NCBI GenBank assembly: GCA_020347565.1
Contig: CP070732.1
Span: 170,516 to 234,515 of the forward strand
Direction: 5' to 3'
Length of the DNA stretch: 64,000 bases
Origin: Methanobacteriota archaeon
GTDB taxonomy: Archaea; Thermoplasmatota; Thermoplasmata; UBA10834
In this document: positions 1 through 64,000 of the stretch, one piece after another
How the letters are laid out: each line of letters starts with the position of its first letter
How positions within the stretch are numbered: the stretch's first letter is position 1
The notes under the pieces: model-generated
The model's input: only the letters and a program-made list of their open reading frames with translations
The model's database searches: none
Told to the model about the DNA's origin: nothing
Program-made: the position numbers and the translations under genes

Positions 1-37
1 GAATCTGCTGGTCCTTGACCAGGTTGATGAACTGCAT
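1..37 (-). CDS. possible 5' end of a gene running off the left edge
   Basis: On the minus strand an ATG at 37 opens a frame of 12 codons (MQFINLVKDQQI) before the window ends. The same frame has a stop about 45 bases upstream, so this ATG, or a nearby start, would be the beginning. A short A/T-rich box at about 90-99 is nearly palindromic and could act as a promoter element for both this frame and the methyltransferase on the other strand. Too little is visible to name a product, and the call could be chance. Confidence 0.25.
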   Translation of the reverse strand, partial: MQFINLVKDQQI

Positions 38-146
38 CTGTCTCAGTCTTCCCGCTTCGCCGCTGTACGCGACGAGTTAGCCTCTTGTAGTATTTTAATC
101 CACGTGATGCCATCCTGGTCTGCATCTGCAAGGGAGATTGAAGGGT

Positions 147-785
147 ATGGTGAGCAGAATCGCGATCGCGAGGCAGGCCTGGCAGAGACTGTACTCGAAG
201 AGAGGACTCCAGTACGGGGGGTCAGGGGACCTGTCGACGCTCCGGTCGTTGCTGCGCAAGGACTCTCTCGTCCTCGACGCGGGCTGCGGCGACGGCAAGA
301 TGACCGAGGCCTTCGCGAGGCTGAGCGAGGTGGTCGGGTGCGACTTCTCCCGCGAGGCGTTGCTGAAGCTGAGGGAGCAGCGCGATCAGGAGCTTGATGT
401 GAATCTGGTAGAATGTGACATAGTCCATCTCCCGTTTGCACCTGAAAAGTTCGACCTTGTATCGTGCGTCCACACGCTCTCCCACCTGTTCGCCGAGGAC
501 CGCAACAGGGCGGCCGGGCGGATATCGGGGAGCGTCAAGAGCGGAGGACACGTGTTCGTGGAGGTGTTCGGGCGAGGCGATGTCCGGTTCGGCGAGGGCG
601 AGGAGGTCGAGCCGTTCTCCTACAGGCGCGGGAACGGCATAGTCACCCACTACTTCCAGGAGGGGGAGGTCCAGTCGCTCTTCCCCGGGCTCTCCGTCGT
701 GTCCGAGGGAGGCTCGCTCAGACGCGTGACGTACGGAGCAAAGGCTGGAAGGCGCGACCTGATAAGGGTGCTCCTGGTCAAATGA
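147..785 (+). CDS. class I SAM-dependent methyltransferase
   Basis: The product (212 residues) is a small Rossmann-fold methyltransferase. The SAM-binding motif I reads VLDAGCGDGK at about residues 43-52, followed by an acidic strand end (VVGCDFS) and a motif II/III region (DLVSCVHTLSHL) typical of the UbiE/COQ5-like superfamily. It is expected to be cytosolic, and the substrate cannot be read from sequence. An upstream in-frame TTG at 138 is possible, but the ATG at 147 has the sequence AGGGAG about 10 bases before it. It ends 33 bases before the convergent nitroreductase and has no clear operon partner. Confidence 0.8.
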   Translation: MVSRIAIARQAWQRLYSKRGLQYGGSGDLSTLRSLLRKDSLVLDAGCGDGKMTEAFARLSEVVGCDFSREALLKLREQRDQELDVNLVECDIVHLPFAPEKFDLVSCVHTLSHLFAEDRNRAAGRISGSVKSGGHVFVEVFGRGDVRFGEGEEVEPFSYRRGNGIVTHYFQEGEVQSLFPGLSVVSEGGSLRRVTYGAKAGRRDLIRVLLVK

Positions 786-818
786 TCGATGGTGCGCGTT
801 GCGGAGGCCCGCACGCAG

Positions 819-1343
819 CTATCTGCGCGCGCCGTATTCCTCGTAGCTCACTACGTCCTCGAGGGCCTTCCTGTTCCTGCCGCCGGTGATCATAGAGGCG
901 AGGTCGAGCTTCTTCCGCGGATACCCTACTGAGAGCATCGCCACGACCGACAGCTCGTCCGGTATCGACAGAAGCGAGCGGACTCGGTCCTCGTCGAAGC
1001 TGCCTATCCAGCATGTGCCCAGGCCCTCCTCCGTCGCGGTCAGCACCATGTTCTGCAGAGCTATCGTCGTGTCAACTGCGTACCATTCAGGTGACCCCTT
1101 CCTGTCCCCACACCCCACGATGACGACTGGGGACTCCTTCAGGAAGCCTGCGTATCGTGCTTTAGACAGTTCCGTTCTCTTGGCCTTGTCCGTGACGATG
1201 ATGAACTTCCACGGCTGGAAGTTGCTCGCCGACGGAGCCAGCCTGCCCGACTCCAGCACCTTGTCCAACGACTCCTTCGGGACAGGCGTTGTGTCGTAGG
1301 CCCTCACGGATCTCCTCACCCTTACCGCATCGAACACATCCAT
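819..1343 (-). CDS. nitroreductase-family FMN oxidoreductase
   Basis: The product (174 residues) has the length and layout of a compact nitroreductase. The N-terminal FMN-binding motif VRVRRSVRAYDTTPVP is at residues 7-22. SASNFQPWKFIIV follows, then a central ENxxxxA-like segment (ALQNMVLTATEEGLGTCWIG) and the C-terminal LSVGYPRK loop. Members reduce nitro compounds, quinones or other electron acceptors with NAD(P)H and FMN, and the physiological substrate here is unknown. The ATG at 1343 has AGGTGA 7 bases upstream. It is a single gene, convergent with the methyltransferase. Confidence 0.85.
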   Translation of the reverse strand: MDVFDAVRVRRSVRAYDTTPVPKESLDKVLESGRLAPSASNFQPWKFIIVTDKAKRTELSKARYAGFLKESPVVIVGCGDRKGSPEWYAVDTTIALQNMVLTATEEGLGTCWIGSFDEDRVRSLLSIPDELSVVAMLSVGYPRKKLDLASMITGGRNRKALEDVVSYEEYGARR

Positions 1344-1383
1344 GTGCTGTTCACCTCGGGGCCCGTACGAGGCTGAGCGCTGA

Positions 1384-1671
1384 TTAATCTTTCACCATGC
1401 TGCAACGTGAGTTGCCCTGGCCGCCTGCCGTCCTGGGCGGATGGACCCACGCCGATGACGGGAAGACCTTCGGCGAGGCGTCCGCGACGCCCTCCTTCGC
1501 ACCCGCCCTGCTCGTGCGCGGTCCTGCGATGCATTCACCCCTCGCCCAGGCGGCGTTCGGCCCATGTTCCCTGGAGAGGTAGCGTTCGAGGTCGGCGTCC
1601 AATCGGCGCGTCATCGGCCTGTCGCGTGCGGTAGCGAACAGAAGCGCGTTCAGTATCATCTCGTACATCAT
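1384..1671 (-). CDS. possible small protein, leaderless, divergent from the ThrC-like regulator
   Basis: This is a 95-codon frame. The first 40 residues look protein-like (MMYEMILNALLFATAR, then a charged helix), while the rest is low-complexity and arginine/proline rich. It matches no family I recognise. Its ATG at 1671 lies about 25 bases downstream of a TATA-like half of the palindrome at 1692-1717, which fits a leaderless archaeal transcript. If real, it is divergently paired with the threonine-synthase-like gene. If not, the 1344-1691 stretch is empty. Confidence 0.35.
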   Translation of the reverse strand: MMYEMILNALLFATARDRPMTRRLDADLERYLSREHGPNAAWARGECIAGPRTSRAGAKEGVADASPKVFPSSAWVHPPRTAGGQGNSRCSMVKD

Positions 1672-1691
1672 CGATATCTAGCCGCGCCACG

Positions 1692-1717
1692 GATACATAA
1701 GCAAAGCCTTATGTATC
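1692..1717. promoter_or_regulatory. perfect palindrome forming a divergent TATA promoter/operator
   Basis: GATACATAAG and CTTATGTATC are perfect 10-bp inverted repeats separated by CAAAGC. Each arm is a TATA-like element in one orientation. The right arm would place transcription start near 1738-1742, just before the GTG start at 1750. The left arm would place it near 1670, at the ATG of the small minus-strand frame. The symmetry fits a dimeric winged-helix regulator, and the adjacent gene encodes such a domain, so autoregulation is a reasonable guess. Confidence 0.55.
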
Positions 1718-1749
1718 GCCCTCGGTTCCTATCCATAGGGAGTGGCCGA

Positions 1750-3234
1750 GTGGTGAAGCGGAATTTCGCAGGCGTGAAATGCACGAAGTGCGGGAGCGAC
1801 GCCCCCGTCGGCTCGCCCTTGTCCTGCTGCGATGGATGCGGCGGCCAGCTCAAGGTCGTCATGGACATCGAAGGGATGAAGGAGCACGTCACGAGGGAGA
1901 CGCTCGACGACCGTCGGCTGAGGGGAGTCTGGCGCTACAGGGACATCCTGCCCGTGATAAACCCGAAGGCGATCATATCGCTCGGCGAGGGGAACACGAA
2001 CCTGCTCAGATCGGAGTCGCTCGCACAGATACTCGGGATGAAGCGCCTGTTTGTGAAGGACGAGACGACGAACCCTTCAGGAGCCTTCATCGACAGGGGC
2101 ACTACGGTCGAGATATCCCGCGCCAGGTCGCTCGGGTACAGGTCGGCCTCCTGCGCCTCGTCCGGGAACCTCGCATCCAGCATGGCCGCGTACTGCGCCA
2201 GGGGTGGCATGAATTCGAAGGCCTACCTCCCGGGTGAGATCGACCTGGGGAAGCTGTATCAGATTGTCGCCTATGGTGCCGAGATAGTGCCTGTTTCTGA
2301 CCGCGCAGAGGCAAACGAGGTGCTGCAAACGCTGGACGATGAGACATATCCGGTGACCGGCCGCAACCCCTTCTTCCTCGAGGGCACGAAGACGGTGGCC
2401 GTCGAGATCGTGGACCAGCTTGACTGGCGTGCGCCGGACTGGATCATCGTGCCCGTTGGCAGCGGCGCGCTGCTGTCGATGGTCCACAAGGGACTGGAGG
2501 AGATCCGGCAGCTTGGGCTCGTGGATGAGGTACCAACGAAGCTGATCGGCGTCCAGTTGAAGGGGTGCAGCCCCATCCTGGACAGGCTCAAGGGCAAGTC
2601 GTCGCCGTTCAGCGCCGTGTCCTGCAAGTTCGCGAGGGACATCGCCGTCCCGGATCCGTGCATGGCTGACGAGGCAGCGGACGCCATAAGGGATACCGGA
2701 GGGGACGCTGTGGCGGTGGCTGAGAAGGAGATGGTCGAGTGCGTCGGCGTGCTTGCGAGGAACGAGGGCATCTTCGCCGAGCCGGCCTCTGCCTCCGTCA
2801 TTGCCGGGCTGAGGGGTTTGCTAGATTCCGGAGTCGTCGACAGGTCCGACACGGTTGTCGCCCTGATGACCGGCATCGGCCTGAAGGACCCCGCTGTGGC
2901 GCGCAAGATCGCCTCCGAGAACAGGGTCGCCAGGAGCCTGATGTCCCGCTTCGAGGAGTCGCCCGTTCCGAGGCGCATAGGCGACTCGAAGCTGGCCATC
3001 CTGAGACTCCTGTCCGCCAAAGCCGACTACGCGTACAGCCTGAGAAAGGCGCTCGCGGACACCTGCGGACGGCCCATGAGTCTCGTCAGCGTGTACCAGC
3101 ATCTGTCTGAACTGGTCGATCTTGGACTGATCTCCGTGGAGAAGCACGAGAGGTCTCCCGAACGGAGGATGCGGGTCTTCTATTCACTCACCGAGAGAGG
3201 CATGGAGTTCATGAGGGAGCAGAAGACCGAATGA
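1750..3234 (+). CDS. threonine-synthase-like protein fused to a PadR-like winged helix; PLP lysine replaced
   Basis: The product (494 residues from GTG 1750) has three parts. An N-terminal zinc ribbon uses C11, C14, C27 and C30. A fold-type II PLP domain of threonine synthase type spans about residues 60-395. A C-terminal winged helix spans about 405-494 and has PadR/MarR-like helices (SLVSVYQHLSELVDLGLI) and a basic wing. The motif that carries the PLP lysine in threonine synthase (NPTGSFKDRG) reads NPSGAFIDRG here, so I114 replaces the lysine. SSGN, GSGAL and TGIGLKDP are retained. This suggests a ligand-binding regulator rather than an enzyme, in the way MocR proteins are built on aminotransferases. 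AGGGAG lies 7 bases before the start. GTG 1753 is also possible. The upstream palindrome may be its operator. Confidence 0.85.
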   Translation: MVKRNFAGVKCTKCGSDAPVGSPLSCCDGCGGQLKVVMDIEGMKEHVTRETLDDRRLRGVWRYRDILPVINPKAIISLGEGNTNLLRSESLAQILGMKRLFVKDETTNPSGAFIDRGTTVEISRARSLGYRSASCASSGNLASSMAAYCARGGMNSKAYLPGEIDLGKLYQIVAYGAEIVPVSDRAEANEVLQTLDDETYPVTGRNPFFLEGTKTVAVEIVDQLDWRAPDWIIVPVGSGALLSMVHKGLEEIRQLGLVDEVPTKLIGVQLKGCSPILDRLKGKSSPFSAVSCKFARDIAVPDPCMADEAADAIRDTGGDAVAVAEKEMVECVGVLARNEGIFAEPASASVIAGLRGLLDSGVVDRSDTVVALMTGIGLKDPAVARKIASENRVARSLMSRFEESPVPRRIGDSKLAILRLLSAKADYAYSLRKALADTCGRPMSLVSVYQHLSELVDLGLISVEKHERSPERRMRVFYSLTERGMEFMREQKTE

Positions 3235-3274
3235 ACGGCATATGCGGCGGCTTCCCGCCTCGTCGCCCGTCTGC

Positions 3275-4069
3275 TCATTCGCGAATGAGTCCGGCCTTGC
3301 GACAGGCGTCCATCGCGACGGCCTTGCTGCGCCGCTCGTCGGAGGTGTGAGGGCACACCACCTGGCATGCAGTGCACATCACGTGTGTCCGCCGCGTGAG
3401 CTGGGGCTCGAAGACGTCGAGCGTCGGTCGAAGGTCGTTTCGCTCCCTCTCCTCGGGACTCAGCCCGACGAGACACAACTTGTCGTCGACGACGTAAGGC
3501 TTCAGCGCATCCGCCGGACATGCCTCGATGCAGAGCGCGCAATCCCCACACAGGTCCTCTTCGAAGGCGCCGTCCGGCTCGATCACCGCGTCGGTATACA
3601 CGACGCCCACTCTGAGCCAAGGCCCGTGCCGCGGCGAGATGATCAGCGAGTTCTTCCCGAAAGCGCCTATCCCCGCGAGCCTCGCTATGGCCTTGAACGA
3701 CGTGAACGACCCCTCCTCGTAGGGATAGACCGCGCGGTGATCCCGCTCCTTCATGAACTCCGTCAAGCGGCTGCGTATCCTCGCCAGCGGCGCGTATCCG
3801 GGATACTCATAGGTCTCATCGTCGACATGGACTTCGAGCTCGTGAACGTCGTCGGTGGACTCGACGCCGAACACGACGACGCTCTTCACATCTGGGAGGA
3901 CCTCACTGGGCTTCTTCGACATAGTGTCGATGGTCCATCCGACATGCACTCTGGGAAGCGCTTCGACGTCCTCGGCACTCGCTACTCCGAAGGAAACACC
4001 TCCGTTCGAGATACAGATATCTCTGAGCCGATGCTTCAAATCATCCTCGTCATTGCTCGGTTGCGGCAT
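3275..4069 (-). CDS. QueG-like double [4Fe-4S] cluster oxidoreductase
   Basis: The product (264 residues) resembles COG1600 proteins: an N-terminal α/β region, then GIGAFGKNSLIISPRHG, then a ferredoxin-like part with CGDCALCIEACP and CTACQVVCP, which bind two [4Fe-4S] clusters. Bacterial QueG reduces epoxyqueuosine using cobalamin. Archaea make archaeosine instead, so another substrate is likely. ATG 4069 has GAGG 6 bases upstream and starts right at the domain. A TTG at 4129 would add 20 residues. It lies downstream of the two peptide permeases on the same strand and may be cotranscribed with them. Confidence 0.7.
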   Translation of the reverse strand: MPQPSNDEDDLKHRLRDICISNGGVSFGVASAEDVEALPRVHVGWTIDTMSKKPSEVLPDVKSVVVFGVESTDDVHELEVHVDDETYEYPGYAPLARIRSRLTEFMKERDHRAVYPYEEGSFTSFKAIARLAGIGAFGKNSLIISPRHGPWLRVGVVYTDAVIEPDGAFEEDLCGDCALCIEACPADALKPYVVDDKLCLVGLSPEERERNDLRPTLDVFEPQLTRRTHVMCTACQVVCPHTSDERRSKAVAMDACRKAGLIRE

Positions 4070-4162
4070 GATATCCTCGCGCACCCCGATAGGGCGTATC
4101 ACATATCTCTCAGTTCCGTTGTCTGGCAACCCTCGGACGGGTTCCCGGTATCAGATGACAGG

Positions 4163-5101
4163 TCATCTCTGCCTGAGCTTCGGGTTCAGAACCTCGTCCA
4201 TCGCATAGCCGACGAACGTGAACCCTAGGACCACGAAGACTATGCAGAGTCCAGGCATGATGATGAAGGCGTAAGGCCCGTTGAGCATCACGGATTGGTC
4301 GTACGCTTCCGAGAGTATATGGCCCCAGGTCTCCACGTCCTGGGGGCCGAGCCGCAGGAAGCTGAGGGTCGCCTCGGACAGGATGCATATCGCGATGGTC
4401 AGGATCGCGTTGGCAAAGACGAGCGGGACTACATTGGGAAAGATATGTTTCGTGACGATGTAGCCATCGCCAGCTCCTATCGCCCTGGCTCGCTCGACGA
4501 ACTGCCGCTCCTTAAGGGAGAGCACCTGTGCCCTCACTATCCTGGATGTCGTCGACCATCCAGTCACCCCTATCACGACGATGACCGTCCAAAGGCTCCT
4601 TGTTTCAAGCACCGCAGCCAGCACCATCATCAGGACGAGCCAGGGTATCGACAAGAACATGTCGTTGACCCTCATGATCACTTCGTCCTTCCAGCCGCCC
4701 CAGTATCCAGATGCCATTCCGACGATTGTGCCCAAACCCATGGAGATGATCATCGCGGCGAAACCTACTATCAGAGAGGCCTCAGTGCCTTCGGCTGTCC
4801 TGGTCAGGACATCCCTTCCCATGTTGTCCGTCCCGAATGGGTGCTCCCAACACATGTCCAGCAGTGCGACGTACTGCCCAGTCTCGTATCTGTCGTACTC
4901 AACGAAGAGTCTCGCATAGATCGCGACGATTATGAAGAACGCGATGATGATGAGCCCCGTCTTCCCCATCCATGTCTTGAGGAACGTGTCCGTGACCCTT
5001 CCGATGCCCTTTGCCGTCAGTCCAAGCTTGTCTGCCAGGACTGGGTTTCGTGAGAATATCCTCCTGGTCGCCTTGTCCAAGACTCTCTCGAATTTGACCA
5101 T
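4163..5101 (-). CDS. ABC peptide/oligopeptide permease, DppC/OppC type
   Basis: The product (312 residues) is a BPD_transp_1 inner-membrane permease. It has an N-terminal hydrophobic helix (KTGLIIIAFFIIVAIYARLF), an OppC-type N-terminal region with the HPFGTDNMGRDVLTR motif, and a core of five further helices with the ATPase-coupling loop ERARAIGAGDGYIVTKHIFP. It would form the heterodimeric channel with the gene just upstream and receive peptides from the PKD-containing binding protein. ATG 5101 has AGGTGA 5-6 bases upstream, and GTG 5110 is an alternative start. No ATPase gene follows. Confidence 0.88.
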   Translation of the reverse strand: MVKFERVLDKATRRIFSRNPVLADKLGLTAKGIGRVTDTFLKTWMGKTGLIIIAFFIIVAIYARLFVEYDRYETGQYVALLDMCWEHPFGTDNMGRDVLTRTAEGTEASLIVGFAAMIISMGLGTIVGMASGYWGGWKDEVIMRVNDMFLSIPWLVLMMVLAAVLETRSLWTVIVVIGVTGWSTTSRIVRAQVLSLKERQFVERARAIGAGDGYIVTKHIFPNVVPLVFANAILTIAICILSEATLSFLRLGPQDVETWGHILSEAYDQSVMLNGPYAFIIMPGLCIVFVVLGFTFVGYAMDEVLNPKLRQR

Positions 5102-5110
5102 TATTCTCAC

Positions 5111-6097
5111 CTACGTTATCTGGACACGAGGGTCCAGTTTCACCAGTACCAAGTCAGCGATCAGATTGGCCACGACGACGGCCACTCCGCCAATCAGGAA
5201 TATGAACTGACACATCGGATAGTCGCTGTTCCAGATCGCCTGTATTGTGTACCATCCTATGCCTTTGTAGTTGAAGACGATCTCGACTTGGAACGCCCCA
5301 CCGAATATGAACGCCACGTCCATCGCCAGCGTGGTCACGATGGGCAGCCGCGCATTGGGCCCGGCGTGCCTCTTCATGACCTCCCTCCCGCTCAGTCCCT
5401 TGGCGTAGGCTGTGACGATGTAGTCTTCCGTAAGGACGTCAACGAGAGAGTTCCTCATAATCAATATTATTCCGGCCAGCGCTCCTATCGTCATCGTCGC
5501 AGCGGGGAGCACCATGTGTTCGATAACATCGATGATTTTGTCGAAACTCAAAGGAAACAGGTGCGTGCCGGGTTCCATCCTATCGGAGGACGGAAACCAA
5601 GACAACCAGCCCGCGAAGATGATCAGCAGCACCAGAGCGAACCAGAACACTGGCATGCCATAGAAGAAGATGCCGAAGCCCGATATCGTTATATCCGAGG
5701 CTTTGCCTCGTTTCATTGCGGCGATTTTACCAAGGGCGACTCCGATGATGAAAGTGAAGGCAGTAGCTGTGCCGATCAATAAGACGGTCCACCCCACGGC
5801 TGCTTTGGTGACATCGACCACATCCTCTCTGTACGTATACGATATTCCCCACTCCAATGTGAAAGTGTCAATCATGTAGTTGACATATTGTTCCGGGAGG
5901 GAATCGTTCAGGCCCATAATCTCGACGTTCCTCCAGTATACGGACATAGGCGTCTGAGGATCTCTCTTCATCATCAGGAGCGCCGGATCAGCTGGCACCA
6001 TTCTGAACAGCACGAAGTTGAGTGACATTATCAGGAGAATCGTGATGAATGCGTTGAACAACCTTCTTGCGAGAATCCTTCTGAACGGTTTGCCCAA
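5111..6097 (-). CDS. ABC peptide/oligopeptide permease, DppB/OppB type
   Basis: The product (328 residues) has the DppB layout: a first membrane helix after a basic N-terminus (FRRILARRLFNAF), a periplasm-like loop with the conserved PADPALL segment, then five more helices. The coupling loop is TAYAKGLSGREVMKRHAGPN and the C-terminus is VLVKLDPRV. It starts at a TTG with AGGAGAGG 7 bases upstream. It ends one codon-width before the DppC-like gene and follows the binding-protein gene by 132 bases, so the three form a transport unit. Confidence 0.88.
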   Translation of the reverse strand: MGKPFRRILARRLFNAFITILLIMSLNFVLFRMVPADPALLMMKRDPQTPMSVYWRNVEIMGLNDSLPEQYVNYMIDTFTLEWGISYTYREDVVDVTKAAVGWTVLLIGTATAFTFIIGVALGKIAAMKRGKASDITISGFGIFFYGMPVFWFALVLLIIFAGWLSWFPSSDRMEPGTHLFPLSFDKIIDVIEHMVLPAATMTIGALAGIILIMRNSLVDVLTEDYIVTAYAKGLSGREVMKRHAGPNARLPIVTTLAMDVAFIFGGAFQVEIVFNYKGIGWYTIQAIWNSDYPMCQFIFLIGGVAVVVANLIADLVLVKLDPRVQIT

Positions 6098-6229
6098 GTA
6101 TCATCCTCTCCTTCGTTTCTCCATGTCCCTTGGCTCGGAACGTCTCTAAGGCTCTTTTCCTGCAAGCGCACGTCTTCACAGATGAAGGGTAAAGGGTTTG
6201 GCGTGGTTTCCCGGAATAGGTCCGTCAGG

Positions 6230-9200
6230 TCATCCTGGCTGCGGAGGTTCCTCCTCCGGAGGCGCGGGAATCTCAGCTTCTGAGCCTGCCTCCTCGGCCA
6301 TCTCCGACGGCGTCATACCTTCCATATCGCCAGCGATGCTCGGCTCCCTGCCTCTCCCTTTGCGCTTCATGAGCACAAAGGCTGTGACCAATAGCACCAG
6401 GACAATCAGCGGTATGATCAAGAGCAGCAGCACATCGATCCCGCCACCCTCGTCCTCCTCCTCGACAGTGATAAGGATTGTCTGGGAGATCGGAGTCATG
6501 TCCGAGTGATCTTGGTCGTCCATGACAGACGCCGTCACTGAGTATGCGCTCTCGCGCCCTTCCTCGTACGCGTACGAGAACTCGACGGTCCTGTTCACCA
6601 ACGGGTCGGAGTCGAACTCGAATGTCTCAGGCGTCGAGCCGTCGCCGAAGTCCAGCATGATGGTGAGGTAGTCGCCCTCCTTGTCGCTCACGGTGACATT
6701 GAAGTAGATGACCTCACCCGGGACATAGGAGTCACCGGCAGGGTCACTCCTTGTGACCTCCACCAGCTGCGGTCTCATGTTGGCCTCGTAGACGGTCACG
6801 GCTGCAACGGCGGATTCGTTGTTGCGCTTGCCGTCATCCGCCCAAGCCGTCAGCTCGAAATTACCCGTCGCGTTATACGCGTGCGAGGAGGCATACCCGT
6901 CCTCTGGGTCGCCCATGGTCATGGAGCTGTCGTCACCCCAGTCGTACCAAACGGTCAACGGGTCCCCGTCCGGGTCGCTTGCGCTCACTGGCCTGACGGT
7001 CTTGGACTCGTTGTAGTAGAACGAGTAGGCGCTCGCAAGCAGGATCTCTGGCGGCTTGTTCACGGCCACTGTCAAGTTCTTCGACGCTGACACGTTGTGC
7101 GAGCCATCGTCGATGTACACCGTCACCGTGTAGACGCCTTCCTCATCGTAGATGTGCGAGAACTCAGCGTACTGCATGTCTGAGGTGGCACCGGCGGTGT
7201 TGTTCACCCCTAAGTCGCTGTCGTCACCGAAGTCGATGGTGACGGTCAACGCGTCCTCGTTCGGGTCCGACGCGCCCACAGTCAACATCACTGGCAAATC
7301 TACCGTGGCCGGGTTCGGGCTCTGTTTGATCGATATGGATCCGGGTGGGGCCTCCTCTCCGGCCGCGAGTATGATCGCGTAGACCGTGGTGGACACGTTA
7401 TGTCCTTCTCCGTCGTCGACATATATGACGACTGGATATGTTCCCGCAGCGGTCCATTCGTGTTCGACCGTTGACGTAGCCTCTTCTCCTATCTTGGACG
7501 ACATGTCATGGTTGGTCACGTTGAACGAGCCGTCTCCCCAGTCCCACGTGAACCTCAAGCTGTCCGGGTCCGGGTCGCTCGCAACGGCTTCGCAGGCGAT
7601 TGGCTGCCCTTCCAAACCCGATATGTTGGTGGCCATCGGGGCTGTCGGAGGCATGTTCTCGTACACGCTATACGTCTTATGGACTGAAACGTTATGTGTT
7701 GGGTCGTTCTGGTCGCTAGCTCCGTCCCATACCCACACTGAGACGTCGTATTCACCGATCGCGTCCCACGTATGAGTCTGCTCATCCTGCTCCATCGTGT
7801 CGTTTGCCACTGGCTGATGAAGCTGAGTCGTGTAGGTACCATCTCCCCAGTCCCATGTAAACAAGAGCCCCTCGCCGTCCGGACCCTGCTCATGATCCGA
7901 TGCCCATATGGACCAGGTGGTCTCGTCGTCCACGTAGGCGCGGAGCGGCGACACCGTGAGTCCTTCGAGGGTTGGCCCGAGGTTCGGTTCTGGGAGAACG
8001 TTGACCACGGCAGTCTGGATATTCTCGTATTCGTGGTACGGATCCGACAAGCCAACCGTGAGGTTGTACGTGCCGACAGTCTCATACGTGTATGTCCACT
8101 CCACCCACGAGGGCTGCGTCGTGTCGCCGGACACAGTCATACTCTCGAACTCGTCGATTCCTCCATCCCCGGCCGTCCAGTTCACGGTTATCTCGTCGCC
8201 TTCCAGATCCGAGACCTCTATCTCGAATGTGATCGGGACGTCCACCTCCCGGTCATAGCCAGAAGACAGAGAGGTATCGAAGACCGGGAAAGAGTTGGCT
8301 TCCACAGGCTCGAGATCGTACCATATCCAGAGCATGTCGGAGATTATCGTTCTCGCGACGTGCTCCTCCCAGTTGCCCCAACCATCGTATCTCATTGTGG
8401 TGAAGGCATAGAGGCCCGCGGGATGCAGTGGCGGGAACTCCGTGTAGGTCTCGTATATCGCTTCCTGAAGCTCGTCCACGAGAACCTTCCTCGCGTTGAT
8501 GTCATTCGTCCTCAACGCCTCATCGAATGTGTCGTCGAAGCCGCATCGAGCGACGGCGTTATCGTAGTCCTCCCACCACCATCCGTCCGGTTCGTTGAGG
8601 CCGCCCTGGCAGATGGGTCCCACACAGTTGTAACCTCCTTCTCTCACCTGATTCGTCAACCAGCAGGCGAGGTTGGATAACGGCTCGGGGCCCCAGTACC
8701 ATGACCACACCCACAGATCGTACTCGCACTGGTACCATATGTCGTTCGTGAACGGGCCTGCGGGATATGAATTGAAGTCGAACTTGATGCCTGCCTGTGC
8801 CGCCCAGGAGACCCAGGCCTGGCCTATCGTAGTGTAGGCAGGGTCGCTGTCTGGGACGTCTAGACGGAATTCCAGCTCAGCGCCGAGCGCCGCTCCGTAA
8901 TCGGTGTACGCGAGGGAGTCTTCCGTAACCTCGAGATAATCGTCCCCATCCGTGTCTTCGTATCCCGCGGCTATCAGCATATCCATGGCCGCCGCAGGGT
9001 CGAAGGGTAGGGGATTCGAGAGATTCGCATGCCAGAAGCCAGGGTTGAGCACGGTGTCCGCCTGGTCCGCCATGTTGTGGAAGTAGAGCGTCTCCAGCAG
9101 GTCCTTGTTTAGAGTCATCCCGATCGCCTTCCGGACGGTCCTGTCGAGGAGGATGTGGTTTCCGCTCTCGGCGTACCCTATCTTTTGCCTGAGCTCGAGC

Positions 9201-10150
9201 GGGATTGCGTTTATGGCGATGTCGTATATGCCCAGCTCCTGCGTGACCTGTTTCGTTATTGGGACAGACTCGCTACTGACGATGGCTTCCCATGCTGGCA
9301 TCTGTGCTCCGGAGACGTCGACGACATCCAACGCTCCGCTATTGATGCCGAACACGAGTCCATCCACGTTGGTGAATATCTGGAACTGAATTCCCTCGTA
9401 GTCGATGTCCCTCGCCTCGCCGTAGTCCGCCGTGCCGTGGAAGTTCGGCGCCTTCTTGAACCTGTGCCAGTCGTTCTTGGCCCCATCCTCGTAGTAGAAC
9501 GCGCCGCTTCCGATGAGGTCCTCCGGGTTCATGTGGCCAATGACGGCCCCGCCGGTGAAAGTCTCCCACTGGAATTTCGGGAGGATAGGGACCCACACGA
9601 GGTCGTCGATGAGAGTCGCTTTCGGGTACTCCGTGTCTATCTGTACCTGGTACTCGTTGATGACGTATGTCCCTGTTATATTGTAGACATAGTATTCCCA
9701 ACCGTGGCCTGAGACGGTCCGCATGAGGTCGATGGTGAACTTAACATCTTCTGCCGTAAGCTTGTGGGACGTATCTTCGTCGTCCACTGCGTTTCTGAAG
9801 TAGGCGTTCTCAGTGATGTTTATGTAAGTACTCATGTTCCCAGACGGCCATTCGACCTGGTAGTAGCCGGTCGCGAGATGGTTGTGGATCTCGTCCCAGT
9901 CCTCGTCATACTGGAACAGCGTACTGAATATCAGGTTGTACGCAACCCAGTCGGACACGAACTCGACAGTCATCGGATTCCAGTTCATGAACTCCCCGAT
10001 CCACCCCACCTTTACGTAGCCGCCGGTCTGGGCGGACGCGTTCTCCACAATCGGGTCATTTGATATCATCAATGGTATTGCGCCGACGACGAATGCGACG
10101 GTCAGCAGTACCGCAACCAATCTCGTAGCTCCTGTGGAAACAAGTGTCAT
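6230..10150 (-). CDS. giant membrane-anchored peptide-binding protein with PKD repeats
   Basis: The product (1306 residues) starts at ATG 10150, which has GGAGG 8 bases upstream; the longer frame at 10195 lacks this. Residues 1-40 are a signal peptide. About 45-600 is a family 5 (Dpp/Opp-type) solute-binding domain: typical N-terminal YVKVGWIGEFMNWNP, HKLTAEDVKFTIDLM, a central SGAFYYEDG. About 640-1225 holds six PKD-like β domains with WDWGDG, DFGDDS, DWGDDS and DFGDGS cores. A transmembrane helix is at about 1238-1261, followed by KRKGRGR and an acidic/proline-rich tail. Many N-x-S/T sites suggest surface glycosylation. It probably captures peptides at the cell surface for the two permeases downstream. 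The PKD stalk fused to the receptor is unusual. Confidence 0.88.
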   Translation of the reverse strand: MTLVSTGATRLVAVLLTVAFVVGAIPLMISNDPIVENASAQTGGYVKVGWIGEFMNWNPMTVEFVSDWVAYNLIFSTLFQYDEDWDEIHNHLATGYYQVEWPSGNMSTYINITENAYFRNAVDDEDTSHKLTAEDVKFTIDLMRTVSGHGWEYYVYNITGTYVINEYQVQIDTEYPKATLIDDLVWVPILPKFQWETFTGGAVIGHMNPEDLIGSGAFYYEDGAKNDWHRFKKAPNFHGTADYGEARDIDYEGIQFQIFTNVDGLVFGINSGALDVVDVSGAQMPAWEAIVSSESVPITKQVTQELGIYDIAINAIPLELRQKIGYAESGNHILLDRTVRKAIGMTLNKDLLETLYFHNMADQADTVLNPGFWHANLSNPLPFDPAAAMDMLIAAGYEDTDGDDYLEVTEDSLAYTDYGAALGAELEFRLDVPDSDPAYTTIGQAWVSWAAQAGIKFDFNSYPAGPFTNDIWYQCEYDLWVWSWYWGPEPLSNLACWLTNQVREGGYNCVGPICQGGLNEPDGWWWEDYDNAVARCGFDDTFDEALRTNDINARKVLVDELQEAIYETYTEFPPLHPAGLYAFTTMRYDGWGNWEEHVARTIISDMLWIWYDLEPVEANSFPVFDTSLSSGYDREVDVPITFEIEVSDLEGDEITVNWTAGDGGIDEFESMTVSGDTTQPSWVEWTYTYETVGTYNLTVGLSDPYHEYENIQTAVVNVLPEPNLGPTLEGLTVSPLRAYVDDETTWSIWASDHEQGPDGEGLLFTWDWGDGTYTTQLHQPVANDTMEQDEQTHTWDAIGEYDVSVWVWDGASDQNDPTHNVSVHKTYSVYENMPPTAPMATNISGLEGQPIACEAVASDPDPDSLRFTWDWGDGSFNVTNHDMSSKIGEEATSTVEHEWTAAGTYPVVIYVDDGEGHNVSTTVYAIILAAGEEAPPGSISIKQSPNPATVDLPVMLTVGASDPNEDALTVTIDFGDDSDLGVNNTAGATSDMQYAEFSHIYDEEGVYTVTVYIDDGSHNVSASKNLTVAVNKPPEILLASAYSFYYNESKTVRPVSASDPDGDPLTVWYDWGDDSSMTMGDPEDGYASSHAYNATGNFELTAWADDGKRNNESAVAAVTVYEANMRPQLVEVTRSDPAGDSYVPGEVIYFNVTVSDKEGDYLTIMLDFGDGSTPETFEFDSDPLVNRTVEFSYAYEEGRESAYSVTASVMDDQDHSDMTPISQTILITVEEEDEGGGIDVLLLLIIPLIVLVLLVTAFVLMKRKGRGREPSIAGDMEGMTPSEMAEEAGSEAEIPAPPEEEPPQPG

Positions 10151-10236
10151 GTCTTTTCCCTCCGACTCATCCTGCTGATTGTGTAGCCTGGGCATGGCGT
10201 CATGCTCTAATCAACGAAATCGCATTGGAGATGCGC

Positions 10237-10248
10237 TATATAAATAAT
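10237..10248 (-). promoter_or_regulatory. TATA box of the peptide transporter operon
   Basis: Read on the minus strand this is ATTATTTATATA, a strong archaeal TATA element. It would start transcription near 10212, leaving a leader of about 60 bases before the GGAGG and ATG of the binding protein. Confidence 0.6.
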
Positions 10249-10383
10249 CCGTAGGTCGAACGGGTAACATCAGGCAGTCCAGCTTCACGCTGTATGATGA
10301 CTTTGATCTCGCTCCAGATGTCCAGCAGAATCGGCCGCTCCGTCTCGCGGCTCATCTGACTCTTTTCGGAATATAGTTCCGCC

Positions 10384-10405
10384 GTGATTGATACGTGATT
10401 GATAC
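10384..10405. repeat. tandem 11-bp direct repeat between oligopeptidase and transporter
   Basis: GTGATTGATAC occurs twice head to tail, then continues with GTATATCG. It lies just after the oligopeptidase stop and about 140 bp upstream of the transporter TATA box. It could be a regulator site or part of a 3' end. Two copies are too few to decide. Confidence 0.45.
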
Positions 10406-10424
10406 GTATATCGTAGCCCCGGGT

Positions 10425-12491
10425 TCATGAATGCGCCCCACATCTCACATCTTCAGCAATGAAGGCCAGCTTGAGTGCCTCCTCCTTCATGGAGTCGTAC
10501 CTCGCGTGGGAACCATGATGCCCCTCCGACATCTTTGTCCTGAGCATGATCGTGTTTTCCTCTGCGCCGATGTCCCTTATCCGTGCCACCCATTTGATGG
10601 GCTCCCAGAACGGTACCCTTGGATCGTTCATCCCTGAAGTGACGAACAACTTCGGGTATCTGACCGGTCGGACGTTCTCATAGGGCGAGTACGACTTGCA
10701 GTACTCGTACACTTCTGGTTCGTGCAAATCGCCGTACTCCTCATACTCCCCGATGACGAGCGGTATGGATTCGTCGAGCATGGTGTGTATGACATCGACG
10801 AAGGGCACCTCTGCGAGTACGACTCGGAACAGGTCCGGCCTCATCGTGGTAGCGGCCGCGACCAACAGCCCTCCCGCACTGCCTCCTCTCGCAGCCAGCA
10901 GCTCCTTGGATGTGTATCCCTCCCTTATCAGATACTCCGCGCTGTCGATGAAGTCCGAGAAGCAGTTCTTCTTGTTGAGCATCCGACCGCTGTCGTACCA
11001 ATGCTGTCCGTATTCCCCGCCTCCGCGGATGCCCGCCACTGCGTAGACGAAGCCCCTCTCCAGCAGGCTCAGGATCATCGGGTCGAGCGATGGCGATGAT
11101 GTCTCGAAGTCTCCGGCCGCCCCATAGGCGTACAAGAGCAGAGGGTTCCTGCTATCCTTCTTCAGCCCCTTCCGATGCATGATGTTCATGGGGATTATCG
11201 TGCCGTCCGAGACAGGGACATGAACCCTCTCCGCGTGGTAGTCGGAGGGGTCGTAGCCGCGGACCTCCTCCTCCTTGACGAGCTTGAGCTCGCGACCGGC
11301 CATATCGTATTCGTAGGTCCTTCTCGGCGTCATCATGGACGTGTACGCGAAGCGGAAGCTGGTCGAATCCAGGTCAGGGTTCTCAAGCGGCCATACCCCC
11401 CGAAGTGTTTCGGGCAGCTCGACGATGTGCGACTTTCCCGTGGCGAGGTCGATGACTCTGATGGAGCTGATGGCGTTCTCCCGCTCGAAGACCACAAGAT
11501 GGTCCGAGAACACATCGACCCACGGGAACGGGTCGCTGACGTTCACGATTCTCGAATCGCTATGCGGAAGTATCTCCTGCCAGTTCTCCTGTGATGGCGC
11601 CGCAACAGGCGCCCGTACTATCTTGAAGTTCGGCGCTCCGTCATTGGTGACAATTGTGAAGTCTCCGCCTCCGTGCAGGACATAGTATCTCACGCCTTTC
11701 CTCCTCGGCAGGACGGGACGGAACACCCCCGCGTCGTCGCCGGCCCTCAGGAAGTTCACCTCTCCAGTGGTGAGCGTCTGCACCGTGACAAACAGGTACT
11801 CCCTTGACTTGCTCTTTGAGAGGGACATATACTCGCATCCTAGGTCTGGTTCTTCGTAAACGACCGAGTCCTCCCCCGTCTTCGTGCCAACGAAGTGACG
11901 CATTACCCTGCTTGGCCTCTGCATGTGGTCGTATACTATGTAGTATATCGTCCTTCCGTCCAGGCCCCACTCGAATCCTCCTGTTCCGGTCACTTGATCG
12001 TCGATGATTTCATGCGAGCCCAGATCGACGACCTTCACATCGAAGTGCTCGGAACCGTCCATATCTACAGAGAACGCGACCTTCGCGTGGTCCGGGCTGG
12101 GCTTGACTGAGTCGATGTGGAAGAAGTCGCGCCCCTCCGAGAGGGCGTTCTGGTCGATGATGACCTCTTCTGGCGCGCCTCCCGAGAGCCGCCTGCGGCA
12201 GTACAGCGGATACTGCTTCCCCTTCTCCGTCCTGTGATAGTACTCGAAGTCGTCTATTCTGACGGGAGTGTCGGTGTCGTCTTCGGGCGTTCTGGCAACG
12301 AGCTCGGCGTAGATTTCTCCCTGAAGGTACTCCAGCCCCTTGGCCATCTCGTCGGCGTAGTCGTTCTCGGCCCGGATGTATCTGATTGTCTCCGGGTCCT
12401 CGCGGTCCCTGAGCCAGTGGTACTCATCGACGAGCATGTCTCCGTGGGTGATGACTTCCCTCGGTTTCTTCTGTGCGCGCGGAGGTTTCAT
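10425..12491 (-). CDS. ptrB: oligopeptidase B-like serine peptidase (S9A)
   Basis: The product (688 residues) has the usual length for oligopeptidase B: an N-terminal region and seven-bladed β-propeller up to about residue 410, then an α/β-hydrolase domain. The triad is visible: S538 in GGSAGG, D623 in SGMNDPRVP, and H658 in SEGHHGSH. The family cleaves short peptides, oligopeptidase B after basic residues. No signal peptide is present, so it is cytosolic. It would process peptides imported by the transporter encoded immediately downstream on the same strand. The ATG has GAGG about 10 bases upstream. Confidence 0.88.
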   Translation of the reverse strand: MKPPRAQKKPREVITHGDMLVDEYHWLRDREDPETIRYIRAENDYADEMAKGLEYLQGEIYAELVARTPEDDTDTPVRIDDFEYYHRTEKGKQYPLYCRRRLSGGAPEEVIIDQNALSEGRDFFHIDSVKPSPDHAKVAFSVDMDGSEHFDVKVVDLGSHEIIDDQVTGTGGFEWGLDGRTIYYIVYDHMQRPSRVMRHFVGTKTGEDSVVYEEPDLGCEYMSLSKSKSREYLFVTVQTLTTGEVNFLRAGDDAGVFRPVLPRRKGVRYYVLHGGGDFTIVTNDGAPNFKIVRAPVAAPSQENWQEILPHSDSRIVNVSDPFPWVDVFSDHLVVFERENAISSIRVIDLATGKSHIVELPETLRGVWPLENPDLDSTSFRFAYTSMMTPRRTYEYDMAGRELKLVKEEEVRGYDPSDYHAERVHVPVSDGTIIPMNIMHRKGLKKDSRNPLLLYAYGAAGDFETSSPSLDPMILSLLERGFVYAVAGIRGGGEYGQHWYDSGRMLNKKNCFSDFIDSAEYLIREGYTSKELLAARGGSAGGLLVAAATTMRPDLFRVVLAEVPFVDVIHTMLDESIPLVIGEYEEYGDLHEPEVYEYCKSYSPYENVRPVRYPKLFVTSGMNDPRVPFWEPIKWVARIRDIGAEENTIMLRTKMSEGHHGSHARYDSMKEEALKLAFIAEDVRCGAHS

Positions 12492-12653
12492 GGTGTTCGT
12501 CCTCTCTCACATATGACCGACGATATCGCGGTAGGAAATAAAGCAATCGCCCCTGGACCCTGCATATCCGCACGTTGATGCAGCGTTGTTTGGATAGTCC
12601 TGTCGAGAAGTCTCTTGTCCGCCCCTATGGCCTTTTCTATAGAAGAAGAAACG

Positions 12654-12726
12654 TGCGGCCGCCGGGATTTGAACCCGAGTTCTGAGCTTGGCAAGCTCAA
12701 GTGATAACCAGCTACACTACAGCCGC
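12654..12726 (-). tRNA. tRNA-Gly(GCC)
   Basis: The minus strand folds into a complete cloverleaf of 73 nt. The acceptor stem is GCGGCTG paired with CGGCCGC, the D stem is GTG/CAC, and the anticodon stem is TGAGC/GCTCA around loop TTGCCAA (anticodon GCC at 12692-12690). The variable loop has four bases. The T arm is TCGGG-TTCAAAT-CCCGG and the discriminator is A. CCA is not encoded and there is no intron. A pyrimidine-rich run (TTTCTTCTTCTATAG) follows and may terminate the transcript. Confidence 0.95.
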
Positions 12727-12752
12727 TTCACACGAGGTTCAACATCAGATGT

Positions 12753-12763
12753 CCATTTATACC
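12753..12763 (-). promoter_or_regulatory. TATA box of the tRNA-Gly gene
   Basis: The minus strand reads GGTATAAATGG, about 27 bases before the mature 5' end of the tRNA, the distance expected for an archaeal promoter. It overlaps the last codons of folC, so the tRNA probably has its own promoter. Confidence 0.6.
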
Positions 12764-14112
12764 TTACGTGTCTCGGGCTCTCGTACCCGAGTGCGAGGAA
12801 TGTCTCCTTCCCCTTCAAGCCACTTGATGGCTTCGCCCGCAAGGTAGAACGATCCGATGACGCAGACCCCTCTGCCAGCCTGGCCCTCGAGCGCTGTCCG
12901 GATCGCATCAGTGGGGCTGGGAATCATGTCGGTGGCGCCTTTGTACTCCTCAGCTGCAATCGCGCCGAGGTCTGAGATGCGTGTTGAGCGGTCTGAGTCG
13001 ACTTCCGTTACGACTATGCGGGCAGCCGTTGGCGCCAACGCCCTTACGATGCCTCTCGCATCCTTGTCGTTCATGCACGCCACAACATATGTCATTGGCG
13101 CTAGACAGAGGCTATCCAGAATGTAGGTCGACGCAGCCACGCCTTCCGGATTGTGGCTGCCGTCGATCACTATCAAGGGGTCAACAGACCATATGTCCAG
13201 ACGTGCCGGCCAATCAACCGCTTCCAACCCCCTTCTGATCGATACTCCTGAGATGTCGATCCCTCGGCCCTCGAGCTCCTCGCACACGGCGATGGCAATC
13301 GCCGCGTTCTCAGCCTGATGAGCTCCGATGAGCGGGACGCGCAGGCCCTGGATTCGACGCAAGCCCTCGTAGTCGAGAGTCGTCCCCGTGCTGTCATAGT
13401 GAACGCCCGTCGTCGTGAAGTCTCTGTCGATCTGCTTCAGCGGAGACGACTTGGCGGCGCAAGTCCTGCTGATGACCGCCCGAGCTTCTGGATTCTTATC
13501 CCCGACGATCACGGGAACACCGGGCTTGATTATGCCGGCCTTCTCTCGCGCGATCTCCTTGACCGCTCTGCCGAGGTATGCCGTATGCTCACGTCCTATG
13601 CGCGTTATCGCCGTGACGTCTGGGGAGATGACGTTGGTGGCGTCAAGACGACCGCCCATCCCCACCTCAACCACGGCGATGTCGATGCCCGCCTCGCTGA
13701 AGTGCTTGAACGCCAGCCCCGTCGTGAACTCGAAGAATGTCAGCTGTCTCTCTTCGCTCTCACTCGCCATGAACTCCATCTCGGATCGCAGCGCTTTCCC
13801 CAGGCGAACCACATCGTCCTCATGTATCATCTCGCCGTCCACCCTGACGCGCTCCCTGAAATCGACCAGGTGCGGTGATGTGTACAGCCCAGTTCTCAGC
13901 CCCTCCTCCGAAAGGATGGACGCGATGAACGCACATACGGAGCCTTTCCCGTTCGTGCCTGTGACGTGCACAGACCTGAAGTCCCTGTGCGGATTTCCGA
14001 TCCTGGAAAGGAACTCCCGCATATTGTCGAGGCCAAGCTTGATGCCGAACCGCTCGAGGTCGAACATCCACTGCACTAGATCCGTGTATAGCACGACCCA
14101 GCACACACTCAA
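12757..14112 (-). CDS. folC: folylpolyglutamate/dihydrofolate synthase-family ligase (FolC)
   Basis: The product (up to 451 residues) is a Mur-ligase-type enzyme. The N-terminus LVQWMFDLERFGIKLGLDN and the P-loop VTGTNGKGSVCAF are FolC hallmarks, followed by GLYTSPHLVDFRERV, a central EVGMGGRLDATN and the C-terminal DGSHNPEG loop. It adds glutamate to a folate or pterin cofactor; which one this archaeon uses cannot be told. The start is uncertain: TTG 14112 and GTG at 14106 or 14094 all precede the conserved region, and none has a strong ribosome site. tRNA-Gly follows 30 bases downstream. Confidence 0.85.
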   Translation of the reverse strand: MSVCWVVLYTDLVQWMFDLERFGIKLGLDNMREFLSRIGNPHRDFRSVHVTGTNGKGSVCAFIASILSEEGLRTGLYTSPHLVDFRERVRVDGEMIHEDDVVRLGKALRSEMEFMASESEERQLTFFEFTTGLAFKHFSEAGIDIAVVEVGMGGRLDATNVISPDVTAITRIGREHTAYLGRAVKEIAREKAGIIKPGVPVIVGDKNPEARAVISRTCAAKSSPLKQIDRDFTTTGVHYDSTGTTLDYEGLRRIQGLRVPLIGAHQAENAAIAIAVCEELEGRGIDISGVSIRRGLEAVDWPARLDIWSVDPLIVIDGSHNPEGVAASTYILDSLCLAPMTYVVACMNDKDARGIVRALAPTAARIVVTEVDSDRSTRISDLGAIAAEEYKGATDMIPSPTDAIRTALEGQAGRGVCVIGSFYLAGEAIKWLEGEGDIPRTRVREPETRKV

Positions 14113-14136
14113 GCGGCTATTAGAGACTTGCGAACT

Positions 14137-14901
14137 TCACGGGGGGCGCGGTCTCCTGATCCGCTCGTCAGGCGCCCTGCCATCTCGCTTGGCCAGGCGC
14201 TTCATTTCCTTCATGACGCCTGAACTGTATTGAGCTGCCTTCTTCGGCCTGTCGTGCCCCTGCAATCCGATTTCCTCGGCCAGACGCCTGAGAGCGAGCT
14301 TCCTGCCTGCGGGGCCGATCTTGTCCTCCAAGGACAGGGAGCCCGCAGCGCGAATCACCCTCTGGTCGGCGTATGGCGAGCGGAGCCATTTGTGATTGTT
14401 TTCAGCATATGTTTTGAGCGAATCGTATTCCGATAGCGCTTTTTCGAGGTCAATCCTCATCCGGTCTTCAGGAGCGGGGTGGGAAGCATATCTGGCGTAG
14501 CCGGCGAAGAGCTCATCGGCTATGGCGCCTGACAGTATGACAGTCTCTCTGGCCGAGTCGATGACCGCGAGCAGCGGCACGGTGTAGGAGATCCGGACTG
14601 CATCCGAACGGCCGATGAGGCCCGCGGCCGTTGCGGTCAGCCCTCTGACGTCGTCAGGTGAGAGCACCATCATCTCAGTGCTGAGGCCCTGCTCGTTCGC
14701 GTATCTCTCTGCGCTGCGGTGATCGTGCGACCCCTCCGTGCAGGCGGTGTAGCAACTGACCTCTGCGGTCCTTGAAGCGAGAGCTGCGACGATCGAGCTG
14801 TCCAGCCCTCCCGAGTAGGCGATGGCGACCCGCTCGCACCCTCCAATGGCGTCAGCGACCGCCGTCCCCAAGGCTTTCAGCAGCTGCTCTGTCGGCGACA
14901 T
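14137..14901 (-). CDS. asparagine synthetase-like PP-loop protein without glutaminase domain
   Basis: The product (254 residues) matches only the C-terminal synthetase part of AsnB. The ATP PP-loop SGGLDSS is at about residues 30-36. A second conserved segment, LSGAIADELFAGYARY, corresponds to the SGxGxDExFxGY motif, and WLRSPYADQRVI matches the pyrophosphatase-like fold. The N-terminal Ntn glutaminase domain (start Cys2) is absent, so it may use free ammonia or a separate amidotransferase, or amidate or adenylate something other than aspartate. It ends 24 bases before the folC start on the same strand and could be in its operon. Confidence 0.75.
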   Translation of the reverse strand: MSPTEQLLKALGTAVADAIGGCERVAIAYSGGLDSSIVAALASRTAEVSCYTACTEGSHDHRSAERYANEQGLSTEMMVLSPDDVRGLTATAAGLIGRSDAVRISYTVPLLAVIDSARETVILSGAIADELFAGYARYASHPAPEDRMRIDLEKALSEYDSLKTYAENNHKWLRSPYADQRVIRAAGSLSLEDKIGPAGRKLALRRLAEEIGLQGHDRPKKAAQYSSGVMKEMKRLAKRDGRAPDERIRRPRPP

Positions 14902-15092
14902 GAGGAGCAGATGGTTGGACCGAATAGAAAAAGCGTTGCACCCACGCCATATCGTAAGTGGTCGCCCCAGTATGACGCGTGGCGTGACGACAAGATGAGA
15001 GTCTGCCAGACAACGGCCAAAGGCTTAAGAACGGCATAGCGCATTAACCTGGTGACAGAGCTCCGACATGTCCAGGGATGGAGGATTGCACG

Positions 15093-15629
15093 ATGAATGA
15101 AGATGACCTGATGAAAGTCAAAGTATGTTTCATTGGCGATGCCGGAGTCGGCAAGACCAGCCTGATCAAGAGGTTCGTATTGGATGTTTTCGACGACAGG
15201 TACATCGCCACCATTGGGACGAAGGTCACTAAGAAGATAGTCGAGGTGGACAGTGGCGGCGAGTCTGTCAAGGTGATGATGCTGATATGGGACATCATGG
15301 GGCAGAAGGGCTTCCGCGAGCTCCTGCGTGAGGCGTACTTTTTCGGAGCCCATGGTGCGATTGCCGTCTGCGACCTTACCAACAAGGAGACGCTAGAGGA
15401 GCTCAGGTCTTGGATAAAGGCGTTGACCGACGTCGCCGGCGACGTGCCGCTCGTGTTCGCCGGAAACAAGGCGGACCTAGAGAACGAGAGTGTCGTCAAG
15501 GAGGCGGAGCTCCAGGAGCTTGCGGAGAAGTACGAGGCCGAGGCCTTCATGACGAGCGCCAAGACCGGCCAGAACGTCGAGAACATGTTCAGAGCGCTTG
15601 GCTCCGCCATGCATGCCAAGATGGGCTGA
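15093..15629 (+). CDS. Ras/Rab-like small GTPase
   Basis: The product (178 residues) contains the five G motifs in order: G1 GDAGVGKTS, a switch I threonine in YIATIGTK, G3 WDIMGQ (WDTAGQ in Rab proteins), G4 NKAD and G5 TSAKTG. It resembles eukaryotic Ras/Rab proteins more than bacterial Era or Obg. It has no lipidation cysteine at the C-terminus. The ATG at 15093 has GGAGG 8 bases upstream; an ATG at 15078 overlaps that site and is rejected. It lies 108 bp upstream of, and on the same strand as, a transmembrane protein with a roadblock-like cytoplasmic domain, a fold that regulates such GTPases. A box GGCTTAAGAAC at about 15018 may be its promoter. Confidence 0.9.
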   Translation: MNEDDLMKVKVCFIGDAGVGKTSLIKRFVLDVFDDRYIATIGTKVTKKIVEVDSGGESVKVMMLIWDIMGQKGFRELLREAYFFGAHGAIAVCDLTNKETLEELRSWIKALTDVAGDVPLVFAGNKADLENESVVKEAELQELAEKYEAEAFMTSAKTGQNVENMFRALGSAMHAKMG

Positions 15630-15678
15630 GCACTTATAGCCAGCACCCGTTCGCAATATTGATAACGAGCTGAATATG

Positions 15679-15686
15679 CTTATAAC
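15679..15686 (+). promoter_or_regulatory. TATA box of the surface receptor gene
   Basis: CTTATAAC lies 59 bases before the ATG at 15738. Transcription would begin near 15708, with AAGGAG 10 bases upstream of the start codon. The receptor may therefore be transcribed separately from the GTPase as well as by read-through. Confidence 0.5.
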
Positions 15687-15737
15687 CCCAGCGCGGGCTA
15701 TTAACACCGCTGATGCGACAGCAAAGGAGCTGAGCAC

Positions 15738-18700
15738 ATGACAGAGGGGCGGAAGGCGGTGTCAAGGAAGTCCGCTCGCAAAGGCGCGAGACTACCAGCC
15801 TCGGTCATGGTGTTTCTGCTGGTCTCGTCAATGATGATCGTAGTGGAGATGCCGGCCGCCGAAGTCTCAGCCGAATCGGTTCCGTCCCACGAACGCCTGT
15901 TCCGCATGCACGTCGGAGAGATCGGCGGAGCGTCGGACTACGACTGGCTCAACTCCTCCGAGCCGAACGAGAATCCGACGTTGGATTACGACGGCGACAC
16001 GTTCCTGGGAATCACGATCAGAAAGAGTCTCCCATCAAACAGGTGGCAGCACTTCTGGGTTCTCTACCCAGAGCTGACATCGGATGTGCAGATCCTCGGT
16101 AACATATCCACGCACGTGTGGGCGGCGTCCAGAGACAACGAATCGACTTCCATGATCACAGTGGAGTTCTCCGATATGAACCCAGCCGACTGGGACGATC
16201 CAGATGCATGGGTGTTGATAGGAAGCACGACAGTGCCTTTAGCTGGCCCTGTGTATTCGTCGTTCAAGCCCTACGATATCGTGGTCACCGGCGTCGACTA
16301 CGTCCTGCCCGCGGGCCATCAGTTCGTACTGACGATCATGCAGGAGGGAGCACCGGCCACCAACGACGGCCTTCTTGTTCTTTACGATGACGACTATTTC
16401 GACTCCTATGTGCTCTTCGACACTCCCGACTTCGTATCGGTCGATGAGCTGACCTTCACAGACACCCTCGGAACCGTGCGGACGACGTTCTCCGATTCCG
16501 AGGATATCGTAATCACTGCGAACGTCTCGAATCCGTACGGCGTCTACGAGATCATGGGCTCCGAGGTCCAGATCGCCTACTCTGGGAACAGCACCGTGGT
16601 ACTCGCTTTCGCCCAGATGCAGCTCATCGAAGAGGACGCCTCTCCGAACCCCTCCTGGAGGGTATACGAGTACATCGTCAGCGGGCTGCCGGAGGCGGAA
16701 CTAACCGTGACCGTTCGGGCGTCGGACCCTCAGGGTTCGCCGTCCTGGCTGTCTGGGCAGATCGAAATAGTGACGGTTGACCACTTCGGGCTTGTGGTCC
16801 CGACGGTCGTGACGGTCCACGAGGAGTTCGGCATCACTGTCCGTGCTCTGAATGAGAGCGGAGGTGTCCAGACAGACTGGGTAGGCCCCGTTCAGCTCGA
16901 GGCGTATCTCACGGATAATTCGACGCCCGCAACCGGCGCGCTCGGTGTCGCCTCCTTGATGATCGACGTCGTCGACTCGGGCGAGAAGATGATATTCAAC
17001 CAGACCCTAGACTACTCCGAGGAGACTATCGTCATCAGAGCTTCATGCGGGCCTAATGTCGGTTGGAGCCTTCCGATCGAGGTCAGGAGCGGACCCGCAG
17101 TCACGGTGAACATCACTTCGGAGGACCCTCCGGAGGTTGCAGCTGGATGGTCGGTGGCGATGTCGGTCGTGGGCTTGGACGCGAACGGCTTCGTCAACTC
17201 GACGTGGGTCCCGAACTGGACCGTCACAGGGGACATCGGCACGCTGATCGCAGATGGCTTCACGGCGACGCTCGATGCAGTGTTTGTCGGTACGGGAACC
17301 GTGACATGCAGGAACGACGCGACGGGCGCTTGGGATAGCCTCGTGGTCACCGTGGACCCTGGCCTGCTGACCACGATAATCACGAACCCAGATGACAGCT
17401 TCATGATTCGGGAGGGGCAGACGACCTCCCTGTCCGCGACGGGCTACGACCTCTACGGGAACGAGGTGGACATAAGCAGTGCGATCTGGAGTACGAACAC
17501 ATCCGGAATGATATCCGGCGTCGGAGACACAGCGAGCTACACAGCAGGATTCATACCGGAAGTCGGGGTAGTGCAGGTATCCGTTGGCAGCGTGTTCGCC
17601 ACGCTCTGGGTCTGCGTCGACCCGCCGCTGCAGGGCCCTTGGCTCACCCCCATCCCTATGCAGACCAAGACCGAAGACAGCAACTGGACCTTCTCGCTCT
17701 CAACCTATTGGCATCACAATGAGGGCACTTCCGGGCTGAGATGGTTCGTCGAGGACGTCAACACTTCCCTGTACCTCGTCGTCCACGACCCCACCTCCGA
17801 GGCCATCATGAGGTTCCTGACGCAGCCGGACAAGTCCGGCACGGACCAGTTCAAGCTCTGGGTCCGAGACGAGAGCGGCTACTCAGACTACGAATACGTG
17901 ACTGTGTGGATAACGGCCGTGAACGACAGACCCATGTTCATCAACGAGCCTCCGACGGAGTTGTATGTGAAGTTCGAGACTCCATACTCGTTCGACTACT
18001 CGTATTACGTGAAGGATGTCGACACGCCGAAGACCGACCTCCGCATGGTATCTTCGCTACCCAGCAATGTGTACTTCGACTGGCTGATCGGGACGTTCTT
18101 GTTCCCCGAGCAGGACGGCCACGACAGCTACTTCGAGATAATGACGCTGACGGTGACGGATGCGCCCGAGGCGTCCAGCCCTAGCTCGGCTGACTCAGAC
18201 ACGCTCAACATCGTGGTGAGGGTGACCGACGACACCCCACCGTCCCTGAACCAGTCTCTTCCCGAGATAGTGATCGAGGAGGGGGACGAGAACGTCTTCG
18301 TATTCGACCTTGACGACTACTTCTTCGACCTTGACGACGACTATCTTGTCTACACTCGCGATTTCGACAACATCCTCATATCAATCGATGAGGAGACGCA
18401 CGAGGTCTACGTATCGGCGACCACGGAGTGGTCGGGGGTTACGGAAGGCACTTTCACGGCGATAGATCCGACCGGAGCGCTGAAGACCGACACGGTCCGT
18501 GTAACCGTGATAGCGGTCAACGACCCGCCCCAATTCAAGAGCCCAGGATCTGTCCACGTGAGATACAACCATACTTCGTACCTGGATGCGTCGATCTACA
18601 TATCGGACCCCGATCACGCTTTGGAGGAGTTGAGCGTCGGATTCAGCACACCATACGTGACCTATACCAATGGCCAGCTAGTCTTTCTGTTTCCGCCCAG

Positions 18701-19958
18701 CGAATCGGGCGGGCCGTTCACGGAACCTTATGTGGTCCAGGTGTACGGGAACGTCAGCGACCCGAACGGCGCCTGCGCTCCTTGCATGTTTGAAGTGCTT
18801 GTGAGCGACAACTACGCGCCTGAAGTGCGGACGCCCAATCCATACTGCGATTTCGTGTCGTTCCTTGAGGACGGCTACCTCAACAACTCCATGCACTTGG
18901 ACACGCTTTTCTTCGACTTCGACCATTCTGGCGAGGACCTGAGCTACACAGCGTCGGGCAACCTCAATGTCGTAGTGCAGATCTTCCCAGATTCCACGGT
19001 CAACTTCTCCGCCTTGGAGAACTGGTCCGGCAGCGAGATGATCGACTTCCGCGCCGTCGACCCGCTGGGAGCGTGGTGCTCGTGGCAGGTGACCGTGACC
19101 GTCATCGCCGTCAACGATGCCCCTGTCGCATATCCCATACCCGACTACTACATCCGCAGCGGAGAGGGCGGCACTCACATTGACATATCTGGGTACTTCA
19201 TCGACAGCGAGGCCGCGTTCTCCGGCCTCCTCATACATGCCTTCCCGGATCCGGAGGCGATAGTCGTTGGCAACTACCTCTATATCGACTTCCCTCAGGG
19301 CGCTCGGTCCATCAAGGTCACGCTGCGCGCGACCGACTCGGAAGGCGCAGAGTCCAACGCCGTGACTTTCACCGTGCATCTCGTGGAGAACTGGGCGGAC
19401 AAGATCGGCTGGCCGTGGACGTTCTTGATAACCATCATGGGCGCTGGGATAGGCGGATACCTCCTCGCGAGAAGGATTCCGAGACCGTTCGAGCTGGAGG
19501 ATCTGTTCCTCATCCACAACGACGGTCGCCTGATATCCCATGTGCTGAAGGGAGAGGAGCAGAACGGGATAGACAAGGACGTTGTGAGCGCCATGTTCAC
19601 TGCCGTCCAGGAGTTCGTCCGCGACTCGTTCCAGGCGGGCGAGGTAGGCCTGAAGAAGCTCGAAATCGGCGACGAGAACGTGATGATCGAGAAGGGGGAG
19701 TCCGTCTACCTGGCTCTCATCTACTCGGGATGGCCTCCGAAGGACGTGTTCCAGAGGCTCTCGATGCTGCTCAGCGATATCGAGGAACGGTACAGCAGCA
19801 GGGTCGAGCGCTGGAACGGCACGAAGAAGGCGCTGCCGGGCGTCGACGAGATGCTCCAGAACTACATGGCCCGAGCGTATGAGCCCGGCGCGTGGCAGCC
19901 CGAGGAAGAGGGCATAAAGGAAGAGGACTGGGTCGACATCATCAGCAAGGACAGCTAG
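15738..19958 (+). CDS. giant single-pass surface protein with cadherin/Ig-like domains and cytoplasmic roadblock-like domain
   Basis: The product (1406 residues) has a signal helix at about residues 20-45 (LPASVMVFLLVSSMMIVVEM). A long extracellular part follows: an N-terminal jelly-roll-like region and Ig-like folds to about 630, then repeated cadherin-like/VCBS-type modules with TVWITAVNDRP, TVIAVNDPPQF and TVIAVNDAP junctions to about 1215. The transmembrane helix is at about 1225-1245, ending in LLARR. The cytoplasmic part (about 1250-1355) has a β-β-α-β-β-α pattern (LEDLFLIHNDGRLISHV, a helix, LKKLEIGDENVMIE, ESVYLALIYSG, a helix) like roadblock/longin folds, then an acidic tail. The Ras-like GTPase gene is directly upstream. 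I infer a receptor that controls, or is read by, that GTPase. Confidence 0.8.
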   Translation: MTEGRKAVSRKSARKGARLPASVMVFLLVSSMMIVVEMPAAEVSAESVPSHERLFRMHVGEIGGASDYDWLNSSEPNENPTLDYDGDTFLGITIRKSLPSNRWQHFWVLYPELTSDVQILGNISTHVWAASRDNESTSMITVEFSDMNPADWDDPDAWVLIGSTTVPLAGPVYSSFKPYDIVVTGVDYVLPAGHQFVLTIMQEGAPATNDGLLVLYDDDYFDSYVLFDTPDFVSVDELTFTDTLGTVRTTFSDSEDIVITANVSNPYGVYEIMGSEVQIAYSGNSTVVLAFAQMQLIEEDASPNPSWRVYEYIVSGLPEAELTVTVRASDPQGSPSWLSGQIEIVTVDHFGLVVPTVVTVHEEFGITVRALNESGGVQTDWVGPVQLEAYLTDNSTPATGALGVASLMIDVVDSGEKMIFNQTLDYSEETIVIRASCGPNVGWSLPIEVRSGPAVTVNITSEDPPEVAAGWSVAMSVVGLDANGFVNSTWVPNWTVTGDIGTLIADGFTATLDAVFVGTGTVTCRNDATGAWDSLVVTVDPGLLTTIITNPDDSFMIREGQTTSLSATGYDLYGNEVDISSAIWSTNTSGMISGVGDTASYTAGFIPEVGVVQVSVGSVFATLWVCVDPPLQGPWLTPIPMQTKTEDSNWTFSLSTYWHHNEGTSGLRWFVEDVNTSLYLVVHDPTSEAIMRFLTQPDKSGTDQFKLWVRDESGYSDYEYVTVWITAVNDRPMFINEPPTELYVKFETPYSFDYSYYVKDVDTPKTDLRMVSSLPSNVYFDWLIGTFLFPEQDGHDSYFEIMTLTVTDAPEASSPSSADSDTLNIVVRVTDDTPPSLNQSLPEIVIEEGDENVFVFDLDDYFFDLDDDYLVYTRDFDNILISIDEETHEVYVSATTEWSGVTEGTFTAIDPTGALKTDTVRVTVIAVNDPPQFKSPGSVHVRYNHTSYLDASIYISDPDHALEELSVGFSTPYVTYTNGQLVFLFPPSESGGPFTEPYVVQVYGNVSDPNGACAPCMFEVLVSDNYAPEVRTPNPYCDFVSFLEDGYLNNSMHLDTLFFDFDHSGEDLSYTASGNLNVVVQIFPDSTVNFSALENWSGSEMIDFRAVDPLGAWCSWQVTVTVIAVNDAPVAYPIPDYYIRSGEGGTHIDISGYFIDSEAAFSGLLIHAFPDPEAIVVGNYLYIDFPQGARSIKVTLRATDSEGAESNAVTFTVHLVENWADKIGWPWTFLITIMGAGIGGYLLARRIPRPFELEDLFLIHNDGRLISHVLKGEEQNGIDKDVVSAMFTAVQEFVRDSFQAGEVGLKKLEIGDENVMIEKGESVYLALIYSGWPPKDVFQRLSMLLSDIEERYSSRVERWNGTKKALPGVDEMLQNYMARAYEPGAWQPEEEGIKEEDWVDIISKDS

Positions 19959-21658
19959 AACGGCCTGGCCTGCGAGACGAGCCTAGTTAGGAACCGAAGC
20001 AAAGTCTCCTCCGGCTCTGGAAGGTCGACCCCGAACTCCTTCTTGAGCCTCAGGGCCTCGACCCTCCTCATGAAGTGCACGGGAAGGCTGCCCGCATTCA
20101 GCAGCGAGTCGTGGAATTCCTTCACCCGGAAGTGCGATCCGAGTGCCCGCTCCACGTCCTCGCGCAGCTGGAGCACCCTCAGCATGCCGATGAAGTATGA
20201 GAGGTAGGTCGTTATACTATACGTATATCCAATAGCCTCGTCCAGCGCAGCGTGCTCGTCCATGCCCGTCTCTTCCGTCAGAAGCGCCGCGACATCCTTC
20301 GGCGTCATGGTCCCCTTCGCGAGGCTCACGTCCGCCCTCACCCTTGCGATCCTGAATACGAGGTCGTTGAGCTGAGCGAGCTTGAGCAAGGGAGCGCTCC
20401 CGAATCCTTCCGCTGACATCATCTTCTCGCAGTAGAGGGCCCATCCTTCGACGAAGCAGGGTGCGGCCGAGAGGGACCGTATGTGGGAAGGGTTCTGATT
20501 CGCGCATATGCCCTGAAGGTGGTGCCCAGGATAGCTCTCGTGGACAGCAGTGTTCACGATGGCCGCGTGACAGTGTTCTCTCATGAGGCCCGGGTTTGAT
20601 TCGTCGTGCGTGACGAGGAAGAAACCTGTCATGTCCGGCGTGTACTTCCCCGGCTCGTACTGGGCCGCCAACGGTGCGAGGTGTCTCATGAACCGCGGCG
20701 TCTCGATCACCAGGAGCTTCTCGCTCTCTGGTATGGATACGAGACCCCTCGCCCTCGCGAATTCCCGGGCGTCCAGTATCGCCTGCCTGTACGATTTCAG
20801 GGTCTCCGGGAACGTGCTCGGCCTGTCGTCCTTCATCATCTTCACGGCCTCTGTGAACTCTCCGGATGGGGCTATGGCCTTCGCCAGCTCCGTCCTCTGC
20901 CTGTTCGCAGCCTCGAGGCCGACCTCCGCAATCCTCAGAGCCTCGTCGGCCGTGACGTCGAGTCCCTTCAGGTGCAGGTAATCGTCGAAGTCCTCCGGCG
21001 TGATCGCGTTCTCCGGTGCCGCGTTGGGCAGCACTTCATCCCTGAGCCACTCCTCGTGGGATACCACGGCTTCGAGGCATTCCTCGACGGCACTGCTCAG
21101 CCTCATTATGTGCTCATCGCTCTCAAGCTTCGACCTGCCCGTCTGGAGCACGGTCTCGAGAAAGACGGGGAGCTCTTCGCCCGTCCGCAGGGCAAACTCG
21201 TTCCAGGCCTGGCAGGGCCTCGTGAGGACGGTCTTCGCCCTATCCAGGAACTCCGGCGTCCTCTCAAGCCTGGCCGTGATGGCTTCCATCCTCTCCTCGA
21301 ACGGTGGGTGGTCTCTGACCAGTAGGAAGAAGAGCGAGCGGCCAATCTCCTCCTCAGCGATCGACATCTGCTCGTGGATCCTCAGCCTTGTGATCTCGAA
21401 TTTGCGGAGCCTGAAGAGGTAGATCGCGAGGTCCCGGTCGATGACCTGCTCCGCCGAGAGCCCTTCCTCTGCGAATCCCCCGAGTGAGACCATGAACTCC
21501 GAGAGACGCGCCGATTGATGGTCGAACGCCTCCTTCCTTGGGTCCATCATCAGGTGGTCGTGCTTTCTCCAGCCCAACTGCGTGGAGTACGAGGGGTCCC
21601 AGCTGAGGATCTCGTCGGTGATAGACCTGCAAAGGTCTTCGAAATCCCTGCCGCCCAT
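19955..21658 (-). CDS. DUF885 family predicted metallopeptidase
   Basis: The product (567 residues) has the size and marker motif of DUF885, VHESYPGHHLQG, in which HE and HH resemble a zinc site, and a later CFVEGWALYCEKM segment. Family members are predicted secreted or cytosolic peptidases. No signal peptide is seen, so this one is probably cytosolic. Its stop overlaps the last codon of the convergent receptor gene by 4 bases. The start ATG at 21658 matches the natural domain start (FEDLCRSITDEILSW). It adds to the peptide-degrading set of the window. Confidence 0.82.
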   Translation of the reverse strand: MGGRDFEDLCRSITDEILSWDPSYSTQLGWRKHDHLMMDPRKEAFDHQSARLSEFMVSLGGFAEEGLSAEQVIDRDLAIYLFRLRKFEITRLRIHEQMSIAEEEIGRSLFFLLVRDHPPFEERMEAITARLERTPEFLDRAKTVLTRPCQAWNEFALRTGEELPVFLETVLQTGRSKLESDEHIMRLSSAVEECLEAVVSHEEWLRDEVLPNAAPENAITPEDFDDYLHLKGLDVTADEALRIAEVGLEAANRQRTELAKAIAPSGEFTEAVKMMKDDRPSTFPETLKSYRQAILDAREFARARGLVSIPESEKLLVIETPRFMRHLAPLAAQYEPGKYTPDMTGFFLVTHDESNPGLMREHCHAAIVNTAVHESYPGHHLQGICANQNPSHIRSLSAAPCFVEGWALYCEKMMSAEGFGSAPLLKLAQLNDLVFRIARVRADVSLAKGTMTPKDVAALLTEETGMDEHAALDEAIGYTYSITTYLSYFIGMLRVLQLREDVERALGSHFRVKEFHDSLLNAGSLPVHFMRRVEALRLKKEFGVDLPEPEETLLRFLTRLVSQARPF

Positions 21659-21808
21659 GCTGACGAGCCATATACCCTCGAGGGATTTAAGCTTACTAAT
21701 AACGCTGTGTTGCCGGTGACGGGATCTGCCTCACGTGGGGCAGTCCGGCTATGCGCCGCCGCGGGCGGAAATCGGCGGGAATCGTATCTATTAACATTCT
21801 CGCAAAGG

Positions 21809-21816
21809 CTTATACC
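21809..21816 (+). promoter_or_regulatory. TATA box of the amino acid permease gene
   Basis: CTTATACC lies 29-36 bases before the ATG at 21845, so the transcript should begin only a few bases upstream of the start codon (near-leaderless). This argues against the longer upstream frame. Confidence 0.55.
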
Positions 21817-21844
21817 CTCAACCCCTAATCACATTCACCCAGAC

Positions 21845-24133
21845 ATGTCCGACACGGGCAATCAGCCTGTCAGAGTCACTCTCAGACGCGATCTGGGCCT
21901 TTTTGACGTGACGATGATCGGTGTAGGGGCGATGATAGGCACGAGCATCTTCGTGCTCATAGGGGTCACCATCGACGAAGTTGGCCCCGCCATCCTTCTC
22001 GTGTTCGTCCTGAACGTAATAGTCACGTCGTTCACTGCGGGCGTCTACGCAGAGCTGGGCTCGACCTTCCCGGAGGCCGGTGGTGGATACCTATGGGCCA
22101 AGCGAGCGCTGAAACATCCAGGCGCGTTCCTGACGGGTTGGATGACGTGGTTCGCCCACACCGTGGCCTGCAGCTACTACGGGCTCGGGTTCGGATACGC
22201 TATGGTCGCCTTCTCCCACTCGTTCGGCATAGACTTCCTCGGACTCACGGACGACACCATCGTCAAGCTGTTTGCAATACTCGCGATCATGTTCTTCGTG
22301 TTCGTCAACTATTCCGGCGTCGGGGCGACCGGGAGAACGGGAGACCTCATTACGCTCATCCAGATACTGATCCTTTCGTTCTTCGTGGCGTTCATGGTCA
22401 TGTACGCCTTGGACATGAAGGGCATACACATGATGGACGATTTCGACCCGTTCTTCCCGGAGGGCACGAACACGGGGAAGATACTGATGATGATGGGCTT
22501 CACTTTCATCGCGTTCGAGGGCTACGACATCATCGTGCAGTGCGGGGAGGAGGTCAAGAACCCGAAGAAGAACATACCTCGCGCCATCTTCATCTCAGTA
22601 GCCGTCGTGGCGGTCCTGTACCTGAGCGTGGCGTTCGCCTGTCTCGCGAACCCCGACGCGGACTGGAGATGGGTGGGCTCCGAGGGGGAGAACGCCGTCA
22701 TCTCGTCCGCAAGGATGGTTATACCAGTGGTGGGCGCTCCGTTGGTGATCTTCGGCTCGCTGCTGTCCGCCATGGCCGCCCTCAACGCCACGGTCTTCTC
22801 TTCGTCGAGGATAAGCTTCGCCATGGGCAGAGACAGGTCGCTTCCAAGGCTGTTCGGCACTATCCACAAAACCCGGAGCACGCCCCACTACTCGATCATG
22901 TTCACGGCCGCTATCATGCTCTTCATGGCGATGTTCTTCCCGCTGGAAACGGTCGTCGCCGCCACGTCGATAATGTTCCTGCTGCTCTTCTCGGCAGCGA
23001 ACATCGCATCCATAAAGCTCAGGCGCAGGCTGACGGAGATCGACATAGGCTTCAAGACGCCGTTCTTCCCGTTGTTCCCGGTCGTCGGCATCTTGTCGAC
23101 TATAGGCATCGCGGCGTATCTGTGGTTGCTCATACCAGAGGCTTGGTACATAGCGTCCGTATGGATTGCCGTAGGGCTCGCTCTCTCCGTCTTTGCGAGG
23201 CCGAAGGAGGAGCCGCAGTCGATAGTGGAGGCGAGGAGGGTCAAACAGATGCCTTTCCCGAGGGACCAGGCTCAGAGGTACCGTGTGTTCCTTGCGCTCG
23301 AGGATCTCGGAGACCTCCGCCTTCTGAATTTCGCTGGGATACTTGCCAGGTACTTCAAGGGCGACCTGACGGTGAACAAGATAGTCGAGGTCCCGAGGGC
23401 GGTGCCGCTCGAGGCTATATCCAGGGACTACGTCAAGGAGATGGCGGAGGGGCTCGGAAAGGCCGTCAAGGTGACGCCGTCCACCGTCCGCGTCAGGCCA
23501 GCGGTGTCCGTGTCGTACGATGTCGCGGGAGCGATACTCGACCAGACGAGGCATGAGTCGGCGAACCTGCTCGTGCTCGGGTGGAAGGGCACGAGGAAGA
23601 GGGGGCGGACCATCCTGGGCAGGAACCTCGATGTCATGGTCCGGAGGGCGCCCTGCGATATCGCGATCATCAAGACGAGGAGGATGAGCAAGAACCCAGA
23701 GCGCATACTGCTCGTTTCAGGCGGTTACTTTGAGACTCGGAAGGCTCTGCTGCTGGCGTTGCCCATAGCCAAGGAGTACGCCGCGGACGTCGACGTCCTC
23801 GCGGTGGTGACGGACGACAGGCAACTCGAGCTCATCAGGGGCAACGCCGAGAGGCTGAAGAAGATGTGCGACAGGGTCCATGTTCCAGCCACAATCAAGA
23901 CGGTGCGGTCGAAGTCGCTGGTGGACGCGGTCGTCGCCGAGTCGATGGAGTGCGACCTGCTCGTCTTGGGCGCGGGACCTCAGAGGACGCTGGAGAGGAC
24001 CCTGTTCGGAGCCGTCTACGACAGGATAATCCGGTCCGTGGACGTGCCGGTGCTGCTTCTTCGGACTCCCAGCACGGAGAAGAGCGCCGAGCACCAGCAT
24101 TTGCCTGCGTCGCGGAGGCACCGGCATCAGTGA
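21845..24133 (+). CDS. APC-family amino acid permease with two C-terminal USP-like domains
   Basis: The product (762 residues) begins with an APC fold of 12 membrane helices (about residues 15-455). Its first helix carries the substrate-backbone motif GVGAMIGTSIFV. The C-terminal part holds two tandem universal-stress-protein-like domains: about 475-615, ending LVLGWKGTRKRGRTILGR, and about 620-745, ending LLVLGAGPQRTLERTLFG. Both have the G-x(9)-G-S/T nucleotide-loop spacing in altered form. It probably imports amino acids or polyamines, with the USP pair sensing nucleotide or energy state on the cytoplasmic side. It stands alone on its strand. Confidence 0.85.
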   Translation: MSDTGNQPVRVTLRRDLGLFDVTMIGVGAMIGTSIFVLIGVTIDEVGPAILLVFVLNVIVTSFTAGVYAELGSTFPEAGGGYLWAKRALKHPGAFLTGWMTWFAHTVACSYYGLGFGYAMVAFSHSFGIDFLGLTDDTIVKLFAILAIMFFVFVNYSGVGATGRTGDLITLIQILILSFFVAFMVMYALDMKGIHMMDDFDPFFPEGTNTGKILMMMGFTFIAFEGYDIIVQCGEEVKNPKKNIPRAIFISVAVVAVLYLSVAFACLANPDADWRWVGSEGENAVISSARMVIPVVGAPLVIFGSLLSAMAALNATVFSSSRISFAMGRDRSLPRLFGTIHKTRSTPHYSIMFTAAIMLFMAMFFPLETVVAATSIMFLLLFSAANIASIKLRRRLTEIDIGFKTPFFPLFPVVGILSTIGIAAYLWLLIPEAWYIASVWIAVGLALSVFARPKEEPQSIVEARRVKQMPFPRDQAQRYRVFLALEDLGDLRLLNFAGILARYFKGDLTVNKIVEVPRAVPLEAISRDYVKEMAEGLGKAVKVTPSTVRVRPAVSVSYDVAGAILDQTRHESANLLVLGWKGTRKRGRTILGRNLDVMVRRAPCDIAIIKTRRMSKNPERILLVSGGYFETRKALLLALPIAKEYAADVDVLAVVTDDRQLELIRGNAERLKKMCDRVHVPATIKTVRSKSLVDAVVAESMECDLLVLGAGPQRTLERTLFGAVYDRIIRSVDVPVLLLRTPSTEKSAEHQHLPASRRHRHQ

Positions 24134-24136
24134 CCG

Positions 24137-24583
24137 TCAGGTGATGCCTGCGCCGAACAGCTCGGCGAGCGCCTTCCTGGCGGTCTTCGTCAAGTCCAGC
24201 TCCTTCGCCTCATCGTACGTGACCCACTTGAGCTCCAAGACCTCCTCGTTCTGCGTCTCCTCCCCGCCAACAGGTCTGGCAAGGAAGTCCACGAGCACGT
24301 AGTGATATCTTGCCCTTCCCTCATCGTCGAGGTCGATCATGTCAAACGCGTTGATGAGTTCCAGCACCTGAACCTTCAGCCCCGTCTCCTCTTCGCATTC
24401 GCGCGCACCCGCCGCCGCCAGGGTCTCCCCGGTCTCCACCAGGCCTCCAGGTATGCTCCACTTGCCCGCGGCAGGCTCGAAGGCCCTCTTGACCAGCAGT
24501 ATGCGCCCTTCCCTGATCAAGACGATCCCGACGCCGACCAGCGGCCGCTCCGGATACTCCCTTCCGTCCGCTTCGTCCGACAT
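24137..24583 (-). CDS. Nudix hydrolase
   Basis: The product (148 residues) has the full Nudix box, starting GGLVETGETLAAAG and ending RECEEETGL, at about residues 45-67, inside a typical α/β/α fold. The N-terminal strand GVGIVLIREGRILLVKR resembles ADP-ribose pyrophosphatase and MutT-like members. It would hydrolyse a nucleoside diphosphate linked to another group; the substrate is not readable. Its start lies 2 bases after the stop of the M28 peptidase on the same strand, so the two are probably cotranscribed. Confidence 0.88.
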   Translation of the reverse strand: MSDEADGREYPERPLVGVGIVLIREGRILLVKRAFEPAAGKWSIPGGLVETGETLAAAGARECEEETGLKVQVLELINAFDMIDLDDEGRARYHYVLVDFLARPVGGEETQNEEVLELKWVTYDEAKELDLTKTARKALAELFGAGIT

Positions 24584-24585
24584 GG

Positions 24586-25668
24586 TCAGCTCACACCTCT
24601 CCTGCGTCTGAGACGGATGGCGATGGCCGACGCGACAACGACCATCACTATCGATGCGAACACGATGGCAGCTACGTTCGACTTGGCGTATGAATCCTCT
24701 CCCTGGCTCGTGAGGTCCAATAGCGCCCCGAGCAGCATCTTCGACACGGCAGCCATCTGCCCCACTGACAGCTCTGCCGCCGTGTCGTCTGATGTGTGGT
24801 AGTATGGGTTGACCGGGTTTAATGTCTCGGCTTCGATCTCCTCTATGATTAGGACGCTCAGGTATCCGTTGTCCCAGAACGAACGGTGGTCGCTGAATCG
24901 AATGAGCGGATTCATCACGAACCGGAGGTCGAGGTCTATGTCGTATGTTGCGGTCGCGTTCGCAAGGGAGGAATAGAGCTGGTCGGAGCTGCCGTCGCTT
25001 ACGACCGTTGCGACTTCGTCGCTCTCGACAGAAAAGCCTATCATGTCCATGATGAACGCTCCGCTGATGTTCACGCCCTCGCGCGACAGCACATCAGCGA
25101 AGTACGCGCTTCCGGCAGTGCCTCCCGAGGCGTCGAAGCCCAGTTCCTCCGCGCCGAAGGCGACGAAGGTGACGGGGGCCGCGAAATCGCTCTCCTCTGC
25201 GAGGACCCGCGCTATCTCGAGCATGGCACCCACGCCGGATGCGTTGTCGTCCGCCCCTGGCGCCGTGTAGTTCTCCGCCTCAGATTGGTTCGTGGCAAAC
25301 CTGTTCTCAGAGTCGTAGTGAGCGCCGATGACGAAGGCCTCAAGGCCATCCGCGTCTTGGTTCAGCGTACCCACGACGTTGACTGAGGCGACGTCTCCCA
25401 CCATGAACTCCTGGAACGTGGTTGAGATGCCGAGCGATCCCATCCTGTCGAATACGTACTCCGCTGCCTCCAGCGCGGCCTCTGTGTGGAAGTCCCTCGT
25501 ACCGAATGCCTGAAGGTCTTCCACCGTCGACATGATCTCCGCCCCGGAGACGCTTTGCACGACGCCCTCTCTCCAATCCTCCGCCGTCTCGTCGGAACCC
25601 GGCGTGTGGACGAAAGCCTGTGCAACCAATAGCATCGCGAAGAACATCGAAACGGCTATTGCCCTCAT
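24586..25668 (-). CDS. secreted, membrane-anchored M28 aminopeptidase
   Basis: The product (360 residues) has an N-terminal signal peptide (MRAIAVSMFFAMLLVAQAF) and a C-terminal transmembrane helix (VAAIVFASIVMVVVASAIA) ending in RLRRRR. Between them is a zinc peptidase of family M28. Metal and catalytic residues sit in GAHYDSEN, PGADDNASG, FGAEELGF, MDMIG and YYHTSDDT. It should face the outside and remove N-terminal residues from extracellular peptides, feeding amino acid and peptide importers. The Nudix gene follows with a 2-base gap. Confidence 0.88.
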   Translation of the reverse strand: MRAIAVSMFFAMLLVAQAFVHTPGSDETAEDWREGVVQSVSGAEIMSTVEDLQAFGTRDFHTEAALEAAEYVFDRMGSLGISTTFQEFMVGDVASVNVVGTLNQDADGLEAFVIGAHYDSENRFATNQSEAENYTAPGADDNASGVGAMLEIARVLAEESDFAAPVTFVAFGAEELGFDASGGTAGSAYFADVLSREGVNISGAFIMDMIGFSVESDEVATVVSDGSSDQLYSSLANATATYDIDLDLRFVMNPLIRFSDHRSFWDNGYLSVLIIEEIEAETLNPVNPYYHTSDDTAAELSVGQMAAVSKMLLGALLDLTSQGEDSYAKSNVAAIVFASIVMVVVASAIAIRLRRRRGVS

Positions 25669-25783
25669 CGAATCCCCTCAGCCATCTTCGTTCGAGCCTC
25701 GCCGAGTCGTCGCCCCAGCCGCCGAAGCTACGTCACGAGTTGAGACTGACAACGATATTAATAGGTATGGTCGATTCAGGAGG

Positions 25784-26536
25784 GTGGACCTCGACGAGAC
25801 CTTTCGGACGGTTGGCTCCAAGGTTTCCACTGGGCGCGTTTCCGCGTCGTACCACCCGTATAGGGAGCTGAGACATACCTGGCGCCATGCGGACGGTGTC
25901 TTAGCCTTCAGGATCAGCGATTACATGCGGGGTTCGTCGCAGCCGGTCATGGAGTCTCTCGCTTGGTATCTCCTGTGCAGGGCCAGGGGCGCGGACTGTC
26001 CGAAGGGGATGGAGGAGCGATATCTGCGTCACGTGCGGACACGGGAGTTCTGGTCGAACAGGCGCGATCAGTACCTCGGCAGGGCGAAGAATCTCGCGTT
26101 CCGGGCGATGGGCAACGAGCGGGACCTCGGAGCCGCGTTCGACCACGTGAACAAGCACTACTTCGACGGGTCGGTCGAAAGGCCCGAACTTGCCTGGGCG
26201 AGCGGGTCGCCCAGGACCCGAGTCGGTTTCTTCCACGTCCCCCTGGGCGTCCGTGCCGTGAACAGAGCGCTCGATTCGGCACGCGTCCCGAGGTACGTGC
26301 TCGAGTTCGTCGTCTATCACGAGCTGCTCCACAGCCTTCTCGACGTCGAAGACGGGGTGTCGAGGCGCGTCCGTCACACCCCCGAGTTCAGGCGCAGGGA
26401 GAAGGTGTTCGAGAGGTACGACGACGCCCGGAAATGGCTGACGAGGATAGCCCGCAGGCAGAGAAGCGAAGGGGGTTGTCCCCCAGGTGTAACAGCGCGA
26501 TTCACGGCTTGCGTCGACGCAGTCTCGTCGCCCTGA
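25784..26536 (+). CDS. SprT-like zinc metalloprotease-fold protein
   Basis: The product (250 residues) carries VVYHELLHSLLDV at about residues 168-180 and HTPEFRRREKVFERY some 15 residues later. These resemble the HExxH and third-ligand motifs of SprT/YgjP-like proteins. The N-terminal half is basic and unassigned. The start is uncertain: GTG 25784 lies about 25 bases after the box ATATTAAT (25755-25762), which fits a leaderless transcript, and no in-frame ATG is nearby. SprT-like proteins often cut DNA-protein crosslinks, but the role here is unknown. Confidence 0.6.
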   Translation: MDLDETFRTVGSKVSTGRVSASYHPYRELRHTWRHADGVLAFRISDYMRGSSQPVMESLAWYLLCRARGADCPKGMEERYLRHVRTREFWSNRRDQYLGRAKNLAFRAMGNERDLGAAFDHVNKHYFDGSVERPELAWASGSPRTRVGFFHVPLGVRAVNRALDSARVPRYVLEFVVYHELLHSLLDVEDGVSRRVRHTPEFRRREKVFERYDDARKWLTRIARRQRSEGGCPPGVTARFTACVDAVSSP

Positions 26537-26723
26537 CCCTCCTGGGGGTTGTTGTGCGCTGACTTGTCCCCTGCACACGTCTCGATGGCGCACCGGGATT
26601 CACAGGGGGGCCCATGCAACGCACGACAGCCGTCGGGGTGCGCCGCAGGGGCGCCTCCGATGGCCGGATGAGTCAACGTCGCCCGTTGCTTATAGTGTTT
26701 TCCGACGGGCGACGGTGTAATGG
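26537..26723. other. intergenic stretch without a supported gene
   Basis: No frame here has protein-like composition. The sequence TTATAGTGT occurs at 26690-26698 and again at 26726-26734 in the promoter of the next gene, 36 bases apart, which may be a regulator site pair. Confidence 0.4.
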
Positions 26724-26749
26724 TTTTATAGTGTGAAGCCATTATAAAA
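26724..26749 (+). promoter_or_regulatory. inverted-repeat promoter of the DUF72 gene
   Basis: TTTTATAGTG and CATTATAAAA are 10-base arms that pair except for one G/T, around the spacer TGAAGC. The left arm contains the TATA element, and transcription would begin at or next to the ATG at 26754, so the mRNA is likely leaderless. Arm and spacer lengths equal those of the palindrome at 1692-1717. Confidence 0.5.
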
Positions 26750-26753
26750 ATTG

Positions 26754-27647
26754 ATGGCAGCGCTCATAGGCTGCTCTGGGTGGTCCTACGACGATTGGGT
26801 CGGGCGATTCTACCCGAAGGACTTGGCCAACAGAAAGGGCGACTGGTTCTCCTACTACTCCAGATACCTCCCGACTGTGGAGATCAACTCGACGTTCTAC
26901 AGGGCGCCGAACGAGTTCGTGGTGAGATCATGGGTCGAGAAAGGCCTGCAGAGGCCGGGCTTCGAATTCTCTGTGAAGCTCCCTCAGATGATAACCCACG
27001 AATCGATACTGAAGGACGCTCCTGAGAGAGCTGCCGCCCTCGCGTCGAGCTTCGAGGACATCTGTGTGAGGCCCTTGGCCAACGAGGCCCTACTCGGGGG
27101 TGTCTTGATCCAGCTATCCCCGCATTTCAGGCTCGACGAGGACGACAGCCTAGGAAGGCTGAGGGCGCTGTTCCAGCTGCTGGACACCGACGTGCACGAC
27201 TACGCCGTCGAGTTCAGGCACAGGAGCTGGCTGAACGAAAGGGGGAACGAGATAGTGTCCGACGCCCTCGAGGTTCTGCAGGAGTTCGGCGTCGCGAGCG
27301 TGATCGTAGACGGGCCCGGGTTCCCCATCACGAGATCGCTGACCTCCAAGCACGCGTACGTCCGTTTCCACGGAAGGAACTACGACATCTGGTTCAGGGA
27401 TGAGGAGGAGGACGACCACAGGATAAACAGATACGACTACCTCTACCCACAATCCGAGCTGGAGCCGTGGAAGCCGAGGCTGGAGGAGATCGTCTCCAAC
27501 TGCGAGCGAGCCCGGGTGTACTTCAACAACCACGGGAGAGCCAAGGCCGTGAGGAACGCCTTCCAGATGATGGACCTCCTGGGGATGCCGCACGAGTCCA
27601 AGGAAGTGGACATCCAGGACCAGATGACCCTCGGCAAGTTCAGCTGA
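26754..27647 (+). CDS. DUF72 (YecE-like) protein
   Basis: The product (297 residues) is a TIM-barrel-like DUF72 protein. It begins with the family signature LIGCSGWSYDDWVGRFYP, continues with YSRYLPTVEINSTFYR and FEFSVKLPQMITHE, and has YVRFHGRN near residue 200 and VYFNNHGRAKAVRNA near the C-terminus. The biochemical role of the family is unsettled. ATG 26754 is preferred over TTG 26751 because it fits the leaderless promoter. Its 3' end overlaps that of the convergent rad50 gene by 8 bases. Confidence 0.9.
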   Translation: MAALIGCSGWSYDDWVGRFYPKDLANRKGDWFSYYSRYLPTVEINSTFYRAPNEFVVRSWVEKGLQRPGFEFSVKLPQMITHESILKDAPERAAALASSFEDICVRPLANEALLGGVLIQLSPHFRLDEDDSLGRLRALFQLLDTDVHDYAVEFRHRSWLNERGNEIVSDALEVLQEFGVASVIVDGPGFPITRSLTSKHAYVRFHGRNYDIWFRDEEEDDHRINRYDYLYPQSELEPWKPRLEEIVSNCERARVYFNNHGRAKAVRNAFQMMDLLGMPHESKEVDIQDQMTLGKFS

Positions 27648-30063
27648 CGACCTTCGCCGAGCTGGTGCCGTCTGGCAGCTCTTCGACCTTGATGATGTGC
27701 GCCATGAGGTCCTTCATGTCGTCGACGTGCGTTATGAGCATGACCTGCCTGAACTGAGCCGCAAGGGCCGAGAGCGCCATCATAACGCTGCGCTTCCTGG
27801 TCGGGTCCAGGGAGCCGAATACCTCGTCGAGCACGAGCAGGTTCACCTGGTTCGTACCAGTGCGGTCGGCGATCATGCGGGATATCGCGAGCCTGAAGCT
27901 CAGGTTGGCAATATCCGCCTCACCGCCCGAGAACCGGTTCAGCGGGTGGAGCGTGCCGTCCTCGTCGATGCTGATCTGGTAGTCGTCGTCCAGCTCGGCG
28001 CGATCGTACTTGCCGTCCGTCATCATGTCCATCATCTCGGAGGTGATTTCGCTCAGCGTCGGCGCTATCCTTCCGATGAGATGATCCTTAAAGTCCACAA
28101 ACAAGCCCTCAAGTAGCGACAGCTCCTCGAGGCTGTCCCTCTGGGATTTGATGCGCTCCTTCTGACGGCGTATCTCGCCCAGCTCCCTTCTGGAGGACTC
28201 GATCTCTGCTGACACCCTGTCCCTCTTGATTCTGGCATCCGCCAGCGCCTCCGCGGCGGCGTTTGCCTCGTCCGTCTTGTCGTCGAACTCCTTCAATGCT
28301 CCTTCGTAACCTCTCCTCTTCGGCTCGAGCTCCGACACGAGGGCCGCCAGCGTCCGCTCGCCCGACGCCTTCGTCTCCAAGGACTCGCGCAGCTCCTCCA
28401 GATCCCGCCTCATGCCGCTAAGCTGTCCCTGCTTCTCCCTGAGCCTCACGAGCTCTTCATGCTCCTGTGCGAGCTTGTCGTGGGAATCCTTGATTCTTCG
28501 GTATTGCTCGGGGGAGAAGTGCAGCTCGCCTATTGCGTCAGCTGCGGAGGTCTTCTCCTCGAGCCGAGCCTTCGCGCGGGCGATCTCGTCGTTCAGTGCG
28601 CCGATCGCCGCTTCCGCCTTCGTCGCCTTGGCCAGCAGCCCTTCGCTGTGCCTCAGCTTCCTGTCAAGCGCTTCAAGCTTCCTGTGGCTTGCCTCGAGGT
28701 CCGCCTGGACCGCATCGATTCCCTTGGCATCCGCAGCAGCCGCCGACTCCGCTTCGTGCAGCCCTCGACCAAGCTTCGCGACGAGCGGGTCGTAGGCCTC
28801 CTCAAGCACGCGCTCGCAGGTGGGGCACAGTCCTTCCCTGCCAGCATGTGTTATCTCCTCCAACCTGTCGCGCTCTCCCTCCAGCTTCGAGCGTCTCTCG
28901 TCCATCCGAGCCCTCATGTCAGCCAGTTTGGCGGAGAGTCCCGCCCTCTCGTCTTCCACATCCCTCTTCCGGACGGCGATTGATTCGATGCGCGTCCGCA
29001 CCTCCTTCGCATCCGAGGCATCCTTCGCAATCGAGTTCGCCCTGCCCGCCAACTCCCTCAGCTCCCTTTCGATCGTCGCGGCGTCCTTGACAAGCATGCT
29101 CTTCCGGTCGAATCTCGCCTTCTCTTCCTCAAGGGCCTCCTTCTTCCTGCGAACCTCAAGCCAATCCCGGTCCGCTCTCTCCAGCTCGGGCAGCTTCTTC
29201 AGCAGTTCCTCGATCTCCTTGATTCTTGAGACCGTCCTCGACTCTCTCGCTCGCATGTCCGCAACCGTCCGCCTCGTCGCCTTCAGGTCGGCCTCAGCCG
29301 TCCTGTGGGCTTCGAAGTGCCTGGCGAGGGAGTTGCGCTTGCCGCGGGCCTTCTCGAGCTCCTGGATGCGCCTGTCTTTGTCCTTGACGGCTTCAGCCAG
29401 GGCTCGTTCCGCCAGCTCGAGCGACTTGGAGTGACTATCGAGTATCGTTGCGACTGCGTTCTCCCTATCGTTGCCCTCGCTGTCGAGCAGCATCGCCTCG
29501 ACCGCCTGGATCTGCTGCGAGGCCGACTTTCTGTCCTCCCTGACAAGCTTGATCGCGGAGTCTATCCCGTCGATCCTCAGCATCCTGAGGACGACCTTCT
29601 TCCTCTCTGAGGCAGGGAAGTCCTGCAGCTCGTTCAGTTCCTTCTGGCGGGCGAAGACGGACGTGAAGAACGACTTGTAGTCCATCCCCAGCAGCCCCTG
29701 CACGGCCGCTCTGACAGCCCTGTCGCCGTCGGCCTTCACGCCGTCCCTCGTTCTCAACACGGCCTTCATGGACAGACTGCGTCCTCCCATCTCCCTTTCG
29801 ACCCGGTACTCGACGCCCTCCATCTCGAACTCGAGCACGGCGGCGACGCTGTCCCCCGCGCCTGCGCCGGAGCGGCGGATCCCGTCCCTGCTGGTCCGGA
29901 CTATCTCCTGCTCGTTGCCGAAGAGCGCCCACGCGATGCCCTCTATGACGGTGCTCTTGCCAGCCCCGTTCAGCCCCAGTATCCCTATGATGCCGTCGGG
30001 GAACTCGAGCTTGAGGCTCCTGAACCTGCGATAGTTTCTCAGTTCAAGGTAGGAGATCCTCAT
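27640..30063 (-). CDS. rad50: DNA double-strand break repair ATPase Rad50
   Basis: The product (807 residues) starts at ATG 30063, which overlaps the mre11 stop as ATGA. The N-terminal ATPase half has ELRNYRRFRSLKLEFPDG and the Walker A GLNGAGKSTVIEG. Long coiled coils flank the zinc hook CPTC at about residue 411. The C-terminal half has the signature NRFSGGEADIANLSFRLA and the Walker B LLVLDEVFGSLD. It forms the Mre11-Rad50 complex that tethers and processes DNA ends. HerA and NurA, often linked in archaea, are not seen here. Confidence 0.95.
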   Translation of the reverse strand: MRISYLELRNYRRFRSLKLEFPDGIIGILGLNGAGKSTVIEGIAWALFGNEQEIVRTSRDGIRRSGAGAGDSVAAVLEFEMEGVEYRVEREMGGRSLSMKAVLRTRDGVKADGDRAVRAAVQGLLGMDYKSFFTSVFARQKELNELQDFPASERKKVVLRMLRIDGIDSAIKLVREDRKSASQQIQAVEAMLLDSEGNDRENAVATILDSHSKSLELAERALAEAVKDKDRRIQELEKARGKRNSLARHFEAHRTAEADLKATRRTVADMRARESRTVSRIKEIEELLKKLPELERADRDWLEVRRKKEALEEEKARFDRKSMLVKDAATIERELRELAGRANSIAKDASDAKEVRTRIESIAVRKRDVEDERAGLSAKLADMRARMDERRSKLEGERDRLEEITHAGREGLCPTCERVLEEAYDPLVAKLGRGLHEAESAAAADAKGIDAVQADLEASHRKLEALDRKLRHSEGLLAKATKAEAAIGALNDEIARAKARLEEKTSAADAIGELHFSPEQYRRIKDSHDKLAQEHEELVRLREKQGQLSGMRRDLEELRESLETKASGERTLAALVSELEPKRRGYEGALKEFDDKTDEANAAAEALADARIKRDRVSAEIESSRRELGEIRRQKERIKSQRDSLEELSLLEGLFVDFKDHLIGRIAPTLSEITSEMMDMMTDGKYDRAELDDDYQISIDEDGTLHPLNRFSGGEADIANLSFRLAISRMIADRTGTNQVNLLVLDEVFGSLDPTRKRSVMMALSALAAQFRQVMLITHVDDMKDLMAHIIKVEELPDGTSSAKVVS

Positions 30064-31172
30064 GCGTCCTCCTCCGAGAAATATGAGACGCCCCTGTTCA
30101 GGAGGTTCTCCTTCCTGGATGCGTCCACATTCAGCCCCTCGACGTACTTGCGGAACTCCTGGGCAAGAGCCCCGATGGACGCGTCGTGCAGGGCCGTCTC
30201 GCACGGCCCCTCTGCCCTGCCGATCCTCGGGTCGAAGACGAGAGCATCCGCGCCCATCCTCCTTATGCCAGGCATGTCGAGCGAGCGCGAGACCTCCGGG
30301 CGGACGCCGTTGATATGGATCCTGACGATCTTACCTTCAATCGGGTGCGTCTCTATGACAGATCGCACGTCTCTCGCTATCTCCGTCGCGGAGAGGTCAG
30401 ATGCGTCTATCGGATCGAGGACGAGCATGTCCCTAATGGCGAGCTCATGGAACCTAACCGAGTTCCTGTCCAGGTCCACTTCCACGATGCCCTTGCTCTG
30501 TCCGGCTTCTCCAAACCCCGTCCTCTCCGTCGAGCCAGAGTAGTACGCCCTGTCCCTCACCTTCGAAAACCTGTGGAAATGCCCTAGGGCGACGTAGTCG
30601 AGGCCGTCCGGGACCGATTCCATGTCTATGGCCTGCTCGTTCAAGTCATCCATCCTGTAAGTGTCCGACCCATGGATGCCGGCATGGATTGCGAGGACGT
30701 TGAACTTCGTATCAGTGGATGCCTTGAACCCCTTGATGACCGCAGACATCGGAGGGTCCGTGGAGTGAGGCATGGCGTGTACGGTCAGGTCTCCCGTCGC
30801 GATGCGCGCGATCCCGGGCTCGTATACCGGATGCACGCCCTCGAGGTGGTCGAAGATTCCGAATATGCTCCCGGTCTCACGCAGCCTTGGCGTCGAGTGG
30901 TTTCCGGAGACGACGACCGTCTGTATGCCCGACTCGGACAGCCTTATCATCTGTCTGAGCGCGAAGCTGATCGCTCTGTTGTGCGGCTGAGCCTTATCGA
31001 ATAGGTCACCGGAATGGATGATCATGTCTGGGGCGAGGTCGACCGCCTTATCGATCGCCTGGGCGAACGCGGAGTAGAAGTCCGCCTCTCGTTGGTTGAT
31101 TCCGAGCTCTGGGTCTGATTTCGAATAGGCCGAGAAGCCAAGATGGCTATCCGATACGTGTACTATCTTCAT
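30060..31172 (-). CDS. mre11: DNA double-strand break repair nuclease Mre11
   Basis: The product (370 residues) has the phosphoesterase motifs in order: DSHLG (residues 8-12), GDLFD, VVSGNHST, AIHAGIHG and LGHFHRF. These coordinate two manganese ions for exo- and endonuclease activity. The C-terminal third holds the capping and Rad50-binding regions. It is the first gene of the mre11-rad50 pair with translational coupling (ATGA). Confidence 0.95.
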   Translation of the reverse strand: MKIVHVSDSHLGFSAYSKSDPELGINQREADFYSAFAQAIDKAVDLAPDMIIHSGDLFDKAQPHNRAISFALRQMIRLSESGIQTVVVSGNHSTPRLRETGSIFGIFDHLEGVHPVYEPGIARIATGDLTVHAMPHSTDPPMSAVIKGFKASTDTKFNVLAIHAGIHGSDTYRMDDLNEQAIDMESVPDGLDYVALGHFHRFSKVRDRAYYSGSTERTGFGEAGQSKGIVEVDLDRNSVRFHELAIRDMLVLDPIDASDLSATEIARDVRSVIETHPIEGKIVRIHINGVRPEVSRSLDMPGIRRMGADALVFDPRIGRAEGPCETALHDASIGALAQEFRKYVEGLNVDASRKENLLNRGVSYFSEEDA

Positions 31173-31325
31173 CCCGCGCGTGCGCCCCCCGTATGGTGCC
31201 GCTGATTTCCGATATCGCGCCAGCCATCGAATGACTCACAGGGTTTTGAGCTTATGGTCTGCATCCAACTCAGGGCGCCGCATTCATGAAACGTTCAAAT
31301 CGCAGTATCCGCATTGACGGACGTC

Positions 31326-32258
31326 ATGGCGGGAGACCTCATCGATTTGGACCAGACGCCCAAGGGCGACGCCCCGAGGCTCAGGACCTACGGCGTTGGC
31401 AGCGCTGGGTGCAACATGATAGCCGCATCGCCCTTCCCCTCCGTCGCATTCTCCACTTCGCCAGCGGATGCTGGGAGGGTACCGGCCGACAGGAGGCTCA
31501 CCGTCACGGCCGATAGGCTCGTCGGGCTGTATCAAACGGACCCGGGGGTGGTTGCTCAGATGCCCTCGATCCTCGGCGACGATGTCTTAGCCCTGTTCGA
31601 GGACACCGATGTGGCTTTCTTGATGACAGGCCTCGGAGGCGTCGCCGGAAGCATCGGCACGTGCGTCCTGGGCATGGCAGCCATGGCCAAGTGCCCTCTG
31701 ACCATATCGGCGGTTGCACTTCCGTTCTCCGCAGAGAGCGAGAGGCGAAGGAGCTTCGCGCTGAAGTGCAGCCGGAGGATAATGTCTAGCGTGGATCTGA
31801 GCATCGTGTTCGCCAACGACGCCCTCTCGGGTCTCGCACCGCACATGCCGCTGTCCAGGGCGTTCGACGTCCTGAACGGGATAATGCAGCGCCCCGCGAT
31901 CGAGGCCGCGAACGTGCTTGGAAAGGCTGGTGTTCGAACATTCAAGGAGGCCTTGGGTCCAAACACCCACGGTCGGTTCGGCCTCGGCCTCGCGCGAGGT
32001 GACGACCGGGTCGCCAAGGTAGTTGACGAGGCGTTGTCGTCTCCCTGGTTCGATTTTGCCGCCGAGGAGGCGAGGGTCGCCGTGGCCGTCTACTCCGCTG
32101 CGGACCCCTGGGACAAGGAGGTCGCCAGGATACTCGACATGCTCCGCAGGTCCATGCCGAGTGCACGGATCGCCTATGGTTCATATCGAGACGACGGCCT
32201 TAAAGACAGAATCAGGCTGAGCCTGGTGCTATGTACCCGGCCTGCGGCGTCCGAGTGA
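31326..32258 (+). CDS. divergent FtsZ/tubulin-superfamily protein
   Basis: The product (310 residues) begins with GVGSAGCNMI, matching the FtsZ T1 nucleotide loop GVGGGG(S/C)NA. The tubulin signature (GGGTGTG in FtsZ) is degraded to GLGGVAGSIGT at about residues 102-112. Later segments align in order, but the T7 catalytic loop NxDxxD is not recognisable. It is probably a noncanonical FtsZ paralogue that may bind nucleotide without normal hydrolysis. ATG 31326 is preferred over TTG 31314, and no strong ribosome site is visible. The gene is divergent from mre11 and overlaps the next convergent gene by 47 bases. Confidence 0.65.
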   Translation: MAGDLIDLDQTPKGDAPRLRTYGVGSAGCNMIAASPFPSVAFSTSPADAGRVPADRRLTVTADRLVGLYQTDPGVVAQMPSILGDDVLALFEDTDVAFLMTGLGGVAGSIGTCVLGMAAMAKCPLTISAVALPFSAESERRRSFALKCSRRIMSSVDLSIVFANDALSGLAPHMPLSRAFDVLNGIMQRPAIEAANVLGKAGVRTFKEALGPNTHGRFGLGLARGDDRVAKVVDEALSSPWFDFAAEEARVAVAVYSAADPWDKEVARILDMLRRSMPSARIAYGSYRDDGLKDRIRLSLVLCTRPAASE

Positions 32259-32649
32259 GACGTCCGGCACGTCGGTGCGCTCCCCTCGGCGCCGATGTCG
32301 TGCCTGCAGCGCTTAGGAGCTTCTCCATGAAGTAGACGGTCACGGTGTCTTCCGGCTTCGGCTGCTCCGAGGACTTGTACAGCCTGCCCAGTCTGTTGAC
32401 TAGCGCCCGCCGCGTCTCGCCCGGAGCCGCTTCCAGGTCGTAGTCGAGGAGACTGAATGGGAGGCCCTTGAATTTCCAGTTACAGGCGAGCAGGGCCCGC
32501 GCACGGAACTTCACCTCTGGGCTCGCGACCGCGACTGTCTCGTCAGGGGCGAACTTGAGGTCACCTCCTCTGTGGACGCGTATCGTTGCGAACATCCTGT
32601 CGTCCAACTTCCTCCAGTCCCTCGAGAAATGCATGGTCCTCGGCTTCAT
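32212..32649 (-). CDS. small conserved-looking protein, possibly ASCH/PUA-like
   Basis: The product (145 residues) starts at one of two consecutive ATGs; GGGGAG lies 5 bases before the second (32649). The pattern TMHFSRDWRKLDDRMFATIR, a central FRARALLACNWKFKGLPFS, and a C-terminal TVTVYFMEKL resembles ASCH-type RNA-binding folds, but I cannot confirm the family. The last 30 residues are basic and low-complexity and overlap the end of the FtsZ-like gene. The gene lies 68 bases downstream of dphB on the same strand. Confidence 0.55.
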   Translation of the reverse strand: MKPRTMHFSRDWRKLDDRMFATIRVHRGGDLKFAPDETVAVASPEVKFRARALLACNWKFKGLPFSLLDYDLEAAPGETRRALVNRLGRLYKSSEQPKPEDTVTVYFMEKLLSAAGTTSAPRGAHRRAGRLTRTPQAGYIAPGSA

Positions 32650-32719
32650 CATATCTCCCCTTCTGATCACGGATTGTGCGTCCGACCTCACCACGGTTCG
32701 CAAGGAACCACGAATCGCG

Positions 32720-33532
32720 CTAGAGATGGCTTCGTGCACGGGCGCGAAGGCCAGCGAAGGTCCTCAGCGCCTCCTCCTCCATGAAGTGCAGCTTCCCTGG
32801 TATGACGATGGTGTGCAGTGGAGGGCCGAAGTCCATCGCCATGACCTCACCTATCGAACCAGCGGAGAGGATGCAGTCTGGAGACCCCGCCCGGGCGACG
32901 ACGCATGCGAGTGACCGGGTCGTCATCCCGTCATCGTCCCCCGCCCTGTCGGCCATGTCCAGCAGGAGCTCGAGCCCTTCATTGGCCGTCATGAATCGTC
33001 CGGCCGCTGCATCGATGTCCAGGAGGACGACGGAGTGCAGCCCCCTGTTCATGTTGTCGCGTATGGCCTCGTACGGGCTAGTCGGGGCAAACCCCTCCCG
33101 CTTGAACGGCAGCGTCGTGACCCTCCCGAGCTTGTAGTGCTGGAGGCCCAGCAGGCCAGGCACAGCGGTGAGCACGGAAGGCGCGTGTATGACCGCTGTG
33201 TCTATCGACCTCCCCGCCGCCCTGAGACGCAGGTCGACGTGCGTTGTCGCGGTCATGGGATCGCCTGCCACGAGCAGCGCCACGCGACGCTCCTCAGCGG
33301 CCTCGACCACGCGCGCCCCTTCCTCCAGCTCCTCCCTGTCGAGCAGCTGGACGCTCTTCCCACAGGCGCGTTCGATCTCGGCAAGGGCGCCCTCCCTCAG
33401 AGCGGACGTGTACTGCTCTGCGAACACCACATCCGCGAGCCTGATTTCCTCGAGCCCCCTGACCGAGATGTCCTTCTCGTCGTGAAGTCCCAGCCCCACC
33501 AGTGTCAGCTTGCCCTTCCGACGGTCGTCCAT
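32720..33532 (-). CDS. dphB: diphthine synthase
   Basis: The product (270 residues) is a TIGR-type SAM methyltransferase of the tetrapyrrole-methylase fold. It starts with LTLVGLGLHDEKDISVRGLE, then has DVVFAEQYTS, VALLVAGDPMTATTH and VIHAPSVLTAVPGLLGLQHY, all diagnostic of DphB/Dph5. It methylates the modified histidine of elongation factor aEF-2 during diphthamide synthesis. GAGGTG lies about 6 bases before the start. Confidence 0.95.
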   Translation of the reverse strand: MDDRRKGKLTLVGLGLHDEKDISVRGLEEIRLADVVFAEQYTSALREGALAEIERACGKSVQLLDREELEEGARVVEAAEERRVALLVAGDPMTATTHVDLRLRAAGRSIDTAVIHAPSVLTAVPGLLGLQHYKLGRVTTLPFKREGFAPTSPYEAIRDNMNRGLHSVVLLDIDAAAGRFMTANEGLELLLDMADRAGDDDGMTTRSLACVVARAGSPDCILSAGSIGEVMAMDFGPPLHTIVIPGKLHFMEEEALRTFAGLRARARSHL

Positions 33533-33634
33533 GTAACACCTCGACAGGGATTGCTGGCCGAGTTATTGTAATCTTCTGAGGGCCGGCGATTCACAGGAGG
33601 CCTTATCTATTGCAGAAGACGATTTGTCCATGAG

Positions 33635-34639
33635 ATGAAGTCGCTCTGCGTGGCGGTCTCCAGGAAGAAGGCCGAGTCGATCAGGAGGAAGCTGCAGTCT
33701 AAGGGCCTCCTCAAGAAGGACCTCCAGATACGCTCCGACTCCAAGCATGTCTATCTTCCCATCACACAGCGCGTGGACATCGGTTACCCGGTCGAGACGA
33801 AGGAGTTCCAGGAGGCTGAGGACCAGATCAAGGATTTCAGGGTGCTCGTGTCGCTGCCTGACGATCTCAGGAGATACCTCCCGTCCTCGTACGACGTCCT
33901 CGGCTCCATTGCCATCGTGAGGATATCCGATGAGGTCCTCCCGTTCGCTCACGAGATCGGTCAAGCGATCATCGCGACGCAGAAGTCCGTCAGGACGGTG
34001 TGTCTCGATGTAGGCGTGGTGGATGAGTTCAGGACACGCGGCGTCAAGGTGGTTGCGGGAGAGCCTTCGATGGAGACGGTCCACAAGGAGTACGGCCTGA
34101 CGTTCAAGATGGACGTCACCAAGGTCTTCTTCTCGCCGAGGCTGGCCACGGAGAGAGAGCTGGTGGCCAGGCAGGTTGCGGAGGGCGAGACGGTGATAGA
34201 CATGTTCGCAGGCATAGGGCCGTTCTCGATCCTCATCGCTAAGACGCGTTCGCCGAAGGTGGTCTACGCGATAGACTCGAACCCGGACGCCATCAGATAC
34301 ATGGAGGAGAACATCGAAGTCAACGATGTCTCCTGCGTGAGACCCGTGATGGTTGACGCGCGAGAGAGGATACGCGATCTGGAGCAAGCCGACAGGATCA
34401 TAATGAACCTCCCCCACAACGCCTTCAGCTTCCTGCCAGACGCCATCAGCTCGCTGAAGCCCGGAGGCGTCGTACACTTCTACGAGATCATGGAGGAGAG
34501 CCGCCTCGAGAAGAGGATGAACGACCTGAGGTCAGCGGCCGTCAAGGAGGGCAAGGTTATGAAGCTGCTGGCCCAGCGCAAGGTCAAGAGCTACTCCCCG
34601 AGCCTGGACTTCTACGCCTTCGACATGTCATTCTTGTGA
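33635..34639 (+). CDS. trm5: tRNA (guanine-37-N1)-methyltransferase Trm5
   Basis: The product (334 residues) has the archaeal Trm5 layout: an N-terminal D1/D2 region, then FSPRLATERELVARQV, the SAM motif VIDMFAGIGPFSILIAK, VVYAIDSNPDAIRYM, and the catalytic segment RIIMNLPHNAFSFL. It methylates G37 next to the anticodon and keeps the reading frame. Its last 12 bases overlap the 3' end of the convergent dcd gene. Confidence 0.95.
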   Translation: MKSLCVAVSRKKAESIRRKLQSKGLLKKDLQIRSDSKHVYLPITQRVDIGYPVETKEFQEAEDQIKDFRVLVSLPDDLRRYLPSSYDVLGSIAIVRISDEVLPFAHEIGQAIIATQKSVRTVCLDVGVVDEFRTRGVKVVAGEPSMETVHKEYGLTFKMDVTKVFFSPRLATERELVARQVAEGETVIDMFAGIGPFSILIAKTRSPKVVYAIDSNPDAIRYMEENIEVNDVSCVRPVMVDARERIRDLEQADRIIMNLPHNAFSFLPDAISSLKPGGVVHFYEIMEESRLEKRMNDLRSAAVKEGKVMKLLAQRKVKSYSPSLDFYAFDMSFL

Positions 34640-35125
34640 GCGCGCGCTCGGCGAGAGCGTGATCCCGCTCTGTCCTTGGTAGTTGCCAGAGCGCTCGCCG
34701 TACGCCTTCGAGGCTCGCGAACGTAGCTCCTCGAACACGACCTGGGCGAATCTGTCGCCTATCCTGAGCTTCACAGGTCCGGAGGAGGCGTTGTAAGCAG
34801 AAAAAGTCAGATTTCCCTTAAATCCAGCATCTATTCTTCCAAAAGAGGACATTATACCCTTTCTCACCCAGGTCGTCCTTATCCATATGCCGCCAACCAC
34901 ATCGGACGGCAGCTCCAGTCCCTCCCTCGTTCCTATGACGAACCACTCTCTCCCCGGTATCTCGATCTCTCCGCCCTCCGCCTTCGAGCCAGACGAGGGC
35001 ATCCATATCTCGCTGACCGTGACGTCGTAACCGTTCGGCGTCAGGTTGCCCTCGTCGAATCCGGAGATCCTTAGCTTTCCACCTTCGATCAGATCGAGTA
35101 TGTCAGAGTCGGACAGAACGGCCAA
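34628..35125 (-). CDS. dcd: dCTP deaminase
   Basis: The product (165 residues) has NLTPNGYDVTVSEIW near the N-terminus, the central IRTTWVRKGI, GRIDAGFKGNLTFSAYN and the C-terminal GNYQGQSGI, all typical of the Dcd/dUTPase family trimer. It supplies dUMP or dUTP for thymidylate synthesis. It starts at TTG 35125 with GGTGAT just upstream, located inside the end of the preceding gene. Confidence 0.9.
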   Translation of the reverse strand: MAVLSDSDILDLIEGGKLRISGFDEGNLTPNGYDVTVSEIWMPSSGSKAEGGEIEIPGREWFVIGTREGLELPSDVVGGIWIRTTWVRKGIMSSFGRIDAGFKGNLTFSAYNASSGPVKLRIGDRFAQVVFEELRSRASKAYGERSGNYQGQSGITLSPSARSQE

Positions 35126-35131
35126 AGATGA

Positions 35132-35764
35132 TCACCCTGCCTTGGGCTTCTTCCCACCGCCCTTCCCCTTCTTCTTCTTCCTGGTGGACTTCTTGCCGGA
35201 CCTCTTTCTGGCAGGCGTCCTCTTCTCGGCGGCTCCTGTTGGCCCCTCCAGCTGCCTCGCCGCCTCGTCGGCCAGCTGTCGAAAAGTCGCAAATGATCTC
35301 GGCCATCTCTCGCTGAGTTCCAGCGAGAACGACTCCGATACCGCCTCTGGATCCTGCAGCGCTATCGGGTCGAATCCTGCTTCAGAGAGACGCGCGTTCA
35401 CGGTGTCCACGGATTTCTCCACCCTGTCCCAAGTGAACAGAGCAGAGATCCCGTCCAGCTCCTTCACGAGGTCCCCTATGTACTCGGTCCCAAGCTGCGC
35501 CAGCACTCTGGTGTACAGCTTCCGCAGGTTGGCCGCGGACCTCATGGCCTTCTTTCTGAGGTCTTCCATGAGCGCGTCCAACTGCTCCTCATCGAGCCCG
35601 CGAAGCACTTGGGGGGACGATGCGACGCGGTTTCTGGCCTCCGCAATAATCGCGGGTCCCAGGTCTGTCTCTATCGACCTTATAATCACTATCCCGTGTC
35701 TCGCGAGGGCGGCCTTGGCCTCCGCCAAGTCCTTGTATATGATCGGGTCCAGGGCCGTCTCCAT
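35132..35764 (-). CDS. unknown helical protein with a lysine-rich tail
   Basis: The product (210 residues) matches no family I recognise. Residues 1-165 are predicted mostly helical (for example LDEEQLDALMEDLRKKAMRS). The last 35 residues are a run of K, R, G and S (RKRSGKKSTRKKKKGKGGG) resembling the basic tails of nucleic-acid-binding or ribosome-associated proteins. It sits between the M42 peptidase (17-base gap) and dcd (6-base gap) in one operon. Confidence 0.75.
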   Translation of the reverse strand: METALDPIIYKDLAEAKAALARHGIVIIRSIETDLGPAIIAEARNRVASSPQVLRGLDEEQLDALMEDLRKKAMRSAANLRKLYTRVLAQLGTEYIGDLVKELDGISALFTWDRVEKSVDTVNARLSEAGFDPIALQDPEAVSESFSLELSERWPRSFATFRQLADEAARQLEGPTGAAEKRTPARKRSGKKSTRKKKKGKGGGKKPKAG

Positions 35765-35781
35765 CTGAGCAACCCTTGGGA

Positions 35782-36912
35782 TCAGATGGCTGTGAAGCTC
35801 TCAGCCTTCTTCTTGTCCAGCTCCTTCACAACCTCTACGATGAGCCTTATGGCGTTCTCAGCGTCGGTCAGGCTGAGCATGCCAGCGTGCGCGTGGATGT
35901 GTCTCGTGGGAACGCCGATTACGAGGCTGGGGCAGCCGGCGCTGGAGATGTGGATTATCCCCGCGTCGGTACCTCCTCTCGCGATCTGCGAGAGCTGGTG
36001 TGGTATCTTGGCCCTCTCGGCCGTGCTCACGACGAACTCCAGAAGTTCCTGGTTCGGTATCATGGATGAGTCGAAGGTCGTTATGGATGGTCCGAGCCCC
36101 ATCTTGGACGGAGCCTCGTTCGCTTCGATGCCGGGCACGTCACCCGCGATGTCGACCTCTACGGTGAGGCACACGTCGGGTTTGACCACGAAAGCGGTCG
36201 TTCTCGCCCCTCTAAGTCCCACTTCCTCCTGCGTCGTGGCCGCTCCGACCACGGTGTTCGGGTGCGAGATCCTCCTCTCCTTCAACCTCCTGACGACTTC
36301 GGCCGCGACGAACGTTCCTATCCTGTCGTCGAACGCCTTGCCGATGGCTATGGTGTCCGAACCCTTCCTTTTGCCGTCACGGAAGACGCGCTTGGTCATC
36401 GTCGAGAACAGGGAGTCGGGCATGACGGGGTTGCCTATCCTGACGCCCATCGCCTTCGCCTCCTCCTCGTTGGAAGCGCCGATGTCGATGAACATCTTGT
36501 CCTTCGTCACCACCTTCGACCGCTCCTCCTGAGGCAGCAGGTGGGGCGGTTTGGCGGCGATTATCCCGGATATGAGACCCTTCGCGGTCCTGATCTTGAC
36601 TCGCTGGCCGAGCAACACCTGGTCGAACCAACCTCCGAGCGGGTTGAATGTCAGGTAGCCAAGCTTGTTGACAGATGAGACTATGAAGCCCACCTCGTCC
36701 ACATGGCCTGGTATGAGAATCGTTGGCCTGTCCGACCTCCCCTTCTTGCTGAACAGGAGTGAGCCTAGTTGGTCGGTCGATATGCTGTCGGAGTATTTCT
36801 TCACGTAATCTCTTACCATCCTCGTGGGTTCTCTCTCGAATCCTGCCGGGCCGAAGCTGTTCGTGAGTTCCTCTAGGAATTTCAGACTCTGTTTGTCCGC
36901 CAAGTCTGTCAC
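35782..36912 (-). CDS. M42 family metallo-aminopeptidase
   Basis: The product (about 376 residues) is a tetrahedral aminopeptidase-type enzyme (TET/FrvX/endoglucanase M). N-terminal LKFLEELTNSFGPAGFE is followed by ILIPGHVDEVGFIV (first metal His-Asp), AFDDRIGTFVA (bridging Asp), AATTQEEVGLRGAR (catalytic Glu pair), DIAG and GTDAGIIH, and the final metal histidine is in VPTRHIHAHAGM. It degrades peptides in the cytosol. The start is uncertain: GTG 36912 and TTG 36903 both precede the domain, while longer frames run through the likely promoter. Confidence 0.87.
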   Translation of the reverse strand: MTDLADKQSLKFLEELTNSFGPAGFEREPTRMVRDYVKKYSDSISTDQLGSLLFSKKGRSDRPTILIPGHVDEVGFIVSSVNKLGYLTFNPLGGWFDQVLLGQRVKIRTAKGLISGIIAAKPPHLLPQEERSKVVTKDKMFIDIGASNEEEAKAMGVRIGNPVMPDSLFSTMTKRVFRDGKRKGSDTIAIGKAFDDRIGTFVAAEVVRRLKERRISHPNTVVGAATTQEEVGLRGARTTAFVVKPDVCLTVEVDIAGDVPGIEANEAPSKMGLGPSITTFDSSMIPNQELLEFVVSTAERAKIPHQLSQIARGGTDAGIIHISSAGCPSLVIGVPTRHIHAHAGMLSLTDAENAIRLIVEVVKELDKKKAESFTAI

Positions 36913-37041
36913 CTTCGTCGAGCTATCATGATGACCATAGATAACACTTGCTGTTTGCACCAGTTTCACCATGCCTGGACAAAGGCCATTATCTGCTCCC
37001 ACCCTACAATGCCGTGAGAGATCCACCGGGTAGGTGCTGGA

Positions 37042-37521
37042 ATGAAAAGGATCACCCACGCGCTGTCTGGAGCGGCTGTTGGAGCATCTGTTTCGCTCGT
37101 TACGGGCGAACATACGCTCTCGCTCGCCGCGATCGGAGCGGTGGCTGGAGTGGTGCCTGACGTCGATGCTGCGATTCCGTTGCTCTCACGGCGAATACAC
37201 AGGTCTGCGGCAACGCACAGCGTGTTGGCTGCTGCCATGCTGGCCCTGGCTTGGGTGGTCGTCCTGTCCGGCTTATCTCACCTGGTCCCGCAGGTGCAGC
37301 CTGAGACGGAGTATGTCTTATCGTCTGGTCTTGCGGTGTTCGCATCGGCGTTTGTCCACGCTGTCGAGGATTCGCTGACCGTCGCCGGTTCCCGGCTCTT
37401 CTATCCCTTCTCTCGGCGCAGATGGAGAGGGCCGGTCAAGTACGACGACCCAATTGCGAACGCCGCCTTGTCCGCTGCAGCCGCTGTCGCGCTCGTTCTC
37501 ATAGCTGGTAGTCACTGGTGA
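37042..37521 (+). CDS. YdjM-like membrane-bound metal-dependent hydrolase
   Basis: The product (159 residues) has three or four membrane helices and the family's polar residues: the early histidine in RITHALSGAAVG, GVVPDVDA at about residue 36, and HRSAATHS at about 52. These match the YdjM/DUF457 pattern of H, D and HRxxTHS. Its biochemical role is not known. It stands alone, divergent from the M42 peptidase. Confidence 0.75.
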   Translation: MKRITHALSGAAVGASVSLVTGEHTLSLAAIGAVAGVVPDVDAAIPLLSRRIHRSAATHSVLAAAMLALAWVVVLSGLSHLVPQVQPETEYVLSSGLAVFASAFVHAVEDSLTVAGSRLFYPFSRRRWRGPVKYDDPIANAALSAAAAVALVLIAGSHW

Positions 37522-37563
37522 GCGTGAGTCGACGGGGGCGCTGTCATCCGAATCCGAAGGTAA

Positions 37564-37572
37564 GTTATAAAT
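37564..37572 (+). promoter_or_regulatory. TATA box of gcvH
   Basis: GTTATAAAT lies 38-46 bases before the ATG at 37610. The transcript should start near 37596, followed by AGGAGG 8-13 bases before the start codon. Confidence 0.5.
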
Positions 37573-37609
37573 TCGGCGAACGGCATCCAAAGGGCAGGAG
37601 GGGCGAGAT

Positions 37610-37993
37610 ATGTCTGATATCCAGCCAGGCCTCAGGTACACGAAAGACCACGAGTACGTGAGGATGGATGGCGAAGTCGCGATGATCGGTCTGACAGACT
37701 ACGCGCAGAGCGAGCTCACAGAGATCGTGTTTGTGGAATTGCCATCGGTAGGCAAGGAGGTCAAAGCGGGTGACGTCATCGCCAATGTCGAGTCCGTGAA
37801 GACGGTCTCCGAGGTGTTCTCGCCCGTGTCCGGCGTGGTCAAGGGGGCGAACGACAAGTTGGTCGACTCGCCTGAACTGCTCAACACGGACCCGTACGGC
37901 GAGGGATGGATCGCCTCGATCGAGGTTTCGGACCCGGGCGCCCTCGAGTCTTTGATGTCGGCCGACGACTACCGCAAGCTGCTTGGAGAATGA
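37610..37993 (+). CDS. gcvH: glycine cleavage system H protein
   Basis: The product (127 residues) is a lipoyl-domain protein. It has YTKDHEYVR at the N-terminus, GLTDYAQSELTEIVFVELP, and the lipoyl-lysine hairpin VESVKTVSEVFSPVSG, with the lysine at about residue 64. It shuttles the aminomethyl group of glycine between P, T and L proteins. No gcvT, gcvP or lipoate genes are in the window, so the partners are elsewhere or it serves lipoate relay. The flavin-reductase-like gene follows after 27 bases. Confidence 0.93.
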   Translation: MSDIQPGLRYTKDHEYVRMDGEVAMIGLTDYAQSELTEIVFVELPSVGKEVKAGDVIANVESVKTVSEVFSPVSGVVKGANDKLVDSPELLNTDPYGEGWIASIEVSDPGALESLMSADDYRKLLGE

Positions 37994-38020
37994 GACATCC
38001 GCGCTACGGCGGCGATTCCA

Positions 38021-38536
38021 GTGAAAATCAAGCTACCACCGGCAGACGCACAGGACGCATTCTCTGGGTTTCCAGTGGTCTTGGGGACCGTGCATCACGA
38101 TGGGAAGGACAATGTCATCACCCTTGCGCTGTGCCATGCGTTCTCCTTTTCCCCGCCGCTGCTGGGCGTCGGGATCGCCCCGGAGCGCTTCAGCTTAGGG
38201 CTGTTCAAGGGAAGCAAGGATTTCGCCATCAACATCCCCGACGCCTCCATCCTCAGGGCGGTCAAGATATGCGGCGCGAAATCGGGGAGGGATGTGGACA
38301 AGTTCGAGGCTGCGGGGCTGACCAAGGAGAAGGCTGAGGCCGTCACAGCGCCGCTGATAGAGGAGTGTCCGGTCAATATGGAGTGCGTGAAGACGCACGA
38401 GATCGAGACGGGCGACCATGTCTGGTTCATAGGGAAGATCGTAGCCGCCAGGCGGAGAGAGGACTACGACCCGAAGAAGATGCTGTTGTACTGGGGCGAG
38501 TACCGCACGATCGGGGAACAGGTCAAAGGGAAGTGA
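38021..38536 (+). CDS. flavin reductase-like FMN-binding protein
   Basis: The product (171 residues) has the split-barrel fold of the flavin reductase/DIM6-NTAB family. VVLGTVHHDGKDNVITLALCHAF is broken here by PPLLGVGIAPERFSLGLF, then KDFAINIPD and ETGDHVWFIGKI. Members bind FMN and pass electrons from NAD(P)H. It starts at a GTG and is probably cotranscribed with gcvH. Confidence 0.8.
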   Translation: MKIKLPPADAQDAFSGFPVVLGTVHHDGKDNVITLALCHAFSFSPPLLGVGIAPERFSLGLFKGSKDFAINIPDASILRAVKICGAKSGRDVDKFEAAGLTKEKAEAVTAPLIEECPVNMECVKTHEIETGDHVWFIGKIVAARRREDYDPKKMLLYWGEYRTIGEQVKGK

Positions 38537-38606
38537 CGTGGAGCGCCGCACGGCACCGTCCCGCGAGCAGTGGGCGACTCCCTGGACGAGTCCCGTACAG
38601 CCAACC

Positions 38607-38614
38607 TATAAATT
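38607..38614 (+). promoter_or_regulatory. TATA box of the molybdopterin oxidoreductase gene
   Basis: CTATAAAT lies about 60 bases before the TTG start at 38673. Transcription would start near 38640, with AGGAGG 7 bases before the TTG. Confidence 0.5.
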
Positions 38615-38672
38615 CCTGTACCGACCTATCATCTGGACGGAGCCACTCTGACCATCGCCAGGAGGACGACCA

Positions 38673-40616
38673 TTGTATCTGTTCAGCACCTGCCCCAGAG
38701 ACTGCTACGACACATGTTCCATGATCTCCCGCGTGCGCGCCGGGAAGCTGCACTCGGTGGAGCCGAACAAGAAGCACCCGTTCACCGGGAAGATGCTGTG
38801 CCCGAAGGGCAAGAACATGCCCCGGTACGTGTACTCCGAGGACAGGGTCCTGCACCCGATGGTGAGAGTCGGCAAGAAAGGCGATGGCGAGTTCGACAGG
38901 ATATCTTGGGAGGAGGCGCTGGCGCGGATAGCCAAGGAGATCAACGCACGGTCAGGCGAGTTCGGCACGCAGTCGATCGTGCAGTTCGGTCACGCAGGCA
39001 ACATGGGCCTCATCCAGCGGCATTTCCCAAGCCGATTCTTCAATGCGATAGGTGCGGCGCGCGTCGATGAGACGATATGCTCTGATGCTGGCGAGAAGGC
39101 TCTCGAGGTCGTCTACGGCTCGTCGCAGGGGATGTTCCCGGACGCGATGGGGAAGTGCAGGCTGATAGTTGTCTGGGGAATGAACCCCGCCTGGTCCAGC
39201 CCACACATGTTCGAGCTGCTCAAGCGCGCTAAGAAGGCTGGCGCGAAGATATACGTCATCGACCCGATACGGACCGCCACGGCCGACCTGGGCATACACC
39301 TGCAGATACGCCCGACTATGGACGCCGTACTCGCCTTGGGATGCATGAACCACCTGATCGAGAACAGGCTGTATGACGAGGAGTACGTGAGCCGAAATAC
39401 CGTTGGCTTCGACAGACTGTCAGAGATCGCCCGCAAGTTCGACATGAGGAACATATCGGAGGCGACAGGCCTCAGCATAAGGGTCATCGAGGACTTCATC
39501 GCCGACTACGCATCGATGCGCCCGAGCTGCATATTGATCGGCTATGGCATCCAGCGTAACAGAAACGGCGGGGAGATGGTCCGCGCAATAAGCATCCTTC
39601 CCGCGCTTATAGGCGAGAAGCGCGGCTTCTACTACTCGAACGATGCGGCGGGCGTCGACATGGACTACCTGCAGGGGGCGAAGCTCACCTCCAGGGTCAA
39701 GGGAAGGCTCGGAATGGTCGACTTCGGTAGGACGCTGAGGTCCGGCAAGGTCAAGATGATATTCGTCTACAACTCGAATCCCCTGGCGACCCTGCCGAAC
39801 CAGTCGCTCCTCAGAGAGGGCTTCTCCAGGGACGACATCTTCGTCGTCGTCCACGACCTGTTCATGACGGACACGGCCGATTACGCCGACATCGTGCTGC
39901 CAGCGACGACCTTCTTCGAGCACATGGACGTCAACGTCTCATACCTTCACCAGTACCTCTCTCTGAACGAGAAGGCGATCGAACCGCTGGGCGAGGCCAG
40001 GAGTAATACGGACCTGTTCCGTGCGCTGGCTTCCGAGATGAAGCTCAAGGACCGGGCGCTGTTCGAGGAGGACGAGAAGATCGCCCGACACATCGTGTCG
40101 AAGAGCAAGAGCGTCAAGGGTTCGTTCGACACGCTGAAGAAGAAGGGGTTCCTGGAGCTCAAGGTCCCGAATAGGCTCGATATGTCGACGCCTTCAGGCA
40201 AGATAGAGATCTATTCCGCCTCGGCGGAGGGCGAGGGCCTCGGGGGGCTTCCCATGCACGTCGAGGTCTGGAGCAAGCTGCCGTACCAGCTGATATCCCC
40301 CGTCCATCAGCTCCTGTCTCGCTCCCAATACCACAACCGATGGCCGGACGTAGTCGCGACGGTCCACATCTCGCCGAATGACGCGAGAGCCGAGAGGGTC
40401 GAGACCGGCTCGCAGGTCCGCCTGAGGAACGAGTTCGGCGAGATGGTCGCGAGGGCCGAGGTGTCCGAGAATGTGCCAGACGGCGTGCTGCTGTCCTACT
40501 CCGCTATGTGGCCGAAGCTATCCGGCGGGGCCAACGTCAACTTCCTCGCCACTGACTTCGTGCAGCGCTTCGGCCAGTGCTCAGCGCTGAACTCGACCTT
40601 CGTAGAGATCCTGTGA
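38673..40616 (+). CDS. molybdopterin (Mo/W) oxidoreductase catalytic subunit
   Basis: The product (647 residues) is a COG0243-type anaerobic dehydrogenase. C7, C11, C15 and C43 (CPRDCYDTC and CPKGK) bind a [4Fe-4S] cluster. The bis-MGD body follows (ISWEEALARIAKEI, WGMNPAWSSPH, YVIDPIRTATADLG), and the C-terminal MopB domain has SRSQYHNRW. C136 in TICSDAG may be the metal ligand, but this is uncertain. No signal peptide is present, so it is cytosolic. The TTG start is supported by AGGAGG 7 bases upstream. No small Fe-S or membrane subunit is nearby, so its electron partner and substrate are unknown. Confidence 0.87.
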   Translation: MYLFSTCPRDCYDTCSMISRVRAGKLHSVEPNKKHPFTGKMLCPKGKNMPRYVYSEDRVLHPMVRVGKKGDGEFDRISWEEALARIAKEINARSGEFGTQSIVQFGHAGNMGLIQRHFPSRFFNAIGAARVDETICSDAGEKALEVVYGSSQGMFPDAMGKCRLIVVWGMNPAWSSPHMFELLKRAKKAGAKIYVIDPIRTATADLGIHLQIRPTMDAVLALGCMNHLIENRLYDEEYVSRNTVGFDRLSEIARKFDMRNISEATGLSIRVIEDFIADYASMRPSCILIGYGIQRNRNGGEMVRAISILPALIGEKRGFYYSNDAAGVDMDYLQGAKLTSRVKGRLGMVDFGRTLRSGKVKMIFVYNSNPLATLPNQSLLREGFSRDDIFVVVHDLFMTDTADYADIVLPATTFFEHMDVNVSYLHQYLSLNEKAIEPLGEARSNTDLFRALASEMKLKDRALFEEDEKIARHIVSKSKSVKGSFDTLKKKGFLELKVPNRLDMSTPSGKIEIYSASAEGEGLGGLPMHVEVWSKLPYQLISPVHQLLSRSQYHNRWPDVVATVHISPNDARAERVETGSQVRLRNEFGEMVARAEVSENVPDGVLLSYSAMWPKLSGGANVNFLATDFVQRFGQCSALNSTFVEIL

Positions 40617-40631
40617 CGCTTAAGCGGACGC

Positions 40632-41996
40632 CTAGACGTAACCGAAAAACTCCTTGTGTATCTCGCGGACGGTCTTCTTCAGGTCCTTCTGGTCCACGGT
40701 GAAATGATAGGCGACGGTCGATGCTCCAGCGGATATGAGTTCCACGTTGACATTCTTCGAGGCCACGGCCTTGAAGACCCGGGCCGCGACGCCCTTCGTC
40801 CTGCCGAGCCCTTCGCCCACGGCGCACACCAGAGCTCTCCCCGACTCGATCTCGAAGCTCTCTCCTACGCCGGCTATGTGGGTTTTCATGGCTTTCCTCG
40901 CGGCGGCGGCGTCGCCCTCGTCGATTATGATGGCGACGCATGTCTGCGACGTCGTCGCCGAGAAGAGGTTGATGCCCTCGTTCGTGAGGCATGTGGATAT
41001 GTCCGAGAGGAATCCCGACTTGTACCCCGCGCCGGTGTCGTATATCTTCAGCGTGGCGACCTTGGGGACGTACGACACGCTCTTGATGACGTCCTTCCTG
41101 GTCGCCTTGCTGGTACCTATCCAAGTTCCCGGCGACTTGAGGTCGTAGAGGTTCTTTATCACCATGTCGATCCCCCTCTGCCGCGCGGGCTGCACGGCCC
41201 TCGGGTGGAGGACTTGCGCACCGAAGTAAGCCAGCTCGGCAGCCTCCTCGTACGAGAGGCGATCTATGAGAAAGGCGCTCTTCACCATCTTCGGGTCGGC
41301 GCTGAGGAACCCGTCGACCTCCTTCCAGATTTCTATCGGCCCCGTCTTCAATGAATAGGCTATGACGGAGGCCGTGTAGTCCGTGCCACTCCTCCCGAAG
41401 GTGGACACGTGGCCGTTCTTCGTTATGCCGAAGAACCCCGTGACGACCGGTACAATGCCCCTCTCCACGGCGCTCTGAAGCGTCGGGCGCAGGTTCTTCT
41501 CGCACTCGCTGAGGATGGCCACGGCGTTGAAGTGCTCGTTGTTGGTGACAAGCCCGAGGGCGTCCGTCTCCATGGCGGCCGCGTCCAGCTTCGCATGGGA
41601 CAGCCTTGCGGAGACGACGACGGCGGCGAGCCGCTCGCCCGCGCTGAGTATCAGGTCGTAGGTCCTGGGCGTGAGCTCCTCCGTGTACATGACGCCGTAC
41701 AGCAGCCTGTCCAGCTTCGTTATCTTCTTCTCGATCATCTCGAGGGCTTCCTTCCTGTTCTCGCCGTCGCGCTTCGGCAGCAAATCGATGTGCCTGAGTT
41801 TGAGCTTCAGTAGGAAGTCGTCTATCTCCCTCTCGCTTCGCGGCGCGGACACGAACTCCTTCAGCGAGTTAGTCACGCCGGACGCCGCCGAGACGGTCAC
41901 TATGCTGTCCTCTTCCTCGTTCTTGACGACCCTGGTGACCCTCTTGAGCGCGTCATCCGTTCCCAGGCACGAGCCCCCGAACTTCAGTATCTTCAA
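40632..41996 (-). CDS. lysC: aspartate kinase
   Basis: The product (454 residues) begins with KFGGSCLG, has a central FGRSGTDYTASVIAY and EIWKEVDGFLSADP, and ends in two ACT domains (about residues 315-454), which usually bind lysine or threonine. It phosphorylates aspartate, the first step to aspartate semialdehyde. It is the last gene of the 13-gene operon, and its ATG overlaps the UPF0280 stop (ATGA). It ends 15 bases from the convergent oxidoreductase gene. Confidence 0.95.
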   Translation of the reverse strand: MKILKFGGSCLGTDDALKRVTRVVKNEEEDSIVTVSAASGVTNSLKEFVSAPRSEREIDDFLLKLKLRHIDLLPKRDGENRKEALEMIEKKITKLDRLLYGVMYTEELTPRTYDLILSAGERLAAVVVSARLSHAKLDAAAMETDALGLVTNNEHFNAVAILSECEKNLRPTLQSAVERGIVPVVTGFFGITKNGHVSTFGRSGTDYTASVIAYSLKTGPIEIWKEVDGFLSADPKMVKSAFLIDRLSYEEAAELAYFGAQVLHPRAVQPARQRGIDMVIKNLYDLKSPGTWIGTSKATRKDVIKSVSYVPKVATLKIYDTGAGYKSGFLSDISTCLTNEGINLFSATTSQTCVAIIIDEGDAAAARKAMKTHIAGVGESFEIESGRALVCAVGEGLGRTKGVAARVFKAVASKNVNVELISAGASTVAYHFTVDQKDLKKTVREIHKEFFGYV

Positions 41997-42781
41997 CGTA
42001 TCACACCCCGTCGCGCGCTCACGTGCAGATCATCGCCAAGAAACCTGCCCGAAGACATCCTGCTGTGCGCCGTGATTCCACAGTGGTCGTGCTCCACCTC
42101 AACGATGTCCGGAACGGCGCCGCAGACGGCTACCTCTCCTCCGGACACGACGATGCCTCCGATGAACCCCGCCGACGCTCGGAACGGGTCGAAGCACGAG
42201 TCGATGTCCCGTCGGTCCCGGACGCCATTGCCTATCGCCGTGGCGTACGCGTCCGCCAGCGGCGCACTGTCTGCCAGCACGGTGCACACGTCGCAGCCGC
42301 CAAGGCTGATGGAGTGTCCCATCGTGCCGCTCGACGAGCATATTCCTCCTATTCCATCGTCCGGGCCGACCTCGAGGCCGAAACGCGCGCCGTGCTCGGG
42401 GCCTGTGAAGATGTCGACAGTCACGGGCGAGGATAGGCTCAGCGCTATGTCCCCCCCGTTGTCAACCCAGCAGTGTCCGCATCCTTCCCGGGTCATGGAG
42501 TCGGTGGCGGCGTCTGCGATTGCGCCGGCCACGGTGGCCATCGGTCCCACGTCCGCCGCCCGCGAGGCCTCACACATGCACTCGACCACGGCGCTGGCCG
42601 GGCGCCGCAGCTCGTACGGCTCGAAAGTCGTGAGGAAGAAGCCGTCCGCCGATATCTGACGGCGTATCTCCTCTCGTGCCCTGAGTATGCCGTCTACCGC
42701 CGCTCCGACGTACCGCCGATGCGCGGCAACTGTGACGGCCGTCTCGCCTATCTCGAACCTCGTCTTGACGAACCCGTTCAT
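41993..42781 (-). CDS. UPF0280/COG2122 protein of the homocysteine gene set
   Basis: The product (262 residues) has an ApbE-like fold: ETAVTVAAHRRYVGAAVDG, then GPMATVAGAIADAATD, CGHCWVDNGGDIAL and GGICSSSGTMGHS. In methanogens, COG2122 genes are linked to the pathway that makes homocysteine from aspartate semialdehyde and sulfide. Here the gene sits directly after the NIL-ferredoxin gene (ATGA overlap) and before aspartate kinase (ATGA overlap), which strongly supports that link. ATG 42781 is chosen because of the overlap. Confidence 0.85.
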   Translation of the reverse strand: MNGFVKTRFEIGETAVTVAAHRRYVGAAVDGILRAREEIRRQISADGFFLTTFEPYELRRPASAVVECMCEASRAADVGPMATVAGAIADAATDSMTREGCGHCWVDNGGDIALSLSSPVTVDIFTGPEHGARFGLEVGPDDGIGGICSSSGTMGHSISLGGCDVCTVLADSAPLADAYATAIGNGVRDRRDIDSCFDPFRASAGFIGGIVVSGGEVAVCGAVPDIVEVEHDHCGITAHSRMSSGRFLGDDLHVSARRGVIR

Positions 42782-43179
42782 ATCAGGATCTCCATCGCCC
42801 TCGGAGGGCACGCGTCGATGCACACTCCGCAGGCCACGCACTTCTCTTCGTTGAACACTATCTTCTTCGTCTCAGGGTCAACGGTGAGGGCTTTGGTCGG
42901 GCAGACGGACACGCACGCTCCGCAATGGGTGCAGACCTCGTCGTCCCTCCTCACGCCTTCCTTGATCGGCCTCACGCCGACCCCGGATTCCTTGAGGTAG
43001 CCTATCCCCTCCTTGATGCCCTCGGGCTTCCCCGAGACCTCGATGACCATCTTGCCCCCGACCTCGTCTATCTCCGCCCTCAGTATGTTCACCAGCAGCC
43101 CGTGCTTGGCTATCAGGTTGTGAGTTATGGGCAGGTTGGACGCCTCGGGGTTGAAGCTGAGCACTAGTTTGGACTTCAC
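42778..43179 (-). CDS. NIL-domain ferredoxin (MA1822-like), homocysteine synthesis
   Basis: The product (133 residues) has an N-terminal NIL domain (about 1-75, KLVLSFNPEASNLPITHNL) and two [4Fe-4S] motifs: CTHCGACVSVCPTKAL and CVACGVCIDACPPRAM. In methanogens the matching protein acts with the DUF39 protein in sulfur transfer to aspartate semialdehyde, supplying electrons. It overlaps both neighbours by 4 bases. Confidence 0.9.
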   Translation of the reverse strand: MKSKLVLSFNPEASNLPITHNLIAKHGLLVNILRAEIDEVGGKMVIEVSGKPEGIKEGIGYLKESGVGVRPIKEGVRRDDEVCTHCGACVSVCPTKALTVDPETKKIVFNEEKCVACGVCIDACPPRAMEILI

Positions 43180-44384
43180 TTCATCGCCTCCTTCTCGGTC
43201 CGCACATCCAGCGTCACCAGCGGCCTATCGAGCGGGAGCTTCTCCACGGGCTCGGTCATCTTGAACTTCCCCTTGACGATGCGTTCCTTCAGCACCTCGC
43301 AGATCCTCATGGCCTTGTACAGGCTGGACAGCGACGACGTCGGGACCGCCTTGCCCTTGACCTCTATCTCGCCGGAGTTCAGCTCCTCGTAGGTGACGTC
43401 CCTCAGGACGGGCCTCGCCCTCCGCTGCTGCGCGTAGTCGAACAGTCCGGTGACGATCTTGTCGTTCGTGACTGAGCACGCGTTTGCCATGTTCTCGTCG
43501 ACGACCGGGACCGGCACGCCTATGCCGATGCCCAGGGACGAGCCGTACCGGGTGAATGTAAGTCCCTTCACGTATTCCGGGTCCATCTGCTTCAGGTCGC
43601 CCATCAGTGCCAGCGAACCGGCGGGCCGCTTGGGCACGCCTCGCGGAGTTCTCGCGACCCCGGGATTGAACTGAGTGCCTTCCCAGACGACGAACCCCTC
43701 GCCTCCGCCGAGGAATATACGGCTGCCTATCCCGATGGTGCGGTAGTAGGGGTCGTTCAGGAGCGGAGACAGCTCCCCGGCGCAGCTGTATGTCGCGTTG
43801 CCGAACTCGGGCAGCAGCTTGCCCATGTAGGTGTAGAGCGTCTTGCCCGAGGAGTTCGTCGCGGCGACGTAGTTCTGATAGGCGTTTCTCGGGCTCATGA
43901 GGACGGCTTGGTTCATCGTCTTCAGGCTCACGTACGTGTCCATCTCCCTGAGGGGGTAGCAGTCCGTGCCGTGGGCAGTCGCCCTAAGCCTCACGGCCTT
44001 TCCTCGCACCAAGTCCTCGATGACATGCGCGCCGCCGTGGGTCATGTTGTTCGTTTCGTCAAGCTCCGTCGCCCCGAGGAACAGGTCGACTGCCGCGAGG
44101 CCGGCGTAGGCGGGCACTCCGTCGAGCCACGCCTTCTGAATCTTCATCGGCGGGTCGGAGTGGCCCACGTTGAAATACGCCCCGGAGGAGCACATCGCCC
44201 CGAAAGTGCCGGTGGTCACGATGTCGACCTCCTTGGCCGCCTTCCCCGCGCCGTTCGCTCTCACGTACTCCTTGAACTCCATCGCGGTCATGACGACCGC
44301 GTTGCCCTCGTCAGCTCTCGCGCGTATTTCGCCGAAACTCTTTCCACGACCTGCTTTCGCGTTCGACCGTCTGGCTTGCTTCAC
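43176..44384 (-). CDS. DUF39/COG1900 homocysteine biosynthesis protein (MA1821-like)
   Basis: The product (402 residues) starts at GTG 44384, which overlaps the asd stop (GTGA). C65 (GAMCSSGAYF) and C142 (HGTDCYPL) are 77 residues apart and match the two conserved cysteines of the family, where a persulfide is thought to form. GGGEGFVVWEGTQFNPG is another family block. With the NIL-ferredoxin it converts aspartate semialdehyde to homocysteine, so methionine can be made without homoserine. Confidence 0.92.
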   Translation of the reverse strand: MKQARRSNAKAGRGKSFGEIRARADEGNAVVMTAMEFKEYVRANGAGKAAKEVDIVTTGTFGAMCSSGAYFNVGHSDPPMKIQKAWLDGVPAYAGLAAVDLFLGATELDETNNMTHGGAHVIEDLVRGKAVRLRATAHGTDCYPLREMDTYVSLKTMNQAVLMSPRNAYQNYVAATNSSGKTLYTYMGKLLPEFGNATYSCAGELSPLLNDPYYRTIGIGSRIFLGGGEGFVVWEGTQFNPGVARTPRGVPKRPAGSLALMGDLKQMDPEYVKGLTFTRYGSSLGIGIGVPVPVVDENMANACSVTNDKIVTGLFDYAQQRRARPVLRDVTYEELNSGEIEVKGKAVPTSSLSSLYKAMRICEVLKERIVKGKFKMTEPVEKLPLDRPLVTLDVRTEKEAMK

Positions 44385-45448
44385 GTCAACCCCTCCCTGT
44401 GGGCAAGCTCGGCGTTGAGCACTGAGCCTCCCGCGCCGCCCCTTATCGTGTTGTGCACCAGGAGGAAGAACCTCAGGTCCTCCCCGTCCACCCTTATCCT
44501 GCCAATCGTGACGGCCATGCCCTTCGCCCTCTCGGGCGAGCCGGCGTTGCAGTCGAGGGCCGGCTGCGGGCGGTTCTGCTCGCGACGGACAATTATCGGC
44601 TGCACGGGCGCGCTCGGGAGCGACAGCTCCTGTGGCCGGGACGAGAAGCGTTCCAGCGTTGATGCGACGCCCTCGGCGTCCGGGACGTCCGCGCGTCTCA
44701 CGAACACAGCCTCCAGATGCCCGTCGCGCACGCCGACTCTGGCACACGAAGCCAGTATGTTGACGGGTGAATCGACGAACCTGTCTTCCTCGTACCGTCC
44801 GAGTATCTTCTTACCTTCGGCGTTCATCTTCTCCTCTTCGCTTTGTATGTGTGGAATCACGTTGCCGAGCACGTCTATAGACGGCACTCCTGGGTACCCA
44901 GCTCCCGAAAGCGCCTGGTACGTGGCGACGCTGAAGTCCGTAAGGCCATAGGAGTCCACGAGCGGCTTGATGCCGAGGGCCAGGCCTGTGATCGAACAGT
45001 TCGCATTTGTCACGACGAAGCCGCCCTTCGCCCTGCGCTCTCGTTGGCGTTCGACCGCCCTGAGGTGCCCGTGGTTTATCTCCGGTATCATTATCGGCGT
45101 GTCGGGCTCCATCCGGTGGGCCGAGGCGTTCGAGAAGACAGCCATCCCGCCGTCCGCGCACTCGTCCTCCACCTTGCCAGCAACCTCCGACGGCAGTCCG
45201 CTGAACACGACCTCGACGCCTTCCCTGGCGAGCGCCTCGGGGTTCGTAGCGTCGATCTCAGCATCCGACAACCCTGCCGGGAGCTCCACGTCCGCCAGCT
45301 TCCACAGGTCCCGCAGACGCCTGCCCTCCGACCTGTCGGAGGCGCAGTACGCCACGACGTCGAAGTACGGATGGCCTTCCAGCATGTGGGCGAACCGCTG
45401 TCCAATCATCCCGCTCGATCCGAGTATTGCCGCCTTTCGCCTGGTCAC
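44381..45448 (-). CDS. asd: aspartate-semialdehyde dehydrogenase
   Basis: The product (355 residues) is of the archaeal/fungal type. The NADP-binding start is AAILGSSGMIGQRF, the catalytic cysteine is in TNANCSITGLAL, the substrate loop is ALSGAGYPGVPS, and the C-terminal active-site histidine lies after RVGVRDGH. It makes aspartate semialdehyde, which the first gene (ADH synthase) and the DUF39 group of the same operon both consume. It overlaps tyrA by 4 bases. Confidence 0.95.
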   Translation of the reverse strand: MTRRKAAILGSSGMIGQRFAHMLEGHPYFDVVAYCASDRSEGRRLRDLWKLADVELPAGLSDAEIDATNPEALAREGVEVVFSGLPSEVAGKVEDECADGGMAVFSNASAHRMEPDTPIMIPEINHGHLRAVERQRERRAKGGFVVTNANCSITGLALGIKPLVDSYGLTDFSVATYQALSGAGYPGVPSIDVLGNVIPHIQSEEEKMNAEGKKILGRYEEDRFVDSPVNILASCARVGVRDGHLEAVFVRRADVPDAEGVASTLERFSSRPQELSLPSAPVQPIIVRREQNRPQPALDCNAGSPERAKGMAVTIGRIRVDGEDLRFFLLVHNTIRGGAGGSVLNAELAHREGLT

Positions 45449-46533
45449 TGTCGTCCTCCTCCGAAATACCTCTTCTGTTCATCCATCATGCTGCGGAACT
45501 CCGCCGGGTCGTCGCTTAGGGCGGCGGAGCGCAGCTCTTCCAGCGCGGTGGACATCAGGTCCAGGGTCGCGCGCGTGCTCGGGTTCAGTCTCTGAATGTC
45601 GTGGTATACGCGCCTGCTCTCCAACGCGGTATCGCGCGCGAGCCCGCTCAGCCTGCGGAAAGAAGGCCCCTGCAGTCCTCGGAGTCGCTCGCAGGGCGAC
45701 TCCGATGAGATCGTGGCCTTCCCGAACAGCATTGAGACGAGGTGCGGCAGGCCAAGAACGGTCGCGATGAGCTGGTCGTGTCGTTCCAGCGGCACCTCAG
45801 AGACGTTCGCCCCCGCCGACCCGAACAGCTCCTTCGCAACCCTGTCCGCTTCATGGCTACCGCAGCTGCATACGAGCACGTTCTCCCCCTTCGGCGTGGG
45901 GGAGCTCGGGCCAAACATGGGGTGCACGCTCGTCACCTTCAGCCCTTCTCCTGCGGCGTCCACGAGGAGTTGTTTGATGTGCGATTTGACGCTGCAGACG
46001 TCGAAGACGATTCCAGACGGTCTCGCGGAGAACACGCGCTCCAGATCTTCCGAGGCGGTGCCGAGCGGGCTTGCGACAACTGTCAGGTCGGCTTCGGATG
46101 CGGCTCCATCAAGCGCCTCGACGTTCGCGTAACCATCAAGCGCTCCTTTGGTGTCGAACACCGAGACATTCGCCCCGCGGTTCGACAGGAACCTAGAAGT
46201 CCACGCCCCCATCCTGCCCGAGCCCACGACCAATGCGGCGGAGCCAGACAGCGGGTCGTCTGCGGTACCCTCCTGTACCTCGACCGCGCCTTCGATCAGG
46301 ACGCGGACGATGCGGAGGGCGGTGTCCTCCGCCAGGCCCAGCTCGGCGGCCCGCTCGGCCGCTGCGCCGAAGACCCGTTCCTCTTGGATCTGGTCTCTGA
46401 TGTCTGCGCCGCACTTCCTCTTCGTCCGGCCCACCTCGCGAGCCATCTCCATCCGCCTGGCGACGAGGCGCAGTATCTCATCGTCGACGGCTCCTATGTC
46501 GAGCCTGAGCCCCTCGATCTCCGCCTGCGTCAT
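45445..46533 (-). CDS. tyrA: bifunctional chorismate mutase/prephenate dehydrogenase
   Basis: The product (362 residues) has an AroQ-type chorismate mutase domain at about 1-85 (LRLDIGAVDDEILRLVARRM, RDQIQEERVF) and a NAD(P)-dependent prephenate dehydrogenase at about 98-362 (VVGSGRMGAWTSRFL, VHPMFGPSSPTPKGEN, HDQLIATVLGLPH). It directs chorismate to 4-hydroxyphenylpyruvate for tyrosine. ATG 46533 overlaps the aroC stop. No prephenate dehydratase is in the window. Confidence 0.93.
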   Translation of the reverse strand: MTQAEIEGLRLDIGAVDDEILRLVARRMEMAREVGRTKRKCGADIRDQIQEERVFGAAAERAAELGLAEDTALRIVRVLIEGAVEVQEGTADDPLSGSAALVVGSGRMGAWTSRFLSNRGANVSVFDTKGALDGYANVEALDGAASEADLTVVASPLGTASEDLERVFSARPSGIVFDVCSVKSHIKQLLVDAAGEGLKVTSVHPMFGPSSPTPKGENVLVCSCGSHEADRVAKELFGSAGANVSEVPLERHDQLIATVLGLPHLVSMLFGKATISSESPCERLRGLQGPSFRRLSGLARDTALESRRVYHDIQRLNPSTRATLDLMSTALEELRSAALSDDPAEFRSMMDEQKRYFGGGRQ

Positions 46534-47606
46534 ACGAACCCCCCCTGAAGCATCAGGTCGAGGACGACGCATGCGGCAGAGTTCTCCACCACTGGGACTG
46601 CGCGTGGGACTATGCACGGGTCGTGCCTGCCCTTGACGATCAGCTCCACCGACTTCTTGCTCCTGAGGTCCACGCTCATCTGCGGCCTCGCGATGGACGA
46701 AGTCGGTTTGAATGCGACCCTGAACTCTATCGGCATACCCGTGGCGATGCCTCCGAGGATGCCGCCGGCGTTGTTCGTCTTCGTCACAATGCGTCCGCCC
46801 TTGACTGCGAAGGGGTCGTTGCTCTCGCTGCCCCTCATCGCCGCGGACCTGAAACCGGAGCCGAACTCGACCCCCTTGACGCCCGGGATGGAGAACATCA
46901 TTGAGGACATCTTGCTCTCGACCGATTCGAAGAAGGGCTCGCCCACGCCGCACGGTACTCCGGTCACCGTGCACCGGACGACGCCGCCGACGCTGTCCTT
47001 GTCCTCGTGCGCCCTGACTATCTCGTCCCTCATCTTCTCGGCAACCGTCCTGTCCGCGCAGCCAACGGCGTTGGCGCGCACGAGCTTCTCGGCGGCGCTG
47101 AACGGGACGTCCTTCTCGAGCTTCACGTCGCCTATCTGGACCGTCTGAGCGAGCAGCCTCACCTTGCGGCGCTCGAGCACCTGCCTGGCAACCGCTCCCG
47201 AGAATACGAGGCCGACGGTCATCCTGCCCGAGAACTGCCCTCCACCTCGGTGGTCGCTGTGGCCCCCGTACTTGCATGCGGCGGTGAAATCAGCATGACC
47301 CGGCCTGGGCACCCTCACGAAGGCGTCGTACGCCGACGAATCGAAGTCGCGGTTCTTCACCACTCCAACGATCGGCGCGTCCGTCGTCCTGCCGTCGAGG
47401 AGGCCGGATATTATGTCGACCTTGTCCCTCTCCATACGCGGAGTGCTCACCGGACTCTTCCCCGGCGACCTTCTGTCCAGCTCCGCCTGGATGGCCTTCT
47501 CGGAGATCGTCTCGCCGCGGGGGCACCCCTGGGCGGACGCTCCGACGAAAGGACCGTGGCTGGAGCCGAAGATGCAGACCCTGTAGGCCGACCCGAAAGT
47601 GTTCAC
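46530..47606 (-). CDS. aroC: chorismate synthase
   Basis: The product (358 residues) begins at GTG 47606, overlapping the aroA stop (GTGA), with GGTGAGG just before it. Motifs are FGSSHGPFVGASAQGCPRG, GRTTDAPIVGVVKN, PRPGHADFTAACKYGGHSD and GGGQFSGRMTVG, all standard for this FMN-dependent enzyme, which makes chorismate from EPSP. Confidence 0.95.
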   Translation of the reverse strand: MNTFGSAYRVCIFGSSHGPFVGASAQGCPRGETISEKAIQAELDRRSPGKSPVSTPRMERDKVDIISGLLDGRTTDAPIVGVVKNRDFDSSAYDAFVRVPRPGHADFTAACKYGGHSDHRGGGQFSGRMTVGLVFSGAVARQVLERRKVRLLAQTVQIGDVKLEKDVPFSAAEKLVRANAVGCADRTVAEKMRDEIVRAHEDKDSVGGVVRCTVTGVPCGVGEPFFESVESKMSSMMFSIPGVKGVEFGSGFRSAAMRGSESNDPFAVKGGRIVTKTNNAGGILGGIATGMPIEFRVAFKPTSSIARPQMSVDLRSKKSVELIVKGRHDPCIVPRAVPVVENSAACVVLDLMLQGGFV

Positions 47607-48895
47607 TTCCTCACCTCCACCCTGCATCCGAGCTGGTGCAGGTCCCTGACGAACCCGGGATATGATATCCTGTAGGATTCATCGTCCTCGATGACCGTCT
47701 CTGTCGTGGATACCAGAGCAGCAACGGTTGCGGCCATAAGTATTCTGTGGTCGCCCTCGGTATCCACGCGCGCCCCAGTGAGCTTAGGCACCCCCATGAT
47801 CTCGCAGCCGTCGTCCGTGGGCAGGATTCTGGCGCCCATGTCCTGCAGGAACCGCGTCGTGCAGGCGATGCGATCGCTCTCCTTGGCCCGGAGGTTCTCG
47901 CCGCCTGTGATGACCGTCTTGCCGTCGGAGAGCGAGCCGACGACGGCGAGGATGGGGAACAGGTCCGGCGTGTCTCTGACGTCTATCATGGCGCCCGTCA
48001 GCTTCCCTCCGCTCGCGGTCACCGAGTGTTTGGTTCTCGATACAGCTCCTCCGAACCTGGCGAGAAGTCCCACTATGGCCTTGTCGCCCTGCGGAGACTG
48101 TTCGTCCAGCTGTCTAACGGTCACCCTGCCTCCGGTGATGGTACCTGCAGCAAGCAGGAACGCAGCGGAGGAGTAGTCGCCCGGGACGGCATAGGTGTCC
48201 CGTGACAGCGACTGTCCTCCGGGGATCTCGAAACCGGAAGGCGTCTCCGTCACCACGGCCCCGAACCTCTCCAGCATCTCCAGCGTGATGTCGATGTACG
48301 GCCTCGAGCTCATGCGGCCCCCGACCTCCAGCGTGGTCGCCTCCCGCTTCTGCGTGCACGCTATGAGCAATGATGATATGAACTGCGAGCTCACTTCGCC
48401 CTTGACCTGCGCCCTGTCCTTGTATATCGGTCCCTTGATCGTCAGCGGCGGCCTGCCCGGCTGCCCTATGTACGCGCAGCTGGCGCCGAGCTGAGTCAGC
48501 GCATCCACGAGCGCCCCCATCGGCCGCTTCACCAGGCTCGAGTCGCCCGTGAGGGTCGTGGGGGAGTCCAACAGGGACGCGACGCCCGTCATAAGACGCA
48601 TAGTCGTGCCCGAGTTGCGCGCGTCCACCGTCCCGACCGCAGGCTTCAGCTCCTCCATCCTCATCCTCACATACGACTGCTGGACGTCAACCTCCGCCCC
48701 GATGCTCTGAAGCGCCTCTAACGTGGCCTTCGTGTCGTCCGATATGAGCGGCGACTTGAGCGCGAACTTGGATCTCGTGAGGGCGCCGAGCACCATCGCC
48801 CTGTGTGTGTAGGATTTAGACGGCGGGGCCGTGACGGTACCTCTGGCAGTGGACGACCTTATGACAAGAGGCGTGGTACCACCTCCCTGGAACAC
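47603..48895 (-). CDS. aroA: 3-phosphoshikimate 1-carboxyvinyltransferase (EPSP synthase)
   Basis: The product (430 residues) has APPSKSYTHRAMVLGAL near residue 23, NSGTTMRLMTGVASLL, GDYSSAAFLLAAG and the C-terminal LRAKESDRIA, typical of archaeal AroA. The start is unusual: only GTG 48895 is available before the conserved region, so the gene overlaps aroK by 37 bases and its own GGGAGG lies after that GTG. An ATA start near 48862 cannot be excluded. Confidence 0.93.
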   Translation of the reverse strand: MFQGGGTTPLVIRSSTARGTVTAPPSKSYTHRAMVLGALTRSKFALKSPLISDDTKATLEALQSIGAEVDVQQSYVRMRMEELKPAVGTVDARNSGTTMRLMTGVASLLDSPTTLTGDSSLVKRPMGALVDALTQLGASCAYIGQPGRPPLTIKGPIYKDRAQVKGEVSSQFISSLLIACTQKREATTLEVGGRMSSRPYIDITLEMLERFGAVVTETPSGFEIPGGQSLSRDTYAVPGDYSSAAFLLAAGTITGGRVTVRQLDEQSPQGDKAIVGLLARFGGAVSRTKHSVTASGGKLTGAMIDVRDTPDLFPILAVVGSLSDGKTVITGGENLRAKESDRIACTTRFLQDMGARILPTDDGCEIMGVPKLTGARVDTEGDHRILMAATVAALVSTTETVIEDDESYRISYPGFVRDLHQLGCRVEVRK

Positions 48896-49728
48896 GTATG
48901 GTTGAGGCCTGCCGTTATGATATCGCCCTCGAACCTCCTGAGCGCCTCAGCGACCGCATCGACCTCGCTGCTCGTGCACAGGACTAGCGTGGCGGGCCCA
49001 GTGCCCGTGATGCCTGCTGCATAGGCGCCGCTGGCCCTCGCGGCCTCAGCGGCCTCGTCCGAGAGTTCCAACACCTCCGCACAGAGCATCGAGTTGAGCC
49101 GGATCGCCTCGGCGAATTCGCCGCGCAGCGCGAGGCCCACAGCCTCCTCGAACTCGTCGGCGCGGGAAACGAATCGCTCGGCGTCCACTTCGTCCTTCGG
49201 GATCTTCTTTGACGGCACGAGTATGACGGCCGTGAGACCGTCCGGCAGCCTGTCCGAACGCAGTATCTTCCTCCGCCTGTTGTCGGTCACAACGACGCCA
49301 CCGTGGAAGCATGCGGCGGCGTCGTCGAACGCCCCTGTCACGGTCACGCCCGCGCGGATTGACTCGTCCACACCGATGCTCAGCACCGCGTCGTCCGGGA
49401 GGTCTCTGCCCAGGGAGCGCAGGGCTGAGAGCACGGCAGCGTTGGACACGGCGCTACTGCTCTTGAGCCCCCGCGACACCGGTATCTCGGAGGCCACCTC
49501 GACCCTTCCGGTGACGCCGCCCAAGCCGACGGCTACGGCCGCTCGCCTGACACATCCAGCCAACAGCCCCTCCCCGCCGTGATCGGATACCACGCTGACG
49601 TCTCCGTCGCGAGGCGCGAGGTCCGCCCTCACATCCGTCTCCAGCGAGAGGCCGAAAGCGGCGCCCCTGCCGCTTGCGATCGCGTTGACTATGGTGCCGG
49701 CTCCCCTGCAGGCCGCCTTCCCCATCAT
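48859..49728 (-). CDS. aroK: archaeal GHMP-type shikimate kinase
   Basis: The product (289 residues) is a GHMP kinase: early GTIVNAIASGRGAAFG, the ATP motif PVSRGLKSSSAVSNA at about 95-109, and the C-terminal AAGITGTGPATLVLC. Archaea use this unrelated kinase for shikimate phosphorylation, and its place between aroE and aroA supports the call. ATG 49728 overlaps the aroE stop as ATGA. Confidence 0.93.
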   Translation of the reverse strand: MMGKAACRGAGTIVNAIASGRGAAFGLSLETDVRADLAPRDGDVSVVSDHGGEGLLAGCVRRAAVAVGLGGVTGRVEVASEIPVSRGLKSSSAVSNAAVLSALRSLGRDLPDDAVLSIGVDESIRAGVTVTGAFDDAAACFHGGVVVTDNRRRKILRSDRLPDGLTAVILVPSKKIPKDEVDAERFVSRADEFEEAVGLALRGEFAEAIRLNSMLCAEVLELSDEAAEAARASGAYAAGITGTGPATLVLCTSSEVDAVAEALRRFEGDIITAGLNHTCSREVVPRLLS

Positions 49729-50684
49729 CGTCTCACAGCCCTCCTGGCAGCGAGCCTCATCCGCGCGACGTCGGGGTCCTTCCCAGTCCATATGCGAAAC
49801 GCCTCTTCTCCCTGTCGCACGAGCATCTCCAGCCCGCCAAATGAGAGACGGCCGCGATCCCTTGCGGCCCTCATGCTGCTCGTAACCTCGGGGTTGTACA
49901 CAAGGTCGACGAACACGCCGCGGCCCGCAAGGATTCGCGAAGGCAGCGCGCGCGTCTCCAGCCCGGTACCCTTCGTCCCGATCGGCGTCGAGTTGACGAC
50001 CAAGCTGTGGTCAACCCGCCTCCCGCTCGACCGTGACAGCGGCTCCCAGTCCGCCCCGAACCGCTTCGCCAGCCGGGCCGCGCGCTCAGGGTGTCTTGCG
50101 GCGACGGTCACCTTGGCACCCTTCCTTACGAGCGCCTCACAGACGGCTCGCGCTGCCCCTCCAGCTCCGACAACGAGCACACGCTCGCCTTGGACATCTA
50201 CCTTTTTGTGTTCAAGTAGCTTCTCGAACCCGTACACGTCCGTGTTTTCTCCTGCAATCCTCCGGCCGCTCCTCCACAGGGTGTTGACGGCGCCTGTCGA
50301 GCGAGCGGAATCTCCACGGACATCGCAGAGCCGGTGCGCCCGCTCCTTGTGCGGGATGGTCACGTTCACTCCGTCGACGCCGGACTCGAACAGAGTGGAT
50401 ATCGTGTCCTTCGTCATCGCCGTAGGCGGAACGTCGAGATGCATGTATACGCCGTCGAGCCCGACGCTCCTGAGCGCCGCCTCCTGCACGGGCTTCGAGA
50501 CCGAATGCCCTACGGGATGCCCGAGCAGCGCCAGCCTGTATGCCTTCTTCGTGAAGAGGCGTTTCTGGAGCCCGATCTCAAGCTGTCCGGGCGCCGCGGG
50601 CCTTCCGGGCAGGCACGCGTAGACCAGCCGTGAACCGATTCCATCCGCGCAAGCGCGCGTCAGCTGGCCCTGGGCGCCCATCAC
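49725..50684 (-). CDS. aroE: shikimate dehydrogenase carrying the C-terminal segment of AroD at its N-terminus
   Basis: Residues from about 49 on are a normal AroE: YRLALLGHPVGHSVSKPVQE, VNVTIPHKERAH, GAVNTLW, GENTDVYGF, VVGAGGAARAV and SFGGLEMLVRQGEEAF. Residues 1-45 are not AroE. They read MGAQGQLTR, GSRLVYACLPGRP and AAPGQLEI, which match the last segment of type I 3-dehydroquinate dehydratase, including the substrate-binding arginine and APGQ loop. The upstream AroD stops exactly where this begins, in the -1 frame. The start is GTG 50684 or ATG 50681, overlapping the AroD stop. This looks like an aroD-aroE fusion broken by a frame change. Confidence 0.9.
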   Translation of the reverse strand: MMGAQGQLTRACADGIGSRLVYACLPGRPAAPGQLEIGLQKRLFTKKAYRLALLGHPVGHSVSKPVQEAALRSVGLDGVYMHLDVPPTAMTKDTISTLFESGVDGVNVTIPHKERAHRLCDVRGDSARSTGAVNTLWRSGRRIAGENTDVYGFEKLLEHKKVDVQGERVLVVGAGGAARAVCEALVRKGAKVTVAARHPERAARLAKRFGADWEPLSRSSGRRVDHSLVVNSTPIGTKGTGLETRALPSRILAGRGVFVDLVYNPEVTSSMRAARDRGRLSFGGLEMLVRQGEEAFRIWTGKDPDVARMRLAARRAVRR

Positions 50685-51220
50685 ATCAACGTGAAGCTCT
50701 TCCTCCGGCGCTTGAACTCGAGGCCCACTCCGGCCGCGCGTATCGCTTGACCCGCGTTCTCGCATGGCGCGGCCACCTTGCCGATGTCTGCGCACGCGCA
50801 GGCCTTCTCCAGCCTGGATCGCAGGCGCGCAGGCCCGACAGGGTCCGTGAAGTGGGACGACGATATGGTCTTCGGGGAGCCCCGCCGGGCTGCCAGTTCG
50901 TCGAGGAGAGCTCTGTCCTGGGTGAGTTCGAGGTCGACGTACTCAAAGCCCGCGTCGACGACCCTCCTGAGCAGGTCCTCCCTTCGCCGGCCGGTCAGCC
51001 TTCCCCTGCCGCCCTCCCCAACGGAGCGGTATGTGGCGATCGTGACACCGTTCACAGCCTCCTTCGCGTCGTCTATGAGCGTCGGCCTGACAGACAGACC
51101 GATGATGTGGTCGAGCCGCACCTCGACGGCGTCGGCTCCCGAAGCGAAGGCCTTCCTTGATGAGCGAGATACTCCGGAGATGCCTCTCTCGACAAGAGAA
51201 GCGACAACGAGCGTCATCAT
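50681..51220 (-). CDS. aroD: 3-dehydroquinate dehydratase type I, lacking its C-terminal segment in frame
   Basis: The product (179 residues) has VEVRLDHI, the catalytic histidine in ISSSHFTDP (about 135) and the Schiff-base lysine in CADIGKVAAP (about 157). It stops at KSFTLM, where family members continue with MGxxGxxSR and APGQ, about 45 residues more. Those residues are present in the -1 frame at the start of aroE. Starts possible at GTG 51223, ATG 51220 or ATG 51217, with AGGAG just upstream. Activity may need a -1 shift at ATG-TGA, or assembly with the AroE polypeptide. Confidence 0.88.
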   Translation of the reverse strand: MMTLVVASLVERGISGVSRSSRKAFASGADAVEVRLDHIIGLSVRPTLIDDAKEAVNGVTIATYRSVGEGGRGRLTGRRREDLLRRVVDAGFEYVDLELTQDRALLDELAARRGSPKTISSSHFTDPVGPARLRSRLEKACACADIGKVAAPCENAGQAIRAAGVGLEFKRRRKSFTLM

Positions 51221-52272
51221 CACTTCTCCTGTATCGTTTCCTCGACATACATGCCGAAATGTCTTCCGCCCCTCTCCAGCCTGAGGAGGATGGGGTCTCC
51301 GAGCTTCAGCTTGGACACCGAGATCACCTCTCCCCCGGAGTACACGCGTATCGTCTCGGCGTTCTGGACTATCGTCGAGTATGTGTTGCCGTCGACCTCC
51401 GCCTCAATGAGCAGCAGGGGTCTGCGCTCCACCTTGGTCCTCCCGACGACCGCCGTCCTCGTACGCCCCGCCGAGTCGACGACCAGCACTTCCTCTCCGC
51501 CTCTTACCTCGGACAGGTACCTGGTCGTCCCGTCGGGCATGAGTATGTAGGCGTGCACGGGGCCCGCGTTCACCCTGAACGGCCGCGATGCGGCGTACTC
51601 CGATTCGAGCGTCTCCGAGTGGATCAGGAACATGCACGACGATTGATTGCCTATCAACATCCCCTCGCCTATGCGCAGGACGGAGCAGGTGTCTATGCAG
51701 ACCCTGTCTCCGAGTCCGAGCTGCCTGAGGCCACTTATCTTTCCCTCCCTGAGCGTGAGCGTGGGCGCCCGCGCCTCGATGATCTTTCTGAGCTCGGCAA
51801 GGTCCTCGCTCTTTGAGGGTATGAACAGCACGCCGTCCGAACCGTGCTCCATCGTCTCGAAGAAGAGCTTAGCCTCCTCGGCGTTGCGGGCCAGCACGAA
51901 GAGCTTGGCCTTCGCCCCCCTGAAATGCACGATCAGGTTCTCGAGTGGGATGACCTTCCAGTCCCTGGCGGAGATGACCACGTGGTCTTCCTTGTCCGCC
52001 ATCCGCTTGGCCTTGAGCTCATCGTCCTTGCTTCGGATCTCAACGAGCTTGCCGACGGGCCTGCCGTCCTCAGTCAGGCTGTTGCCGGACAGGGTCATCG
52101 CCCTGAACCTCCCCAGCTTCTTCGACGCCGAGTCCCGCTTGTCGAGCACTATCGTGTCGAAGCCGTTCTCCAATGCGCTCAGGACGATTTTCTTCCTGCT
52201 CTCCTTGTTGGGCTGGAAGATCGCCCCGATCCATACCTGGCGATCGTTCAGGGGATCACCGCCTATAGGCAT
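51220..52272 (-). CDS. 3-dehydroquinate synthase II (archaeal)
   Basis: The product (350 residues) aligns along its length with MJ1249-type enzymes: SARDWKVIPLENLIVHF, GSDGVLFIPSKSEDL, GDRVCIDTCSVLRIGEGMLI, SRPFRVNAGPVHAYIL and RHFGMYVEETIQEK. It oxidatively deaminates and cyclises 2-amino-3,7-dideoxy-D-threo-hept-6-ulosonate to 3-dehydroquinate with NAD. ATG 52272 overlaps the upstream gene by 17 bases. Confidence 0.95.
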   Translation of the reverse strand: MPIGGDPLNDRQVWIGAIFQPNKESRKKIVLSALENGFDTIVLDKRDSASKKLGRFRAMTLSGNSLTEDGRPVGKLVEIRSKDDELKAKRMADKEDHVVISARDWKVIPLENLIVHFRGAKAKLFVLARNAEEAKLFFETMEHGSDGVLFIPSKSEDLAELRKIIEARAPTLTLREGKISGLRQLGLGDRVCIDTCSVLRIGEGMLIGNQSSCMFLIHSETLESEYAASRPFRVNAGPVHAYILMPDGTTRYLSEVRGGEEVLVVDSAGRTRTAVVGRTKVERRPLLLIEAEVDGNTYSTIVQNAETIRVYSGGEVISVSKLKLGDPILLRLERGGRHFGMYVEETIQEK

Positions 52273-53041
52273 CCTCTGGGTCCCTGCCCTCAAGGACAAT
52301 CTTTCGTATCGCCCTGGTGATAAATGATATGTCGTCGTGCTGGAACACGTTTCTGCCTATCGACACGCCCCTGGCGCCCGCGGCCATGGCATCTCCGACC
52401 ATTCGCAGGAGGTCGACGTCGGAGTCCATCTTGGGCCCTCCGGCAATGACGACGGGCACTGGCGTGCCCCTCACCACTTCTTTGAACGAGTCTGCGGATC
52501 CGGTGTAGTTCGTCTTCACGATGTCCGCTCCCAGCTCGGCCGACAGGCGGGCGCAGTGCTTCACCGCCTCGACATCGAACTGATTCTTCACGGCCTTGCC
52601 GCGCGGGTAAGTCATCGCGAGGAGCGGCAGGCCGAGCTCTGCACATCTGTCCGAGACGATGCCGAAGTCGGAGATCATGGCGTTCTCGGCGTCGCAGCCG
52701 ATGTTGCAGTGAATCGAGACGGCGTCGGCGCCCAGAGCGCCCGCAGCGTCCACTCCGGCAACCAACACCTTGGCGTTCGGGTCGGGCGACATGGAAGTGC
52801 TGGCAGATAGGTGTACGATGAGTCCCAGCTGCGCCCCGATGGCAGGGCCCAGGTGCGGCACGAGGCCCTTGTGCACGACCACAGCGGACGCCCCGCCCTC
52901 CGCAAGCTTGTCGACCGTGCTCCTGATATCCGCAATGCCCTTGACCGGCCCCAGCGATATGCCATGGTCCATGGGGACTATGACGGTGTTGCCGCTCCTG
53001 CTGTCGAGGATGCGCTTCAGCCTGATCGTCTTCCCGGTCAT
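52256..53041 (-). CDS. ADH synthase (class I FBP aldolase-like), first step of the alternative shikimate route
   Basis: The product (261 residues) is a DhnA-type TIM barrel: VIVPMDHGISLGPVKGI, SIHCNIGCDAEN, MTYPRGKAVKNQFD and the Schiff-base lysine in DIVKTNYTGSADSF. In this operon it should be 2-amino-3,7-dideoxy-D-threo-hept-6-ulosonate synthase, which joins aspartate semialdehyde with a 6-deoxy-ketohexose phosphate. It is the first gene of the operon. ATG 53041 has AGGAG about 10 bases upstream; GTG 53044 is an alternative. Confidence 0.9.
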   Translation of the reverse strand: MTGKTIRLKRILDSRSGNTVIVPMDHGISLGPVKGIADIRSTVDKLAEGGASAVVVHKGLVPHLGPAIGAQLGLIVHLSASTSMSPDPNAKVLVAGVDAAGALGADAVSIHCNIGCDAENAMISDFGIVSDRCAELGLPLLAMTYPRGKAVKNQFDVEAVKHCARLSAELGADIVKTNYTGSADSFKEVVRGTPVPVVIAGGPKMDSDVDLLRMVGDAMAAGARGVSIGRNVFQHDDISFITRAIRKIVLEGRDPEDAYRR

Positions 53042-53190
53042 CACAACCCAACTCCTGCCGTGCTATTGCGTGTCAATGTGGTTGCCATTGTGCAGGACCT
53101 ATATGGCCCTTGCTGCTGGATAGCGGTGCGAAGGCGTACAACGTGTGACAATATTAATCTATTACTGTACATATATCGTCATCGATTTGC
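53042..53190. promoter_or_regulatory. divergent control region of the aromatic/aspartate operon
   Basis: Leftward, CCATATAGGTCC (about 53098-53109, minus strand) could start the 13-gene mRNA near 53075. Rightward, AATATTAAT (53150-53158) or TACATATATC (53168-53177) could serve the ACT-domain regulator. The region is the natural site for that regulator to act on both genes. Confidence 0.45.
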
Positions 53191-53691
53191 ATGTGGGACA
53201 AGATAGCGAACTACTTCGAGAAATACCCGTCTCAGGCGAAGGTCGCGAGGTACCTTCTGAAGTACGGGTTGCGCATCGACCGCGATCATGTGTACTGCGG
53301 GGACGTGCAGATTGCCGACTCCGCACTCGCGAGGGCTGCCCACGTAGACCGCAGGGTCGTCAAGTCCACAATCGAGACCATCAAGGGCGACCCGACGCTG
53401 CTCAGGTTCTTCTCACAGCTGCTGCCCACGAACCACCTGAAGAACGCAGCCTCCGCAATGGGTTGGAGCGCGATCGAGATAGTGCCCATGAACGCCCACG
53501 AACCGGGCATCATATCGGGTGTGGTGGAGATACTGTCAAGGTCCAACATCAGCATACGACAGGCGATAGTCGACGACCCGATGACTTCGGAGGAGCCGAG
53601 ATTGTTCATCGTCACCGAGAGCACCGTGCCCTCCGAGACGATCCCGCTCATCCGCCAGGCCAGGGGCGTCAAGGGCGTAACGATTTACTGA
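53191..53691 (+). CDS. ACT-domain regulator of amino acid metabolism (COG2150-like)
   Basis: The product (166 residues) has an N-terminal winged-helix-like part (AKVARYLLKYGLRI, SALARAAHVDRRVVKSTIET) and a C-terminal ACT domain (about 90-166, EPGIISGVVEILSRSNISIR, ESTVPSETIPLIRQARGVKG). This arrangement is that of archaeal regulators that bind an amino acid through ACT. Divergent to the operon that makes aromatic amino acids and homocysteine, it is the likely controller of that operon. Confidence 0.85.
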   Translation: MWDKIANYFEKYPSQAKVARYLLKYGLRIDRDHVYCGDVQIADSALARAAHVDRRVVKSTIETIKGDPTLLRFFSQLLPTNHLKNAASAMGWSAIEIVPMNAHEPGIISGVVEILSRSNISIRQAIVDDPMTSEEPRLFIVTESTVPSETIPLIRQARGVKGVTIY

Positions 53692-53731
53692 GACGGCCGT
53701 TTCTCGCGTGTGAGGCATCCATCGGGGGAGT

Positions 53732-54628
53732 GTGAACCGGGAGTTGACGCAGACCGATTCGTCGAGGGCGTACCTCGCCATCGCGGTGGCGATGATATCG
53801 ATCTCGTTCGCTTCCATATTCATCAAGTGGAGCGAGTCCGAGCCTTTCGTCCTCGCCTTCTACAGGCTCGCGTTCACCTGCATGATACTGCTGCCTTTCA
53901 TGTTTTGGTCCAGGGGGTTCTCCGAGATGAGGGCGCTCGATAGGCGTGACTGGGCCCTGATCGTGCTCAGCGCTGCCGCGCTGTCGCTTCACTTCGGCCT
54001 GTGGATAGTCTCCCTCGGGCTCACGCTGGTCGCGACTTCCGTCGTGCTCGTCACCTCTCATCCGCTGTTCGTCGCGGGCGTCTCGCACTTCGTGATGAAG
54101 GAGCACGTGAAGAGGCTCGCCGCGGTCGGCATAGTGGTCGCCTTCTCCGGCGTGTGCGTCATAAGCGTCGCGGACTACGGCGAGGGCAGCTCGACGCTCC
54201 TCGGCGACGCCCTGGCATTCCTCGGCGGCATCTGCGCGGGAGTATACTTCCTGTCGGGCAGGAGGGCACGTCAGAGGATATCCCTCGCTCCGTACGTGTT
54301 CTCCGTTTACCTGCTCTCGTCACTTATGCTCGCGTTGGGGGCGGTCGCCGTGGGGGATGCCCTCCTCGTCACGGACTCGCGTGAGCTGACGCTCTTCCTG
54401 TTGCTTGCCATCGTTCCCACGATATTCGGCCACACGATGTTCAACTACGCCCTCAGGAAGCTCCCGGCGCACATCATATCGACGAGCGTCTTGGGCGAGC
54501 CCGTCGGCGCGTCGCTTCTCGCCTTCCTGCTCCTGCCAGGCGAAGTCCCGGGCCCGTGGATCGTGCTCGGTGGAGCGCTCGTGATAGGGGGGCTATACAT
54601 CGTTCTGTCCAGGAGCGCCCTGCGGTGA
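53732..54628 (+). CDS. EamA/DMT-superfamily transporter
   Basis: The product (298 residues) has ten predicted membrane helices in two EamA repeats. The first starts YLAIAVAMISISFASIFIKW, and the second carries GDALAFLGGICAGVYFLSGR. Such carriers move amino acids or other small metabolites. GTG 53732 follows GGGGGAG by only one base and TTG 53744 is 13 bases away, so the exact start is open. It precedes the corrinoid methyltransferase genes on the same strand and may export or import their substrate. Confidence 0.85.
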   Translation: MNRELTQTDSSRAYLAIAVAMISISFASIFIKWSESEPFVLAFYRLAFTCMILLPFMFWSRGFSEMRALDRRDWALIVLSAAALSLHFGLWIVSLGLTLVATSVVLVTSHPLFVAGVSHFVMKEHVKRLAAVGIVVAFSGVCVISVADYGEGSSTLLGDALAFLGGICAGVYFLSGRRARQRISLAPYVFSVYLLSSLMLALGAVAVGDALLVTDSRELTLFLLLAIVPTIFGHTMFNYALRKLPAHIISTSVLGEPVGASLLAFLLLPGEVPGPWIVLGGALVIGGLYIVLSRSALR

Positions 54629-54778
54629 CTTAGGAGGAACGAGCTGCGCCCCGGCCGATACGATGTCGGGCAGGTGATGCAGGACCATCGGTCAGCGACC
54701 CGCGAAACGAATATTAGGGGGTTCGCAGATTGCGGTCGCGCACACGCAGGGCAGAAACGCTGTCCGGGAGTTGTTTGC

Positions 54779-56212
54779 ATGGCGGTCGCGCGGTTCGTAC
54801 TTCTATCCAAAGAAGAGCAGGATCTGATACACCAATACAGCCTGAAGAGCCTCCAGGAAATCGGAATGCTGATCCGGAGCGACTCCACCCTGAAGATGCT
54901 CCAGGATGCAGGGGCCGAGGTCGATCATTCGAAGAAGATCGCGAAGATGCCCGAGTCGATGGTGGACGAGGCACTCAAGGGAGCGCCGAAATCCATAAGG
55001 CTGTGCGCGAGGGATGGCAAGAACGACCTCCCGATACCAGTCGGCGGTCCGCCATTCGTGGCGACCACCGGCCTGGGCGTCTACGTGAGGGATATGGACA
55101 CCGGTGAGAAGCGGCCGTCCACCAGAGAGGACATCGCCGACTTCATACGTCTTGCGGACGGCCTTGGGGGCGTGGACTTCGTCTGGACGTCGATAACCGC
55201 CAACGACGTACCTCAGTTCTCACACGGCCTGCACGAACTCTGGACCGCCATGCAGAACACCACGAAGCACGTCAACGGCGTGTCGATAATGAGCGCGCCC
55301 GACTCGAGGAAGCAGATAGAGCTGGCTTCGCTCATCGCCGGCGGAGAGGATGAGCTCAGGAAGCGGCCCCTTTTCTCCGTGATATGCTGCTCGATCGCTC
55401 CGCTGTCGTACGAGGGGGGAGTCGTCGAAGGCATGGTCGAGTTCGTCAAGGCGGGCGTTCCCGTCATGTCCATGTCGATGTCGCTCTCCGGCGGCACAGC
55501 TCCGGTCACCTTGGCGGGCACCCTGACGAACGCGAACACCGAGAACCTCGCCAGTCTCGTGATAACGCAGACGGCGGCGCCGGGCTCACCTCACATCTAT
55601 TGCTCTTCATCCGCGCCGATAAGCATGAAGACCGGCGTCATCAACTACATGTCGCCCGAGCAGTGCCTGATCGCGGCAGGACTCGGACAGATGGCTCGAA
55701 GGTACGGCCTTCCGTCGATGGTCGGTGACTGGGGCGTCAACGACTCAGAGACCCCGGGGGTGCCGCACTCTTTCACAGAGACCATGGGAGTGGCGCTTAG
55801 CACGATGGGCAACTCGGACCTCGTCTCCGGCATCGGAGGGATAGACGCGGTGAAGGGCGTGTCCTTCGAACAGGCGGTCATCGAGTCCTACATATGGGAG
55901 AACTTCAAGGGCTTCATGAGGGAGTTCCTGGTATCGCCAGAGACGATAGCCCTCGACGTGGTCAGGCAGGTGGGCCACGGCAACACGTTCCTCACGCATC
56001 CGCACACGGCGAAGAACTTCCGGAAAGAGCTCTTCTTCCGCGACAAGGCGAAGCTCGCGTGGGAGGCGACGCTTTCGGATAGTATGGTCCCTCAGGCCAA
56101 GGAGGCAGCGCGGCAGATCCTGAGGGAGCACTCGGTAGAGAAGGTGGACGGCTCCGTCATAGCCGAGGGCGACAGGCTGATCAGGGAGTACGAGAGCGCC
56201 GCGGGCGTCTGA
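54779..56212 (+). CDS. MttB-superfamily methyltransferase without pyrrolysine (copy 1)
   Basis: The product (477 residues) is a full-length trimethylamine methyltransferase homologue (family length about 480-495). It has YSLKSLQEIGMLI at the N-terminus, FIRLADGLGGVDFVW, NTTKHVNGVS, and GVPVMSMSMSLSGGTAPVTL. The segment holding pyrrolysine in MttB reads LPSMVGDWG here, with no amber codon in frame, so it belongs with the MtgB-like members that demethylate quaternary amines. ATG 54779 has GGGAG 8 bases upstream. The likely partner is the corrinoid protein 1.7 kb downstream. Confidence 0.88.
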   Translation: MAVARFVLLSKEEQDLIHQYSLKSLQEIGMLIRSDSTLKMLQDAGAEVDHSKKIAKMPESMVDEALKGAPKSIRLCARDGKNDLPIPVGGPPFVATTGLGVYVRDMDTGEKRPSTREDIADFIRLADGLGGVDFVWTSITANDVPQFSHGLHELWTAMQNTTKHVNGVSIMSAPDSRKQIELASLIAGGEDELRKRPLFSVICCSIAPLSYEGGVVEGMVEFVKAGVPVMSMSMSLSGGTAPVTLAGTLTNANTENLASLVITQTAAPGSPHIYCSSSAPISMKTGVINYMSPEQCLIAAGLGQMARRYGLPSMVGDWGVNDSETPGVPHSFTETMGVALSTMGNSDLVSGIGGIDAVKGVSFEQAVIESYIWENFKGFMREFLVSPETIALDVVRQVGHGNTFLTHPHTAKNFRKELFFRDKAKLAWEATLSDSMVPQAKEAARQILREHSVEKVDGSVIAEGDRLIREYESAAGV

Positions 56213-56290
56213 GGGCCTCGGCTAAGCGAATGGCCAGACGGGCGGCTGCGCTCATGCTTCCTGTGCGGTGCCTGAAGAACGTATCCCAAA

Positions 56291-56300
56291 ACCCTTTTAC
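56291..56300 (+). promoter_or_regulatory. possible promoter box of the second MttB-like gene
   Basis: ACCCTTTTAC lies 42-51 bases before the GTG at 56342. The same core (AACCCTTTTA) recurs at 57885-57894 before the corrinoid gene, which suggests a shared promoter type or common regulator for the cluster. Confidence 0.4.
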
Positions 56301-56341
56301 GACTGTCGGGGCCTGTCGGCTCCGATCATATAGACAGGGAG

Positions 56342-57793
56342 GTGGCAGAGATTCCTGCCTTCGCTGACAGATTCAGAGTGAGACAGCCGCAATCGGTGAT
56401 GAAGGAGTCGGATAGGAAGAAGGTACACGAGGCGTCCCTGGACGTGCTCGAGACGGTCGGTATCAGGGTTATGAGCAAAGATGCCAGGGCCGCCCTGAAG
56501 GACGCAGGGGCGGAGGTCGACGATAGCAGCGCCGTCGTGAAGTTCCCGGAAGGCCTCGTTGACTCGCTGATGAGGACCGTGCCGTCCAAGATCGTCCTCG
56601 CAGGCAGGACGAAGGAGCACGACCTTCCCCTGGACGGAACCCATCACTACTACACCACGGACGGGTGCGGGATATACACATGGGACCAGAAGACGCAGAC
56701 CCGGAACGAGTCCGTCCTCGCTGATATCACGAAGACCGCAATAATCGGCGATGGGCTTCCATATCTCAGCATATACGAACCGATGGTCGTTGCCAACGAC
56801 GTCCCATCGAAGATACACGTTCTATCCGGAGTCAGGGAGGCCATGAGGAATACCTCAAAGCACATCGAGACGGAATCCACAACGACACCCGACGAGGCGA
56901 GAGCCCAGGTGAGGATGGCGGCCGAGGTTGTGGGCTCCGCTGAGGAGATGAGGAAGCGGCACTACATCTCGGCCATGGTTTGCACTATCTCGCCCCTGGT
57001 GCTCGACGCTGGCGCCACGGACGCCGCGATGGTCTGGGCGGACAACCACGTCCCGGTCCACATAACGGGCATGGCGAGCATGGGTCTCAGCGGCCCCGCG
57101 ACGATCGGCGGAGCGCTGACCGTTAACCATGCCGAGACGCTCGCCCTGGCCTGCGCCATGCAGGCGAGGTCGCCCGGTGCCCCTGCCCTCTACGGCTCAG
57201 TCCAGTCCAGCATGGACGCCCGTACCGGTGCGTACAACTCCGGCTCTCCGGAGACGATTCTGCTGAGCATAGGGAACGTCGAGATGGCGAAGCACTGCAG
57301 GATGCCGTGCTCCGCCGGTGGGACGGGCGGCAGTTCCAGGATACCGGGCCTCCGCGCATCGATAGAGAACGCCGTTCTGTCGCCTCCGCTTGCGGCCGTC
57401 GGGAGCGAGGTCATGAACGGCATAGGGCTCGCGGACGGCTCGACGCTGCTGTCGTACGAGCAGATGATCCTCGACCACGAGATCGTGGGGCTGATACTCA
57501 ACTCGCACAGGGCCATCGAGATAGACGACGACTCGCTCGCGCTCGACCTGATCAAGAAGGTGGGCATAGGAGGCACGTACCTTGCGGAGATGCACACGCT
57601 CAAGAACGTCAGAGGGTTCTACTCTCCGATGCTCTGGGACATGTCGCCATTCGAATCCTGGGTCGCGGGAGGAAAGAAGGATCTGATGGACGTCGCACTC
57701 GAAAAGGCTCAGAAGATACTCTCCGATCACAAGCCTGAGCCCCTGGACGCAGACAAGACCAAGGCGCTGGACGAGATAGTGGCAGGGGTCTGA
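56342..57793 (+). CDS. MttB-superfamily methyltransferase without pyrrolysine (copy 2)
   Basis: The product (483 residues) is homologous to copy 1 but clearly diverged. It has VHEASLDVLETVGIRV, YTTDGCGIYTWD, FPEGLVDSLM, a central ISPLVLDAGATDAAMVWADN and HITGMASMGLSGPATIGG. The region matching the pyrrolysine site reads MPCSAGGTGGSSRIPG, again without an amber codon. Two different MttB paralogues beside one corrinoid protein suggest two substrates, or one acting as a helper. GTG 56342 directly follows a purine-rich GGGAG, so the start could also be a little downstream. Confidence 0.87.
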   Translation: MAEIPAFADRFRVRQPQSVMKESDRKKVHEASLDVLETVGIRVMSKDARAALKDAGAEVDDSSAVVKFPEGLVDSLMRTVPSKIVLAGRTKEHDLPLDGTHHYYTTDGCGIYTWDQKTQTRNESVLADITKTAIIGDGLPYLSIYEPMVVANDVPSKIHVLSGVREAMRNTSKHIETESTTTPDEARAQVRMAAEVVGSAEEMRKRHYISAMVCTISPLVLDAGATDAAMVWADNHVPVHITGMASMGLSGPATIGGALTVNHAETLALACAMQARSPGAPALYGSVQSSMDARTGAYNSGSPETILLSIGNVEMAKHCRMPCSAGGTGGSSRIPGLRASIENAVLSPPLAAVGSEVMNGIGLADGSTLLSYEQMILDHEIVGLILNSHRAIEIDDDSLALDLIKKVGIGGTYLAEMHTLKNVRGFYSPMLWDMSPFESWVAGGKKDLMDVALEKAQKILSDHKPEPLDADKTKALDEIVAGV

Positions 57794-57886
57794 CGCGCAG
57801 GCCGTGACTTCGTCGCCGGCGACCGTGCGCAGAAAGCTCGTGCTCCAGCGAAGGCAAGGCGTGCTCTCCGCGATGGCGACTGTAAC

Positions 57887-57897
57887 CCTTTTAATCC
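57887..57897 (+). promoter_or_regulatory. possible promoter box of the corrinoid protein gene
   Basis: CCTTTTAATCC would start transcription near 57921, 40 bases before the ATG at 57962. It shares the AACCCTTTTA core with the box before the second MttB-like gene. Confidence 0.45.
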
Positions 57898-57961
57898 GTG
57901 AACGAAGATACCCCCGCGAGGCGGCTGGCCGCCATGTGGCCTGCCGCATAGGGGAGAGTCA

Positions 57962-58606
57962 ATGGACGAGAAGAACGTGTTGAAGATGCTCGGAAACGCC
58001 ATCGAGACTTATGATTCTGGTGCTGCTGAGAAAGCCGCGAAGGAAGCCGTGAAGTCGAAAGTCGACCCGCTGAAGGCGATCGAGGCGGGCCTGGCACCGG
58101 CCATCGAGCGTGTGGGTGATAAGTTCGAGAAGATGGAGGTGTACCTGCCCGAGCTGATGCTCGCCGCGGATGCCATGAAGTCAGCGATGACCGTCTTGAT
58201 GCCGCTGATACCGAAGGACAAGAAGGTTTCGAAGGCGACGGTCGTCATCGGGACCGTACAGGGGGACATCCACGAGATCGGCAAGAACATTGTCTCGAAC
58301 ATGCTGATGGCAAACGGGTTCGATGTCGTGGACCTCGGGGTCAACGTCAAGACCTCGGCTTTCGTGGACGAGGCGAAGCGCACTAAGGCGAAGATAATAG
58401 GCGCATCCGCGCTCATGTCCAGCACCATCGGGTCTCAGAAAGACATCATCGACTACCTCGTCTCCCTCAAGGAGCGCAAGAAGTACGGGTTGATGGTGGG
58501 CGGCGGGCCCACGACAGGCGAGTGGGCGAAGGAGATCGGCGCTGACGGCTGGGGCGAGGATGCGGCATCGACCGTGAAGCTCGCAAACAAGCTCTCCAAG
58601 GGATAG
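57962..58606 (+). CDS. corrinoid protein of methyltransferase systems (MttC/MtmC-like)
   Basis: The product (214 residues) has an N-terminal four-helix cap (about 1-88, PLKAIEAGLAPAIERVGDKF) and a Rossmann-type B12 domain. The cobalt-ligand motif GDIHEIGKN has its histidine at residue 104, followed by VVDLGVNV, ASALMSSTIG and GLMVGGGPTT. It carries the methyl group between a methylamine-type substrate methyltransferase and a downstream acceptor. It lies between the MttB-like and MtmB-like genes, 7 bases before the latter. Confidence 0.94.
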   Translation: MDEKNVLKMLGNAIETYDSGAAEKAAKEAVKSKVDPLKAIEAGLAPAIERVGDKFEKMEVYLPELMLAADAMKSAMTVLMPLIPKDKKVSKATVVIGTVQGDIHEIGKNIVSNMLMANGFDVVDLGVNVKTSAFVDEAKRTKAKIIGASALMSSTIGSQKDIIDYLVSLKERKKYGLMVGGGPTTGEWAKEIGADGWGEDAASTVKLANKLSKG

Positions 58607-58613
58607 TGGTCGC

Positions 58614-59999
58614 TTGACCCAGATCCTCGACGTGATGGAGAAGTCGCTCGAGGGCAAGCCTATGAGCGAGACGGACTACCAGCTCAGAAGCTTCGCGCCG
58701 AAAGTGAAGGAGAAGGTCAGAGAGTACGACATCAGGTTCGACCCGAAGGCCCCGATACCCGACGATGGCTCTCTTGCCGATGACATGTTCGGGGCTGCAA
58801 CGGAGCTGCTCGCCGAGGTCGGCGCGTACTGCACTAGTACAGCCCGCGTCATATCGTTCTCAGAGAAGGAGATCAGGAGGGCGGTCACCGAGGCACCAAA
58901 GGAGATCGAGCTGGGCGAGGGCCGCGACCGCAAGAGGCTGAGAGGAAGGAAGGTCGGGGACAAGACGCCTCCCTGGTGCCTTCTAGGCGCTGGGGGCGGG
59001 GCGTGCTCCAGCGACAGGTCGTTCATCACGCTTGTCGAAGGGTACGCCGAGATACCGGAGACGAACGGCATCACGACGCCGGCCTTGACGCGTGTCGGCG
59101 GGATGAGGATCCGGCCGGCCTCCCCGCTGGAGATCCTGGGCGCGATGAGGAATGCAGCCCTGGCCAGGGAGACGTGCAACCGTGTCGGCCGCGAGGGCAT
59201 CCCTATCATGAACTCTCTCTCCACGGCCGAGTCGGACATCGCCTTCGCGGCCGCGCTGCACCCCAAGTACGGTATGCGCAGGTCCGATGCATACATGATA
59301 TGCTGCATGGATCCGATGAAGGCCGACTTCGCGCGGCTCAACAAGGTGACTACGGCTTTGTCGCTCGGAGGAGCCATCGGCATGTGCGAGGGGCCTCTAC
59401 TGGGAGGGTACTCGGGCGGACCTGAGGGGACTGCCCTGTCCAACATCGCCCACCATCTGATGGGCATATTGACGTATCAGGCCAGCTGGATATTGCCGTT
59501 CCCGCTGCATCTCAGATACGTCTCCAGCAGCTGCAGGGAGCTGCTCTGGGTCATAAGCACGACAGGCCAGGCCGTCAGCAGGAACTCCGACATCATAAGC
59601 CTGAACCTCAACTACACGTCCGCTGGACCTTGCACCACGATGTGCCTTTTCGAGACATCGGCGTCCGTGCTCGCGGCCGTGACCGCGGGCCTGTCGATAG
59701 AGTCCGTCGGCGTCGCATCCAACAGGTACGAGGACCGTACGACGCCCGTCGAGCCCAGAATCTCGGCCGAGGTGGGGTACGCTGTCGCGGGCATGAAGCT
59801 CCCGGACGCTAACGAGATTGCGGTGAAGCTGCTGGCCAAGTACGAGTCGAAGCTCTCCAAACCGCCCCTTGGGAAGGGCCTGTACGAGTGCTGGGACGCG
59901 GAGAGGAGGAGGCCGTCGAAGGAATACAGAACGGTCATCAGGTCCTTCAAACGGTCGATGTCCAGGCTGGGCGTCGACCTGAAGGGAGAGACCGCTTGA
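58614..59999 (+). CDS. MtmB-like (monomethylamine methyltransferase family) protein with methionine at the pyrrolysine site
   Basis: The product (461 residues) matches MtmB of Methanosarcina (458) along its length: AYCTSTARVISFSEKEI, GRKVGDKTPP, PLEILGAMRN, GPLLGGYSGGPEGTAL, SAGPCTTMCLFETSAS and GKGLYECWD. In MtmB, residue 202 is pyrrolysine in GMAVxGPETS. The aligned stretch here is GIPIMNSLSTAES, with M199 in its place and no amber codon. Without pyrrolysine the ammonium-activating chemistry must differ, so the substrate is unlikely to be plain methylamine. It is probably cotranscribed with the corrinoid gene. Confidence 0.87.
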   Translation: MTQILDVMEKSLEGKPMSETDYQLRSFAPKVKEKVREYDIRFDPKAPIPDDGSLADDMFGAATELLAEVGAYCTSTARVISFSEKEIRRAVTEAPKEIELGEGRDRKRLRGRKVGDKTPPWCLLGAGGGACSSDRSFITLVEGYAEIPETNGITTPALTRVGGMRIRPASPLEILGAMRNAALARETCNRVGREGIPIMNSLSTAESDIAFAAALHPKYGMRRSDAYMICCMDPMKADFARLNKVTTALSLGGAIGMCEGPLLGGYSGGPEGTALSNIAHHLMGILTYQASWILPFPLHLRYVSSSCRELLWVISTTGQAVSRNSDIISLNLNYTSAGPCTTMCLFETSASVLAAVTAGLSIESVGVASNRYEDRTTPVEPRISAEVGYAVAGMKLPDANEIAVKLLAKYESKLSKPPLGKGLYECWDAERRRPSKEYRTVIRSFKRSMSRLGVDLKGETA

Positions 60000-60195
60000 G
60001 CATGTGCGGCGCTCTGTCGCCCAGTACCTCTGACGACGCCAGTATCGGACCGGAGCCGAAGCTCGATGCTGCGAGAACCAGTATTATAACAACCATGGCT
60101 GCGCCCATCGCTCTCATCATAGCTGAGCAGGTAGGGCAATCGAGCCATCGGCCCTTCGGATGGGTTGTCGGGGTCAGTCTGTCCGGAAGGCGCAC
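59947..60195 (-). CDS. doubtful small membrane protein
   Basis: An 82-codon frame contains a CPTC pair and one hydrophobic stretch (MMRAMGAAMVVIILVLAASS). It begins 13 bases after the parvulin stop on the same strand and overlaps the end of the MtmB-like gene by 53 bases. The later part looks like shadow sequence. If it is real, the ATG at 60120 would give a short signal-anchored peptide. Confidence 0.2.
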   Translation of the reverse strand: MRLPDRLTPTTHPKGRWLDCPTCSAMMRAMGAAMVVIILVLAASSFGSGPILASSEVLGDRAPHMLKRSLPSGRRPAWTSTV

Positions 60196-60208
60196 GCTGC
60201 GCGGACAC

Positions 60209-60490
60209 CTACTTCTTATCCAGTATCTTTATCAGGTGCCAGCCGAACTGCGTCTTGATGGGACCAACCGTCTCGCCCTTCTGCCCTCCGAAGGCGGCGT
60301 CCTCGAACTCTTTGACCATCTGCCCTCGGCCGAACCATCCCAGGGTTCCCCCGTTCTTCCCCGATGGGCATTCCGAGTGAGTCCGTGCAAGCTGCGCGAA
60401 GTCCTCGCCCGATTTGACCATCGCGAGCAGCTCGTTGGCCCTCCCCTCTTCCTTGACCAGAATATGTGCAGCGTTGACCTCTGATGTCAT
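60209..60490 (-). CDS. parvulin-type peptidyl-prolyl isomerase
   Basis: The product (93 residues) is a stand-alone PpiC/parvulin domain: AAHILVKEEGRANELL, FAQLARTHSECPSGKNGG, LGWFGRGQMVKEFEDAAF and the end TQFGWHLIKIL. It catalyses cis-trans isomerisation at proline and is cytosolic, as no signal peptide is present. A GCTTAATG box upstream on the minus strand (about 60550-60557) may be its promoter. Confidence 0.92.
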   Translation of the reverse strand: MTSEVNAAHILVKEEGRANELLAMVKSGEDFAQLARTHSECPSGKNGGTLGWFGRGQMVKEFEDAAFGGQKGETVGPIKTQFGWHLIKILDKK

Positions 60491-60719
60491 GGCTCATGGG
60501 AACGGCTACTGATGATAACTAGTTGTCGAAACCACCCCCCTTCGTACGTTCATTAAGCCTCGGCATGCATTTTCCGCTGCCGCTTCCGCATTGCCGTGCG
60601 GTCGAGACGGCTTCACAAGCATAGCCAGACAGTGAGATCGGCGCCTTCTCGGCGGGTAGCACCCGCACCTGTCATACGAAAAGACTATCTCCCAGTAACC
60701 CCAAGTATAACGCGGTAAT

Positions 60720-61337
60720 ATGGGTTTGGACGAGGTTGACAGGAAGATACTGAAGGAGCTTCAGACCGACGGGCGCGCGTCGTTCAGGGAGCTCTCATCG
60801 AGGATCAAGGTGAGCACCCCGACCGTCAGCTCGAGAGTACAGACTATGACGGACAACGGGCTCATCAAGGGCTACTCCGTGCTTCTCGACGCCGACATGC
60901 TCGGCCAGATATCAGTCGCCACGTTGCTGGAGGCCAAGCCATCCGACATAGACCGCGTCGTCAACAGGATAAAGGACGAGGAGATCGTCCGGCAGATACA
61001 TGTCCTGTCCGACTCGCGCGTGCTCTGCGTATTGTCGTTCTACGACCAGAAGCGCTACCAGAGCTTCGTTCAGTCTCTCTCGAACATAGCCGAGATACAC
61101 AGAATCGACAACTCGATGATTCTCAGGACGGCGAAGGAGCTCCCCAGGGCTTCGCTCACCGACGAGACGGGGCTGCTGATCAAGTGCTACTACTGTGGGC
61201 ACATGATCAAGGACGAAGGGGTCAAGATCAAGCTGGACGGGAAGACGCACTACCTGTGTTGCGGCGTATGTGCGAAGCTGTACAAGGAGAAGTACGAGAA
61301 GATGAAGCAAGCGGCCATCGGCGCGGCCGTCGCCTGA
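60720..61337 (+). CDS. Lrp/AsnC-family regulator with C-terminal TRASH metal-binding domain
   Basis: The product (205 residues) has an AsnC-type winged helix (LDEVDRKILKELQTDGRASF, helix-turn-helix to about 55), a RAM/effector domain (about 62-140), and a TRASH zinc-ribbon-like motif CYYCGHM with HYLCCGVCAKLYKEKY at about 158-192. Archaeal regulators of this build, such as CopT, sense copper or other metals. The target gene is not clear; the parvulin gene lies divergently upstream. The ATG is close to an AGTATAAC box. Confidence 0.85.
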   Translation: MGLDEVDRKILKELQTDGRASFRELSSRIKVSTPTVSSRVQTMTDNGLIKGYSVLLDADMLGQISVATLLEAKPSDIDRVVNRIKDEEIVRQIHVLSDSRVLCVLSFYDQKRYQSFVQSLSNIAEIHRIDNSMILRTAKELPRASLTDETGLLIKCYYCGHMIKDEGVKIKLDGKTHYLCCGVCAKLYKEKYEKMKQAAIGAAVA

Positions 61338-61587
61338 CACGGCTTTCCTGCGTCCGCGCTTCGGTTTCTGGGCAATCGGCTGCAGCGTCGCCGGCGCATG
61401 CACGGCGGCTTCTTCCCAGTGTCGCGTCAGAGAAAACAGAGGGACGGAGCCAGATGATCTCGCTTGCGGGGCATCGATGCGGAAGCACCAAAGCTCCGCC
61501 CCGCGTTGAATGAGTTCGAGACGAGGCTTCTAGATTGTCCCTTACATCCCGGCCGCGGCGGAGCGCCATCGGCGTGAGATAACAATT

Positions 61588-61595
61588 CTTATATT
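61588..61595 (+). promoter_or_regulatory. TATA box of thi4; the preceding 250 bases hold nothing recognisable
   Basis: CTTATATT would start the transcript near 61620, 17 bases before the ATG at 61637. Between the regulator stop (61337) and this box no protein-like frame, RNA fold or repeat was recognised. Confidence 0.5.
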
Positions 61596-61636
61596 CCGAT
61601 ACCAGGTATGCCGTCAGCGGAACCCGGTGAGTTCAG

Positions 61637-62425
61637 ATGCCGATATTCGAGAAGTCGTCTGAGAGCTCGGTGACGAGGGCGATAGTGTCCGAGTTCACGA
61701 AGGAGATGGATGACGTGGCCGATACCGACGTCGTCGTCGTCGGAGGGGGACCCAGCGGCCTCGTGGCCGCCCACGACCTCGCACGTGATGGGATCCGTGT
61801 CGTGATGGTCGAGAAGAACAACTACCTTGGCGGCGGCTTCTGGATGGGTGGTTTCCTCATGAACTCGGTCACCGTCAGGGCTCCCGCTCAGAAGATGCTC
61901 GATGAATTCGGGATACGATATGTTGAGCGCGAGAAGGGCCTTTTCGTGACGTCTGGACCCCTTGCGTGCTCCAAGCTGATAGCTGCCACCTGCGAGGCCG
62001 GGGTGAAGGTGCTGAACATGGTCTCGTTCGATGACGTCATCCTCAGGGACGAGAACAGGGTCGCTGGCGTCGTCGTCAACTGGTCCCCCGTTTCCTACCT
62101 GCCAAGACCCGTTGCGTGTGTGGACCCCATCTGCCTGGAGTCCAAGATCGTGATCGACGCGACTGGGCACGACGCGTCCATCGTCAGCAAGCTGAGCGAG
62201 AGAGGCGTGCTCGAGTTGACCGGGTGCGGCGGCATGTGGATCGAGAGAAGTGAGGATTCCGTCGTCGAGAGAACGGGCTTCGTGCACGCGGGCCTGCTTG
62301 TGGTGGGCATGTCCGTATCCGCTGCATACGGCCTCCCTCGGATGGGCCCGACCTTCGGTTCCATGCTCCTGTCGGGGCGGAAGGGCGCTGAGCTCGCCAA
62401 GAAGTCGCTTCAGAGCCGCGCATGA
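61637..62425 (+). CDS. thi4: thiamine thiazole synthase Thi4, cysteine-type
   Basis: The product (262 residues) is a NAD-binding Thi4: DVVVVGGGPSGLVAAHDLA at 31-49, EKNNYLGGGFWMGG, and GHDASIVSKL. It makes the adenylated thiazole precursor of thiamine from NAD and glycine. In Methanocaldococcus the sulfur-donor position is histidine and sulfide is used; in yeast it is a cysteine consumed in the reaction. Here the matching residue is C161 in VACVDP, just before VDP. It could be suicidal, or could still use sulfide. The C-terminal GMSVSAAYGLPRMGPTFGSM is conserved. Confidence 0.9.
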   Translation: MPIFEKSSESSVTRAIVSEFTKEMDDVADTDVVVVGGGPSGLVAAHDLARDGIRVVMVEKNNYLGGGFWMGGFLMNSVTVRAPAQKMLDEFGIRYVEREKGLFVTSGPLACSKLIAATCEAGVKVLNMVSFDDVILRDENRVAGVVVNWSPVSYLPRPVACVDPICLESKIVIDATGHDASIVSKLSERGVLELTGCGGMWIERSEDSVVERTGFVHAGLLVVGMSVSAAYGLPRMGPTFGSMLLSGRKGAELAKKSLQSRA

Positions 62426-62430
62426 GCGCC

Positions 62431-64000
62431 TCATCGCCGCCTGTGGAACGACGCCAGGTCGCTAACCCCGATCTCTGCGTCGGATGCACGCTCCATCGCC
62501 ATGACGGCGGCCCTCGCACCTTGGATGGTCGTGAACATCGGTATCTCAAGCTCCACAGCGAGCCGCCTCATCATGTATCCGTCCCTCCTCGCGCCTGATG
62601 ATTCCGTAGGCGTGTTCACTATCATCTGGATCTCTCCTCCGCGCATGAGCGAGAGGGCGTCCGGAGGCGCGTTCTCCGAGATCCTGTAGACGGTTCTCGC
62701 CTCCATGCCCTGGGAACTGAGGTATGTGGCCGTGCCCTTGGTGCCCAGTATGCCGAAGCCCATCACCTTGAGCCTCGAGGCCACATCGCAGACGTCCTCT
62801 CCCTTGTGCTCGTCGCTTACGCTGATGAATACGTTGCCCTCGGACGGCAGCCTCTGGCCGGCCGCCGCGAAGGCCTTCCACGCAGCCGCTGGATACGACC
62901 TGTCTATGCCCATTACCTCTCCCGTAGATTTCATCTCTGGGCCGAGTATGCTGTCCACGCCCGGCAGCTTGAGGAAAGGGAACACGGACGCCTTCACTGC
63001 AACGTGTTCAAGCCGTGCCTCACCCGTCAGCCCCAGCTCCTTCAGGGTCTTGCCAAGCATCAGCTTCGTAGCGACCTTCGCAAGCGGTACGCCCGTGGCC
63101 TTCGAGACGATTGGCACGGTCCTGCTCGCTCTCGGGTTGGCCTCGAGCATGTATACGGTCCCATCCCTGTGCGCAAGCTGCAGGTTCATCAGCCCTTTGG
63201 TGTTCAAGGCGAGCGCCGTCCTTCGCGCGATGCTCCTTATTTCGTCCAGGACGCCTTCGGGCAGGGTCTGCGGCGGAAGCACCATCGTCGCGTCACCTGA
63301 GTGCACGCCCGCCTCCTCAACGTGCTCCAGGATGCCGCCGATGTAGACGTCCATGCCGTCGCACACCGCGTCGACGTCTATCTCGACCGCGTGCGTCAGG
63401 TACTTGTCCACGAGTATGGGATGGCTCTTGGAGGCCTCTGCTGCGGACTTCATGTACGTTTCGAGCTCCGCCTCGTTGTACACTATCTCCATCGCCCTAC
63501 CACCGAGGACATAGCTCGGCCTGATGAGCACGGGGTAACCGATCTCCTCGGCGAGCCCCTTAACCTCCTCGAACGAGAACCCGGTGCCCGATTCCGGCTG
63601 GGCTATGCCAAGGTCGTTCATCAGCTTGGAGAACCGCTTCCGGTCCTCGGCTAGGTCGATGGCGTCGGCCGAGGTACCCATGATCTCGGTCTTGCTCCCT
63701 CTCAGCGCCTCCTGCAGCGGCATCGCGAGGTTGATAGCCGTCTGTCCGCCGAACTGGAGCATCACCCCGTCGGCATCCTCCTTCTCGATTACATTGAGGA
63801 CGTCCTCGACGGTGATGGGCTCGAAGTACAGTCTGGTGGAGACATCGAAGTCGGTCGATACGGTCTCAGGGTTGTTGTTGATTATCACAGCGTCGACGCC
63901 TTCCTCCTTCAGAGCCAGCGACGCGTGGACGCAGCAGTAATCGAACTCGATCCCCTGACCTATCCTTATCGGCCCTCCGCCGACAACGACGACCTTCCTG
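62431..64000 (-). CDS. carB: carbamoyl-phosphate synthase large subunit, C-terminal half (partial)
   Basis: The frame enters at the right edge (VVVVGGGPIRIGQGIEFDY on the minus strand) and runs 522 residues to its stop. It includes EFDYCCVHASLALKEEG, the second ATP-grasp domain (FGGQTAINLAMPLQEAL, LIRPSYVLGGRAMEIVY, LEANPRASRTVPIVSK), and the C-terminal MGS-like regulatory domain from about residue 390 (NVFISVSDEHKGEDV). The N-terminal half lies outside. It makes carbamoyl phosphate for pyrimidines and arginine. Its stop is 5 bases from the convergent thi4 stop. Confidence 0.95.
   Translation of the reverse strand, partial: RKVVVVGGGPIRIGQGIEFDYCCVHASLALKEEGVDAVIINNNPETVSTDFDVSTRLYFEPITVEDVLNVIEKEDADGVMLQFGGQTAINLAMPLQEALRGSKTEIMGTSADAIDLAEDRKRFSKLMNDLGIAQPESGTGFSFEEVKGLAEEIGYPVLIRPSYVLGGRAMEIVYNEAELETYMKSAAEASKSHPILVDKYLTHAVEIDVDAVCDGMDVYIGGILEHVEEAGVHSGDATMVLPPQTLPEGVLDEIRSIARRTALALNTKGLMNLQLAHRDGTVYMLEANPRASRTVPIVSKATGVPLAKVATKLMLGKTLKELGLTGEARLEHVAVKASVFPFLKLPGVDSILGPEMKSTGEVMGIDRSYPAAAWKAFAAAGQRLPSEGNVFISVSDEHKGEDVCDVASRLKVMGFGILGTKGTATYLSSQGMEARTVYRISENAPPDALSLMRGGEIQMIVNTPTESSGARRDGYMMRRLAVELEIPMFTTIQGARAAVMAMERASDAEIGVSDLASFHRRR

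Follow-up and report, generated by a model that had tools for sequence, protein, structure and literature searches.

The locus described here raises the question of whether a protein at the cell surface of an archaeon could control a small GTPase directly, through its own cytoplasmic tail. Small GTPases and longin domains form the core of eukaryotic membrane traffic, and the case for their use in prokaryotes has rested mostly on Asgard genomes and on the MglA/MglB system. The window, i.e., the whole stretch of 64,000 nucleotides that was analyzed, comes from a Thermoplasmata genome that is a single contig of 1.97 Mb, and whose nearest named relatives, among the matches listed, are assemblies designated Thermoplasmata archaeon. 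An initial annotation, made from the sequence alone, had read two adjacent genes of the window as a Ras-like GTPase and a surface receptor with a roadblock-like cytoplasmic domain.

The first gene (15093-15629, forward strand) codes for a Ras/Rab-type small GTPase of 178 residues. The protein matches the Ras profile of Pfam with an E value of 1.2e-38 (132.6 bits, for a cut-off of 21.6) and its best sequence match in the PDB is Rab8A (2e-28). The five G motifs that had been claimed for it are all in place in an alignment with three paralogues from the same genome (G1, GDAGVGKT; switch I, T40; G3, WDIMGQ; G4, NKAD; G5, TSAK), with the catalytic Gln kept in G3, and together with the Ras profile they place the protein in the Ras superfamily. 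No cysteine for prenylation or lipidation is present at the C-terminus of the sequence, which ends in HAKMG; membrane placement of a GTPase devoid of its own lipid anchor would therefore come via the tail of the receptor. The genome codes for five such GTPases, three of which do not adjoin a longin gene (see below). Neighboring genes in the window code for Asn_synthase, Mur-ligase (folC-like) and DUF885 proteins and for an amino-acid permease; a tRNA-Gly (gcc) gene at 12653-12726, on the reverse strand, is the only tRNA gene found within the window.

The second gene (15738-19958) lies downstream on the same strand, after a gap of 108 bases, and codes for a protein of 1406 residues with orthologues that also lie beside a GTPase gene. 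A hydropathy scan delimits a signal peptide region (residues 1-46; 15738-15875), with an estimated cleavage point and a hydrophobic core at residues 23-41 (KD 2.13), and a membrane helix (residues 1226-1244; 19413-19469) followed by a basic RRIPRP motif on the predicted cytoplasmic side. The single membrane helix is thus borne out, although it is weak, with a KD peak of 1.39 that lies under the cut-off of 1.6 applied; a similar hydrophobic segment is found at the matching position in three relatives (L016, L017 and L041). These sequence features show a predicted type-I, single-pass topology. The extracellular region (residues 47-1225; 15876-19412) has about 1180 residues, close to the 1200 of the initial annotation, but its description as adhesive rests on repeat matches that stay below cut-off: tand_rpt_95 matches three stretches with 65.6 bits (curated cut-off, 90), and Big_9 (E 0.023) and Cadherin_4 are matched at sub-threshold level in Pfam. 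The C-terminal half corresponds to these tandem-95/cadherin-like repeats and the N-terminal half has no Pfam assignment, so that Ig/cadherin-like repeats are likely, but not certain, to be present.

The cytoplasmic domain (residues ~1252-1377; 19491-19868) was delimited by structure prediction, structural alignment (VIA-align and Foldseek) and conservation. An alignment of 92 rows (A3) was used as input for AlphaFold, and the resulting model (mean pLDDT 79, pTM 0.73) has the order b1 b2 a1 b3 b4 b5 a2 a3, a fold of the roadblock/longin class, as had been anticipated, rather than something else. In VIA-align, the top match of the model is Sec22b (125 residues at 2.6 A, Z 14.7), ahead of Ykt6 (Z 13.9), and Fuzzy of the Rab23 complex has a Z score of 12.3; an Asgard (Lokiarchaeal) longin (PDB 8yqg) gives a Z score of 11.1, and Ragulator and MglB are also among the Foldseek matches. 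According to the available text of PMC10933270, longins differ from roadblocks by the loss of the N-terminal helix and the gain of a second C-terminal helix. As the model shows no N-terminal helix and has two C-terminal helices, the tail is, by predicted fold, a longin and not the roadblock-like domain that had been proposed; membership of a sequence profile is not claimed. No curated family of Pfam or NCBIfam reaches the domain, alone or among the 92 members, and the matches of the domain profile to PDB sequences were all chance-like (designed bundles, E 0.004). The two Pfam families most often weakly matched among the 92 relatives are Fuz_longin_1 (7 members, best 0.0032) and Robl_LC7 (PF03259; 5 members at E values of 0.1 or less, the best 0.0038), the latter giving no match to the domain of the window. 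A genome search with PF03259 found two other loci and none of the longins, which, with the topology, led us to reject the roadblock identity. The most conserved element of the longin domain is the a1 helix, with the pattern D-x-D-x-x-S-x-M-x-T-A-V-Q-x-F-x-x-D-S-F.

Separate roadblock proteins occur alongside the longins in the same genomes, and some adjoin other GTPases (genomes G034 and G044), so that roadblock-coupled and longin-coupled GTPases seem to be run side by side. Such PF03259 genes beside Ras-type GTPases, in an MglA/MglB-like arrangement, were seen at G034:C1:1777498-1778391, G034:C1:1846985-1847846 and G044:C1:3660256-3661139.

The longin domain is present in four copies in the source genome. 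Besides that of the window, two are in surface proteins of 1686 (L010) and 1691 (L011) residues and one is in a short protein with two transmembrane segments (L012), directly followed by another GTPase gene, which makes a second longin-GTPase pair. The longin profile was found in 48 of 60 related genomes, in some of which the domain has expanded to dozens of copies (up to 26 matches per genome), and a scan with one peptide pattern gave 79 further loci among the best 80 matches listed. With four copies in one genome, 48 of 60 genomes and at least 79 further loci, the domain is not a chance pattern of an open reading frame. A helix predicted by hydropathy within 75 residues before the domain is found in 63 of the 77 archaeal longin genes of the related-loci set; of the 14 others, six have a segment that narrowly misses the threshold (1.39-1.57), and the remaining eight seem to be soluble or of a different build. 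In the material searched, which included the 60 related genomes, 120 Pseudomonadota genomes and the best 80 matches of the pattern scan, the longin family was found in Thermoplasmata, Pseudomonadota, Planctomycetota and on a Nostoc plasmid.

The domain also occurs within proteins of the AAA_16-TPR type and follows a HerA-type ATPase in another. In L055, L069 and L075, which are AAA_16-type ATPases that carry long arrays of TPRs (Pfam analysis covering L055), it is inserted between the P-loop and the Walker B region, with no membrane helix ahead of it, and at L056:9089-10393 it is C-terminal in a HerA/DUF87-like ATPase. Coiled-coil-like repeat proteins carry three (L036:4937-11479) or two (L033:6443-10561) longins about 505 residues apart, and a multi-TM protein (L068:9083-10828) has a tandem pair, possibly a built-in longin dimer. 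Two long GTPases (L012:5776-6588, which follows the two-TM longin protein, and L014:6236-7147) have a C-terminal extension of about 100 residues in which no Pfam family scores above cut-off. One protein, L090, was read by eye as signal-peptidase-like, a reading that we dropped as Pfam gives no match.

Is the proximity of longin and GTPase genes more than a matter of gene order? The GTPase gene is directly upstream of the receptor gene, itself of about the same length, in all of the 13 near relatives. We do not take this conservation as proof of a link; it is weak evidence, because the flanking genes are conserved too, as expected of plain synteny. Over the whole archaeal set, a GTPase gene lies within 500 bp of 31 of the 77 longin genes, in all four relative orientations (13/13 for the window type and 18/64 for the others), and none lies within that distance of the other 46, nor adjoins two of the four longins of the source genome. 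Of the 38 longins of five one-contig genomes, 11 were within 2 kb of a GTPase, for a mean of 1.93 after random circular shifts, none of 2000 of which reached 11; for this count the open frame served to approximate gene ends, two genome lengths were rounded and several longins share one gene. There is also a second family (f9, in genomes G027, G038 and G056) in which the sole GTPase adjoins the sole longin receptor, with 55-57% identity to the GTPase of the window and 23-26% to the receptor, and in which none of the other flanking genes of the window that were tested was found within regions of 17-18 kb.

Across 60 genomes of the Thermoplasmata class, 47 have both genes, 10 neither, one the longin only and two the GTPase only (Fisher, 9e-9, a value that is too small because the genomes are related), and the copy numbers are correlated (Spearman 0.86, and 0.92 in the 39 genomes outside the order). 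Tree distances of archaeal pairs outside the group of the window agree weakly (Mantel, r 0.35, 21/5000 permutations), as shared ancestry can produce. The short two-TM longin protein and a GTPase are adjacent in 16 genomes, which were picked for having both positions listed and do not give a rate. A counter-example is genome G054, with one GTPase and one longin that are not neighbors within a region of 12.7 kb, and no GTPase was seen at L163, L165, L166 and L169, four of ten regions examined, of which L165 ends at a contig break. In genome G048, a GTPase gene lies beside the first half of the receptor at a contig end, and the longin is on another contig. No natural fusion of the two proteins was found among the related loci examined. 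Nevertheless, the genomic link between longin and GTPase is real, and the initial expectation that the pair would be neighbors in relatives held, including in surroundings that differ from those of the window.

Arrays of GTPase genes were seen directly downstream of giant longin receptors, with six genes at G044:C1:3131555-3137282 and three at G034:C1:556797-559539; the open frames of these receptors have 5179 and 3158 residues, respectively.

A profile made from the four longin copies of the source genome also matches a domain of bacterial membrane proteins. Zetaproteobacteria and one planctomycete are among the matches listed of the peptide-pattern scan, and 17 of 120 Pseudomonadota genomes have matches, of which three are weak, with E values from 4e-7 to 5e-9. 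In these bacteria, a gene for a coiled-coil-like protein is followed by those for the longin-TM protein and the GTPase and then, in a Zetaproteobacterium (L059; longin at 9072-9590, GTPase at 10343-10837), by that for a cyclase, and a Mesorhizobium plasmid is annotated as coding in turn for a hypothetical protein, an OmpA family protein, a Rab family GTPase and an adenylate/guanylate cyclase; Pfam confirmed the OmpA and Guanylate_cyc domains of the bacterial operons. A GTPase is adjacent in 10/11 and 17/18 loci of two partly overlapping bacterial sets (by its measurements, L144 seems identical to L070); the two misses are L076, in which the GTPase frame is broken, and L155, in which there is no GTPase. 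A model predicted from a bacteria-only alignment (11 rows; pLDDT 77) independently shows the longin order in its core, with additional helices ahead of b1, and matches Sec22b (Z 14.2; 2.7 A, 124 residues), Fuzzy-Rab23 (13.6) and Mon1-Ccz1 (11.8), so that both the archaeal and the bacterial models match longin structures over most of the domain. The operons are those of the Group 1 Rup GTPases, for which the domain of the membrane protein is given as unknown, and its interactions as not characterized experimentally as of 2014, in the available text of Wuichet and Sogaard-Andersen (2014; PMC4316618). On the predicted models, this formerly unknown domain is a longin, the same domain as the tail of the receptor in the window. 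The initial annotation knew of no description of such a system; its bacterial cousins had been described in 2014, with the domain then unidentified.

We propose that the receptor and the GTPase form a transmembrane GTPase switch, in which the longin tail docks, and controls or recruits, the Rab/Rup-type GTPase; we give this reading a probability of roughly 0.6. Both longins and roadblocks form dimeric platforms to which small GTPases often bind, and they act mainly as GEFs and occasionally as GAPs (PMC10933270, in the available text). By analogy, the tail, probably as a dimer, would dock the GTPase at the membrane and would either set its nucleotide state, in a GEF- or GAP-like manner, or recruit it to the membrane; whatever the ectodomain binds or feels would then be passed on, coupling the state of the envelope to the switch. 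Binding, dimerization, regulation rather than passive anchoring, and the outside-in direction are all inferred. The direction is suggested by the bacterial operons, since their longin has a cell-wall-binding domain on one side and the GTPase and cyclase on the other, as fits a flow from envelope to cytoplasm. The longins with no adjoining GTPase, two of the four in the source genome, would need GTPases encoded elsewhere and, because soluble roadblock proteins are present in the same genomes, these could regulate some of the GTPases instead, which weighs against the switch.

Besides acting as GEFs, longins serve as effectors, as in the pairs of SRX with SRbeta and of AP sigma/mu with Arf1, and chains of both these types are among the fold matches of our models. 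The flow could accordingly run from the inside out, the longin reading the GTP state and the GTPase controlling the clustering, placement or turnover of the surface protein, and the three to six GTPases in tandem beside single giant receptors (G034 and G044) do resemble many switches that share a single target. We consider this direction unlikely, although worth keeping in mind: the bacterial operon ends in a cyclase beside the GTPase, or in another output module, which fits the flow from the envelope better, and the soluble ATPase/TPR proteins carry a longin where there is no surface target. A sorting or secretion device under Rab-like control, in which the tails would label surface proteins for delivery to a membrane domain or for the formation of vesicles, is a good deal less probable. 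The nearest folds are indeed SNARE longins and coat sigma/zeta subunits, which act in this way in eukaryotes, and within a single genome the tail is common to many different giant surface proteins (with as many as 26 longin matches), but neither the position of the longin directly after the membrane helix nor the OmpA-linked form of bacteria needs traffic. That the two genes are bystanders, kept together by conserved gene order with no joint action, would account for the conserved surroundings in the 13 close relatives and for the majority of archaeal longins that lack a neighboring GTPase; it is strained by the f9 pair, because its neighborhood differs from that of the window, and in view of the many arrangements, the near-universal bacterial operon and the co-occurrence over 60 genomes we find it very improbable.

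How does the proposed switch compare with known systems? Like the window, the Group 1 Rup operons combine a Ras-like GTPase of the Rup/Rab side with a neighboring membrane protein that has a homologous longin, a TM helix and an extracytoplasmic domain, and by domain homology and adjacency the receptor is, as in the group, a membrane protein with the conserved domain next to a GTPase that is putatively a Rup. In Group 1, however, the longin is N-terminal to the TM helix and the outer part is OmpA/peptidoglycan-binding, whereas the receptor has a giant N-terminal ectodomain and a C-terminal longin; the Group 1 GTPase is devoid of the Gln in G3 (e.g., WDIHGE) that the GTPase of the window retains; and the coiled-coil and output genes (cyclase, GGDEF or kinase) have no counterpart among the neighbors in the window. 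MglA/MglB, the polarity switch of Myxococcus, also couples a Ras-like GTPase genetically to a protein of the roadblock/longin class, but MglB is a soluble roadblock, whereas the domain of the window is a longin that forms part of a surface receptor. The actinobacterial conservons (CvnA-D) encode a membrane protein, a roadblock-class protein and a Ras-like GTPase in one operon, with a histidine kinase-like sensor and a separate roadblock, whereas in the window the sensor and the GTPase-binding-class domain are in one chain.

TRAPP, Mon1-Ccz1, Fuzzy-Inturned and SRX-SRbeta share with the window the longin fold, a Rab-type GTPase and a membrane setting, but in eukaryotes longins belong to multi-subunit complexes in the cytosol or on endomembranes, and we know of none in these four systems that forms the tail of a cell-surface receptor resembling an adhesin. 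Among archaea, Asgard longins have the same fold (PMC10933270; PDB 8yqg) but, in the available text, are not described as tails of surface receptors. Rab-like GTPases, likely of the same family as that of the window, were noticed in 2016 in members of the Thermoplasmata class, a Thermoplasmatales archaeon and Aciduliprofundum (PMC4915359); the main text, as available, gives no receptor partner and does not contain the terms "longin", "operon" or "genomic context". We found no report in the open-licence literature, which is not proof of absence, of longin-tailed surface receptors or of Thermoplasmata longins, nor one that identifies the Rup domain as a longin.

Small GTPases coupled to longins or roadblocks were thus already known; what appears to be new is the longin built into cell-surface receptors of Thermoplasmata, with up to 26 domain matches per genome and tied to Rab-type GTPases, so that sensor and longin are in one chain. 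The domain of the Rup operons now has an identity, as a predicted longin, and the role of these GTPases becomes directly testable in culturable bacteria such as Mesorhizobium or Nostoc. The pair of receptor and GTPase suggests an ancient route by which a small GTPase receives signals from the cell surface. More tentatively, at somewhat under even odds, longin TM proteins and Rab/Rup-type GTPases may form envelope-sensing switches across both prokaryotic domains, in Thermoplasmata and in several bacterial phyla, and the control of Rab GTPases by longins may have begun as signaling from surface to cytoplasm, before eukaryotic traffic. If so, eukaryotic membrane traffic would have reused a longin-Rab control that was first used for signaling at the cell surface.

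Follow-up and report, generated by a model that had tools for sequence, protein, structure and literature searches.

Both non-pyrrolysine (non-Pyl) MtmB proteins and methylotrophic Thermoplasmata are already known. The single non-Pyl MtmB with a demonstrated function to date is MtqB (ACT9XH_RS04775) of Methanococcoides methylutens Q3c, which has been assayed and, together with the corrinoid protein MtqC, uses tetramethylammonium and choline (PMC13044021). In Eubacterium limosum, three MttB enzymes (MtyB, MtcB, and MtpB) share one corrinoid protein, MtqC, while methyl-H4-folate (methyl-H4F) is formed by a separate MtxA, and mtqA and ramQ are encoded away from the substrate enzymes (PMC8604678). 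Candidatus Gimiplasmatales, which are methylotrophic and possibly acetogenic Thermoplasmata, are non-methanogenic and carry mttB, mttC, and mtmB annotations together with the H4F branch and CODH/ACS, and the study describing them reports no second methyltransferase (PMC11264602). Two further points of reference are the glycine betaine methyltransferase MtgB (2QNE, 9YCE), a Pyl-free member of the MttB superfamily, and the Pyl-containing MtmB of Methanosarcina barkeri (1NTH, 1L2Q).

The window, by which we mean the whole 64,000-nucleotide stretch of DNA that was analysed, belongs to a Thermoplasmata archaeon whose genome (G000), analysed here through searches and selected stretches, is one contig of 1.97 Mb; no publications on the lineage were found under the genome name. 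Its cluster of two MttB-like proteins, a corrinoid protein, and an MtmB-like protein (Table 1) has the trait of the MtqB subfamily, a non-Pyl MtmB homologue beside the gene of its cognate corrinoid protein; this likeness to MtqB/MtqC is by description and not by sequence, and M. methylutens, unlike the host, is a methanogen with CoM as methyl acceptor. It would resemble E. limosum in that several non-Pyl MttBs, as we propose here, work with a single corrinoid protein, and likewise in the placement of MtxA and the reactivase elsewhere in the genome; that system is, however, bacterial and as described contains no MtmB-family member, and the MttB subfamilies are likened by description (PMC8604678). 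The host shares the non-methanogenic character and the gene sets listed above for Ca. Gimiplasmatales and differs from that report by an AcsE/MtgA-like candidate for the second methyltransferase (PMC11264602). On sequence evidence, the cluster is probably the substrate-facing part of a Pyl-independent, corrinoid-dependent demethylation system feeding H4-folate in a non-methanogen.

Table 1. Methyltransferase cluster and neighbouring genes, in window coordinates
Feature	Position	Strand	Evidence
TrpY-family transcription regulator, upstream	53191..53691	+	NF053754 185.5 bits (cut-off 180); linked in genus g1
EamA/DMT-family transporter	53732..54628	+	PF00892 4e-29; linked to cluster in genus g1 only
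MttB-a, non-Pyl MttB-superfamily methyltransferase	54779..56212	+	PF06253 3e-69; TIGR02369 371 bits
MttB-b, second non-Pyl MttB-superfamily methyltransferase	about 56342..57793	+	PF06253 3e-86
Corrinoid-binding protein, MtxC type	57962..58606	+	PF02310, PF02607, NF047995 195 bits
Non-Pyl MtmB-family methyltransferase	58614..59999	+	PF05369 2e-91; alignment to 1L2Q; model
Lrp/AsnC regulator, C-terminal TRASH domain	60720..61337	+	PF13404, PF24273

All four cluster genes are open and full length, and the corrinoid gene is the only one with a TAG, which serves as its stop codon. Both MttB proteins match PF06253 over its full length and lack an amber codon, which places them in the non-Pyl MttB superfamily; the TIGR02369 score of MttB-a lies below the equivalog cut-off of 525. 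The start codon position of MttB-a is backed by its relatives, a GTG start is favoured for MttB-b by the FA.RFRV start of its relatives, and the MtmB-like gene probably starts with TTG, 7 bp past the corrinoid gene. The corrinoid protein carries DIHEIG and GGGPT motifs, and its B12-binding domains match at 1e-24 and 2e-18. Thus the family matches and intact reading frames bear out the earlier note, which had described two MttB-like proteins and one MtmB-like protein with no in-frame amber codon, preceded by a DMT transporter. This transporter is kept as a neighbour in three further genomes (G002, G004, and G005); the genus-level neighbours EamA, TrpY, Thi4, and PpiC are uninformative on the substrate.

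The MtmB-like protein matches PF05369 at 307.6 bits (cut-off, 25), as expected of a superfamily member, and has ~32% identity to the M. barkeri enzyme, to whose structure (1NTH) its AlphaFold2 model (pLDDT 90.9) compares with a TM-score of 0.94. When it is aligned to 1L2Q, Met199-Asn200 occupy the columns of Pyl202-Gly203, and Met-Asn replaces Pyl-Gly in 26 of the 26 non-Pyl sequences of its clade, which come from several phyla. Glu229, Glu259, and Gln333, which we take to be the Pyl contacts in MtmB structures, are invariant in all 11 Pyl sequences compared, whereas the window protein has Met (Met228), Cys (Cys258), and Leu, respectively. The adjoining position 260 is Glu in the window protein and Phe or Tyr in several relatives, and a paralogous solo MtmB clade in the order has Asp at 259, so that the pockets vary within the order. 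A C-terminal model of PylS scored above its cut-off in none of the 21 order-level genomes, host included; it did so in five relatives, exactly those with an in-frame TAG in MtmB, and in no genome with a TAG-less MtmB. With no amber codon, no PylS match, and a changed polar triad, the window protein lacks the marks of a Pyl-dependent MtmB, and the gene set is, as judged from these searches and as the earlier note had it, pyrrolysine-free. We rejected a sequencing error or a degenerate Pyl gene because the Met-Asn signature is common to the 26 sequences, and plain monomethylamine demethylation was set aside because Pyl and its three presumed contact positions are changed. The replacements provide a clear residue signature of pyrrolysine-free MtmB function.

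Across the order, the corrinoid and MtmB genes form a conserved two-gene unit, mostly with gaps of 4-7 bp, and the pair recurs in four distant lineages (Bathyarchaeota, Methanomethylicia, Desulfurococcaceae, and a spirochaete); the order thereby offers a conserved pair of this kind in non-methanogens. The two MttB genes are found beside it in the host genus alone, where the four-gene order is retained in G002, G004, G005, and G006, and the gaps flanking them (125-185 bp) mean that they could be separate transcription units. We read the pair as the old core of the cluster, the corrinoid protein as belonging with MtmB, and the two MttBs as a genus-level addition. In the tree, MttB-a is a member of a lineage-specific expansion, and MttB-b is sister (100/98) to an MttB encoded ~2 kb from corrinoid-MtmB in the neighbouring genus g3. 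Neither groups with Pyl-MttB or, although it is likewise Pyl-free, with MtgB, the sole betaine-type anchor in the tree, which is in line with the reading of the earlier note; two other MttBs of the host (at 268 and 274 kb) do group with MtgB (95/92).

McrA had no match in 21 of 21 genomes of the order, and neither MtrH nor MtbA/MtaA-type proteins (PF01208) were found in the host genome, which is estimated to be ~90% complete and in which absences are not absolute. The markers of methylotrophic methanogenesis, McrA and MtbA/MtaA, are therefore both missing from the host, which, given the lack of McrA, is a non-methanogen, as had been supposed. The earlier note had seen no MtbA, MtaA, or RamA gene, and this holds within the stretch and, for MtbA/MtaA, genome-wide, but not for the reactivase: two RACo-type proteins (RACo_C_ter) are encoded at G000 670658-672550 and 886643-888553. 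The methyl acceptor and the reactivation protein, about which that note raised questions, both have candidates once the whole genome is considered. Two AcsE/MtgA-type methyltransferases are encoded in the host genome; the MtxA candidate, a divergent AcsE/MtgA-like protein (G000 678223-679092; 265 bits to PRK07535, cut-off 259), lies beside a corrinoid-MttB-MttB locus. It belongs to the pterin-binding family and has the AcsE residues of AcsE/MtgA/MtqA-type proteins, the pterin-site residues D75, N96, D160, and N199 being intact in 19 of 19 orthologues. Orthologues (55-92% identity) occur in 19 of the 21 order members, its own genome included, and in none of the 39 other genomes of the class that were compared, and the gene has corrinoid-MttB as its neighbour in genera g1-g3 and is next to RACo in family f2. 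For the second methyltransferase, which previous studies of related Thermoplasmata had failed to turn up (PMC11264602), it provides a concrete candidate. The host also encodes an H4F Wood-Ljungdahl pathway, including AcsE, AcsCD, a fused CODH-ACS (a gene fusion for which we found no literature report), MTHFR, FolD, and Fhs.

Because reactivases, an MtxA candidate, and the H4F pathway are present, the cluster is most likely part of a methylated-amine:H4-folate module and not of methanogenesis. Its core, the MtmB-like protein, would transfer a methyl group from an amine, probably a quaternary or N-methylated amino-acid-type one, to Co(I) of the corrinoid protein, which MttB-a and MttB-b probably also methylate; MtxA would pass the methyl group on to H4-folate, and one of the two RACo-type proteins would restore Co(I). 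Methyl-H4F could then enter the carbonyl branch to acetyl-CoA via AcsE, AcsCD, and the fused CODH-ACS and could be oxidized through MTHFR, FolD, and Fhs. The use of methylated amines, and possible acetogenesis from them, in these sediment archaea is thereby made testable.

The corrinoid protein may instead serve MtmB alone, with MttB-a and MttB-b using corrinoid proteins encoded elsewhere: in the tree it groups with MtmB-linked corrinoids, away from the MttB-linked ones of the host, only the corrinoid-MtmB pair is conserved beyond the genus, and further corrinoid genes lie at about 680, 1402, and 1480 kb. The retained four-gene order and the position of the MttB-b sister family in g3 speak for a shared protein. 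Partner choice is not readable from position alone, because the host has 19 MttB genes (beside two MtmB genes) and at least four corrinoid proteins; we hold a corrinoid protein dedicated to MtmB to be possible but lean against it. A role of the cluster in methanogenesis, or its survival as a disused relic of that pathway, is scarcely credible: methanogens with McrA and Pyl-MtmB do occur in the same class, but we rejected a remnant on the searches for McrA (none in the 21 order members) and for MtrH and MtbA/MtaA (none in the host), and the genes are intact and conserved across the order.

For the methylated-amine:H4-folate module, the substrate can be considered along several lines of reasoning: (i) the pair could be of the MtqBC type, acting on choline or tetramethylammonium while the MttBs take related betaines, in which case the substrate would not be new; MtqB, too, is a Pyl-free MtmB that has a corrinoid partner of its own, its pocket is described as rich in sulfur-containing and aromatic residues, and the window protein has Met199, Met228, and Cys258 at the Pyl, Glu229, and Glu259 positions, with aromatic residues at 260 in several relatives, the residues at the MtqB ligand (conserved Met and Cys plus aromatics) being known by description only and their numbering unmapped (PMC13044021), but the Glu at 260, the Asp at 259 in the solo clade, the variation of pockets within the order, and the lack of any choline-specific neighbour make this unlikely; (ii) the pair could act on an N-methylated omega-amino acid (e.g., methylated beta-alanine) whose methyls and skeleton are both metabolised, since in Desulfurococcaceae (L117) its neighbours include a class-III aminotransferase gene and a CoA-acylating gene resembling methylmalonate-semialdehyde dehydrogenase, in Methanomethylicia (L115) they include a gene of the same dehydrogenase family, and Lrp-family regulators are found nearby, but such enzymes were seen at these two loci only and at none of the Thermoplasmata loci examined, the dehydrogenase family has other substrates, and Lrp regulators are common in archaea, so that we consider it quite unlikely; (iii) more broadly, and as a tentative proposal that we would not expect to hold in full, the Met-Asn-marked proteins may form a deep-branching non-Pyl MtmB subfamily, in most cases with a corrinoid partner gene of its own, that demethylates a substrate as yet unassigned among corrinoid systems (e.g., an N-methylated omega-amino acid) and, in this order, acts together with a dedicated MtxA of the AcsE type to feed the H4F Wood-Ljungdahl pathway. 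The Lrp-family regulators occur near the pair in three unrelated archaea (L114, L115, and L117) as well as in the window.

The four genes of the cluster were located as the earlier note had described them, and their family matches run over the full length of each gene, well past chance level. None contains an internal stop, and the sole TAG of the set is the terminal stop of the corrinoid gene. When the MtmB-like protein is aligned over its whole length with Methanosarcina barkeri MtmB, Met199 occupies the column of Pyl202. An AlphaFold2 model of this protein (pLDDT 90.9) matches 1NTH with a TM score of 0.94.

Features of the cluster and of related loci (L numbers denote chosen locus stretches; G000 is the host genome)
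Feature	Location	Strand	Match or neighbors
MttB-a	window 54779-56212	+	E 3e-69, full length
MttB-b	window about 56342-57793	+	E 3e-86, full length
Corrinoid protein	window 57962-58606	+	E 1e-24, full length
MtmB-like protein	window 58614-59999	+	E 2e-91, full length
MtxA locus	L042:3221-9243 (G000 about 678-684 kb)		CorA, corrinoid protein, two MttBs, ABC transporter
RACo C-terminal domains	G000 670679-671455; 887744-888520		
CODH-ACS ORF	G000:C1:891754-895890 (L081 end, L082 start)		CODH (Prismane) part, ACS part
Methyl-branch locus	L161:7119-14841 (G000 about 1450-1458 kb)		FolD adjoining
Stand-alone MtmB paralogue	L048:7846-10066 (G000 about 1352 kb)		
MetE-like protein, second family	L070:9819-10757		Meth_synt_2, 55 bits
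Variant corrinoid protein	L050:8313-8972 (G000 about 1480 kb)		MttB
Saccharopine-dehydrogenase-like genes	L080:13759-14967; L041:8311-9468; L048:3824-4927		RACo, MttB, MtmB genes
Methylmalonate-semialdehyde dehydrogenase-like genes	L117:3-2582; L115:7573-8298		corrinoid-MtmB

The replacement of pyrrolysine in MtmB follows a consistent pattern: Pyl-Gly has become Met-Asn in 26/26 non-Pyl sequences, which form a clade supported at 100/100 against 11 Pyl sequences. Glu229, Glu259, and Gln333, the pyrrolysine-contacting residues in MtmB structures, are invariant in the Pyl enzymes, but the MtmB-like protein of the window has Met, Cys, and Leu there. At position 259, the corrinoid-linked clade of the host family has Cys, and the stand-alone paralogues have Asp. 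These changes would take away polar groups that one expects near the substrate, and the altered residues would suit a methylated amine that is quaternary or bulky in some other way. For MtqB, a pocket rich in sulfur and aromatic residues has been described (PMC13044021).

The host genome (1.97 Mb, about 90% complete, the single contig that contains the window) encodes 19 MttBs and two MtmBs. No amber codon stands at the Pyl column of any of the 19 MttBs, and the only stop flagged among them is a TGA in a gene at 682 kb, which has an open 480-aa frame. PylS, the one Pyl gene searched for, exceeded the cut-off in 5 of 80 genomes, exactly those five with an in-frame TAG in MtmB; the 20 order members whose MtmB lacks a TAG all gave no such match. 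Not one of the 21 order members has McrA, in agreement with the proposal of a non-methanogen; the class also holds Pyl-using genomes bearing McrA. The named relatives of the MtmB gene come from Thermoplasmata MAGs (e.g., RBG_13_57_23 and UBA9653), and the host may be a member or neighbor of "Ca. Gimiplasmatales," for which mttB, mttC, mtmB, an H4F branch, and CODH/ACS are on record (PMC11264602).

Three other genomes of the host genus (G002, G004, and G005) share the gene order TrpY-EamA-MttB-MttB-corrinoid-MtmB, with PpiC, Lrp, and Thi4 next in line; G006 retains the MttB-MttB-corrinoid-MtmB block, and G003 as much of it as its contig contains, while other genera and the second family retain corrinoid-MtmB alone. 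The two genes of this pair are separated by 7 bp in the window and in three genus members, by 25 bp in G004, and by 4 to 5 bp in most others; MttB gaps measure 125 to 185 bp. Bathyarchaeota, Methanomethylicia, Desulfurococcaceae, and a spirochaete carry the pair as well (MtmB identity, 46 to 57%), and in the tree the corrinoid proteins of MtmB pairs separate from the MttB-linked ones of the host, strongly inside the order (100/99), with the wider group moderately supported (80/86). This conservation and grouping argue that the corrinoid protein of the cluster is primarily the partner of MtmB. The link of MttB-b to the pair is older: in genus g3, the MttB located about 2 kb away from corrinoid-MtmB forms its sister group (100/98). 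MttB-a falls in a large host-specific MttB expansion. Elsewhere in the host, a corrinoid protein adjoining an MttB carries GDILDIGKN in place of DxHxxG and lacks the usual cobalt-ligand histidine, and saccharopine-dehydrogenase-like genes repeatedly adjoin RACo, MttB, and MtmB genes in the family.

The earlier note had seen no MtbA, MtaA, or RamA. The host genome has no URO-D family protein and therefore no MtbA/MtaA, and no MtrH, but it does encode two RACo-type reactivases away from the cluster, both with complete Fer2-RACo architecture; the closest solved structure to the one at 670679-671455 is RACo 3ZYY. Pterin-binding proteins are found at three sites: (i) a true DHPS; (ii) a true AcsE in the CODH/ACS region (246 bits to AcsE structure 2E7F); and (iii) the divergent AcsE-like protein MtxA at 678 kb (PRK07535, 265 bits; closest solved structures, 2YCI and 4O0Q). 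Orthologues of MtxA with 55 to 92% identity occur in 19 of 21 order members, the host included, and in 0/39 other genomes of the class, where all matches are AcsE type or weaker. AcsE positions D75, N96, D160, and N199, the pterin-site residues, are unchanged in all 19. In three genera, MtxA adjoins corrinoid-MttB and an oligopeptide-type ABC transporter; in the second family, its neighbor is RACo. At the MtxA locus of the host, which is conserved in the family, the transporter has subunits with PKD domains. In E. limosum too, the genes for MtxA and the reactivase lie away from those for the substrate enzymes (PMC8604678). In the second family, a protein with a MetE-like catalytic domain lies immediately beyond corrinoid-MtmB on the opposite strand and could possibly provide an alternative methyl acceptor route.

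At the methyl-branch locus, MTHFR, MetV-like, MvhD/FlpD, two apparently HdrA-like iron-sulfur proteins, and Fhs are consecutive, so that this archaeon has an H4F methyl branch resembling that of acetogens. The CODH/ACS region holds AcsC-, AcsD-, and CooC-like genes. It also has a single ORF of 1378 aa uniting CODH and ACS domains, a natural fusion conserved in the family (1388 aa in G002; 1379 aa each in G007 and G010), on which a literature search returned nothing. Given the MTHFR, MetV-like, Fhs, and FolD locus together with the AcsE/CODH/ACS genes, H4F is the likely one-carbon carrier.

E. limosum is known to have non-Pyl MttB enzymes and shared corrinoid proteins (PMC8604678), and non-Pyl MttB is likewise proposed for non-methanogenic Asgard archaea (PMC11291895); a non-Pyl MtmB of known function is on record (PMC13044021), strain DCMF strongly induces another (PMC9768040), and methylotrophic Thermoplasmata have been proposed (PMC11264602). 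New here are the corrinoid-MtmB unit conserved in this order, the MtmB residue signature, the association of corrinoid-MtmB with two MttBs in a single genus, and the candidates for MtxA and RACo.

Two leads to substrates come from outside the window cluster. CoA-acylating methylmalonate-semialdehyde dehydrogenase-like genes lie close to corrinoid-MtmB in two unrelated archaea (Desulfurococcaceae L117 and Methanomethylicia L115), L117 also has a class-III aminotransferase close by, and Lrp-family regulators lie near the pair in four archaea; these neighbors point tentatively to N-methylated omega-amino acids. In the host, the stand-alone MtmB paralogue, which has no adjoining corrinoid gene, is preceded by a DDAH/arginine-deiminase family match, a pairing repeated in several genus members that offers a lead toward methylated guanidino compounds.
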